From contig JAETTM010000037.1 of NCBI GenBank assembly GCA_021769135.1, positions 1 through 40,649 on the forward strand: a stretch of 40,649 nucleotides of DNA. Reading direction: 5' to 3'. Made by a program: the position numbers and the translations under genes. This DNA is from Lachnospiraceae bacterium (GTDB lineage Bacteria > Bacillota > Clostridia > Lachnospirales > Lachnospiraceae). This document shows, in pieces, positions 1 through 40,649 of the stretch; the stretch's first letter is position 1, and the number at the start of each line of letters is the position of its first letter. The notes beneath the pieces were generated by a model, which made no database searches, had not been told where the DNA came from, and saw nothing but the letters and a program-made list of their open reading frames with translations.

Positions 1-1
1 C

Positions 2-433
2 CGGGGATATAAGCTGACACTGCTTGCGCTGGAGATAGAGACGGAATCGGAGAAGGCCGGGAAAAAAGAGACAAAGGCATTCCAATGGCTGACGGATCTG
101 GCGGTAACGGGGAAAAATGCGGGGGAATTTGCAGGTGCAGGACGGGGGAGGTGGCAGATAGAAAACGAAGGTTTCAACCTCCAGAAAAATATCCGGTATG
201 ATATCCAGCACGCGAACAGTGAGGATTATAATGCGATGAAATGCCATTACCTGCTGACGCAGATAGCGGATATCCTGTTACAGCTCTATGAGAAGGGGAT
301 CCCCGGGCTTCGGGAAGCAAAAAGGGATATAAAAAGGATATCAACCGACCTGCTCAAGAGTTTTGGCGAACGACTGACAGGGGAGGACATCCTTTTCATA
401 ATGGCGCACGGTTATGTAACAGCCGTGGCCTGA
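2..433 (+). CDS. DDE transposase, C-terminal part (cut by window start)
   Basis: The reading frame is open from base 2 to the TGA ending at 433 and gives about 143 residues with no start, so the N-terminus lies outside the window. The segment RGRWQIENEGFN followed by MKCHYLLTQIADILLQLYE resembles the end of an IS4-superfamily DDE transposase, in which a glutamate in the R-x-x-x-I-E-N context completes the catalytic triad and a hydrophobic helix follows. These proteins cut and join element ends. The first two catalytic acids are not visible, so activity cannot be judged. The following spacer holds inverted repeats that may include the element's end. Family assignment rests on motif memory only. 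Confidence 0.6.
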   Translation, partial: RGYKLTLLALEIETESEKAGKKETKAFQWLTDLAVTGKNAGEFAGAGRGRWQIENEGFNLQKNIRYDIQHANSEDYNAMKCHYLLTQIADILLQLYEKGIPGLREAKRDIKRISTDLLKSFGERLTGEDILFIMAHGYVTAVA

Positions 434-504
434 CAAGAACATTATACCAGAGGAAGTGATGCGTGGGAAGATGAAAAATCAAAAATGCCGCTTAGACGGG
501 AGGG

Positions 505-557
505 GTTATCCACATGAGTAAGAGTGGGGGCCCATCTGGTTGGGGGATGTGGATAAC
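505..557. repeat. Inverted pair of DnaA-box-like motifs
   Basis: GTTATCCACAT at 505-515 and ATGTGGATAAC at 547-557 form a perfect 11-bp inverted repeat with a 31-base spacer. Each arm contains TTATCCACA (506-514; 548-556 reversed), the consensus DnaA box. The pair lies in the non-coding spacer after the transposase. It may be an element end, a DnaA-binding site or simply a hairpin; the sequence does not decide. Confidence 0.6.
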
Positions 558-589
558 TTTTCTGAAAAACAGGAGTAATGTTGAAACGC

Positions 590-638
590 GTACTTTAGGA
601 AATTTTCCTGAAAACAGGATTAGTTAGCATTAAAGTAC
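590..638. repeat. Inverted repeat GTACTTTA / TAAAGTAC in the spacer
   Basis: GTACTTTA at 590-597 is matched by TAAAGTAC at 631-638. Between and just before the arms are two similar segments, CTGAAAAACAGGAGTAA (563-579) and CTGAAAACAGGATTAG (608-623). This non-coding stretch (434-667) has no gene-like reading frame. It may be the edge of the transposable element. Confidence 0.4.
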
Positions 639-667
639 CTTTCAGAGCTGTATGAGTGTGAAAATAT

Positions 668-696
668 TTGACAATATTAAGGATATTCCGTAGAAT
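668..696 (+). promoter_or_regulatory. Sigma-A-type promoter for the VOC gene
   Basis: TTGACA at 668-673 and TAGAAT at 691-696 are separated by 17 bases, close to the vegetative consensus. The site lies about 55 bases before the GTG start at 751. Confidence 0.6.
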
Positions 697-750
697 AATA
701 AATACGTAATCAGTATCAGAAAAGTTATTATTGGAAGGAAATAAAAGCCA

Positions 751-1125
751 GTGAGATTAAAAAATATATTAATTGTTGTAAAAGATATCCAGGAATCAAG
801 GAAGTACTATCATGATTTGTTTGGCCTTGATTTGGTATTGGACAATGAGGGCAATATGATTCTGACTGAAGGGTTGGTGCTTCAGGACGAGAAAATCTGG
901 AAAGGCTTTCTTGGGAAAAATATTATTCCGGAAAGCAATTCCTGTGAATTATATTTCGAAGAACGGGATATGGAATCCTTTGTTCAAAAACTGGAAAAGC
1001 TGTATCCCGAAACGAAATATGTAAACCGGCTTATGACACATAGCTGGGGGCAGAAGGTCATCCGCTTTTATGACCTGGATGGCAATTTGATTGAAGTGGG
1101 AACACCGATGGGGATGGGAAGTTAA
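751..1125 (+). CDS. VOC (glyoxalase/bleomycin-resistance fold) family protein
   Basis: This 124-residue protein opens with LKNILIVVKDIQESRKYYHD, the usual first beta-alpha unit of vicinal oxygen chelate proteins, and closes with VIRFYDLDGNLIEVG, the usual last strand with a glutamate metal ligand. Family members bind a divalent metal and act on small molecules as lyases, dioxygenases or drug-binding proteins; the substrate here cannot be read. The start is GTG at 751, with GGAAGG at 733-738 as ribosome binding site and a consensus promoter upstream. One module of about 120 residues is normal for a dimeric family member. The next 160 bases to the HD gene show no clear gene. Confidence 0.85.
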   Translation: MRLKNILIVVKDIQESRKYYHDLFGLDLVLDNEGNMILTEGLVLQDEKIWKGFLGKNIIPESNSCELYFEERDMESFVQKLEKLYPETKYVNRLMTHSWGQKVIRFYDLDGNLIEVGTPMGMGS

Positions 1126-1287
1126 GCCGGCTAAGGACAATAAGACAGGTGAAGCGGGATGAAACCCGTTGGTAGGAATCAGCTATGACAGGGAAGCAGC
1201 GGCATGGAAAAGGAAACATCAATGCAGGATAGAAAAATACAGGGAACTGCTATCATGCTGATTGGCAAGAAGTTGGAGGTGGAATAG

Positions 1288-1749
1288 ATGGGAAGGTTAA
1301 AGGAACTTCGAAAATATGTGGATAATGAATTAAATAAGATGGAAGATGCCGACAAAAAAAATAGCGCAATCGTGCACCTTTACGGCGTATCCCTTGCGGC
1401 TGCAATGCTTGCAAAGAAGCGGGGGCTTAATCCAGAGCTTTCCTCGATGGCTGCAATGCTCCATGATTTGCATGCATATAAGACCGGCTCTTATGATAAC
1501 CATGCGCATAAGGGGGCGGAGCTTGCAGGGAATATACTTAGGGAATTGAAGCTGACGGATGAGGCCGAGACGGATATCATATGCTCTGCGATATACCATC
1601 ACGATGACAAGCTTGTGGTGGACAGCCCGATGGATGAAGTTTTGAAGGATGCGGATGTAATCCATCATTGCATGAACGATTTGTCGAAACCTGTGAAGGA
1701 AAAAGAACAGGCACGTTTCGATAAGCTTTGTGCCGAGTTGGGGATGTGA
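1288..1749 (+). CDS. HD-domain phosphohydrolase
   Basis: The 153-residue product has the HD-domain ligand pattern: an early His in IVHLYGVSL, the HD pair in AMLHDL (H59, D60), histidines in NHAHKGAEL and YHHDD, and a late Asp in LKDADVIHH. HD proteins are metal-dependent phosphohydrolases acting on nucleotides or other phosphate esters; the substrate is unknown. The start at 1288 has GGAGGTGG 10-15 bases upstream. The stop is followed after 47 bases by the NADAR gene on the same strand, so the two are probably co-transcribed with the HerA-like gene. The length fits a single-domain member of the family. Confidence 0.85.
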   Translation: MGRLKELRKYVDNELNKMEDADKKNSAIVHLYGVSLAAAMLAKKRGLNPELSSMAAMLHDLHAYKTGSYDNHAHKGAELAGNILRELKLTDEAETDIICSAIYHHDDKLVVDSPMDEVLKDADVIHHCMNDLSKPVKEKEQARFDKLCAELGM

Positions 1750-1796
1750 CGGTAATGCCAATGTTTGGAGTTTACAGTAAAGAAAGTGGGGATTGC

Positions 1797-2273
1797 ATGA
1801 ATCATATTATTTGTTTTCATAACCCGGATGAGGAAAACGGGTATTTGAGCAATTGGTATCTTTCCAGTTTTACGCTGGATGGAATAGTTTTCTCATCTAT
1901 GGAACAGTTTATGATGTACCGTAAAGCGGTTTGCTTTCATGACAGCAATATAGCCGCTCAAATCCTTGAAACCGATGATGTGGCCCGAATCAAGGAGCTT
2001 GGAAGGCGCGTGTCAGGATATGATGAGAACCATTGGAACGGCATGCGGCAGATTGTTGTCTATGAGGGATTGCTTGCAAAGTTTTCGCAAAATACAAAGC
2101 TGAAAGAACAGCTCAAAGCTACAGGGGATGCTTTTTTGGCGGAGTGCGCCGTGAAAGACCGCATTTGGGGTATTGGATTGTCAATGAGCGACCCGGACAG
2201 GCTTGACCGGGCGAAATGGAAGGGGCAAAACCTGCTCGGATATGCACTGATGATGGTGCGGGACAGGCTGTGA
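1797..2273 (+). CDS. NADAR-domain protein (YbiA-like N-glycosidase family)
   Basis: The product has the NADAR hallmarks: CFHNPDEENGYLSNWY near the N-terminus, SSMEQFMMYRKAV as the central helix, and KDRIWGIGLSMSDP plus WKGQNLLGYALMMVRDRL at the end. Known family members cleave N-glycosidic bonds of riboflavin intermediates or remove ADP-ribose from guanine bases. I chose the ATG at 1797 (158 residues) because conserved sequence begins there; the frame is open upstream to 1728, inside the HD gene. Neighbours are an HD hydrolase 47 bases before and a HerA-like ATPase 45 bases after. That context may suggest nucleotide or DNA repair, but this is inference. Confidence 0.88.
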   Translation: MNHIICFHNPDEENGYLSNWYLSSFTLDGIVFSSMEQFMMYRKAVCFHDSNIAAQILETDDVARIKELGRRVSGYDENHWNGMRQIVVYEGLLAKFSQNTKLKEQLKATGDAFLAECAVKDRIWGIGLSMSDPDRLDRAKWKGQNLLGYALMMVRDRL

Positions 2274-2318
2274 TATATCAGCTTGTGCGGAGAATCAAAT
2301 AAGGAAAGGGCTAAAGGT

Positions 2319-3962
2319 ATGTATCAGGATAATAAAATATGGATTGGGAAATCAGGAAGCGAAAAAGTTTATATCCATCCCCGGATGGCGAACCGGCATG
2401 GAATGATTGCCGGGGCAACGGGAACAGGAAAGACTGTCACGTTGAAGGTGCTGGCGGAGTCTTTCAGCGAATGCGGCGTCCCGGTATTTCTCGCCGACGT
2501 AAAAGGCGATTTGGCAGGGGTATGCAGAAAAGGGGATGAGAGCGAAAGCATTAAAAAACGGATGGATTCCATGGAACTTGAAGGGGAAGGCTTCCAGTTC
2601 CAGCCATGCCCGTCGGCTTTCTGGGATATTTACGGGGAGAAGGGCCTGCCCCTCCGGGCGACGGTTTCCGAGATGGGACCGCTGTTGCTTTCAAGGATTC
2701 TTGAACTGAACGAAACGCAATCGGATATTCTGACGGTAATATTTAAAATAGCGGATGACGAACAGCTTCTGCTTTTGGATACAAAGGATTTGCGCTCCAT
2801 GGTACAGTACGTGAGCGAAAATGCAGGCGAATACAGCGCAAGATACGGGAATCTTGCGAAACAGAGCCTGGGCGCTATTATGAGGGCCATTGTCGCGCTG
2901 GAAGCGGAAGGCGGGGAAAGCTTTTTTGGTGAGCCGGCTTTAAACCTTAGCGACTGGCTGTGCAGAGACTGCGACGGAAAAGGCGTAATTCAGGTGCTGG
3001 ATTGCCAGAAACTGGTGCAGAATCCCGCAATGTATTCAACTTTCCTGCTCTGGATGATGTCGGAGCTTTTTGAGAATCTGCCGGAGGTCGGGGATAAGGA
3101 AAAGCCTAAAATGATATTTTTCTTTGACGAGGCGCATCTGCTGTTTGATTCCGCCTCAAAATCACTGCTTGGGAAGATAGAGCAGGTGGTGAAGCTGATT
3201 CGTTCCAAGGGGGTGGGCATCTATTTTATTACGCAGAGCCCGAAGGATATTCCCGACGGTGTGCTTGGGCAGCTGGGGAATAAAATACAGCATGCGCTTC
3301 ATGCCTATACGCCGTCAGAACAGAAGGCGGTCAGGGCGGCGGCACAGTCATTCAGGGAAAACCCTGATTTTGATACCGTCGAGGCGCTGACTTCCCTGGA
3401 AATCGGCGAGGCGCTTGTATCCGTCCTGGATGAAAGCGGGATTCCGACCATTGTAAAGAAATGCAGGATACTGCCTCCCCAGAGCCGGATGGGAACCATT
3501 ACGGAGGAAGAGAGGAAAGAGGAAATAGAGGGAAGCCTCCTTTACAACAGGTATTTCCAAACGGTAGACAGGGAATCCGCCTATGAAATATTGGAGAAAA
3601 AGGTCCTGGCAGACAGGGAAAACGAGGAAAAGGCCCGAAAGGAAGCGGAAGAGGAAAAACAGAGGCAGAAGGAGGAAGCCGCGGCGGAAAAGCAGAGACA
3701 GAAAGAGGAAGCTGCGGCGGAAAAGAAGAAGCAGAGGGAGGAAGAAGCGGCAAGGAAGGCCGCAGAGAAAAAGGCGGAGGCCCAAAGCAAACGGGTTAAA
3801 AGCGCAATGAAGCAGACGGCAAGCAGCGCGGCCGGCACCATAGGCAGGGAGGTCGGCAACAGCGTAGGGAAATCCCTGGGGGGCAGCTTTGGGAAAAAGA
3901 TTGGCGGCAATGTGGGTGCTTCCCTGGGCAGGGGCATATTGAATACCCTGTTTAAGCTGTAG
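2319..3962 (+). CDS. HerA/YjgR-like (DUF853) ATPase
   Basis: The 547-residue product has a Walker A motif GATGTGKT at residues 32-39 and a Walker B block MIFFFDEAHLLF near residues 264-275, followed by LIRSKGVGIYFITQSP typical of HerA/FtsK-type P-loop ATPases. The N-terminal segment IHPRMANRHGMIAGATG matches the YjgR (DUF853) style. After about residue 425 comes a Lys/Glu/Ala-rich coiled coil, then a glycine-rich tail ending ILNTLFKL that could sit in a membrane. The frame is open from 2283, but ATG 2319 with AAGGAAAGGG 8 bases upstream is the likely start. HerA relatives move DNA; the exact role of YjgR proteins is not established. Confidence 0.85.
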   Translation: MYQDNKIWIGKSGSEKVYIHPRMANRHGMIAGATGTGKTVTLKVLAESFSECGVPVFLADVKGDLAGVCRKGDESESIKKRMDSMELEGEGFQFQPCPSAFWDIYGEKGLPLRATVSEMGPLLLSRILELNETQSDILTVIFKIADDEQLLLLDTKDLRSMVQYVSENAGEYSARYGNLAKQSLGAIMRAIVALEAEGGESFFGEPALNLSDWLCRDCDGKGVIQVLDCQKLVQNPAMYSTFLLWMMSELFENLPEVGDKEKPKMIFFFDEAHLLFDSASKSLLGKIEQVVKLIRSKGVGIYFITQSPKDIPDGVLGQLGNKIQHALHAYTPSEQKAVRAAAQSFRENPDFDTVEALTSLEIGEALVSVLDESGIPTIVKKCRILPPQSRMGTITEEERKEEIEGSLLYNRYFQTVDRESAYEILEKKVLADRENEEKARKEAEEEKQRQKEEAAAEKQRQKEEAAAEKKKQREEEAARKAAEKKAEAQSKRVKSAMKQTASSAAGTIGREVGNSVGKSLGGSFGKKIGGNVGASLGRGILNTLFKL

Positions 3963-4004
3963 GTGAAAGCTTAAACGGCGCTGCCTAAAAATATTGGCTT
4001 TTGC

Positions 4005-4058
4005 GGCAAGCGGAAATCAAGGCCGACATTATCAATAATGATATTGCTTCCGCTTGCC
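4005..4058. repeat. 11-bp inverted repeat between convergent genes
   Basis: GGCAAGCGGAA (4005-4015) and TTCCGCTTGCC (4048-4058) are perfect inverted copies with a 32-base loop. The right arm lies inside the last codons of the MATE gene. There is no long T-run directly after either arm, so it is at best an imperfect terminator for the convergent HerA-like and MATE genes. Confidence 0.35.
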
Positions 4059-5369
4059 AAGGAGAAACAGGATAGTGACTACGGCTGCCAGTATTTCCGC
4101 CACAACGGTGGAGAACCATATGCCGTCCAACCCCCAGAAGATAGGGAAGGTCAGGACGGCAGCGCATTGGAAAACGAAAGTCCGTAAAAAGGAAATCAGC
4201 GCGGATATGAGTCCGTTGCCCAGGGCGGTAAAAAAGGAAGAGCCGAAAATTGCCGTGCCTGAAAATAAAAAGGAGAAGGAAAATATGGCAAAGGCACGGA
4301 CTGTTATGGCCAATAGCCCTTCGTCATAACCTGCGAACAGGAAAGACAGCGGTCTGGACAGGGTTTGGCCTGAGGTAAGCATCAATATGGAGAAAATGCC
4401 GATTAAGGTAAGGCTTTTTCTCAGCAGCCCTTTGAGCTCCCCATGATTGCCTGAACCGTAGTGATAGCTGATAATTGGTGCCGCGCCAACGGAATATCCA
4501 AGAAATACGGCCTGGAATACAAGGCTGACATACATCAGCACGCCATATGCGGCAACACCGTCCTCGCCGGCATATTTCATCAGCTGTATATTATAGAGCA
4601 TACTGACTACGGACATGGAGATATTGCTCATCAATTCGGAGGAGCCGTTGGTGCAGACTTTTAACAGAGCTCTTCCATCGAAACGGCATTTTACAAGCCG
4701 CAGAAGGCTTGTATTTTTCCGTCCAAAGTAGCAGAGGGGAACGAATCCCCCGATGAACTGGCTAAGGGCGGTCGCGGCGGCAGCGCCTTCCAATCCCCAA
4801 CGGAAAACGGCGACAAACAGCGCATCTAAAATGATATTCGTCAGTCCTGCCGCTATGGTTACGCCAAGGCCCAGACTGGGCTTCCCGGCAGTGGAGAACA
4901 GGCACTGGAATTCGTATTGCAATATATAGAAAGGGATGGCTAACAGGATAATCCTGCCGTAGGTGACACACCCATCCAAAAGCCGGCCGTCGGCGCCCAT
5001 CAAGGAGGCGGCAGGGCGTAAAAAAAGAAAGCCCAGCAAGGCGAGGACAACGCCGCAGACGGCTGATATATAAACGATGAATGAGAATAATTCGTTCGCC
5101 TTTTTGCGATTCCCGGTGCCCATGGTTATGGCGATTAAAGCCCCTCCCCCAGTTCCGAACATAAAACCGGCACAGCCTAATATCATTAGAAAGGGCATAA
5201 TAAAATTGACGGCGGCAAAAGGCGTTTTGCCTACAAAATTGGATACGAAAAACCCGTCCACCACGCCGTAAATCGAGGTGAATACTAGCATGATGATGGA
5301 TGGGAAGGTAAAACGCAAAAGGCGTTTGTAATTAAAGTGGTCGGATAATTGAATTATTGTTTTTTTCAT
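4032..5369 (-). CDS. MATE family multidrug efflux transporter
   Basis: The 445-residue membrane protein starts with a short cytoplasmic end and then LRFTFPSIIMLVFTSIYGVV and DGFFVSNFVG, the usual first segment of MATE exporters. About twelve hydrophobic segments follow, and two related halves are visible. MATE proteins expel cationic drugs, driven by sodium or protons. The gene follows the MarR-type regulator by 29 bases on the same strand, so both are probably transcribed from the promoter at 5954-5982. The length of about 450 residues is normal. The closest style is the MepA-like clostridial group, but the substrate is unknown. Confidence 0.92.
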   Translation of the reverse strand: MKKTIIQLSDHFNYKRLLRFTFPSIIMLVFTSIYGVVDGFFVSNFVGKTPFAAVNFIMPFLMILGCAGFMFGTGGGALIAITMGTGNRKKANELFSFIVYISAVCGVVLALLGFLFLRPAASLMGADGRLLDGCVTYGRIILLAIPFYILQYEFQCLFSTAGKPSLGLGVTIAAGLTNIILDALFVAVFRWGLEGAAAATALSQFIGGFVPLCYFGRKNTSLLRLVKCRFDGRALLKVCTNGSSELMSNISMSVVSMLYNIQLMKYAGEDGVAAYGVLMYVSLVFQAVFLGYSVGAAPIISYHYGSGNHGELKGLLRKSLTLIGIFSILMLTSGQTLSRPLSFLFAGYDEGLLAITVRAFAIFSFSFLFSGTAIFGSSFFTALGNGLISALISFLRTFVFQCAAVLTFPIFWGLDGIWFSTVVAEILAAVVTILFLLGKRKQYHY

Positions 5370-5398
5370 TTCTATACTCCATTTTGTGTATCCTAAAT

Positions 5399-5845
5399 TT
5401 ATGTATCGGAAATATGCTTTGCCTTTTCCCGGAGGGCAAGCAAAAAGGCTTCCGTTAATTCCAAATATTTCTGTACATCTTCCTGCGGCCAGGAAGCGAA
5501 GATATCGTTTTCAGCCTGAAGAATCTTATAGGCAGTCCGCTCGGCCAGTTTTTCCCCGTCCTTTGTTAAACATACCTTTTTATTTTTGGAACCGGCTGCT
5601 TCCAGATAGATAACGCCTTCCGTTTCCAGCTTGCGTATGGCGGAATTTACGGTCTGCTTGCTGAGCCCGGAATATTTGCATATATCCCGCAGCAGGCAGC
5701 TGGTTCCGCTGTCGCAAATGGCATATAGGATTCGGGCTGCGCTGTCGGACAGCCCAAGCTTGAAGGCCATTTCATGATATACGGCATCCGTCTCGCCGAA
5801 TAAATAGTTGTAGCGTTTGAGTTCTGTTGATATATGGTTTTTCAT
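5399..5845 (-). CDS. MarR-family transcriptional regulator
   Basis: The 148-residue product has a winged-helix core: LRDICKYSGLSKQTVNSAIRK-type recognition helix at about residues 55-77 and a wing segment ending KKVCLTKDGEKLAERTAY. MarR proteins are dimeric repressors that release DNA on binding small ligands. I chose ATG at 5845 because the reverse strand has GGAGG 8 bases before it; the frame is open for seven more codons. Two near-identical operator-like sites sit in its promoter, as expected for autorepression. The MATE exporter downstream is the likely target. Confidence 0.9.
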   Translation of the reverse strand: MKNHISTELKRYNYLFGETDAVYHEMAFKLGLSDSAARILYAICDSGTSCLLRDICKYSGLSKQTVNSAIRKLETEGVIYLEAAGSKNKKVCLTKDGEKLAERTAYKILQAENDIFASWPQEDVQKYLELTEAFLLALREKAKHISDT

Positions 5846-5931
5846 ATAGTACCTCCGTGCGCACATATTTCTGCAAATTTTATGTTTAGTGGCGACGTAT
5901 CCGTAGTTTTTCCGTTTATGGCAAAATAAAT

Positions 5932-5982
5932 GATACGAAATCGTACTTAAAGCATTATAGTATGACTTCGTACCAATGTCAA
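5932..5982 (-). promoter_or_regulatory. Consensus promoter and two operator-like sites for marR-MATE
   Basis: Reading the minus strand, TTGACA (5982-5977) and TATAAT (5959-5954) are separated by exactly 17 bases, a perfect sigma-A promoter. A site GGTACGAAGTCATACTA covers the spacer between the boxes, and a similar site GATACGAAATCGTACTT occurs at 5932-5948 on the plus strand just past the -10 box. The two 17-mers match at 13 positions. Occlusion of both sites by the MarR dimer would block transcription. Confidence 0.75.
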
Positions 5983-5998
5983 TAGACTATATCCCCTT

Positions 5999-6026
5999 TT
6001 GCATTTCCACGATGCAGTGGTATAAT
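5999..6026 (+). promoter_or_regulatory. Promoter for the two-component system
   Basis: TTGCAT at 5999-6004 and TATAAT at 6021-6026 are 16 bases apart, facing the kinase gene and back to back with the MarR promoter. The start codon follows 58 bases after the -10 box. Confidence 0.5.
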
Positions 6027-6083
6027 GAATTGCGCTGATATATGGTACAATAGTATTAAGAACCGTAGAAATGAGGAAGCAGA

Positions 6084-7874
6084 ATGTCATTAAAGAAACA
6101 GATGATACTATACTTTTCCTGTCTGATGATAGGGATTTTCGTGCTGATGGAGGTGATTAACGGCGCACAGGCATATTCGCTGTTAGAGAAGAATATCACT
6201 TCCTCCATCAGCGAATCGCTGGGGCTGGGGCTTCAGAATATGGACTATTATTTCCAGAATGCGGGGAATATATGCGCTTCCATTATGGCAGACGAGAAAG
6301 TGCAGGGAATATTGCGGGAAGAGGTGGAGGAGAATCTGGAAGGGAAGATTCTTTTCCGGGAACTGAATAAAATGGTATCCCAGTATTCGATTACCGCCCC
6401 CTACATTACCAAAATATATCTTCTCAACAAGGATGGGAAGATTATGAGCCAGGAAGTGGACGGGGAGGACTTTGCGAAAGCTTCCGATGGGATGGGGAGC
6501 GGGAAAACGTTGAAAATTTCATCCCTCCACCGCACTGGTTATATAGCGGGAGACACGGAGGTTTTTTCTCTGGTAAAGGAGATTTATGCCTATAATGACC
6601 CGACGCGTCAGATAGGAACTATCGTTGTGGATGTGGACTATCATATCATCGACGGGGTAATCAGGGATTTTTCCCTGCCGATGAATGGGATGGCGGCGCT
6701 TGTGGACGGGCAGGGGGAAGTTTTTTTAAAAAAAGACGGGAGAAACGTGAACTGGAATTCGGCGGATGAATATAAGGAGCTGTTTTTGGAACTGCAGGAT
6801 AAAGACAGGGTGAAGCTGGATGGGAAGTCTTATATTGCCTTAACCAGACAGTCAGAGGTAACAGGATGGCGGATGCTGGCCCTGATTCCCAGGGATGAGC
6901 TGGTAAAAGCTATCTTTTTGCAGCTGCGCCTGACGATTTTCCTGCTGCTTATCTGCCTGGTGATTATAGGGCTTGTAACGAGGAAAATCATTTTTTCCAT
7001 TTACGGGCCGTTGAACCTATTAATGGATTCTATGGCCAAAATCGAAAAGGGCGATTTCGATACACAGATTACGTATGAGAAAAAGGACGAGTTTTCAAGG
7101 CTGATTCATGGTTATAATATGATGGTCGCCAAGATTAAGCTGCTGTTGGAGGAAATAATCGAAAAGGAGAAAACGAAAAGAAACGCAGAACTGTATGCCC
7201 TGCAGGCACAGATTAACCCGCATTTTCTGTATAATACGTTAAATTCCATCCGGTATTTCGCCAAAAGTTACCAGGTGCCGGAAATCAGGGATATGACTAC
7301 GGCGCTGATTCAGCTTTCCAAAGCCAGTTTAAGTTCGGAGAAATTCATTACCATTGGCCAGGAAGTGGATTTGACCAGGCAGTATCTGGCGATTCAGAAG
7401 ATGAGGTATGGGGATATTCTGGAAATTACGTATGAAGTGGAAGAGGGGCTGGAGGGATGTATGATTCCCCGGTTTTCCATCCAGCCTATTGTGGAGAATG
7501 CGCTCTTCCATGGGATTTTGCCCGTGGGGGAAGGGCGGATTAGGGTGAGCGTATCGGGGGTAGGGCAGGGTATTCAAATCAGCATCAAGGATGACGGAAT
7601 AGGAATGGAAGATGAAAAAATTGCTCTTTTGAACGAAAGCCTGGAAAACGGAATCGGCGGTAAGAAACAGAAAGGCGACATCAGCAAACTGAAAAATATC
7701 GGGCTGGAAAACATCAATTACAGGATTAAAATGCACTATAAAGAAGGGGAGCCAAAGCTGTGGCTTGAGAAGGAAGAAAAGGGCATGGCGGTATATATCT
7801 GGATTCCGGAACGGATTTATGGGGATGGATCGAAAGATGGTATGCAGGGTGACCCGCGAACGAAGGCAGAGTGA
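6084..7874 (+). CDS. YesM-like sensor histidine kinase
   Basis: The 596-residue protein has an N-terminal membrane helix (about residues 8-27), an extracellular sensing region, a second helix near 277-299, a HAMP linker (about 300-352), a His_kinase block with QAQINPHFLYNTLNSIRYF (phospho-His H380), and an ATPase domain with the N-box VENALFHGI and the G-box DDGIGM. This is the YesM/LytS-type architecture. It should phosphorylate the AraC-type regulator whose start lies 17 bases after its stop. The start at 6084 has GAGGAAG upstream. The ABC importer that follows suggests the kinase senses a sugar or the loaded binding protein. Confidence 0.92.
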   Translation: MSLKKQMILYFSCLMIGIFVLMEVINGAQAYSLLEKNITSSISESLGLGLQNMDYYFQNAGNICASIMADEKVQGILREEVEENLEGKILFRELNKMVSQYSITAPYITKIYLLNKDGKIMSQEVDGEDFAKASDGMGSGKTLKISSLHRTGYIAGDTEVFSLVKEIYAYNDPTRQIGTIVVDVDYHIIDGVIRDFSLPMNGMAALVDGQGEVFLKKDGRNVNWNSADEYKELFLELQDKDRVKLDGKSYIALTRQSEVTGWRMLALIPRDELVKAIFLQLRLTIFLLLICLVIIGLVTRKIIFSIYGPLNLLMDSMAKIEKGDFDTQITYEKKDEFSRLIHGYNMMVAKIKLLLEEIIEKEKTKRNAELYALQAQINPHFLYNTLNSIRYFAKSYQVPEIRDMTTALIQLSKASLSSEKFITIGQEVDLTRQYLAIQKMRYGDILEITYEVEEGLEGCMIPRFSIQPIVENALFHGILPVGEGRIRVSVSGVGQGIQISIKDDGIGMEDEKIALLNESLENGIGGKKQKGDISKLKNIGLENINYRIKMHYKEGEPKLWLEKEEKGMAVYIWIPERIYGDGSKDGMQGDPRTKAE

Positions 7875-7890
7875 ATAGTGTGAAAAGGGC

Positions 7891-9099
7891 ATGGTTATTG
7901 ATATGAGAAAAGTGATGATAGTGGATGACGAGATGCTGGCCCGGAAAATGCTCAGGGAAAGCATCCTTTGGGAAGAATACGGATATACAGTGGCCTGGGA
8001 AGCTAAAAACGGCAAAGAAGGGCTGGAAAAGGCAATAAAATACCGGCCGGATGTCATTTTTGCGGATATTAAGATGCCGGTGATGGATGGGCTGGAAATG
8101 GTAAAGCAGTTAAATGCCCTTGGCAATGACAGCAAAAAGGTCCTGCTCACCTGTTACGAAGATTTTGATTATGTGCGGGATGCCATGAGGTATGGCGCTG
8201 TGGATTATCTGACAAAGCATACTTTTGAGCCGGAGGATTTGATATCCCTGCTAAAAAAAATAGACAGGCAGATGCGGAAGGAAGAGGCACAGCAGGAGGG
8301 GATAAATATATTGAAGGATGATGTGCTGAACAAAGTGATGGAGTCCTCCCTGACCCAGGAAGATATACAAAGGTATGTGGAAATGGGCATTTTGCCCGCT
8401 GCAAGGCCTCGGTATCTGGTGCTTTGCTTTAAAGTGCCCAGAGATTTGGAAGATGAGAAATGCCGCTATTTTGAAGAGGGGCTGAAAGAAATCCTTAAAG
8501 GCAGGGTGGACGGGAGAGCCATAACGGATGTCTATACCTCCCGGAGCAGGGAAAAGGAAATTTACTCCATATTGCTTTGCGGTGAAGAAAGCAGCGCCGC
8601 AGAGATAAAAGCCCGGATAAGGGAGGGGATTACCAGCCTTTATGAGAAAATGCAGGGCAAGGATATTTGCTGGCTGACAGGGATTACGTATCATATTTTC
8701 AACCAATGGAGCAACTTGGCGGAAGCATTGAAGGAAGTGAAGGATATTGTGCGGGTGGATGGGGAATATCTGAAGTGCTCCCCCAAGGTTATTATGGCGC
8801 TGGAATACATCAGGGAGCATTATTCCAAGCCCCTTAATTTGGAGGAGATTGCGGATTATGCGGGAATAAGCCGGGTATATTTAAGCCAGACATTCAAGAA
8901 AGAGATGGGGAAGAATATCTGGGATTACCTGGCGGAATACCGCCTGTCCAAAGCGAAGGAGTTATTGCTTGCCAGCAACCTGAAAGTATATGCCATAGCG
9001 GAACTGTGCGGGTTCGGCAGCCCCCAGTATTTTAATAAAATCTTTAAAAAAATGACCGGATTCAGCCCTTATCAGTTCAGGGATAATAAAATGCAATAA
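7891..9099 (+). CDS. YesN-like response regulator with AraC DNA-binding domain
   Basis: The 402-residue product has a receiver domain (KVMIVDDEMLARKML, phospho-acceptor D59 in VIFADIKMPVMDG, conserved Lys in VDYLTKH), a middle region of no recognised type, and a C-terminal AraC domain with two helix-turn-helix units (LEEIADYAGISRVYLSQTFK and IAELCGFGSPQYFNKIFKK). It is the expected partner of the preceding kinase and the likely activator of the ABC importer downstream. ATG 7891 is used; ATG 7903 in the same frame is an alternative, since the AAAAGGG upstream is very close to 7891 and rather far from 7903. Confidence 0.92.
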   Translation: MVIDMRKVMIVDDEMLARKMLRESILWEEYGYTVAWEAKNGKEGLEKAIKYRPDVIFADIKMPVMDGLEMVKQLNALGNDSKKVLLTCYEDFDYVRDAMRYGAVDYLTKHTFEPEDLISLLKKIDRQMRKEEAQQEGINILKDDVLNKVMESSLTQEDIQRYVEMGILPAARPRYLVLCFKVPRDLEDEKCRYFEEGLKEILKGRVDGRAITDVYTSRSREKEIYSILLCGEESSAAEIKARIREGITSLYEKMQGKDICWLTGITYHIFNQWSNLAEALKEVKDIVRVDGEYLKCSPKVIMALEYIREHYSKPLNLEEIADYAGISRVYLSQTFKKEMGKNIWDYLAEYRLSKAKELLLASNLKVYAIAELCGFGSPQYFNKIFKKMTGFSPYQFRDNKMQ

Positions 9100-9302
9100 A
9101 TCATAATGGAAGTTCTATATTTTCCTGTCCAAATTGCTATACTTTTCTTAATGGATTTGAATGGGGAAAGCAGCCTGGGCAACTTCCCCGGACGATGTTT
9201 TGTCCATTCGGATTCCAACGAACATGTAACCAACAAGTTTGTGCCTGCGCAGCATCCGCAAACTTGGGATATACAAAGGGCTGCGCAGAAACGAGGAAAA
9301 GT
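9100..9302 (+). other. Spacer/leader before the binding-protein gene
   Basis: About 200 bases without a convincing gene. A small hairpin, GGGGAA (9163-9168) with TTCCCC (9184-9189), is visible. TATACT occurs at 9138-9143 but no good -35 box stands at the right distance, as is common for promoters that need an AraC-type activator. Confidence 0.35.
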
Positions 9303-10715
9303 ATGAAGAAAAGATTAGCAATGATTTTGGCCGGAGCCTGCTTGGTGTCATTGTTGGGCGGGTGCGGAGGAAACGGAACTTCTGAAAATGCAGGAAGCCA
9401 GGAATCAGCTGGGGCACAGCAGGAAGAGGAAAAGCAGCCGCAGGAGGCGGCAGCGGAAGAAACGGAAGCCGGGGAAACAGGGAAAGATGCGGCAGAGAGC
9501 GCATCGGGCGAAACTGACGATTATTATATGGTGAACGGGAAGACGCCGGAAGAAGTGACAGGGAATATCCTTTTCTGGAGCTGGGATCCGAATTTCTTCG
9601 AGATGGTGGAGAAGATGAATACGATTTATCCCAATGTGACCTTTGATTTTGTCACGGTGGCATCCGCGGATGACTATATGCAGAAGCTGCAGGCAGCGCT
9701 GACCAGCGGCAGCGATGTGCCGGACATTCTGGCGATGGAAATCAATAACCTGGGAAGGTTTTACGATATGGGAATCTGCGATGATTTGGAGACCCATGGG
9801 ATAGACCCCAGCCTGCTTGTACCTTATCTGGAGGAAATGGGAAGGGATAATAACGGAACCTTTATCGGCATTCCCAATACGGCAGCGCCGGGCGGCCTTT
9901 ATTATAGAAGGGATATTGCAAAGGAATACCTGGGAACGGATGACCCGGATGAAATTACGGCTATGATAAAGGATTGGGATTCTTTTATCGAAACGGGAAA
10001 GAAAATCAAGGAAGCATCGGGCGGGGAAGTGAGCATGATTCCCGGAATCGATACTTTGGTTCAGCCGTTGGTAAACCAGACCGGGCTTAGATGGCGCGAC
10101 GGAAATAAACTGACGGTACAGGAGAATTTTACGGATGTTATCGCTTTGATGCAGAAGATAAAAGATGCGGATATCGACGCGGGGCTGGATGTATGGACGC
10201 CTGCATGGAATGCGTCTTTTGCACAGGGAAATGTATTCTGCTGTCCGGGTTCGTGCTGGTTCCAGAGCTATGTCATCGAGCCCAATGATCCGGAAGGGGC
10301 CGGAAACTGGGGCGTAGCGGAAGTTCCCGGCGGCTATTACAACTGGGGCGGCATCTGGTGGGGGATGTATAACCAGAGCGAGAATAAAGACGCGGTGGCT
10401 GCATGGATGAAATATGAGCTTACAGTGGAAGGCGCCCAGAACAAATATGATTTGATTCATTTTTATCCGGGGGTAAAAGCGGTATATGAAGATGATTATC
10501 TGAATAAGCCCAATGAATTTTACGGCGGACAGAACGTGACGGAGCTGTATTTGAAGGAAATGGATGAGATGACCGTTTTAAGGCCTATCGCTGACGATGC
10601 CCTGTTTTATAACAGCATGACATTTTTCGCGCAGTCTTTGGAAGGAACGCCGGAAGAGATAGCGGATAAAATTGAAGAGGATATTATTTCTTCCAACCCT
10701 CAATATGAAAAATAA
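9303..10715 (+). CDS. Sugar ABC transporter substrate-binding lipoprotein
   Basis: From ATG 9303 the product has 470 residues. It begins MKKRLAMILAGACLVSLLGG followed by the lipobox Cys (LGGC), then an acidic Gln/Glu/Ala-rich linker that lifts the domain off the membrane. The solute-binding fold begins near VTGNILFWSWDPNF and includes LTSGSDVPDILAMEINNLGR and NNGTFIGIPNTAAPGGLYYR, typical of family 1 binding proteins for oligosaccharides. Many Trp and Tyr residues near GGYYNWGGIWWGMY may stack on sugar rings. The frame is open upstream to 9195, but GAGGAAAAG just before 9303 and the signal peptide fix the start. The ligand cannot be named. Confidence 0.92.
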   Translation: MKKRLAMILAGACLVSLLGGCGGNGTSENAGSQESAGAQQEEEKQPQEAAAEETEAGETGKDAAESASGETDDYYMVNGKTPEEVTGNILFWSWDPNFFEMVEKMNTIYPNVTFDFVTVASADDYMQKLQAALTSGSDVPDILAMEINNLGRFYDMGICDDLETHGIDPSLLVPYLEEMGRDNNGTFIGIPNTAAPGGLYYRRDIAKEYLGTDDPDEITAMIKDWDSFIETGKKIKEASGGEVSMIPGIDTLVQPLVNQTGLRWRDGNKLTVQENFTDVIALMQKIKDADIDAGLDVWTPAWNASFAQGNVFCCPGSCWFQSYVIEPNDPEGAGNWGVAEVPGGYYNWGGIWWGMYNQSENKDAVAAWMKYELTVEGAQNKYDLIHFYPGVKAVYEDDYLNKPNEFYGGQNVTELYLKEMDEMTVLRPIADDALFYNSMTFFAQSLEGTPEEIADKIEEDIISSNPQYEK

Positions 10716-10780
10716 CGGCGGGAAAGGAAGAAGCAGCGTAACAGCGAATCTATAGGTGAAATTGCTGCGAAGAAGTGTTT

Positions 10781-10824
10781 GGGCTGCGGCATGAAATATT
10801 GTGGCAGCCCTTTCCGCTTTTTTG
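10781..10824 (+). terminator. Intercistronic hairpin with T-run
   Basis: GGGCTGC (10781-10787) pairs with GCAGCCC (10804-10810), followed by TTTCCGCTTTTTTGG. It sits between the binding-protein gene and the first permease. Such a structure usually lets the binding protein be made in excess by partial termination or by mRNA protection. Confidence 0.55.
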
Positions 10825-10844
10825 GCTGTTAGGAGGAATATTTG

Positions 10845-11729
10845 ATGAAGAGAAAAAAGGTATGTTGGCCTGCCGTATTTATTTCCCCTTTTTTTATTAT
10901 GTATGGAATTTTTAATTTGTTCCCAATCCTATTTAGCTTCTATATCAGCCTGACCAACTGGCAGGGGTATGGGCCTATGAATTATATAGGATTTAGCAAT
11001 TATACATCCTTGTTGAAGAACGGAGCCTTTTATAAGTCGGTGCTGAACAGTTTTATCATAGTGCTGGAAGCGATGATACCGATTCAGACGCTGGGGCTTA
11101 TTTTGGCTCTGCTGCTGAACTATGGAATCATTAAAATCGGGAAAAGTTATATACGGAATGCCATGTTTCTGCCCTATGTAACGGCCCCCATTGCCATCGG
11201 GCTGATTTTTGCAACGCTGTTCGACCAGAATTTCGGAGCGGTGAACATTTTTTTGAAAAGCGTAGGGTTAATCGGAGAAAATATCAATTGGCTTCATACG
11301 GAAAGCCTGGCAAAGCCTTTGGTGGCGTTGGTTACCATATGGCGCTATGTGGGATATACGGCGGTGATTTATCTGGCGGGATTGCAGGGAATATCCCGGG
11401 ATATTTACGAAGCGGCAAAGGTGGACGGGGCTTCCACGCCAAAGGCCGTCATCCATGTGATTCTCCCCATGCTGAAGCCTATTTTGATTTTTCAGGTGAC
11501 CAATGGGATTATAGGATGCCTGAAGATATTCGAAGAGCCGTATATGCTGTTCGGCGATTATAAAGGCGGCATTAACAATGCGGCCCAGACCATGAATATG
11601 AAATTCCTGGATACGGCTTTCAAGGCAGGGCAGAGCGGTTATGGGGCGGCTACGGGATATTTGATGTTTATTATTATTATGGTCTTTACCATGATATATT
11701 TTAGTATCGTGAACCGGGAAAATGACTGA
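10845..11729 (+). CDS. Sugar ABC transporter permease (MalF/UgpA type)
   Basis: The 294-residue membrane protein has six predicted helices and the EAA loop YEAAKVDGASTPKAVIHVIL, which contacts the ATPase. The N-terminal segment ending in FNLFPILFSFYISLTNWQG is typical of the MalF/UgpA side of carbohydrate importers. ATG 10845 has AGGAGGA at 10831-10837, so the TTG at 10842 is not the start. It partners with the second permease downstream and the lipoprotein upstream. No ATP-binding subunit is encoded nearby; importers of this class commonly use a shared MsmX-like ATPase located elsewhere. Confidence 0.92.
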   Translation: MKRKKVCWPAVFISPFFIMYGIFNLFPILFSFYISLTNWQGYGPMNYIGFSNYTSLLKNGAFYKSVLNSFIIVLEAMIPIQTLGLILALLLNYGIIKIGKSYIRNAMFLPYVTAPIAIGLIFATLFDQNFGAVNIFLKSVGLIGENINWLHTESLAKPLVALVTIWRYVGYTAVIYLAGLQGISRDIYEAAKVDGASTPKAVIHVILPMLKPILIFQVTNGIIGCLKIFEEPYMLFGDYKGGINNAAQTMNMKFLDTAFKAGQSGYGAATGYLMFIIIMVFTMIYFSIVNREND

Positions 11730-11792
11730 ACGGGCGTCAAAAGCCCCCGCCGCGAAATGCGTCTGACATTTTGCGCAAAAGTTGTGTGCATT

Positions 11793-11810
11793 CCGCAGTC
11801 CGGGCTGCGG
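11793..11810 (+). repeat. Small hairpin between the permease genes
   Basis: CCGCAG (11793-11798) pairs with CTGCGG (11805-11810) across a six-base loop. It lies in the 112-base spacer between the two permease genes. No T-run follows, so it is not a terminator; it may affect mRNA stability. Confidence 0.35.
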
Positions 11811-11841
11811 GGCAAAAGTGAAAGAAAGGCATGGTTTTAAT

Positions 11842-12672
11842 ATGATGAAAATGAATAAGACGAAATGGATTGACGGCCTGATTAATCTGCTGATAATTGT
11901 CATAGCGACAGTAAGCATTATCCCATTTTTGCTGATGTTTCTGATGGCAACCCAGGATAATCAGACGATTTTTGCCGGGAGAATTCTTACCCTGGGGCAT
12001 TCCCTGTCCACCAACTTTAAGACCATTGTGGAAGCGGAATATTTCCGGTCATTTTTGAACAGCCTTTTTGTATCCATTTCCAGCACGGCGCTGACAGTTT
12101 TCTTCGGCGCTATGGCCGGTTTTGGGTTTGCGAAGTATGACTTTAAACATAAGAAGCTGATTTTTCAGCTGGTAATATTGACGATGCTGGTTCCCATGGA
12201 AGTAGGGCTGGTGGCCTTTGTATGGGAAATGAGGGTGCTGCATTTATCGAAAACATTCCTGCCGCTGATACTGCCTAATATGGCAAATGCTTTCAGCGTG
12301 TTTTGGATGACCCAGTACATTAAAGACGCGTTCCCCTATGAATTGATAGAAAGCGGGAGAATCGACGGATGTACGGATATGGGAATCTTCCTCAGGATGG
12401 CGCTGCCCATTATAAAGCCGGCCATTTTTACCCTGTCCATAATTTCCTTCCTTCAATCATGGAACAATTATTTGCTGCCGATGATTATGATTAATGACCC
12501 TAAGAAATTTACGATACCCCTGGTCATCGCATCCATTGGGAATATGTTTGTGGCGGACTATGGGGCAAGGCTGCTGGCGGTGGCGGCGGGGATATTGCCG
12601 ATTATGATTGTATTTATAATATTTTCCAAACAGATTACGGAAGGGCTGGCTTCGGGGGCGGTGAAAGGATAA
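11842..12672 (+). CDS. Sugar ABC transporter permease (MalG/UgpE type)
   Basis: The 276-residue protein has six hydrophobic segments and the EAA loop YELIESGRIDGCTDMGIFLR followed by MALPIIKPAI, the MalG-side signature. A periplasmic-type loop and the helix GAMAGFGFAKYDFKHKKLI agree with this family. I chose ATG 11842 because conserved sequence starts at about MNKTKWIDG; ATG 11845 and 11851 are possible too. The frame is open from 11782, but that part is not conserved-looking. The stop at 12672 almost touches the stop of a gene remnant on the other strand, so the operon seems to end here. Confidence 0.92.
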   Translation: MMKMNKTKWIDGLINLLIIVIATVSIIPFLLMFLMATQDNQTIFAGRILTLGHSLSTNFKTIVEAEYFRSFLNSLFVSISSTALTVFFGAMAGFGFAKYDFKHKKLIFQLVILTMLVPMEVGLVAFVWEMRVLHLSKTFLPLILPNMANAFSVFWMTQYIKDAFPYELIESGRIDGCTDMGIFLRMALPIIKPAIFTLSIISFLQSWNNYLLPMIMINDPKKFTIPLVIASIGNMFVADYGARLLAVAAGILPIMIVFIIFSKQITEGLASGAVKG

Positions 12673-12673
12673 T

Positions 12674-12930
12674 TTAAGGCGCGGTGATGGAAAAAGTATC
12701 CGTTATCACAGGGATTTCCCTTCCCCATCCCTCCTCCGCTTCCGGCGGATAACAATAAAATATACACCATGTACCATTTTCTGTTTCATGCAGTTCGAGT
12801 TTATATATGAGCCCGTTTTCCTGTTTCATCAATTCTTCGCCTTCCGGCACATAACCGTCCAATATCTGTGCCATGGAATAATTGCTGTCAAAGTGGGTTA
12901 TCCAAATCCGGACATCTTTATTCCCGCGAG
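12674..12930 (-). pseudogene. 3' remnant of an unrecognised gene
   Basis: On the minus strand a plausible protein tail of about 85 residues ends at 12674. It includes DVRIWITHFDSNYSMAQIL, then YVPEGEELMKQENGLIYKL and a C-terminus PVITDTFSITAP. The frame stays open further right, but from about 12935 the DNA is a hairpin-rich segment and then recombinase sequence on the other strand, so the rest of the gene is missing. I do not recognise the family. It is probably the host gene truncated when the mobile DNA arrived. Its stop lies two bases from the permease stop. Confidence 0.45.
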
Positions 12931-12945
12931 CAATGAGCCAAGTGC

Positions 12946-13014
12946 CGTGCTTGCACGAGTATTTGGCGAATGCCGCGAGGGTCAAATACCCTGCTGCTTT
13001 GCAGCGGGGTATCC
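12946..13014. repeat. Hairpin-rich junction segment
   Basis: CGTGC/GCACG at about 12946-12957 makes a tight hairpin. A longer imperfect inverted repeat, ATACCCTGCTGC then TTT then GCAGCGGGGTAT, covers about 12988-13014. The segment lies exactly between the truncated minus-strand gene and the first recombinase fragment, so it may be an element end or recombination target. Confidence 0.4.
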
Positions 13015-13362
13015 CACGGTCCGGAACAAGCTGGTGATAGACGGGGACTCTGCGGCAGTGGTACGGCGCATCTTCGATATGACTTTGCAGGGTATGGGCA
13101 GTACCGCCATCGCCCGCAGACTGAACAGAGAGGGTGTCCTTACTCCCGGCGCATACTTCCGACAGAAAAATCCGGGGAGCGGACGGTTCCCCAAAGCCTC
13201 CGAAAAGAACGACTGGACAGCGGCCTCGGTGCTGAACATCCTCCACCAGTACGAGTACACCGGGGCGCTGGTGGGGCGCAAACGGTACAAGGCCAGTCTC
13301 CATGAAAAGCGGACAGTCCCGCAGGATAAGGCGGACTGGATCATCTATGAAGGGGCGCATGA
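13015..13362 (+). pseudogene. Large serine recombinase, central fragment (left half)
   Basis: The frame encodes VRNKLVIDGDSAAVVRRIFD, then MGSTAIARRLNREGVLTP, NDWTAASVLNILHQYEYTGA and DWIIYEGAHE. This is the Recombinase domain of large serine site-specific recombinases (TnpX/phage-integrase type), which cut DNA with an N-terminal serine. The catalytic N-terminal domain is missing: upstream sequence is unrelated. After GAHE at 13362 the reading frame enters unrelated DNA. The next expected residues (IISKADFDRVQEIIRQ) occur at 21710, about 8.35 kb away, on the same strand. The fragment cannot be active alone. Confidence 0.85.
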
Positions 13363-13423
13363 AATAAAACTCGCTTATTTGATACAAAAGGCAGGAACAG
13401 AATATTGTAGAAAGGGCAGAAAT

Positions 13424-13463
13424 AAAGGGCTTCCGGCACATTGAGCATGACCGGAAGCCCTTA
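13424..13463. terminator. Bidirectional rho-independent terminator
   Basis: GGGCTTCCGG (13427-13436) pairs with CCGGAAGCCC (13451-13460). The stem is flanked by AAA on the left and TTATTGTTTT on the right, so it can work in both directions. It lies between the recombinase fragment and the LysR gene. Confidence 0.65.
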
Positions 13464-13509
13464 TTGTTTTGTGGTAGTTTGCGTTTCTGCAAGAGGCAGG
13501 GATTGGAAG

Positions 13510-13562
13510 TGAACCCACCCCGTTGAAATTTGAACCCACCCTATCCGTAAATTTGAACCCCC
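13510..13562. repeat. Three short repeats, possible IS21-type end
   Basis: TGAACCCACCC occurs at 13510-13520 and 13531-13541, with TGAACCCCC at 13554-13562; the last two are each preceded by AAATT. Regularly spaced short repeats near a terminal are typical of IS21-family ends. No transposase gene remains here, so the assignment is tentative. Confidence 0.35.
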
Positions 13563-13657
13563 TTGAGGCAAAATCAAAAGGTTTGTATGTCTATGTAATA
13601 CTTGAGAAGCAACTGATATCAAAAGTCTTAGCGTAGGAAGGGTAAAAAATAAAATTT

Positions 13658-14542
13658 CTATTTGTGTGTATTTGTTTCCTGTAATTTCTGCAAGAACTTC
13701 TGTGCCGGTTTTGAAAATACCTGATATTTTTTCCAAATAATACCCATGTGTGCTTCAATCTTTGGTTTAAGCGGTCTGAAACACAAGTTGCTATCGCCTG
13801 AAACATTCACAAGTTTATCAAAACATATCGCATATCCCAATCCCTCGTCTACCATTAATGAACCGTTAAAAAGCAGACTGTAAGTAGCCGCAATATTCAG
13901 TTTCTCCTGTTCTGTATGAAAGAAATTATTTATTTCTGAATTTTGAAATGCCTGCCTTGAAATGATAAGAGGCTTATCCATTAAATCCTCTGCCGTTATA
14001 AATTCTTTCTTGGCAAGTTCTGCATCACGCCGCATTAGAACGCCCCAAGTATCTTTATAGTTAATCGGTATTGAGTCATATTTTGCAGTATCTATATGTC
14101 CGAAAACGATTCCAAAGTCAATAGTGCCACGGTCAATGGCTTCTGTAATCATCTCTTTGTCGCCGCTTACAATGTGAAAATGCAAAAGAGGATAGTCCTG
14201 CTGTATGGCGTTCATGGCTTTTATCAGGAAACGGTTTCCGTCCGTTTCACCTGCGCCGATTGTTATATTTCCGGCAAGGGTATCATCTGATGAAGTAATT
14301 TCTTCCTCTGTCTTTTTAACAAGTTCTGTAATTTCCTCCGCACGCTTGCGTAATATCATGCCCTCTTCTGTGAGGGTTATTTTTCTATTACCTCTAATAA
14401 ATAGCTGCTTACCAAGTTCATCTTCTAAATCTTTCAGTTGGCGTGACAAAGTAGGCTGTGAAAGGTGCAGAAATTCCGCTGCACCTGAAATGTTTTCCTC
14501 TCTTGCAACAGCTAAAAAGTATTGCAACACTCGAAATTCCAT
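13658..14542 (-). CDS. LysR-family transcriptional regulator
   Basis: The 294-residue protein begins MEFRVLQYFLAVAREENISG, then AAEFLHLSQPTLSRQLKDLE, the classic LysR helix-turn-helix, and continues with a substrate-binding-type effector domain (ITIGAGETDGNRFLIKA, DFGIVFGHIDT). It should activate or repress the divergent genes starting at 14693. I chose ATG at 14542 because the minus strand has AAGGAGG seven bases upstream; the frame is open for 18 more codons. A promoter of its own is present (TTGACA 14596-14591, TATACT 14572-14567, spacing 18). The gene appears intact, unlike several of its presumed targets. Confidence 0.92.
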   Translation of the reverse strand: MEFRVLQYFLAVAREENISGAAEFLHLSQPTLSRQLKDLEDELGKQLFIRGNRKITLTEEGMILRKRAEEITELVKKTEEEITSSDDTLAGNITIGAGETDGNRFLIKAMNAIQQDYPLLHFHIVSGDKEMITEAIDRGTIDFGIVFGHIDTAKYDSIPINYKDTWGVLMRRDAELAKKEFITAEDLMDKPLIISRQAFQNSEINNFFHTEQEKLNIAATYSLLFNGSLMVDEGLGYAICFDKLVNVSGDSNLCFRPLKPKIEAHMGIIWKKYQVFSKPAQKFLQKLQETNTHK

Positions 14543-14566
14543 AAAGATACCTCCTTGTATGCCCAT

Positions 14567-14652
14567 AGTATAGCACAAATTAAATATGCGTGTCAAGCAT
14601 GGGAATGTATTTGATATAAGTATTTGCTATTTTTAGTGACCGCAGATATAAT
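14567..14652. promoter_or_regulatory. Divergent promoter region of the LysR island
   Basis: Minus strand: TTGACA (14596-14591) and TATACT (14572-14567), spacing 18, for the regulator gene. Plus strand: TTGCTA (14624-14629) and TATAAT (14647-14652), spacing 17, for the operon beginning at 14693. LysR proteins typically bind between such back-to-back promoters. Confidence 0.65.
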
Positions 14653-14692
14653 AAAATTATCAGAAAAACACTTAGCGTAAGGAGCGTTCACG

Positions 14693-15889
14693 ATGAAAAA
14701 GAAATTAACGATTTTACTGGCGGCGTTATTTTTGATAACAGCCTTTGCCGGTTGTCACAGTAAAAATGAAGAAACACCGTCTACTCACAATGGCAATCAT
14801 GAAACATCCAACACACAGGGAGAGGAACAAACAAATGATATTATTTTATCGGAGGAAATTACAGAATTGACGGGCGGGTTGTCTGCTGTCAGATATACTG
14901 GGGATTACGGGTTTGATGAATTTTTGGCAGGGGGCGGCGCTTCATCGGATGCCGAGGTTGTTTCATTCTTAATGGAAAGCGGAGTAGCGGATTTTGGAAA
15001 TCTTCTGTTCGGCGGCAACCCATTTGGGTGTAGCACATTGTCCGTTAAAAATGCAGACGGCAATTCGCTGTTTGGCAGGAATTTTGACTAGAACACCTGC
15101 AACGCGATGGTGATACAAAGTCAGCCGGAGAATGGCTATCGTTCCATATCCACAGTCAATACAGATTTTATAAGCATGAGTGGAATCAGCCTTTCAGCAT
15201 TGCCCGATGAAATACAGGCGCTTGCCGGACTTTATGCACCCCTTGACGGACTGAATGAAATGGGGCTTGCCGTTTCTGTCAATATGATTCAGGACAGTGT
15301 AGCCATTGAACAGAATACAGATAAACCGGACATTACAACAACTACCGCTATTCGCTTGCTGCTTGATAAAGCCGCCAATGTAGAGGAAGCAATTGAACTG
15401 CTTGGTAGTTACGATATGCACGCTTCTTTTGGATATATGGTTCATTTTGCAATCGCTGACCGAACCGGCAACAGCATAGTTGTAGAATTAGTTGTTCGGT
15501 TTGGTGACGATGGCGATCCCTTTATCATGCACCTGTATGATAACGATACCGCCAAAGCAATCGGCCGCCATGTAGGAACAGCGGATTGGAGATTGCCGAT
15601 TTATAACTATGAGGGCTACGAGAATTGGGAAGTTATGCAGTATTACGATATTCCCAGTCGTTATGAAATCCCGTCAAATCCCGAAACCGTTACCGAGGAA
15701 GCTGCCGGAACCGTCTATTATTCCGAGCCGAACCGTATCGTTCTTTTCTATGGCGACGGAGAAGTAACGGGCGAATATACCCCGGTCGGATATTTCGACA
15801 ATACCGAGGAATTTCGCAGCGCAGTTGAAAACAACCCCGTATTGGAAGGGTGGGGCAATAAAATTGTTCATATCAGCAACGGAGAGTAA
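14693..15889 (+). pseudogene. Chimeric pseudogene: linear amide C-N hydrolase fused to cyclophilin-like domain, with in-frame TAG
   Basis: The 5' part encodes a lipoprotein signal (FLITAFAGC) and a linear amide C-N hydrolase (choloylglycine hydrolase) start, with the probable catalytic Cys in FGCSTLSVK and then GRNFD. The next codon, normally Trp in this family as I recall it, is TAG at 15089-15091. The frame then stays open to 15889. It continues as amide hydrolase (GLNEMGLAVSVNM, YMVHFAIADRTGNSIVVEL) until about 15490. There it changes to a segment resembling a cyclophilin-like fold (FIMHLYDNDTAKAI, NRIVLFYGDGEVTGEYTPVG). This suggests two genes joined by a deletion plus a nonsense mutation. 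The start has AAGGAG upstream. Confidence 0.7.
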
Positions 15890-15915
15890 ACTCTATATTA
15901 GAAAAGAGGATCATC

Positions 15916-16146
15916 ATGCGTAAAAATCAATCCAAAGAGGCTATCATTCAAAATTTGAAAGACGCAGGCTGTGATTCCGAAACCATTGAGAACTTTATGG
16001 CAGACCTGCAAAAAGGAAAAGAAGCAAATGGACTGAAACGGTTAGCCGTTCACAGGAAAAACCTGCTCGATTCCCTGCACCGGGAACAGAAATGTATCGA
16101 CTGCCTTGATTACCTTATCTATCAAATGAAAGAAGCCGAGAAATAA
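15916..16146 (+). CDS. Small conserved-looking protein of unknown function
   Basis: The 76-residue product begins MRKNQSKEAIIQNLKDAGCD and is mostly helical and charged, with QKCIDCLDYLIYQMKE near its end holding two Cys residues. I do not assign a domain. It has an AAGAGGA ribosome binding site and lies in the LysR-controlled gene row, 26 bases after the chimeric pseudogene and 28 before the DUF3737 gene, so it is probably co-transcribed. Proteins of this look are common next to flavodoxin-type genes in Clostridia, which is recollection rather than a search result. No signal peptide or membrane helix is visible. Confidence 0.7.
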   Translation: MRKNQSKEAIIQNLKDAGCDSETIENFMADLQKGKEANGLKRLAVHRKNLLDSLHREQKCIDCLDYLIYQMKEAEK

Positions 16147-16174
16147 AAACATTAACTGAAAGGAGTACATTGCT

Positions 16175-17032
16175 ATGACAACGATTACAAACAAAACCTT
16201 TGATGAAGAAAGAGCCCTTTATGCAGCACAGGATATTTTAGTAAAGGACTGTGCCTTTGACGGCCCCGCCGATGGGGAAAGTGCTTTTAAGGAGGGCAGG
16301 GATGTTGCAGTAGATCACTGCTTTTTCAACCTCCGCTATCCGTTCTGGCACGACACAGGACTGAAAATCGAAAACTCGGAAATGACAGAACTTTGCAGAG
16401 CTGCACTTTGGTATTCCGAAAATATGGAAATCAATGATACGAAGCTCCACGGCATTAAAGCTCTGCGTGAATGTGCAAATATCAAAATGCGTAGCTGTGA
16501 CATCATTTCCCCTGAATTTGGCTGGTCTGTCCGTGGGATCAATATGGAGAACTGCACTGCAGAGAGTGAATATTTTATGATGCGCTCTGACCACCTGAAT
16601 TTCCATGATGTTCGCTTCAAGGGCAAATACTCTTTCCAGTACATTACCGATTCTGTTTTTGATAACTGTGTGTTCGACACAAAAGACGCTTTCTGGCATG
16701 GAAAGAATATCACAGTCAGGAACAGCATTGTAAAGGGTGAATATCTTGCGTGGTACAGCGAAAATATCACCTTTGAAAACTGCAAAATCATCGGAACACA
16801 ACCCCTTTGCTACTGCAAAAATCTGAAGCTCATAAACTGCGAAATGATTGATACTGATCTGAGCTTTGAGCGTTCCGATGTGGAAGCTATTCTTACCGCC
16901 CCGATTGTCAGCATTAAAAATCCGCTGTCCGGTCATATCTATGTACCCGCAGTCCAAGAAATCATTATGGATATTGACAAGGCAAAGGGTGAAATTATCA
17001 TCGAAAAATCGGACTGTGCTTGCTGTGCATAG
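16175..17032 (+). CDS. DUF3737 family protein, right-handed beta-helix type
   Basis: The 285-residue product consists of repeated short beta units such as LKIENSEMTEL, NIKMRSCDIIS, NITVRNSIVKG and NITFENCKII, the pattern of a right-handed beta-helix. The N-terminal ITNKTFDEERALYAAQDILV and the conserved FNLRYPFWHDTG fit DUF3737. No enzymatic residue can be named; the family has no established function. The start at 16175 has AAAGGAG upstream. The end, KSDCACCA, is rich in Cys. It is flanked by the small protein and the LysE-type exporter in the same orientation. The reading frame is intact. Confidence 0.85.
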   Translation: MTTITNKTFDEERALYAAQDILVKDCAFDGPADGESAFKEGRDVAVDHCFFNLRYPFWHDTGLKIENSEMTELCRAALWYSENMEINDTKLHGIKALRECANIKMRSCDIISPEFGWSVRGINMENCTAESEYFMMRSDHLNFHDVRFKGKYSFQYITDSVFDNCVFDTKDAFWHGKNITVRNSIVKGEYLAWYSENITFENCKIIGTQPLCYCKNLKLINCEMIDTDLSFERSDVEAILTAPIVSIKNPLSGHIYVPAVQEIIMDIDKAKGEIIIEKSDCACCA

Positions 17033-17065
17033 AAATAAGCAGAAAAGGAAATGAGGTGAGAAATA

Positions 17066-17677
17066 ATGGACTATCTGCTGCATGGAATTTTAATCGGTCT
17101 GCTTTTTGGTTTACCGGTTGGCGCTGTGGGGACAATGACTGTTCAGCACACTTTAAGCAGCGGAATCAAAGCGGGACTGTTTACAGGGCTTGGTTCTTCT
17201 GTTGCTGACTGTTTCTATGCTGCGGTAGGAGTATTTGGAATCACACTCATTTCCGATTTCCTGCTGAAATATCAAGTCATCATCAATATTTTCGGCGGCG
17301 GACTTATCCTCTATATGGGAATCCGTCTGCTGGTAAAAAAGGAGGAAGCTGCTTCCCAAAACGGAAAAACGACAGGAACTTTGAAAATGTTTCTTTCCTC
17401 ATTTGCTGTCGGAATCACAAATCCGGCGGCGATCCTCACATTCCTGTTTGCCTTTTCCTATTTTGGAATTTCTGCCGGTGCAGGACCGCTTCAAGGTACT
17501 ATGCTCGTATGCGGTGTCTTTATCGGTACTTATATTTGGTGGGAAACGCTCACCGCTGTTACCAATATCATAAAGAGAAAAACAAGGAAATTCAGTTTCC
17601 GATATATGAACCGAATATTCGGAACTGTTCTATGCCTGTTCGAGATATTCGTCTTATTACGACTTATCATTAAATAA
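17066..17677 (+). CDS. LysE family transporter
   Basis: The 203-residue membrane protein begins LLHGILIGLLFGLPVGAVG, the usual LysE/RhtB first helix, and contains ITNPAAILTFLFAFSYFGIS, another typical element with the NP motif. Five to six helices are predicted. Family members export amino acids or related small molecules. The gene starts 33 bases after the DUF3737 stop and ends 28 bases before the flavodoxin gene, so it belongs to the same transcript. Its substrate may be a product of the neighbouring enzymes, but this is inference. No damage to the frame is seen. Confidence 0.88.
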   Translation: MDYLLHGILIGLLFGLPVGAVGTMTVQHTLSSGIKAGLFTGLGSSVADCFYAAVGVFGITLISDFLLKYQVIINIFGGGLILYMGIRLLVKKEEAASQNGKTTGTLKMFLSSFAVGITNPAAILTFLFAFSYFGISAGAGPLQGTMLVCGVFIGTYIWWETLTAVTNIIKRKTRKFSFRYMNRIFGTVLCLFEIFVLLRLIIK

Positions 17678-17705
17678 ACTGCCATCAATAAAAGGAGATA
17701 ATGCT

Positions 17706-18245
17706 ATGAATAAGAAAGTTTTGATTATATCAACCAGTCCTCGTAAAAACGGAAATTCTGAAACTTTGGCTGACGCATTTCTAAAAGGAGCTGCCGACGG
17801 CGGCAACACGGCAGAGAAAATCAGTCTTTACGATAAGACCATTGGTTTTTGTAAGGGCTGCCTTGCCTGTCAGAAAACAGGGCGCTGTGTGATTCACGAT
17901 GACGCTGATATGATTGCACAGAAAATGTTAACGGCGGATGTGCTAGTGTTTGCTACTCCGGTATATTATTACAGCGTTTCCGGTCAACTGAAAACCATGC
18001 TTGACCGTGCCAATCCCTTATACGGTACTGACTACCGTTTTACCGATGTATATCTTTTGGCAACGGCTGCCGAGAATGAAGCAGAAACAGTCTATGGCAC
18101 CAAGACGGCGGTGCAGGGCTGGGTGGATTGCTTCGAGAGAGCAACACTTAAAGATGTAGTCTTTGCCGGCGGTGTAAACGGTATCGGTGAAATTGAGGGA
18201 AATAAGGCTATGACTGCCGCTTATGAGGCAGGTAAGAACATATAA
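17706..18245 (+). CDS. Flavodoxin-family NAD(P)H-dependent FMN reductase
   Basis: The 179-residue protein starts with VLIISTSPRKNGNSETLADA, the phosphate-binding loop of flavodoxin-like reductases. It has GFCKGCLACQKTGRCVIHDD, an iron-sulfur-flavoprotein-like Cys-rich loop, and VFATPVYYYSVSGQLKTMLD, the second FMN-binding segment. It likely binds FMN and passes electrons from NAD(P)H to quinones, nitro compounds or iron-sulfur centres. AAAGGAGA stands upstream of the ATG. Placement between a LysE exporter and a CMD-cupin protein suggests a role in reductive detoxification. The gene is intact. Confidence 0.9.
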   Translation: MNKKVLIISTSPRKNGNSETLADAFLKGAADGGNTAEKISLYDKTIGFCKGCLACQKTGRCVIHDDADMIAQKMLTADVLVFATPVYYYSVSGQLKTMLDRANPLYGTDYRFTDVYLLATAAENEAETVYGTKTAVQGWVDCFERATLKDVVFAGGVNGIGEIEGNKAMTAAYEAGKNI

Positions 18246-18278
18246 CGAAAGTACATAAAATCAGGAGGTATATTTGAT

Positions 18279-19034
18279 ATGGAAAAGATTGTTCAAACAG
18301 CGGGCAGGGCAGCACTCGGCGAGTTTGCTCCCGACTTTGCCCATTTCAACGATGATGTTCTCTTTGGGGAAAACTGGAACAACCGTGACATCGACCATAA
18401 GATACGCTGTATCATAACGGTTGTCGCATTGATGTCCAGCGGCATCACTGATTCGTCCCTTAAGTATCATTTGGAAAATGCCAAAAAGGCAGGTGTAACA
18501 AAGGCAGAGATTGCCGCTATTATTACCCATACGGCTTTTTATGTTGGCTGGCCGAAGGGCTGGGCTGTGTTTAATATGGCTAAAGAGGTTTGGAACGATT
18601 CCGATTCTGCGGCAGCAGCCAAAGCCGCCCACGAGGCACAGATGCTCTTTCCGATTGGCGTACCCAATGACGGCTTTGCACAGTATTTTGTGGGACAGAG
18701 TTATCTTGCTCCCGTATCTTCTGAGCAGGTTGGCATCTATAATGTGACCTTTGAACCCGGCTGCCGCAATAACTGGCATATTCATACCGCCTCCAACGGC
18801 GGCGGACAGATTCTTATATGCGTTGCTGGTCGTGGATATTATCAGGAATGGGGTAAGGACGCTATCGAAATGAATCCCGGCGACTGCATTAACATTCCTG
18901 TTGGCATCAAGCACTGGCATGGAGCCGCACCGGACAGTTGGTTCTCTCATTTGGCAGTTGAGGTGCCGGGAGAGAATACAGCGAATGAGTGGCTGGAACC
19001 GGTAACTGATGAAGAATATGGCAGATTGGAGTGA
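18279..19034 (+). CDS. Carboxymuconolactone decarboxylase-like / cupin fusion protein
   Basis: The 251-residue product has two domains. The N-terminal part (about 1-115) is CMD-like (ALGEFAPDFAHFNDDVLFGE, LENAKKAGVTKAEIAAIITH) but shows no CxxC pair. The C-terminal part (about 140-230) is a cupin with the metal-binding pattern NNWHIHTA, then GQILICVAGRGYYQEWG, and NIPVGIKHWHG. Such fusions occur in clostridial redox or aromatic-degradation gene sets. The ribosome binding site is AGGAGG. The stop overlaps a GTG of the next frame, showing tight coupling with the lipoprotein gene. Substrate unknown. Confidence 0.88.
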   Translation: MEKIVQTAGRAALGEFAPDFAHFNDDVLFGENWNNRDIDHKIRCIITVVALMSSGITDSSLKYHLENAKKAGVTKAEIAAIITHTAFYVGWPKGWAVFNMAKEVWNDSDSAAAAKAAHEAQMLFPIGVPNDGFAQYFVGQSYLAPVSSEQVGIYNVTFEPGCRNNWHIHTASNGGGQILICVAGRGYYQEWGKDAIEMNPGDCINIPVGIKHWHGAAPDSWFSHLAVEVPGENTANEWLEPVTDEEYGRLE

Positions 19035-19048
19035 ATAAGGATATGCGT

Positions 19049-19987
19049 ATGAAATTATTTTTTATGATTCTCATGATTTGTGTGCTGACAGCCTGCAGCA
19101 ATAAGGAGCCACCAGTAAGCCAGCAGGAAAATGATTCACAGATACAGATGGAATCTTCTGATTCCAATATGGGAGAAAATGCAGCCATTCCATCGCAGGA
19201 TGGGAACATGACAGAACTAAAGATGTCGGATATGGTAATTCGCATTACATCAGGCGATTCCTCTGCAACATTCCAACTCTATGATACGGAGGCGGCAAAG
19301 GGATTGTACAGACAGCTTCCTCTCAAGTTGGAACTTGAAAATTTCCGTGAGGCACAGTGGATGTTCTACCCTCCTGAAAAGTTAAGTGTAACAGACAGTG
19401 AAGCCTATCATGATGGAAAAAAGGGAGAACTAAGCTATTATGCTTCGTGGGGTGATGTGTTTATGCTGTATGAAGATTTTTATGCAGGTGATGAAATGCA
19501 TCGTCTTGGTGTCTGCCTTGATGGAATTGACAATATTGCGGAAATGTCCGGTTCCGTACAGATTTCAGCAGAAACATCTGAAAATACAGATGGAAATAAA
19601 CAAACACCAGAAACCAATACAGATATGGAGGAAAATGTAATGAAAATCACAGTAGGTGATACAACCTTTACGGCAACATTGGCAGATAATTCTTCGGCGG
19701 AAGCATTAAAGGAAATGCTTATGGAAGGACCTTTGACCATTGACATGAGTGATTACGGTAATATGGAAAAGGTCGGTCCAATCGGAAAGAACCTCCCGGA
19801 AAACAATGAACAGATTACCACAGAGGCTGGTGATATTATTCTTTATCTGGGAAATTCTCTTGTCATATATTATGACACAAACACATGGAATTTTACACGG
19901 TTGGGAAAAATCAATGATGTCACGCAGGCGGAACTGAAAGAAGCGTTGGGAAACGGTGATGTTATTGTCACTTTTTCAATTGATTAA
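19049..19987 (+). CDS. Lipoprotein with two cyclophilin-like domains
   Basis: From ATG 19049 the product has 312 residues with a lipoprotein signal MKLFFMILMICVLTAC. A linker of about 45 residues leads to a first cyclophilin-like domain (TFQLYDTEAAKGLYRQLPLK, MFYPPEKLSV, YYASWGDVFMLYEDF). A second one, of the same fold but clearly diverged, follows (MKITVGDTTFTATLADNSSA, GDIILYLGNSLVIYYD, WNFTRLGKI). The fold is known in small periplasmic or extracytoplasmic proteins without clear activity. GTG 19031 and ATG 19043 are alternative starts, but AAGGA seven bases before 19049 favours the later one. It is probably anchored outside the cell. Confidence 0.82.
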   Translation: MKLFFMILMICVLTACSNKEPPVSQQENDSQIQMESSDSNMGENAAIPSQDGNMTELKMSDMVIRITSGDSSATFQLYDTEAAKGLYRQLPLKLELENFREAQWMFYPPEKLSVTDSEAYHDGKKGELSYYASWGDVFMLYEDFYAGDEMHRLGVCLDGIDNIAEMSGSVQISAETSENTDGNKQTPETNTDMEENVMKITVGDTTFTATLADNSSAEALKEMLMEGPLTIDMSDYGNMEKVGPIGKNLPENNEQITTEAGDIILYLGNSLVIYYDTNTWNFTRLGKINDVTQAELKEALGNGDVIVTFSID

Positions 19988-20011
19988 AATTTATTTTGGG
20001 AGGTATATATT

Positions 20012-20836
20012 ATGAAGGAACAACTTAATTTAGTGCAGGAATGGGATAAGACTTTCCCGAAAAGTGAAAAGGTCAACCACAGCAAGGTAACATTTCATAA
20101 CCGCTACGGCATTACACTTGCGGCTGATATGTATGTGCCGAAAAATGCAGATGGATGGCGGAAAGAGGATTTTTGTGCTGCGGTAGATTTCCTTTCTGTT
20201 CAGGAAAATGTCAATCCCGAAAGAATAGGTATTATCGGTATCTGCGGTTGGGGCGGTATGGCAATAAATGTTGCTGCTATTGATACAAGGATTAAAGCGA
20301 CAGCCGCAATGACAATGTACGATATGACGAGAGTTAACGCCAACGGTTATTTTGATTCCGAGGACAGCGAACAGGCGAGATATGAAAAACGCAAAGCGAT
20401 GAACGAGCAGAGAATTGTTGATTACAAAAACGGTTCTTATGCTCTTGGCGGCGGAGTGGTTGATCCTTTGCCTGATGACGCACCGTTCTTTGTCAAGGAC
20501 TACTACGATTACTATAAAACAGAGCGTGGGTATCACGAAAGAAGCCTAAACTCCAACGGCGGCTGGACTATAACTTCGTCTTTGGCTTTCTTGAATATGC
20601 CGATTTTGCAGTATTCAAATGAAATTCGTTCTGCCGTTCTGTTGGTACATGGTGAAAAGGCACATTCCTGCTATTTCAGCCGTGACGCTTTTGCAAACAT
20701 GATAAAGGACAGTAAGTATGCGGACAACAAAGAGCTGATGATTATTCCTGAAGCCGTACACACGGATTTGTATGATAAAACAGATATTATTCCGTTTGAA
20801 AAATTGGAAAGTTTCTTTGAGAAGTATCTGGTCTAA
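20012..20836 (+). pseudogene. Alpha/beta hydrolase with internal in-frame deletion
   Basis: The 274-residue frame is a dienelactone-hydrolase-like alpha/beta hydrolase: N-terminal HNRYGITLAADMYVPKNADG, nucleophile elbow GIIGICGWGGMA (Cys78), and a C-terminal His region (IIPEAVHTDLYD). Right after PKNADG (about base 20153) the sequence jumps to WRKEDFCAAVDFLSVQENV. Relatives as I remember them have about 50 more residues here, including the oxyanion-hole strand and the segment after it, so an in-frame deletion is likely. The ribosome binding site GGGAGG and the reading frame remain. The product may be made but is unlikely to be active; hence the pseudogene call. Confidence 0.65.
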
Positions 20837-20885
20837 ACATTTGATAGCGAGATATGTAATAATAAAACTGGAAGGAGGTGATAGC

Positions 20886-21098
20886 ATCGGACGTATATTG
20901 ATAATTGAAACTAATACTAAAAATGTTTCAATCATTGATGATTTATTGGAAAAGTTGAAAAATCATCCGGATTTAGAAATTATGTTGTTTAAGCATGAGC
21001 CGGTGTTATCATTTCCCGGTTTGGAAATTGACACAGCTCATCGAAAAGTATATTGTGACAATCAGGAAATCAGCCTGACGGCAAAAGAATATGACCTG
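20886..21098 (+). pseudogene. Winged-helix response-regulator-like gene, truncated
   Basis: The frame encodes GRILIIETNTKNVSIIDDLL, then LFKHEPVLSFPGLEIDTAHR and ISLTAKEYDL, which resembles the front of an OmpR-type winged-helix DNA-binding domain (the ...LTxKEYDLL signature). It breaks off at 21098, where the DNA changes to phage-type sequence. At the normal distance (7 bases) after GGAGG (20874-20878) stands ATC rather than ATG, so the start codon may be lost as well. The piece follows the hydrolase and is probably the last gene of the island. Confidence 0.6.
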
Positions 21099-21099
21099 C

Positions 21100-21210
21100 A
21101 TTGGGACTTTTGGAAGGGAGCAGGCTGAACGGATCATCGGGGAAATAGAAGAAAGCCTTAAAAACCATGAAGTCATGTATGTCCTGCCAGAACCGGAGGA
21201 AACGGCATGA
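21100..21210 (+). pseudogene. Phage-type protein, C-terminal fragment
   Basis: A frame ending at 21210 encodes FGREQAERIIGEIEESLKNH, then EVMYVLPEPEETA. Its TGA overlaps the ATG of the VRR-NUC gene, the tight packing usual in phage operons. Nothing like it precedes 21100, where the winged-helix fragment ends, so it is a truncated gene. The family is not recognised. Confidence 0.45.
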
Positions 21211-21488
21211 GGGAGAAAACCATAGAGCAGAAATTCAGGGCGGCAGTCAAGGCCGCCGGGGGCGTGGCAGTAAAGTTCACATCGCCCGGTTTTGATGGGG
21301 TGCCTGACAGACTGGTACTTCTCCCCGGCGGGAGGATGGCATTCGTGGAGGTCAAGGCAAAGGGGAAAAAGCCGCGCCCGCTGCAGCTTTCCCGGCACAG
21401 GCTTCTCCGGCGGCTTGGATTTAAAGTATATGTGCTGGATGATGAATCGCAGATTGGAGGGATCATTGATGAGATACGAGCCACATGA
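21207..21488 (+). CDS. VRR-NUC domain nuclease (phage type)
   Basis: The 93-residue protein shows the PD-(D/E)xK nuclease pattern of the VRR-NUC family: an N-terminal EQKFRAAVKAAGGVAVKF, GFDGVPDRLVLLPGG with the catalytic Asp, FVEVKAKGKKPRPLQ with Glu and Lys, and a final RRLGFKVYVLDD. Small stand-alone VRR-NUC proteins are usual in Firmicute prophages next to a SNF2-type helicase, exactly as here. The start overlaps the preceding stop, and the stop overlaps the next gene by 20 bases. The gene looks complete, but its partner is truncated, so it is a stranded prophage gene. Confidence 0.85.
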   Translation: MREKTIEQKFRAAVKAAGGVAVKFTSPGFDGVPDRLVLLPGGRMAFVEVKAKGKKPRPLQLSRHRLLRRLGFKVYVLDDESQIGGIIDEIRAT

Positions 21489-21660
21489 ATACCAGAGATA
21501 TACCACGGAGTATATCGAAACACACCCGATGGCGGCAGTCCTTCTGGATATGGGGCTTGGCAAAACGAGTATCACGCTGACGGCTTTAAACAATCTTCTG
21601 TTTGACAGCTTCAAGGTCCGCCGCATTCTGGTAATCGCCCCGCTGCGGGTGGCACGGAAC
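21469..21660 (+). pseudogene. Phage SNF2/DEAD-type helicase, N-terminal fragment
   Basis: From ATG 21469 (GGAGG 8 bases upstream) the frame encodes MRYEPHEYQRYTTEYIETHP, then AAVLLDMGLGKTSITLTALN (Walker A) and RILVIAPLRVARNT (motif Ia). After about 21660 helicase similarity stops, and by 21710 the frame runs into the C-terminal half of the serine recombinase. So only about 64 residues of a roughly 450-residue helicase remain. It forms an accidental in-frame fusion with the recombinase half. Confidence 0.75.
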
Positions 21661-21709
21661 ACATTCCCCGCACACACAATCCCCATCAAAGACGTTAGTC
21701 CCATAGACG

Positions 21710-22429
21710 CCATCATCAGCAAGGCGGACTTTGACCGGGTGCAGGAGATTATCCGGCAGAGATTGAGGCGGGCAAAAGGGGCACCGCAGGAGTATCCGCT
21801 GAAAGGGCTTCTCAAATGTGGCAACTGCCATAGGACATTGAGCCGCGTTCACAGTTCAGCCGGATATTACTACCGATGCACCAAGAGCAAGGCGGACGAG
21901 GCCAGCGACTGCCCAAAGGGAAAACTGTTCTCTGAGAAAGAAATCGAGGGCATCGTGTTCCGGGCGGTCACGCAGATGCTGGCGATGTGCCAGGAACGGA
22001 AAAAGCAGAAGTCCTCCCTGATGCTGACCCGCAAGGAGCGTATCGCCGCCTGCGTTGCGGAACTTCAAAAGCTGGAACAGCAGCAGGAACAGTACAGGCA
22101 GGAAAAGTTTAGAGCCTATGAGGATTTCAACGCTGGTGCGCTGACAAAGGATGCCTACCTGAGACAGCGGGCAGACATTGACAGCAAACTCACCTCCGCC
22201 AAAGCCGAGCAGGACACGCAGGAACAACTTTTATCTGAACTGGAGCATCTGGCCTTTCAGGATAAGGCGCAGGAGGACGATGTGTTTACCTCCTTTGCCG
22301 GGGCAACGGAACTGGACAGCGGAACTGGCGGGGATGTTCATCAAGGAGGTGCTGGTGTCCTCTCCCACGGAGATCGAAATCGTCTGGAAGTTCCGGGATG
22401 TGTTCGATATGCAGGGTAATGGCAACTGA
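21710..22429 (+). pseudogene. Large serine recombinase, C-terminal half, with frameshift
   Basis: The frame continues the left half at 13015-13362: IISKADFDRVQEIIRQRLRR, then PLKGLLKCGNCHRTLSRV and YYYRCTKSKADEASDCPKGK (zinc-ribbon Cys residues), then a coiled coil rich in Gln and Glu (about 22040-22260). Near 22310 the reading frame changes: the previous frame drifts into ELDSGTGGDVHQ, while the next one gives TAELAGMFIKEVLVSSPTEI and EIVWKFRDVFDMQ, the usual recombinase end. The gene is therefore split, N-terminally deleted and frameshifted, and certainly inactive. The upstream junction is with a phage helicase fragment. Confidence 0.85.
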
Positions 22430-22454
22430 TATAGGTTTTTACTTCACGATAAAG

Positions 22455-22512
22455 CGGATGCCGGGGGCGGTCTGGAAAAGACCTGTTGGCCGCCTCTGGC
22501 ATCCGTAAAAAA
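22455..22512 (+). terminator. Strong stem-loop terminator after the recombinase remnant
   Basis: CGGATGCC (22455-22462) pairs with GGCATCCG (22498-22505), and the adjacent GGGGGCGG (22463-22470) with CCGCCTCT (22490-22497), giving a stem of about 16 pairs including wobbles. TAAAAAATTT follows. It is likely the original end of the recombinase transcript. Confidence 0.6.
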
Positions 22513-22564
22513 TTTCGTTCTTTATCAACACAAGGAGATTTTTGAGGACTTGGTCAAAAGACTA

Positions 22565-22606
22565 ATTGGAAGGTCAGGATTGGAAGGTCAGGATTGGAAG
22601 GTCAGG
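22565..22606. repeat. 14-bp unit in three perfect tandem copies
   Basis: ATTGGAAGGTCAGG is repeated exactly three times (22565-22578, 22579-22592, 22593-22606). It stands just upstream of a promoter-like TTGACA. It could be a binding-site array or a replication-slippage product. Confidence 0.85.
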
Positions 22607-22616
22607 TAAAAAATCC

Positions 22617-22646
22617 TTGACAAATCACAATAAGTAGTGATAAATT
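22617..22646 (+). promoter_or_regulatory. Promoter-like sequence after the tandem repeats
   Basis: TTGACA (22617-22622) and TAAATT (22641-22646) are 18 bases apart. About 290 bases of leader precede the first convincing gene at 22938. A reading frame at 22686-22934 is present but lacks a well-placed ribosome binding site. Nothing else is recognised in 22430-22937. Confidence 0.5.
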
Positions 22647-22937
22647 ATTAATAAGCAAATAAAAGGGAGTAGCAAAACACTCAAAATGAGTGCATTTGAA
22701 ACCGTCAAAACGATGCATATGTATCCGTATCAAATGAGATTGCAAGACTTTTATTATGGCAGCAGTCATAGTAGGAGTCTTTTTTATATTATCGGGATTC
22801 AGGTGTTGAAAGTTCTGGCCGCGGAAGACTTTTGCCGTATCAATTCCAATAGGAAAGCATTTCTGAATATGACTGTGAGAATTGGTAAACTAAAGATAGG
22901 TTTTAGCGCAAAAATCTGCGCAGAAATGGGGTAAGAT

Positions 22938-23363
22938 ATGAGTATGGATTACATGATGGAAAAAGAAGTACGGGAAGCTGTTGCAGCAGGCGAGCGGGCA
23001 TTGGCCAGCCTGCGGGCGGCGGCAAGGGAACTGTCAAAGGCCAGGAACTGGGGGCTGGTGGATATGTTTGGCGGAGGGCTGCTGACAAGTATTATGAAGC
23101 ACTCCAAGATAAGCAATGCGTCTTCCTGTATGGACGCCGCAAGAAATGACCTTCGGGTTTTTGAAAAAGAACTGAGAGATGTTGCGGTGTATCGGGAACT
23201 GCGCATAGAAATCGGAGATTTTCTTACATTTGCTGACTTTTTCTTCGATAATTTCCTGGTGGATTTCATGGTGCAGTCGAAGATAACAGAGGCGGGGCGG
23301 CAAGTGGAGCAGGCGACTTTAAGGGTGGAACAGCTGTTGCAGCAGCTGCGCAGCATAGGCTGA
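22938..23363 (+). CDS. Unknown helical cytoplasmic protein
   Basis: The 141-residue product starts MSMDYMMEKEVREAVAAGER and is mostly alpha-helical with Ala, Glu and Arg-rich stretches (LASLRAAARELSKARNWGLV, ITEAGRQVEQATLRVEQLLQ), indicating coiled coils. A conserved-looking glycine segment, DMFGGGLLTSIMKHSKI, lies near residue 38, and a hydrophobic stretch (FLTFADFFFDNFLVDFMV) near residue 95. No signal peptide is seen. GGGG six bases before the ATG acts as ribosome binding site. Similar proteins of unknown role exist in Clostridia as far as I remember. It is followed by a repeat region and a small membrane protein gene. Confidence 0.7.
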   Translation: MSMDYMMEKEVREAVAAGERALASLRAAARELSKARNWGLVDMFGGGLLTSIMKHSKISNASSCMDAARNDLRVFEKELRDVAVYRELRIEIGDFLTFADFFFDNFLVDFMVQSKITEAGRQVEQATLRVEQLLQQLRSIG

Positions 23364-23374
23364 TGAAAAGGTAA

Positions 23375-23536
23375 CAAGTGCGGAACTGGAAAAAAATAGG
23401 TGCCGATAGAGCAAGTGCGGAACTGGAAAACAGCACTTGTGCGGACGGCACCACAGAAAATGAACGGACGCAAAGCGGCCGGGAATTTTCTGCGAGTGAA
23501 AAAAATAGGTGCCGGTAGCACAAGTGCGGAACTGGA
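23375..23536. repeat. Three 16-bp direct repeats with associated segments
   Basis: CAAGTGCGGAACTGGA occurs at 23375-23390, 23412-23427 and 23521-23536. A companion segment, AATAGGTGCCG, follows the first copy and precedes the third. GCACTTG at 23433-23439 is an inverted partial copy that can pair with the second repeat. The region lies between two small genes and ends at a ribosome binding site, so it may form structured leader RNA. Confidence 0.8.
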
Positions 23537-23552
23537 ATAGGAGGATATGATG

Positions 23553-23783
23553 ATGTTGACAATAATATTTGCAATTTTAATGATTGCCATATTTGGAAGG
23601 ATTTTAGCCTGGGGGATTAAAGCGGCTTGGGGGCTTACCAAAATAATTCTTTTGGTGGTATGTTTCCCGTTGGTTTTGATAGCCTTTGCGCTAAGCGGGC
23701 TGATTTTTCTGGCATTGCCGATTTTGCTGATTGTGGGCATTGTAGTTTTGGCGAAGATTGTATCGGGCACAATACTGCATTAA
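23553..23783 (+). CDS. Small membrane protein of unknown function
   Basis: The product (76 residues from ATG 23553) is almost entirely hydrophobic. It has two or three membrane segments, such as TIIFAILMIAIFGRILAWGI and ALSGLIFLALPILLIVGIVV. Three consecutive ATG codons (23547, 23550, 23553) follow AGGAGG at 23539-23544; the third has the best spacing. No domain is recognised. The gene ends 31 bases before the PRD-type regulator and could share its transcript, but a functional link is not evident. Confidence 0.65.
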   Translation: MLTIIFAILMIAIFGRILAWGIKAAWGLTKIILLVVCFPLVLIAFALSGLIFLALPILLIVGIVVLAKIVSGTILH

Positions 23784-23814
23784 AAGGACGGATTTGCTTT
23801 AAGGAGGAAACTTT

Positions 23815-25611
23815 ATGTTTACCAAAAGGCAGTACCAGATTCTGGCAGTGCTGTCAGGAACGGATTCATGGATATCCAGCGGGGCTTTGTCGGAAGCTAT
23901 TGGGATTGGCAGAAGGACAATACAGACGGAAATCAGGAAAATTAATGAGGAAATCTGCCGCAGGAGGCTGCCGGGGAATGTGAAGATTCAATCGAACAAC
24001 CGGAAAGGGTATTTTCTGGCAGACCCGGATGGCGCTTTGCGGGAAATGCTTTACCGGGATGCGCAGATGGACAACAGCGAGGATGATAAACTGGTGCATT
24101 CCCGGCGGATTCTGGCGCTGCTGCTTTTTGAAAAGGATTATATTCATATCGGCGATATTGCGGAGCGGCTGTATTTTTCGAAATCTACGGTGAATTCTGA
24201 TTTGGTGCAGGTAAAGAGGATTGTGAACCGTACCAAAGGAGTGGAACTGGAAGTGTCCAAGAGCAAAGGAATCCGTTTGGCCGCGTCCGAGGATATGAAG
24301 CGTTTTATGTGCATGAAGGCCCGGCTGGAAGACCGGCGCCTGCTGATGGAGCAGGAAGAGTTGAAGTGGGCTTTTGGAAAGATAGAAGATATCGGGAAAA
24401 GAATTGGAGAAATTTTTGTCCGCTATAAATATATTGTCAGCGGCGATGTCTGTCAGGACTTTGTGAAATTCCTGGTCATCGGCGTGGCCCGTTCCCGGAT
24501 GGGGTTTGTGGCCCGGATGCCGGAAAACATTGTGGAAATTTCGAGGATGGCTGTGGAAATAGGGACTGTTATTCAGGAAGAGATGGATTATGAGCTGACA
24601 GAGGCGGAGATGCAATATATGGAGGGGAGAATCCGGGAATTAAATCTGCTTCAAAAGGCCTCGGGGATAGAAAAAAGTGTAGGCGATGGGATAGACCGGT
24701 TCGAACGGATTGTAATGGAAGAAATCGGCCTTGATTTGCAGCTGGAGGATGAGTGGAAGACGGCGGCAGGAAATCATATGGAACGAGTGATTTTGCGGAT
24801 GGAGAGCGGGAGGACGAATATAGGGAATTATACCAAAGAGCTTTCCCGCAGCTATCCGCTGGAGCTGCATCTGTTAAGGGTCTGCCTGTGTGCGGCTTTT
24901 GGCCTGGATATTCCGGATGCGGAGCTGGGATATATGATACCCTATCTGGCGGAAGTGATTGACAGGCGGAGGGGAAGGCTGCAGATTCTTCTTGTCAGCG
25001 ACAGAAGTGCCAGCGCAATTTTTCATTTAAGCAGCAGGATAAAAAGCGTTCTGTGCGACAGGGGCGGGGAGATATGCGCGGTTCCCAGATATGTGTACGA
25101 AAAAAGGAAAGAAGAGTACTGGAAGAAGAGCCAATTCCGATTGACGACAGAGCATGACCAGCTTTTGGCGGAGACGGGTTTCTTCTATATCAATCCCTTT
25201 GCAGAGCAAAACCTAATCAGGGAATTGTCCAAAAAGGCGGAGGAAGCGGAGCGGGAGAGGGTAAAAGAACGGGAAAAAGAACTGCAAAGCTGCTATCCGA
25301 TGGAACACAAGGTATATGCTTTGGAAACGAAGGGGGAAAGCCCGGGAAGCATATTGGAACTGTGCGGGATTTCCCTGAAAAACAAATCGGTTTCCATGCA
25401 AAGCATAGACAGCAATGTGTTATGTGTTATTTCCCATAACAAAGAAGGAGAAAACTGCTTGAGGAAAATCGCGCTGAAGCACGCCTTGCCTTATAAAGGG
25501 AAGCAAATCGGCGTGATTGTCTATGCCCATTATGGCGGCGAAGGAGATGTGATTGAATTTTTTGATTTTGTGAAAAAGCAGCTGGCCAGGAATTTTTCAA
25601 CACTGTACTAA
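23815..25611 (+). CDS. BglG/MtlR-type PRD transcriptional regulator
   Basis: The 598-residue protein has two N-terminal helix-turn-helix units (SSGALSEAIGIGRRTIQTEI and IAERLYFSKSTVNSDLVQVK), then two regions resembling PTS regulation domains (around residues 190-290 and 300-390), an EIIB-like segment starting LQILLVSDRSASAIFHLSSR, and a C-terminal domain of no clear type. Such proteins are activators of PTS operons controlled by phosphorylation. The His residues normally phosphorylated in PRDs are not where I expect them (VKFLVIGVARSR; ELGYMIPYL), and the EIIB-like Cys is absent. The start has AAGGAGGA. The next gene is a PTS EIIBC, its likely target. Confidence 0.82.
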   Translation: MFTKRQYQILAVLSGTDSWISSGALSEAIGIGRRTIQTEIRKINEEICRRRLPGNVKIQSNNRKGYFLADPDGALREMLYRDAQMDNSEDDKLVHSRRILALLLFEKDYIHIGDIAERLYFSKSTVNSDLVQVKRIVNRTKGVELEVSKSKGIRLAASEDMKRFMCMKARLEDRRLLMEQEELKWAFGKIEDIGKRIGEIFVRYKYIVSGDVCQDFVKFLVIGVARSRMGFVARMPENIVEISRMAVEIGTVIQEEMDYELTEAEMQYMEGRIRELNLLQKASGIEKSVGDGIDRFERIVMEEIGLDLQLEDEWKTAAGNHMERVILRMESGRTNIGNYTKELSRSYPLELHLLRVCLCAAFGLDIPDAELGYMIPYLAEVIDRRRGRLQILLVSDRSASAIFHLSSRIKSVLCDRGGEICAVPRYVYEKRKEEYWKKSQFRLTTEHDQLLAETGFFYINPFAEQNLIRELSKKAEEAERERVKEREKELQSCYPMEHKVYALETKGESPGSILELCGISLKNKSVSMQSIDSNVLCVISHNKEGENCLRKIALKHALPYKGKQIGVIVYAHYGGEGDVIEFFDFVKKQLARNFSTLY

Positions 25612-25620
25612 TGCATATTT

Positions 25621-25640
25621 TTTCGTCATTAATGACGAAA
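25621..25640. promoter_or_regulatory. Perfect 20-bp palindrome, candidate operator
   Basis: TTTCGTCATTAATGACGAAA is a perfect palindrome located ten bases after the regulator's stop codon. It lies upstream of a promoter-like pair (TTCCTA at about 25650 and TATAGT at about 25672). Its position and symmetry suit the binding site of the PRD regulator; a terminator role is less likely because no T-run follows. Confidence 0.6.
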
Positions 25641-25863
25641 TAGTTTCAATTTCCTAATAATCTTTTGTGCGTTATAGTATGAATAAGAAATGGATAGGAA
25701 AGGGATAATGTAAACTTTTCCATCCGCAGGTTTGTGTCGGCATGGCAGCGCAGGCCTGCAAGCCGGGATGGCTTTTCGTGAGGATTCCGCAAGGCGGCAG
25801 TACGGCATAGCGGGATAATCCCGGTGGGAAAAAGAGGAAACGCCATGCAGAAATGAGGGAAAA
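25641..25863 (+). other. Leader region of the PTS operon
   Basis: About 220 bases without a gene. Candidate stems include GGATAGGAAAGG with CTTTTCCATCC (about 25692-25725) and CGGGAT with ATCCCG (about 25811-25823). I cannot match it to a named riboswitch or to the ribonucleic antiterminator consensus. A ribosome binding site (GAGGGAAAA) precedes ATG 25864. Confidence 0.4.
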
Positions 25864-27255
25864 ATGGCAAAAGATTATGTAGCTTTAGGAACGAAAATTG
25901 TGGAGAAATTAGGTGGGGCCGAAAATATTACAAAGATATTCCATTGCTCCACCAGGCTTCGCGTCCAGCTGGCGAGCCGGGAGAAAGCGGATTTGGAAGC
26001 GGTGAAGTCGGTAGCCGGCGTTATGGGCGCGGTGGAAGCGGCCGGCGGTATCCAGGTGATTATCGGCAACGATGTGCCAAAGGTATATGAAGCGATTACC
26101 GCTAAGTATAATCTGGAAAAGAACGAAGCAATAAAGGAAAAGCTGGACGAGGCGGAAGAAAAGAAAGGGATAGTATCGGTGGTTTTAAATGTGCTGGCAG
26201 CGATTATCGGCCCGGCGATTCCGCTCATTATGTGCAGCGGGCTGATTTCCGCCCTGCTGGTGATTATGGTTCATTTGGGGCTGGATGCAGAAAGCTCCAC
26301 TTATGCGATTATAAGCATGGTTGGGAACGGAGCCCTTTATTTCCTCCCTGTGCTGTTGTCCTATACCGCGGCGAAAAAGTTTAACTGCGATGTGATTATC
26401 AGCGCCTTTTTAGGGGCATTGCTTATCAGCCCTACTTTGCTGGGGTTTGCGGAAGCGGGGGGCTATATCAGTCTGTTTGGGCTTCCTGTAAAAGCGGTGA
26501 ATTATTCTTCCACCGTTATTCCGGTGATTTTAACTATCTGGGTCTTTGGCTATGTGCAGAAACTGGTGGACAAAATTGTTCCTGCGGCTGTGAAATATGT
26601 ATTCCGTCCGTTGTTGTGTGTAGTGATTATGGTTCCGGTAATGCTGTGCGTTACCGGGCCGATTGGGAGCTATTGCGGAGATTTGCTTTCCATGATGATG
26701 GGAGGTATTAATAATGCCGCTCCCTGGGCCTCTGTACTGGTGGCGGGATGCCTGGCGCCATTGTTGGTGCTGACCGGCATGCATTTGGCTATGCTTCCTC
26801 TGGTTATGGGAATGTTTGCCACAGTGGGATTTGACAATATGCTGTTCCCGGCCTTTATCGGCATGAATTTCTCCCAGTTCGGCATTGCGTTAGCATGTAT
26901 GTTGAAAACGAAAAATAAAAATCTGCGGACACTGGCCTCTTCCTGTGCGCTTACAGCTTTTCTGGCAGGCGTGACGGAACCTACCCTTTATGGAATCTGT
27001 ATCCGGATGAAAAGGCCTTTGGCGGCAACATGGATTGCATGTATAGTGAATGCCGTGTTCTGTGCCATTGCAGGGATAAAGGTATTCAGTTTTGGCGCGC
27101 CTTCCTTTTTCACCATGCCAATTTTCATGAACCCTGACGGAACGATGGGGAATTTCTATTTGGCGATAGTGGCGGCAGGACTGACGATTGTGACGGCTTT
27201 TGCGGCCACCTGGATTTTAGGGTTTGACGATAGCGTGTATGGGGAAAATGTGTAA
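25864..27255 (+). CDS. PTS beta-glucoside-type EIIBC permease
   Basis: The 463-residue protein has an N-terminal EIIB domain (about 1-85) with phospho-acceptor Cys28 in FHCSTRLRVQL. A linker and an EIIC domain of about ten membrane helices follow, including LTGMHLAMLPLVM and FLAGVTEPTLYGICIRMKRP, the sugar-site region. No EIIA domain is attached; a separate EIIA elsewhere must supply phosphate. EIIBC imports a sugar and releases it phosphorylated on C6. The GH1 phospho-glucosidase downstream points to a beta-linked disaccharide or aryl-glucoside as substrate. The regulator upstream is the likely controller. Confidence 0.93.
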   Translation: MAKDYVALGTKIVEKLGGAENITKIFHCSTRLRVQLASREKADLEAVKSVAGVMGAVEAAGGIQVIIGNDVPKVYEAITAKYNLEKNEAIKEKLDEAEEKKGIVSVVLNVLAAIIGPAIPLIMCSGLISALLVIMVHLGLDAESSTYAIISMVGNGALYFLPVLLSYTAAKKFNCDVIISAFLGALLISPTLLGFAEAGGYISLFGLPVKAVNYSSTVIPVILTIWVFGYVQKLVDKIVPAAVKYVFRPLLCVVIMVPVMLCVTGPIGSYCGDLLSMMMGGINNAAPWASVLVAGCLAPLLVLTGMHLAMLPLVMGMFATVGFDNMLFPAFIGMNFSQFGIALACMLKTKNKNLRTLASSCALTAFLAGVTEPTLYGICIRMKRPLAATWIACIVNAVFCAIAGIKVFSFGAPSFFTMPIFMNPDGTMGNFYLAIVAAGLTIVTAFAATWILGFDDSVYGENV

Positions 27256-27310
27256 AGCGGGGAAAGGAATCCTTTTCCATAGAATGTGCAAAGGAGCAAT
27301 AGGTACAAGT

Positions 27311-29657
<2,347 letters not shown>

Positions 29658-29693
29658 AATATAAAAGAAAAGAAACCGAAAAGGAGGCTGAGT

Positions 29694-30419
29694 ATGCAGA
29701 TTTTGCCGGATATTTATTTGATGTCAGGGTTTGCTTTCCGGATTCATCAAAACGTGTATGGGATTGATGTTCCGGAGGAAAAGAAATTGTTCCTTGTGGA
29801 CTGCGGGCTGGGCGAAGAGGATTTGGAGCAGATAAGGTTAAGCCAAAGGCTTTGGAAGCTGGAGGATAGGAGGATAGAGGCCGTATTTGTAACCCATTCC
29901 CATTTCGACCACGGGGGCAATGCGGCGGCTTATGAAGCGGCAGGCAGCAGGATTTACGCAGGGGAGGACGGGGAAAGTCTTTTGTCGGGGGATGAGCATA
30001 CGATTGATTTTGCCTATGGAAGGCCGTTTCCTGTATGCAGGGAAGTGCATAAATTGGAGGATGGGGAGCGGATTATGCTTGGGGAAGGGTATGAGCTGCG
30101 CTGCCACCATACGCCTGGGCATACTCCGGGGAGCGTGTGCTATGAACTGAACCATAAAGGAATAAAAAGTATATTTACCGGCGATTTTATACAGGCGGGG
30201 GAATTTGGGGATGATGTGCGCCTGGGGGTTAAGGTGGATATAGGATATAGCTATAAGGATTATCTGGATTCTATGAGGAAAATGATGAGGATAGAGGCGG
30301 ATGCGGTTTTGCCGGGGCATTTCCATCCGTGGATTACGGGCGGCGGGAGGATTTTCCAGCTGGCATACAGGGAGCTTCTGGTGAACAGGGAGAGGTATGA
30401 ATCAATGTTATTTAGTTAA
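29694..30419 (+). CDS. MBL-fold metallohydrolase with canonical motif
   Basis: The 241-residue protein has the full metallo-beta-lactamase set: VDCGLG, VTHSHFDHGGN (H68-x-H70-x-D72-H73), HHTPGHTPGSVCYEL, SIFTGDFIQ and a final His in VLPGHFHPWI. It is likely a dinuclear zinc hydrolase. It is the last gene of the PTS-GH1 row, 36 bases after the GH1 stop, with AAGGAGGC upstream. The two MBL proteins of this row are clearly distinct sequences. A role on the aglycone, an acyl group or a lactone form of the sugar would fit the context, but no substrate can be read. Confidence 0.9.
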   Translation: MQILPDIYLMSGFAFRIHQNVYGIDVPEEKKLFLVDCGLGEEDLEQIRLSQRLWKLEDRRIEAVFVTHSHFDHGGNAAAYEAAGSRIYAGEDGESLLSGDEHTIDFAYGRPFPVCREVHKLEDGERIMLGEGYELRCHHTPGHTPGSVCYELNHKGIKSIFTGDFIQAGEFGDDVRLGVKVDIGYSYKDYLDSMRKMMRIEADAVLPGHFHPWITGGGRIFQLAYRELLVNRERYESMLFS

Positions 30420-30431
30420 TTAGAGGCGGAC

Positions 30432-30570
30432 GCTGCGAGAATGATAAAATCCTCCGTCGCCACGCTTGCGCTCTGGGAAAAACGCAGCGGACACATAAGG
30501 CGCTGAAATACAGCGCCTAAGTGCCGGCGTTTTTCAAAGGGCTCCTTGAGGATTTTATCATTCTCGCAGC
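30432..30570. repeat. 139-bp nested palindromic element
   Basis: The outer arms are perfect 23-bp inverted copies (30432-30454 and 30548-30570, beginning GCTGCGAGAATGATAAAATC). Inside are GAAAAACGC (30477-30485) with GCGTTTTTC (30527-30535), and innermost AGGCGCTG (30498-30505) with CAGCGCCT (30511-30518) around a five-base loop. All three pairs are concentric, so the whole can fold as one long hairpin. It may be a MITE-like or REP-like unit. Confidence 0.85.
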
Positions 30571-30671
30571 TGGTTATGGTGTTAGCTAAATGACATTGGA
30601 TACAAATAGGTAATTATATATTTGGCAGGAGGGAAATCTGTAAAAATGATATGAATATATGCGCATAGCGT

Positions 30672-30711
30672 AGGTGGGAATTGGGCTTTGTTCCATGCTC
30701 CCGCCTTTTTG
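30672..30711 (+). terminator. Rho-independent terminator
   Basis: AGGTGGGA (30672-30679) pairs with TCCCGCCT (30699-30706) with one wobble, followed by TTTTG. It probably ends the PTS-GH1-MBL transcript that passes through the palindromic element. The stretch 30712-30907 holds a further small hairpin, GTTGAAAA/TTTTCAAC at 30825-30842, and no gene. Confidence 0.6.
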
Positions 30712-30907
30712 TTTGCGTGGGGCGAGTATAGGAAATTGTCATTTTAATACGATTTCGGGTCGATTCATGAAAAAAGGCTCCTTTTTGTCAACGGTTACTA
30801 TACACTATCCCGTGCAGCAACAATGTTGAAAAAATTTTCAACCGGTAGGCCTGTATCGCACGTCCGGGCTTGCGACACAAAATGACGTGCGTGAATGGAG
30901 GAAAAGT

Positions 30908-31519
30908 ATGAAAAAAAGATTGGTATCTATTCTATTGTCAGCATTGATGGTGGCATCGCTGACAACAGCCTGTGGCGGTAACGCAGAAACAGCAGCTCCT
31001 GCACCAGCGGCGGAGACAGAAACGGCAGCGGAGGAACCGGCAGCAGAGGAACCGGCCGAAGAGACGGAAACGGAAACTGAAACTGAAACGGAAAGCGAAG
31101 ATGTGGCTGCTGACGATGGCGCTTCGGAGGAATTTACGCTTCTCGACGTTTCCACAGATATGATTGAGGCAGGGGTTTATGCTGTAAGCGAAGACGGAAC
31201 GGAACTTGTATTCTCATTGTTTACCGAGCCTTCAGGAACACCGATGGCTTCCCTGTTCGTATTTCCTGCAGAAGGCGAGGGCGATGTAATCTGCGGTACT
31301 TATTCGGCGGAAAATGAGACGGATGAGGACGGGATATCATGGACATTGCTGACAGTTACGGATGCATATACGGATGGAGAATTCGAGATAGGATTCGGCG
31401 AGTCGGACGCGGGTGAAGTTTATATCTTTGATACACAGGGAACTCCTTATGAAGGAGAATATCTCTCTGCGGACGACACCATCACCTATATGGGTACGGC
31501 TGCCGCTTTAATGGAATAG
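30908..31519 (+). CDS. Small secreted lipoprotein with acidic linker
   Basis: From ATG 30908 (GGAGGAAAAG upstream) the product has 203 residues. The signal peptide MKKRLVSILLSALMVASLTT leads to a lipobox Cys (TTAC). A linker of about 55 residues rich in Ala, Glu and Thr follows, including a run of alternating Glu-Thr. The rest (about residues 75-203) is a compact beta-rich domain (YAVSEDGTELVFSLFTEP, SWTLLTVTDAYTDGEFEIGF) of no recognised family. It is probably tethered to the outer face of the membrane. It has its own terminator and stands directly before the composite response regulator, which might relate to sensing; that is speculation. Confidence 0.75.
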   Translation: MKKRLVSILLSALMVASLTTACGGNAETAAPAPAAETETAAEEPAAEEPAEETETETETETESEDVAADDGASEEFTLLDVSTDMIEAGVYAVSEDGTELVFSLFTEPSGTPMASLFVFPAEGEGDVICGTYSAENETDEDGISWTLLTVTDAYTDGEFEIGFGESDAGEVYIFDTQGTPYEGEYLSADDTITYMGTAAALME

Positions 31520-31565
31520 CAGTAAATTTGTGAAACAGAAGGTATATTTTATGTAAAGTAAAATA

Positions 31566-31596
31566 GAGCCGGCCGAAGGAAAGGCCGGTTCTGTTT
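31566..31596 (+). terminator. Rho-independent terminator after the lipoprotein
   Basis: GAGCCGGCC (31566-31574) pairs with GGCCGGTTC (31583-31591) with one wobble, followed by TGTTT. It separates the lipoprotein gene from the response regulator. The 136 bases from 31597 to 31732 contain no clear promoter. Confidence 0.6.
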
Positions 31597-31732
31597 GATT
31601 GCAGCCGTAGACTGTGGTATCATGATGCTATTAAGGCGGACAAGTTTTGCAAGGCGGATTCTGCGTTTATGTGCAGTAACAACCAGTGCAGGAAACGTCA
31701 TAGGAATAAATTTGTGTGTGGAGGATAGAGCC

Positions 31733-33172
31733 ATGCGGATAGCAGTCTGCGATGACGACGAGAGGGAAGTTTCCCGCATTGGGAAGCTGATTACAGAATA
31801 TCAGATAAGCCGTGAAGAATTTATTGAATGCCATTATTTTACGAACAGCATAGATTTTTTGTGTGAATTGAAGGGCGGGGAGTATGACCTTGTCCTGATG
31901 GATATCCTGATGCCGGGAACTAATGGAATAAAGGCGGCGCAGGAGATAAGGGAACTGGATAAAAATGTCCGGCTTATTTTTGTATCCGCATCGCCGGAGT
32001 TTGCCGTGGAAAGTTACAGCGTGGGGGCCTACTATTATCTGCTGAAACCGATAGATACGGATTCCTTTTTTGCCTTACTGGACAAAATAGGGGGAGAATT
32101 GTCCGTACAGGTCGAACAAGGGTTTATAGTTAAAAGCAGAGAGGGCATTGTCAGGATTGCTTTCTCCAGCCTTGCATATGTGGAGGTTATTAATAAAACC
32201 GTATTCTTTCATTTGGCGGATGGAGTTGTCCATGAAGCAACCGCCACTTTGGCTGATTTTGAGGAGAAGCTGCTGTCAAGGCCTGGCTTTTTGAAAACAC
32301 ACCGCTCCTATCTTGTCAATTTGGGCTGTATTCAAGCTATTGATATTAATTGCGTTATAATGAAGAATGGGAACAGCGTTCCGGTATCGCGCCAACGGCG
32401 CAGCCAGGTTCAGGATGCCTATATGGACTTTCTGCGCAAGTCGGGAACAGGGGAACTCGTATCCGATTCCGGCAAGCCGGAACGCCCTGACGGACTTTGG
32501 AGGATTCTGCTGGTAGATGACGAGCCGGCGGAAAGTGCTGTCTGGGCGGATATCTTGCAAAGCCATGGCTGTATTGTACAGATGGCGGCGAATGGGGAGG
32601 AGGCGTTGCGGCTGGTAGCGGATGCCCCTTGCGACTGTGTGCTTCTGGATGTGATGATTCCCGGTGAGGATGGATTTTCTATCTGTGAAAGGATTCATAA
32701 GATAATGGACGTACCGATTATTTTCCTAAGCTGCCTTACAGAGCCGGATAAGCAGGTGGAAGGGTTTGAGGCAGGCGGTATAGACTATATCACGAAGGAT
32801 ACGCCTGCAGAGCTCTTCTGGGCGAAGGTGGAAACACGCATCAGGCTGACGATGTCGGAGCGCACGCAGCTGCGCTTTGGCCCTCTCCTTCTCGATTTGA
32901 CGAAGCGCAGGCTGTTGATGGATGAAAAGGAGCTGATTCTTACGCCCGTTGAGTTTGATATCCTGTGCCATTTTTCGGAGCATCCAGGGCAAATCTTTAC
33001 GCCGGAAGATATTTATGGCATGATATGGGGCGGCCAGCCCTGGGATGGCGGGCAGCAGGTACAAATGCATATGTCACGGCTTCGGCGGAAGCTGGAAAAG
33101 GCGTGGGAGGAACATCGTTTTATAGAGACGATATGGGGCCAGGGCTATCGGTTCGTGCCTCCAAAGCAATGA
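31733..33172 (+). CDS. Composite response regulator: REC-LytTR-REC-winged helix
   Basis: The 479-residue product is a continuous frame with four domains. REC1 (1-119) has D7/D8, phospho-acceptor D57 in LVLMDILMPG and K105 in LLKP. A LytTR DNA-binding domain (about 128-235) includes LKTHRSYLVNL. A linker of about 20 residues leads to REC2 (256-372), with ILLVDDE, D306 in CVLLDVMIPGEDG and K355 in YITKD. The C-terminus is an OmpR/PhoB winged helix (380-479: LTPVEFDILCHFSEHPGQIF, VQMHMSRLRRKLE, WGQGYRFV). Normally these are two separate regulators. The start at 31733 has GGAGG upstream. The kinase gene lies 48 bases downstream. Confidence 0.9.
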   Translation: MRIAVCDDDEREVSRIGKLITEYQISREEFIECHYFTNSIDFLCELKGGEYDLVLMDILMPGTNGIKAAQEIRELDKNVRLIFVSASPEFAVESYSVGAYYYLLKPIDTDSFFALLDKIGGELSVQVEQGFIVKSREGIVRIAFSSLAYVEVINKTVFFHLADGVVHEATATLADFEEKLLSRPGFLKTHRSYLVNLGCIQAIDINCVIMKNGNSVPVSRQRRSQVQDAYMDFLRKSGTGELVSDSGKPERPDGLWRILLVDDEPAESAVWADILQSHGCIVQMAANGEEALRLVADAPCDCVLLDVMIPGEDGFSICERIHKIMDVPIIFLSCLTEPDKQVEGFEAGGIDYITKDTPAELFWAKVETRIRLTMSERTQLRFGPLLLDLTKRRLLMDEKELILTPVEFDILCHFSEHPGQIFTPEDIYGMIWGGQPWDGGQQVQMHMSRLRRKLEKAWEEHRFIETIWGQGYRFVPPKQ

Positions 33173-33220
33173 TTGTTATGCGATTGCCAAATGATTTAAC
33201 ATGAAAGGAGGGATGCGCAT

Positions 33221-35146
33221 ATGAAACAGTACAAGGCATGGCGGCAGCCATTATTTGTATTGGCTATGACGGCGGCTTTTCTCATCTTTCTTTTCTATGG
33301 GGACAATAAATATCATACGCCGCCTCCTTATGGTAAATCAGGGATCATCAGCCTGACCGAAGCGGATTTAGGTCGGAATAATCCTATTTTTCTCGTTGAC
33401 GGGTGGCTGTTGACGGATGCGCGTGTGGCGGATAGGCCGACTTATATTGGGGAATTTTCCAATTTGCAGCGCAGAGATTTGTCGGTTTCGCCCCACGGGC
33501 AGGCGCGTTACCAGTTGACGCTGCGCTATGATGGAACAGAGCGGATTGTGTCGGTGGATTTCCCGCAGCTATGCTCCGAGTATACGGTTCTGCTGGATGG
33601 AATAAAGCTCGATGAGGGCACGGGCAGCGGACGGATTACATTTTTGCTGACGGCGGGCGAGCACACTCTTGTTGTGGAGACTTCGTCTAAAATAGGGTAT
33701 TACAGCGGAATGTATTTTCCGCCTGCCCTGGGCACCGCAGAGACGCTTTTCCAGGTGAGCAGTGTTCAGAGTTTTGCTTATACGTTTGCTTGTTTAATCC
33801 CATTGGCTCTGGCGGTATTTACGCTTTTTCTCTGGCAGACAGGGGGAAGGCTCGCCCGTTGGTTTGGAGTGCTGTGCTGTGGTTATGCCCTGTATATGGT
33901 GCGCTATTTTGTATTCCTGCTGTCATATTTTGTTTCCCTCCCTATTGTGCAATATTGGTTTTTGATACAGAGTCTGGCGATGTACGTTTTGTGTTTCTGC
34001 GTCATACAGCTTACGGTTCTGGCATCCGGCGCTATCCGCAGTAAAGTGTGGCGTTGGTCGCGGATAATATTGATTGTGCTCCCTGCCGCTTTGGCAGCAT
34101 TTAGCCTGCTGGTTCCGGTATTGCCCTGGGCGGTTTATGTTCATGGAAAGCTGACGGATTTTTATTATGTTGTCATCTTTTGCGCAGCCGCTTATTTTTC
34201 GGCGAAGGGTATAACGGTACAGAGCTGGGAAAGCCGTTATACGCTGGCTGGTTGTACTGTGTTCGGGGTGGGGCTGCTGGCTAATCTTTTCTTTTCCAAC
34301 CGTTTTGAGCCCATCCGTTTTTTCTGGCAGTTTGAGTGGTGCGGGTTTTTGCTGGTGCTTCTGTTTGGTGCTATGATGGTATCGCGCAGCCGCCGTATTT
34401 TGAAGGAAAATGATGTGTTGACCAACCATTTGGAGGAGCAGGTGAAGGAGCGCACGGAGGAGGTTACCCAGCTTTTGAATGAGCGCAAGGCATTCTTCTC
34501 CGATATGGCCCATGACTTGAAGGCGCCGGTATTTGCCACCCAGTCTTTTATCGAGGCGATTCGAAAAAGCGGCGTAGGCGTGGACTCTGAATTGCAGAAT
34601 TACCTCGATTTGGCGCAGGCCAAGCAGTGGGAAATGGCAAGGCGCCTTCAAGGGCTTTCCACGATTAACGCGCTGGATAAGATTGATGGGGAAAGGGTTC
34701 GGATGTCTATCAAGGAGATTCTTTCGGAAGTTTATGCCGCCCATTGCGGGGAAGCCGAAGTGCAGTCCGTGTATTTGATTGTGGAGCCGCCAAAGCAGGA
34801 TGCGTTTCTGATGGCACAGCCGGAGAAAATGAATATCCTTTTTGAGAATCTTATTTACAACGCGCTTAGGGCGACGCCCCGCAATGGGAGCATCACCATA
34901 TCCGCATGGGCAGAGGAAGATAAAATCCGCATGGCGGTGGAGGATACCGGCTGCGGTATCCCGGAAGAGGAACTTCCGCTCGTCTTCCGCCGGTTTTATG
35001 TGGGCGCGAAGAACAAGGAGACCGGAACGGGATTGGGGCTGTATATTGTCCATGGCATTGTGGCTGAATTAGGGGGAACAATCGACGTGCAATCCGCTGT
35101 GGGGGAAGGTACGAAATTTATCATGGAATTTCCACGAAATAAATAA
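33221..35146 (+). CDS. Membrane sensor histidine kinase with 7TM-type sensor
   Basis: The 641-residue protein has one N-terminal helix (about 10-27), an extracellular beta-rich region to about residue 185 (RYQLTLRYDGTERIVSVDFP, FLLTAGEHTLVVETSS), then about seven helices (190-390). A coiled coil, HisKA with phospho-His H431 in SDMAHDLKAPV, and HATPase with NLIYNALRAT, DTGCGIPEEELPLVFRRFYV and GTGLGLYIVHGIV follow. The layout resembles 7TMR-DISM kinases. It is the cognate kinase of the preceding composite regulator by position. AAAGGAGGGA precedes ATG 33221. The gene shares a bidirectional terminator with the convergent surface-protein gene. Confidence 0.92.
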   Translation: MKQYKAWRQPLFVLAMTAAFLIFLFYGDNKYHTPPPYGKSGIISLTEADLGRNNPIFLVDGWLLTDARVADRPTYIGEFSNLQRRDLSVSPHGQARYQLTLRYDGTERIVSVDFPQLCSEYTVLLDGIKLDEGTGSGRITFLLTAGEHTLVVETSSKIGYYSGMYFPPALGTAETLFQVSSVQSFAYTFACLIPLALAVFTLFLWQTGGRLARWFGVLCCGYALYMVRYFVFLLSYFVSLPIVQYWFLIQSLAMYVLCFCVIQLTVLASGAIRSKVWRWSRIILIVLPAALAAFSLLVPVLPWAVYVHGKLTDFYYVVIFCAAAYFSAKGITVQSWESRYTLAGCTVFGVGLLANLFFSNRFEPIRFFWQFEWCGFLLVLLFGAMMVSRSRRILKENDVLTNHLEEQVKERTEEVTQLLNERKAFFSDMAHDLKAPVFATQSFIEAIRKSGVGVDSELQNYLDLAQAKQWEMARRLQGLSTINALDKIDGERVRMSIKEILSEVYAAHCGEAEVQSVYLIVEPPKQDAFLMAQPEKMNILFENLIYNALRATPRNGSITISAWAEEDKIRMAVEDTGCGIPEEELPLVFRRFYVGAKNKETGTGLGLYIVHGIVAELGGTIDVQSAVGEGTKFIMEFPRNK

Positions 35147-35188
35147 AAAAGGTTCGGATTCCGTAACAGGGAAGCCGAACCTTTTTTT
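35145..35188. terminator. Bidirectional terminator between kinase and surface protein genes
   Basis: AAAAAAGGTTCGG (35145-35157) pairs with CCGAACCTTTTTTT (35175-35188). Runs of A on the left and T on the right allow termination from both strands. Each arm touches a stop codon region, so the convergent genes share it. Confidence 0.85.
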
Positions 35189-37286
35189 ATTTGCATGGTT
35201 CCTTTCGGAATATGGCTGCGATAAGACGAAACAGGCCGCATTTTGCCGTCTTGCGGATGGCCGCGCCGATACAGCTGCCTGCCGCTATGACAGCTATTGC
35301 AGAGAGAAGAGGTATGCGGCTGTCCTTTTCTGTGGAATGCTCAATGGATGTTTCCACATCGGACAAAGCCGGAACGATTTTTTCCTCTTTTCCATCTGCC
35401 GCGGGGGAAGCGGATATTAGGCCGCTCATCTGACTCGCTACGGACGCGTCAGAGGCGTTTGACGTAGAAGAAGGGGGGCGCTGTTGATCCTGATGACTGT
35501 TATCGGGTCCAGGAGCCGTGTTTTGCTGTTGTTCTCCATGACTGTTATCCGCCCCGGAAGGCGTGTTCTGCTGCTTTCCATGACTGCTATCGGGCCCGGA
35601 AGCTGTGTTTTGCTGCTGCACCCTATGGTTGTCATGGTTGTTATCCGCCCCAGGAGTCAGGTTCTGCTGTTCCCCAAAATCATTATCTGTGTTTGAAGTC
35701 GGATTCTGCGGTTGCTCCTGTTGATTGTCGTCCGGTTCCGCAGGTGGGTCCGGATGCAGCTCTTCCTGATTGTCGTCCGGTTCCGCAGGCGGGTCCGGAT
35801 GCAGCTCTTCCTGATTGTCGTCCGGTTCCGCAGGCGGGTTCGGCTGTTGTTCTTCCGGATTGTCATCCGGTGTCTGGGGAAGGTCAGGTCGCTGTCCGCT
35901 TTCCGTGCTGTCGCCCTTATTGCCGGCCCCTGCATTGCCTTCATTTCCTTCGGCTCCGCTGAACTTTGGCAGGTCAGGGAGCTGTTCATAGGTATCCGGC
36001 CATGCGAGGATGAGCTGCTTTCCATCGTAGATGCCGCCTTTAATTTCCATCCCTATATAAAACGGCGTGGGGGAAGTTCCCTCTTTCTGGGCTGCCAGAT
36101 AAGACTGGTAGGGCTCCTGGTCATGGCGGAGCACCAGTGCAAAGCCGCTGTTTTCAGTGGAGGGATGGGCATTCATCTCTTTTAACAGCGAGAGCCCGGA
36201 AAGTTTGGTCCATTCTGATTCCCCTTCTGTCAATACATATGCCTGTATGGATTCAGCGCCGGTGGGCTTGTGGTGAAGCGATATTTTCAATCCGTCATTG
36301 TCCTTTTTTAACACCCCTGTGGGATTCCCGTCCTCCGGGCAGATATTTAAAACCAGGCTGACTTCGTCTGTGGATGGGGGAGTATCCAGGCTAAGCGGCG
36401 TATCCAGCTGAAAGGTACCGACCGGTGTGGAAACCAGGGTGCCGGCTGGAACAAGAATCTCTTCGGCGGCATCCGTAATCGTTATGCTTTCACCGGCCGA
36501 AAGCCGGGGAAGGGATAGCGGTTTCCATGTGACGGGGCAGTCAACAATTCCTATAGCTATAAAATTGGATCCGTTATCGAATTGTACTTCAACGGGAAGC
36601 GTATCCGGCAAAAATGCGGATATTTCTTCGGCTGTGGCATCTGCGGGTACGGTAATCTGGTATTTGCCGTATTTACGATAACGGTATGGAGAGGACGGAA
36701 CCGATTCCTGGACGGCAATATCAGAAGAAAACCATGCCCTTCGTTTTGTACCCTCAGGAAGCGGCTGCAAACCGCCCCGTTCAATAGTTGCGGGCTGGGT
36801 ATCATAGGAAAGCCCGTTTTGTTTAGTGATGCGCAGTTTAAGATAAAAGCGGTCTATTTCTCCCTCAATATAACTCTTCAGAGGCTCATCGGCGTTAAAG
36901 AGGCAGGTTTGGTTTTGCAGCCCGTGTATCCTGTATTCGTCATCGGTGCCCAAATCGAACAGGTTCCAATTGTGATTTCTGATACTGGCCTGCCAGTTCG
37001 CCCCATCCAGCGAATAGAGCGGCTGGACCTGGATGATATCGGGCGTAAAGTCCGTAAAAGTACCTATTACAGTATAGCCCATCCGCAGCTCTATGCGGGC
37101 ATGGAACGGGGGCGCCTCGTCAGGAATCGGGAAATCGGCTCCATCCTCTGGCATGGCTATATTGCCTGATACGGTTGTTACAGTCTCTTCCGGCGCCTGG
37201 CCCGTCTCCATTGCGGATACCGGAAAGCTGCCGGACAAAATAAATGCTGTGGCAAATATTGCCATAAATTTTTGCTGTGTTTTCAT
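35187..37286 (-). CDS. Large surface protein with acidic Pro/Asn/Gln repeats and C-terminal anchor
   Basis: From ATG 37286 the product has 699 residues. The signal peptide MKTQQKFMAIFATAFILSGS ends near FPVSA. A folded region of about 400 residues follows (WFSSDIAVQESVPSSPYRYR, PVEVQFDNGSNFIAIGIVD, LVLNICPEDGNPTGVLK), of no recognised family. From about residue 450 comes a low-complexity zone: three 15-residue repeats of PPAEPDDNQEELHPD type, then units such as QQNTASGPDSSHG. A hydrophobic helix (LLSAIAVIAAGSCIGAAI) and a basic tail end the protein; no LPxTG motif is seen. The frame is open for 24 more codons. It is probably an anchored envelope protein. Confidence 0.85.
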   Translation of the reverse strand: MKTQQKFMAIFATAFILSGSFPVSAMETGQAPEETVTTVSGNIAMPEDGADFPIPDEAPPFHARIELRMGYTVIGTFTDFTPDIIQVQPLYSLDGANWQASIRNHNWNLFDLGTDDEYRIHGLQNQTCLFNADEPLKSYIEGEIDRFYLKLRITKQNGLSYDTQPATIERGGLQPLPEGTKRRAWFSSDIAVQESVPSSPYRYRKYGKYQITVPADATAEEISAFLPDTLPVEVQFDNGSNFIAIGIVDCPVTWKPLSLPRLSAGESITITDAAEEILVPAGTLVSTPVGTFQLDTPLSLDTPPSTDEVSLVLNICPEDGNPTGVLKKDNDGLKISLHHKPTGAESIQAYVLTEGESEWTKLSGLSLLKEMNAHPSTENSGFALVLRHDQEPYQSYLAAQKEGTSPTPFYIGMEIKGGIYDGKQLILAWPDTYEQLPDLPKFSGAEGNEGNAGAGNKGDSTESGQRPDLPQTPDDNPEEQQPNPPAEPDDNQEELHPDPPAEPDDNQEELHPDPPAEPDDNQQEQPQNPTSNTDNDFGEQQNLTPGADNNHDNHRVQQQNTASGPDSSHGKQQNTPSGADNSHGEQQQNTAPGPDNSHQDQQRPPSSTSNASDASVASQMSGLISASPAADGKEEKIVPALSDVETSIEHSTEKDSRIPLLSAIAVIAAGSCIGAAIRKTAKCGLFRLIAAIFRKEPCK
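35500..35660. repeat. Imperfect coding repeats, about 45 bp
   Basis: Four or so imperfect units carrying the motif for SGPDSSHGKQQNT-like peptides lie inside the surface-protein gene. They encode the Gln/Asn/Ser-rich part just before the membrane anchor. Confidence 0.6.
35723..35857. repeat. 45-bp coding tandem repeats (three copies)
   Basis: Units begin at 35723, 35768 and 35813, each starting GATTGTCGTCCGG; a degenerate fourth begins at 35858. They encode the acidic PPAEPDDNQEELHPD repeats of the surface protein on the minus strand. Units 1 and 2 are nearly identical, so the number may vary between strains. Confidence 0.85.
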
Positions 37287-37406
37287 ATATGTACTCATTT
37301 CTCGCAATTGTTTAAAAACCCAATTTACCGTTCGCGCAGTTTCAGCAACATTTCGCACTGCCGATGTTTTTTTGGGCGACTGTTTGATATATTAATTTGT
37401 ATAATA

Positions 37407-37435
37407 ATTTTAAATGGGAAATCATGCTCTGTCAA
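37407..37435 (-). promoter_or_regulatory. Promoter of the surface-protein gene
   Basis: On the minus strand TTGACA (37435-37430) and TAAAAT (37412-37407) are exactly 17 bases apart. The leader to ATG 37286 is about 115 bases. It reads away from the LytTR system at 37502, which starts 66 bases to the right. Confidence 0.65.
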
Positions 37436-37501
37436 GTATTGGTATTATCCCATAATCATGCATATACGCTCTGAAAAAGATAGAAAGGATAAAGGCATTT
37501 T

Positions 37502-38239
37502 ATGATAAAGGTCGCATTTTGTGATGATGATATGTCGGTATTGGACGAACTAAAAGGCTTGCTTAATCGGTATTGTAAAAAACGCCATCAGGAAATCGAG
37601 TGCGCTGCTTTTTATAGTTCGTTGGAATTGCTGGCTGAAATTGAAAAAGGCGTGCGCTATGACATATTGTTTTTGGATGTTATCCTTCCAAATGAAAATG
37701 GAATCAGTATCGCAAAAGAAATCCGGCAGTACGACAGTGTCGTAAAAATTATTTTTCTGACATCGTCCTCCGAGTTTGCGATTCAGTCCTATACGGTGGG
37801 CGCGTATTTTTATCAGATGAAACCGATTTGGGAGGAAAATTTTTTCAGGCTGATGGATTCCGCCATATCCGAATGTAGAAAGGAAGAGCAAAACAGCCTG
37901 ATTTTACGTTGCAAAAGCGGGATTACAAGGATAGACCTAAGCAGGCTGGAATATTGCGAAGTGCTTGGGCGTACCTTGTTGTTCCATATGGAAAATGGCA
38001 GCGTTTTGGAGGGCACCGGGAGTATGGATAAACTATATGTACAGTTGTCGCAATATGAAAATTTCGTGCGCCCGCACCGCTCGTTTTTAATTAATATGGA
38101 ATACATAACGAAGATTTCCCACAAGGCAATCACAATGGAAAATCTGGCGGAGATTCCTATTCCGCATGGGAAGTGCTGCGAAATTAAGAATTTGTATCTT
38201 GAATATGCTTTTGATAGAAAACAGGTATTTATATCATGA
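37502..38239 (+). CDS. LytTR-family response regulator
   Basis: The 245-residue protein has a receiver (MIKVAFCDDDMSVLDELKG, D59 in ILFLDVILPNENG, Lys in QMKPIWE) and a C-terminal LytTR DNA-binding domain (LILRCKSGITRIDLSRLEYC, FVRPHRSFLINMEYI). It resembles the first half of the composite regulator at 31733. The kinase gene overlaps its stop by four bases (ATGA), a sign of translational coupling. The divergent surface-protein gene is only about 215 bases away and could be a target. AAAGG stands upstream of the start. Confidence 0.93.
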   Translation: MIKVAFCDDDMSVLDELKGLLNRYCKKRHQEIECAAFYSSLELLAEIEKGVRYDILFLDVILPNENGISIAKEIRQYDSVVKIIFLTSSSEFAIQSYTVGAYFYQMKPIWEENFFRLMDSAISECRKEEQNSLILRCKSGITRIDLSRLEYCEVLGRTLLFHMENGSVLEGTGSMDKLYVQLSQYENFVRPHRSFLINMEYITKISHKAITMENLAEIPIPHGKCCEIKNLYLEYAFDRKQVFIS

Positions 38240-39504
38240 TTATTATCCATTGGATTAACCTCACATCAGTAGGCATTTTTGGAATGGCCTTATCCGCTGC
38301 ATTCTGCAATATTCTTTGGACGCGGAAGAAAGTCCTCGCCATGTCGGCCGGTATGGCCGTGATTTTGTTGTTCCAGGGCATCATTTACTTTGGGGTTGAT
38401 TCAAATATCGTGGAGAGGATTTATCCACTCATTACGCATATTCCCCTGATAGTGGTGCTCTGCATCCTGAATAGAAAATGTTTATGGCCGGCGGTTTCAG
38501 TTTTGACGGCCTATTTGTGCTGTCAGCTCCGCCGTTGGCTGGCGTTGCTGGTGGTGGCTATATTTTCAGGCGGTTCCGTAATGCAGGATATTGCGGAACT
38601 GGCGGCAACGTTTCCTATTTTGCTCATTTTAATAAAATTTATTGCGCCAGCTGTGCGTTCTGTTTCGGATTATCCGATTCCGCTGCAGTGCCAGTTTGGC
38701 TTGGTGCCCGCATTATACTACGGTTTCGATTATCTGACGCGCATCTATACGGATTTGCTTTTGGAGGGCGTTCTGGCCGCCGTGGAATTCATGCCGTTTG
38801 TATGCAGTGTGACATATTTGTTCTACGTAGTTCACAGCTCGGAGGAGTGGCGGATTCGCAGCAGGCTGGAGCAGACGCAGGAAATATTGAATCTGCAAAT
38901 CGAGCAGGCAGTCCGTGAAATTGCCGTACTGCGCGAGTCGCAGGAAAAAACAAGCGCTTACCGCCACGACATGCGCCATCATATGCAGTATCTTTCTTCC
39001 TGTATTGAAAATGGGCAGCTTAAGCAGGCGCAGGGATATATTCAGGAAATCTATTCCGAAATCGAGGCGAATAAGGTGACGGTATTTTGCGAAAATGAGG
39101 CTGCAAACCTGATTTTTTCCGCATTTGCAAGGAGGGCTGAGGATAATGGCATCCTGATGCAGGTTGGCGCAAGGATTCCCCGGGTTATTCCTATGTCCGA
39201 AACCGACCTGTGCGTCCTGTTGTCCAACGCATTGGAAAATGCGTTGCATGCCTGCAGGGAGCAAGGCGAAAAGGGGCAGGCGGGGGTAATCGAGGTCTCA
39301 GTGTATGAAAAAAAGGGGAAACTTTTTTTGCAGATAATCAATTCGTGTGGGGAGGACATCGCTTTAAACGATGGGATTCCTGTCACAAACAAGTCGGGGC
39401 ACGGGATTGGTGTGCGGAGCATTTGTGCTATTGTGGAAAAATATGGAGGCATATACACTTTTTCTGCGGGAGACGGACGGTTTATTCTGCGCATTTCCAT
39501 ATAA
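38236..39504 (+). CDS. GHKL-type sensor histidine kinase (AgrC/NatK-like)
   Basis: The 422-residue protein has about six hydrophobic segments in its first 200 residues, then a coiled coil and a dimerisation helix with phospho-His H244 in SAYRHDMRHHMQYL. The ATPase part of the GHKL type shows LLSNALENALHACRE as N-box and GHGIGVRSICAIVEKYGGIY as G-box. Such kinases often sense peptides. It overlaps the preceding LytTR regulator by four bases and is its cognate partner. No autoinducing-peptide gene is seen nearby. The gene is intact, and 141 bases with a promoter follow before the SPFH gene. Confidence 0.92.
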   Translation: MIIIHWINLTSVGIFGMALSAAFCNILWTRKKVLAMSAGMAVILLFQGIIYFGVDSNIVERIYPLITHIPLIVVLCILNRKCLWPAVSVLTAYLCCQLRRWLALLVVAIFSGGSVMQDIAELAATFPILLILIKFIAPAVRSVSDYPIPLQCQFGLVPALYYGFDYLTRIYTDLLLEGVLAAVEFMPFVCSVTYLFYVVHSSEEWRIRSRLEQTQEILNLQIEQAVREIAVLRESQEKTSAYRHDMRHHMQYLSSCIENGQLKQAQGYIQEIYSEIEANKVTVFCENEAANLIFSAFARRAEDNGILMQVGARIPRVIPMSETDLCVLLSNALENALHACREQGEKGQAGVIEVSVYEKKGKLFLQIINSCGEDIALNDGIPVTNKSGHGIGVRSICAIVEKYGGIYTFSAGDGRFILRISI

Positions 39505-39576
39505 ATGCCATTCGTATATGCCATTTGTCGATAATAGTCGATTCAGCGCGGGTTTGGGTCATTTCGTGCCGCAATA

Positions 39577-39605
39577 TTCATTTTTATAATGGGATATGTT
39601 ATAGT
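39577..39605 (+). promoter_or_regulatory. Promoter for the SPFH gene
   Basis: TTCATT (39577-39582) and TATAGT (39600-39605) have a 17-base spacing. ATG 39646 follows after 40 bases with AAAGGGG as ribosome binding site, so the SPFH gene appears to be independently transcribed. Confidence 0.55.
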
Positions 39606-39645
39606 ATATCTATATGTCAGCGTTTTGCAGAAAGGGGTTTTCATT

Positions 39646-40649
39646 ATGGGTTTGATTAAAGCCGGAATGGGCGCGTTGGAAGGAACGCTTGCGGATCAGT
39701 GGAAGGAGTTTTTTTACTGTGAAGCGATGGATAAGGATGTGATGGTTACAAAGGGGAAGAAACGTACGAGCTCGCGTTCTTCCAATACAAAAGGAAGCGA
39801 CAATGTCATTTCCAACGGCAGTATGATCGCCGTGGCGGACGGCCAGTGTATGATGATTGTGGAGCAGGGGAAAATTGTGGAAGTATGTGCGGAGCCGGGT
39901 GAATTCAAATATGATACATCTACGGAACCGAGCGTTTTTACAGGGAACCTTGGAACAAGCATCAAGGAAACTTTCATGACAATTGGCAAGCGTTTTACGT
40001 TTGGAGGCGACACAGGCAAGGATCAGAGGGTGTACTACTTTAATACGAAGGAACTGGTGGACAATAAGTTCGGAACGCCGAATCCAATCCCTTTCCGCGT
40101 GGTGGATTCCAAGATTGGACTGGATGTGGATGTCTCTGTCCGCTGCTCAGGCGTTTACTCGTATAAAATAGCTGACCCATTGCTGTTTTATACGAATGTA
40201 TGCGGCAACATAGAGGCGGATTATGAACGGGGCGAGCTGGATAGCCAGCTGAAAACGGAATTTATCAGCGCGCTTCAGCCGGCATTTGGCAGACTCTCGG
40301 ATTTGGAACTGCGTCCGAACCAGATTGTTGCCCATAATGCGGAGCTGGAGGATGCGATGAATATCGCCCTTTCGGCAAAATGGGGAGAACTGCGCGGATT
40401 AAAGGTAGTCAGTATCGCGCTGGGCTCTGTCACCTTGCCGGAGGAAGACGCGGAGATGATTAAGCAGCTGCAGCGCACAGCCGTTTTGCAGAACCCCAAT
40501 ATGGCAGGGGCGGCGCTTGTAGGCGCCCAGGCGGATGCCATGAAGGCGGCAGCATCCAACACCGCCGGGGCAATGACAGGTTTTATGGGCATGGGAATGG
40601 CTATGAATGCCGGTGGAGGCATGAACGCCCAGAACCTGTTTGCAATGGG
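39646..40649 (+). CDS. SPFH-domain protein (YdjI-like), cut by window end
   Basis: The frame is open from ATG 39646 to the window end, giving 334 residues without a stop. It begins MGLIKAGMGALEGTLADQWK, then CEAMDKDVMVTKGKKRTS and an SPFH/Band-7 domain (GSMIAVADGQCMMIVEQGKI, PIPFRVVDSKIGLDVDVSVR, GELDSQLKTEFISALQPAF, LRGLKVVSIALGSVTLPEED). A Gly/Met/Ala-rich segment (GAMTGFMGMGMAMNAGG) follows. This matches the bacterial 'virion core'/YdjI family, which often has a zinc ribbon at the missing end and works in membrane stress. AAAGGGG precedes the start by eight bases. Confidence 0.88.
   Translation, partial: MGLIKAGMGALEGTLADQWKEFFYCEAMDKDVMVTKGKKRTSSRSSNTKGSDNVISNGSMIAVADGQCMMIVEQGKIVEVCAEPGEFKYDTSTEPSVFTGNLGTSIKETFMTIGKRFTFGGDTGKDQRVYYFNTKELVDNKFGTPNPIPFRVVDSKIGLDVDVSVRCSGVYSYKIADPLLFYTNVCGNIEADYERGELDSQLKTEFISALQPAFGRLSDLELRPNQIVAHNAELEDAMNIALSAKWGELRGLKVVSIALGSVTLPEEDAEMIKQLQRTAVLQNPNMAGAALVGAQADAMKAAASNTAGAMTGFMGMGMAMNAGGGMNAQNLFAM

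Follow-up and report, generated by a model that had tools for sequence, protein, structure and literature searches.

The window, here the whole 40,649-nucleotide stretch of Lachnospiraceae DNA that was analysed, encodes a 479-residue protein, RR4, in which two response regulators of different classes are read as one chain with the domain order REC1-LytTR-REC2-winged helix. The fusion itself is very secure. Its frame runs uninterrupted from the ATG at 31733 to a stop codon ending at 33172; the open reading frame listing extends further upstream to a TTG at 31595, but homologues align from the ATG. Four Pfam domains (Response_reg twice, LytTR and Trans_reg_C) are present in this frame, and every family passes its curated cut-off. 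A sequence-only reading had proposed that regulators of two classes share this protein and that both DNA-binding domains are present, and these proposals are borne out. Coordinates of the features discussed are given in Table 1.

Table 1. Features of the RR4 locus, with the basis on which each was assigned (positions in the window unless a locus is named).
Feature	Position	Strand	Basis
Fusion response regulator RR4, 479 aa, REC1-LytTR-REC2-winged helix	31733..33172	+	Open frame, Pfam, alignment
REC1 (residues 1-118; D57, K105)	31733..32086	+	Second Pfam Response_reg stretch; limits from alignment
LytTR DNA-binding domain (138-229)	32144..32419	+	Pfam PF04397, 3.7e-16; phmmer to 3d6w, 4cbv
Linker (235-255), variable in sequence and in whole-codon length	32435..32497	+	Alignment, dN/dS
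REC2 (258-361; D306, K355)	32504..32815	+	Pfam PF00072; alignment
OmpR/PhoB-type winged helix (399-474)	32927..33154	+	Pfam PF00486 Trans_reg_C, 7.2e-20; match to solved regulators
Membrane histidine kinase (HATPase_c; weak HisKA; 7TM-like by eye)	33221..35146	+	Pfam; HisKA below cut-off
Predicted secreted, membrane-anchored surface protein	35187..37286	-	Signal and anchor by eye
Conserved 30-bp element, a pair of 9-bp direct repeats with 12 bp between them; proposed LytTR operator	37327..37356	.	Leader alignment, genome counts
Promoter-like TTGACA-17-TAAAAT upstream of surface gene	37407..37435	-	Leader inspection
RR2, separate REC-LytTR response regulator	37502..38239	+	Pfam, tree
GHKL histidine kinase (AgrC-like), proposed second input	38236..39504	+	Pfam HATPase_c_5; kinase searches
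Band 7/LemA/SHOCT/C11 examples	39646-40647; L048 5595-7106; L049 3193-6035; L077 11227-14792; L022 16682-18001		Pfam

Residues 1-229 comprise a receiver with the phospho-acceptor D57 followed by LytTR, the arrangement of a LytTR response regulator, and residues 258-474 comprise a receiver followed by Trans_reg_C, the arrangement of the OmpR/PhoB class. The Asp and Lys pairs noted earlier in both receivers are confirmed in the alignment, with D57 and K105 kept in all four REC1-bearing rows (read off the alignment) and D306 and K355 invariant in all seven rows of homologues. The C-terminal half matches the solved OmpR-type regulators BaeR (7.2e-32) and MtrA (1.3e-31), and the LytTR part matches the solved LytTR proteins 3d6w (3.1e-6) and ComE (4cbv; 0.0025). 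The LytTR family motif is given as FhRhHRS in the available excerpt of PMC4227749; the corresponding segment in RR4 is FLKTHRS, with Lys replacing Arg and Thr at a hydrophobic position, and F186, H190, R191 and S192 are invariant in seven of seven rows.

The complete four-domain protein is present in three further species, spanning two genera in all, with identities of 64-77%. Sixteen genomes of the window's genus yielded full RR4 in the window's own genome (G000), in G014 (77%) and in G009 (64%), as well as a shorter form in G013; a draw of 397 genomes from the family contributed the full protein of G071, a member of another genus (69%), and the short form of G380; and eight genomes of this second genus gave the full form in G071 and the short form in G380 and G416. 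Order, class and phylum draws (392, 331 and 338 overlapping genomes, at thresholds of 1e-52, 1e-50 and 1e-50) contained no further four-domain protein, just stand-alone LytTR regulators. The RR4 searches covered 1, 16, 397, 8, 392, 331 and 338 genomes, with overlap among the draws, and because the four large draws were limited to four scored candidates per genome and to thresholds of 1e-50 or 1e-52, distant fusions may have escaped them.

All four domains are under purifying selection. Between G000 and G014 the dN/dS values are 0.18 for REC1, 0.12 for LytTR, 0.14 for REC2 and 0.16 for the winged helix, with 0.27 for the 21-codon linker; over six pairs the domain values range from 0.06 to 0.22 where dS is unsaturated (0.09-0.18 for REC1), and the linker reaches 0.81. 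In the alignment the linker varies in length among homologues by whole codons, which answers the concern that a sequencing error or frame change near the linker had produced the fusion, and the full-length proteins in three other species dispose of the companion concern that homologues would always be two separate genes. The window is a single contig from a draft assembly of 152, so that an artefact of sequencing or assembly joining two genes could be imagined, but four assemblies display the same fusion with linkers that differ by whole codons, and we regard this explanation as ruled out for practical purposes.

A scan of genome contigs returned two irrelevant loci. Among the plasmid matches listed, at least four records have one place covering at least 80% of RR4; the first three of these are two adjoining separate OmpR-type genes with no fusion, the fourth (H4) is listed with the same two genes as the third, and a partial match (H5) is a single ordinary regulator. 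None of 252 matching phage records covers more than 80% of RR4, and the architecture is absent from the titles and abstracts of the literature matches listed. Each half of RR4 is an ordinary member of a known family, and the combination was not met in the searched genomes outside the two genera, nor among the literature matches listed.

RR4 is the first gene of a five-gene module that also includes a membrane kinase, a convergently transcribed surface protein gene, the LytTR regulator RR2 and a GHKL kinase. This order is identical in G000, G009 and G071, in all of which RR2 is divergent from the surface gene and RR2 and the GHKL kinase are intact frames alongside a REC1-bearing RR4; in G014 the first three module genes are followed by the end of the contig. 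Genes upstream of RR4 vary between loci. In the window a small lipoprotein-like gene without a clear Pfam match lies directly upstream (30908-31516), and its counterpart in G014 (L021 6126-7205) looks by eye to be internally duplicated. The membrane kinase adjoins the regulator in all eight loci (G000, G014, G009, G071, G013, G380, G416 and the unfused G354), and from this adjacency it is the probable partner of REC2. In several genomes RR2/GHKL pairs lie near Band 7 (SPFH), LemA, SHOCT and clostripain (C11) peptidase genes, assigned by Pfam for the examples in the window, L048, L049, L022 and L077 and by eye for the rest, and these surroundings are perhaps a membrane-stress neighbourhood.

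The surface protein has no Pfam match up to E = 1. Its alignment (A2) shows a signal-like start, a conserved region of ~400 residues, a repetitive stretch rich in Pro, Asp, Asn and Gln, and a hydrophobic C-terminal end. It was found in five of the 397 family genomes (E up to 1e-15) and in six of 24 genomes of the two genera (E up to 1e-10), seven different genomes in total, and all of these encode either RR4 or its three-domain form, except G354, which has the free regulator. The converse does not hold, as G013 has the three-domain form and the surface protein was not found there. Single-sequence structure models of the surface protein (mean pLDDT 31.7) and of the sensor domain of the membrane kinase (mean pLDDT 41.9) were unusable.

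The locus of G354, a genome from a third genus with 7% contamination, has the GHKL kinase, RR2, a free OmpR-type regulator lacking any LytTR part, the membrane kinase and the surface protein all side by side. Identities to the window are 53% for the GHKL kinase, 61% for RR2, 52% for the membrane kinase and 33% for the surface protein, and the free regulator is 42% identical to the REC2-winged helix portion of RR4. In the trees the C-terminal halves of the fusions join this free regulator (support 100/100), and the N-terminal halves cluster, with moderate support (86/89), among stand-alone LytTR regulators from this family and another, and fall outside the RR2 clade (100/99). As the G354 regulator is unfused and the two halves have these separate affinities, the locus's own OmpR-type regulator probably gained its REC-LytTR part later, from a regulator of a sister lineage. 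A recent copy of RR2 as the source of the N-terminal half is disfavoured by the same groupings. In G684, from another family, two LytTR genes lie head to head (L072 1552-2286, leftwards, and 2399-3178, rightwards), one of RR2 type and the other grouping with the N-terminal half of RR4.

Three relatives lack REC1. The proteins of G013, G380 and G416 (361, 364 and 371 residues) have the order LytTR-REC-winged helix and occupy the same place before the kinase; in the alignment a few initial REC1 residues remain in G013 and run straight into LytTR. Apart from the receivers of neighbouring LytTR genes, REC1 was not found near the short-form genes in any of the three. The neighbouring LytTR regulator is also broken, decayed or replaced in all three genomes. 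As assembled, the RR2 frame of G013 (L049 2083-2823, leftwards) is broken within LytTR, with stops, and resumes later; G380 has a diverged pair whose regulator and kinase are 32% and 30% identical to those of the window; and G416 (L026 13997-14613, leftwards) has, upstream of the surface gene, a LytTR regulator that lacks its first 48 residues, together with a kinase remnant of 18 residues. No surface gene lies between the membrane kinase and the GHKL gene in G013. REC1, the 30-bp element described below and an intact RR2 are thus jointly missing from these three genomes, a pattern that rests on few events, since G380 is closely related to G416 and the trees are compatible with either one loss of REC1 or two.

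The leaders of the surface genes share a block, with 14 adjacent columns identical in all four, that holds the conserved 30-bp element, a candidate LytTR site. Its geometry fits published LytTR sites, which the available excerpts describe as paired direct repeats of 9 bp with a spacing of 10-13 bp (PMC11347149) or as repeats of 9-11 nt, either direct or inverse, spaced by 11-13 (PMC4847170), and the left repeat has TTCGCGCA, fitting the RcoM consensus TTCNNGCA as quoted in the excerpt of PMC11347149. The repeat score is 8/11 at period 21, and it is equalled or exceeded by other period-22 pairs in three of the four leaders. Among 11 whole genomes, exact copies number one each in G000, G009, G014 and G071, all before the surface gene, and zero in the other seven (G013, G380, G416, G354, G001, G007 and G414), the four sequences with a copy being the ones from which the pattern had been built. 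With up to two mismatches allowed, matches to the element are fewer than those to a reversed-pattern control in all 11 genomes.

A promoter of the form TTGACA-17-TA(A/G)AAT lies 120, 156 and 203 nt before the start codon in G000, G009 and G014 respectively, with the element downstream of it; G380 and G416, which lack the element, have a promoter of this kind 38 nt before the start codon, and no such promoter occurs within the 300 nt examined in G071. The position of the element downstream of a near-consensus promoter in three genomes suggests that it acts in repression of the surface gene, for which AgrA at bsaA provides a precedent (PMC4227749, in the available excerpt); a LytTR-dependent promoter closer to the surface gene is a possible alternative. 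The earlier suggestion that RR4 might bridge two kinds of promoter is therefore at most half supported, there being one LytTR-like element and, on inspection by eye, no winged-helix site.

A direct-repeat operator is our preferred reading of the element, although the block also folds as an inverted repeat, which leaves its reader unproven. It could instead be a hairpin in the leader RNA, or an inverted repeat recognized by a different protein. A stem of 10 pairs is compatible with 37 of 40 cells; in all four leaders one helix is complete, its changes being one-sided and tolerated by G-U pairing, and sliding the partner along reduces pairing to 12.5-47.5%. But no pair is changed on both sides, the folding energies are no better than those of shuffled sequences (z of 0.25, -0.93, 0.12 and 0.25), there is no Rfam match, and the stem was derived from these same four sequences, so that we consider this explanation very unlikely. 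If the element is a LytTR operator, its distribution makes RR4 a better candidate to bind it than RR2, because G354, with RR2 beside the surface gene, and G414, also with RR2, both lack the exact element, and because the element is always 40-68 nt away from the start codon of the surface gene but lies anywhere between ~140 and 445 nt from RR2. These same observations weigh against the converse proposal, that RR2 binds the element and controls the surface gene and that the REC1-LytTR part of RR4 acts elsewhere or mainly modulates RR2 through mixed dimers. RR2 is itself a LytTR regulator adjoining the element, however, and the joint absence of REC1 and intact RR2 fits a physical partnership equally well; on balance we think this proposal doubtful, with a minor but real chance of being correct.

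The source of the signal for REC1 is a related question. A GHKL kinase lies in the fetched flank of 13 of 17 stand-alone LytTR loci found with the RR4 query (L052, L053, L070 and L087 lack one), a set that is not confined to relatives of the N-terminal half, as the tree places G667 (L068) and single genes of G189 (L053) and G684 (the L070 match) with RR2. The set also includes L078-L087, which are outside the tree, and leaves out the matches of four further genomes. A search of G000 with the G681 partner kinase ranks the kinase at 38236 first (6.7e-42, against 1.0e-31 for the runner-up), and the orthologue of the 38236 kinase likewise leads in G009, G071, G013 and G354; in G014, whose genome is 81% complete and encodes the full fusion, no orthologue turned up. 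The sequence-only reading had put forward this GHKL kinase as a possible second input. These flanking kinases, the G681 match and the alteration of RR2 in all three genomes without REC1 lend the idea circumstantial support; what it had left unweighed is that the kinase already has a LytTR regulator of its own in RR2, which is the obvious recipient of its signal and could itself bind the element. REC1 might be no second input at all, serving as a dimerization or regulatory module or answering to the same adjacent kinase, with the winged helix alone acting at promoters. Three species manage without REC1, and just one kinase directly adjoins RR4, but the phosphorylation residues are kept in all four proteins, REC1 shows the low dN/dS given above, and GHKL kinases accompany most of the stand-alone relatives, all of which makes this account unlikely.

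The kinase pairing, DNA binding, direction of change and sign of regulation that we infer can be combined into a tentative scheme, to which we give somewhat less than an even chance, in which RR4 is a two-input, two-output regulator. The REC2-winged helix part would be the original regulator of the locus, phosphorylated by the membrane kinase, and a complete REC-LytTR regulator from a GHKL-associated lineage would have been fused in frame to its N terminus. REC1 would receive phosphate from a GHKL kinase, most likely that at 38236, and the LytTR domain would bind the 30-bp element and so control the surface-protein gene, tying two signals to one module. By these steps RR4 would let two sensors act on one target. 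A stricter version, in which the GHKL and HisKA-type kinases each phosphorylate their own receiver and the two DNA-binding folds read two sites, with the surface gene as the LytTR target, is possible but carries somewhat more doubt; it would make RR4 a gate in a single protein, and in the sister species the absence of the receiver goes with absence of the operator and with a partner regulator that is broken or replaced.

In the usual picture of two-component signalling, each kinase is paired with one regulator and the pathways are insulated from one another except at promoters; in RR4 two such pathways appear to be joined in one chain. The unfused locus of a third genus, the four full fusions and the three relatives without REC1, with corresponding differences in the DNA upstream of the likely target gene, are natural controls, and this set allows tests of how insulated pathways link and unlink and of whether one polypeptide can hold two kinase specificities apart.

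Comparison with known systems shows which parts of RR4 are familiar. As in the LytTR regulators AgrA, VirR, ComE and YpdB, a REC domain is combined with a LytTR domain bearing the HRS motif, GHKL kinases lie beside most stand-alone relatives, and a candidate site has the published repeat geometry; unlike in these proteins, the LytTR regulator is only the N-terminal half of RR4, and a second, unrelated regulator ends the chain. Similarly, the REC2 and winged-helix portion aligns over its full length with OmpR/PhoB-type regulators such as BaeR, MtrA and PhoB and is followed directly by a histidine kinase gene, but it is fused behind a complete REC-LytTR regulator and is free only in the related G354 locus. 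PleD, which is among the receiver matches of RR4, has two receivers and so shares with it the presence of more than one receiver per response regulator; unlike in PleD, each receiver of RR4 precedes its own DNA-binding domain, and the two domains are of different folds.
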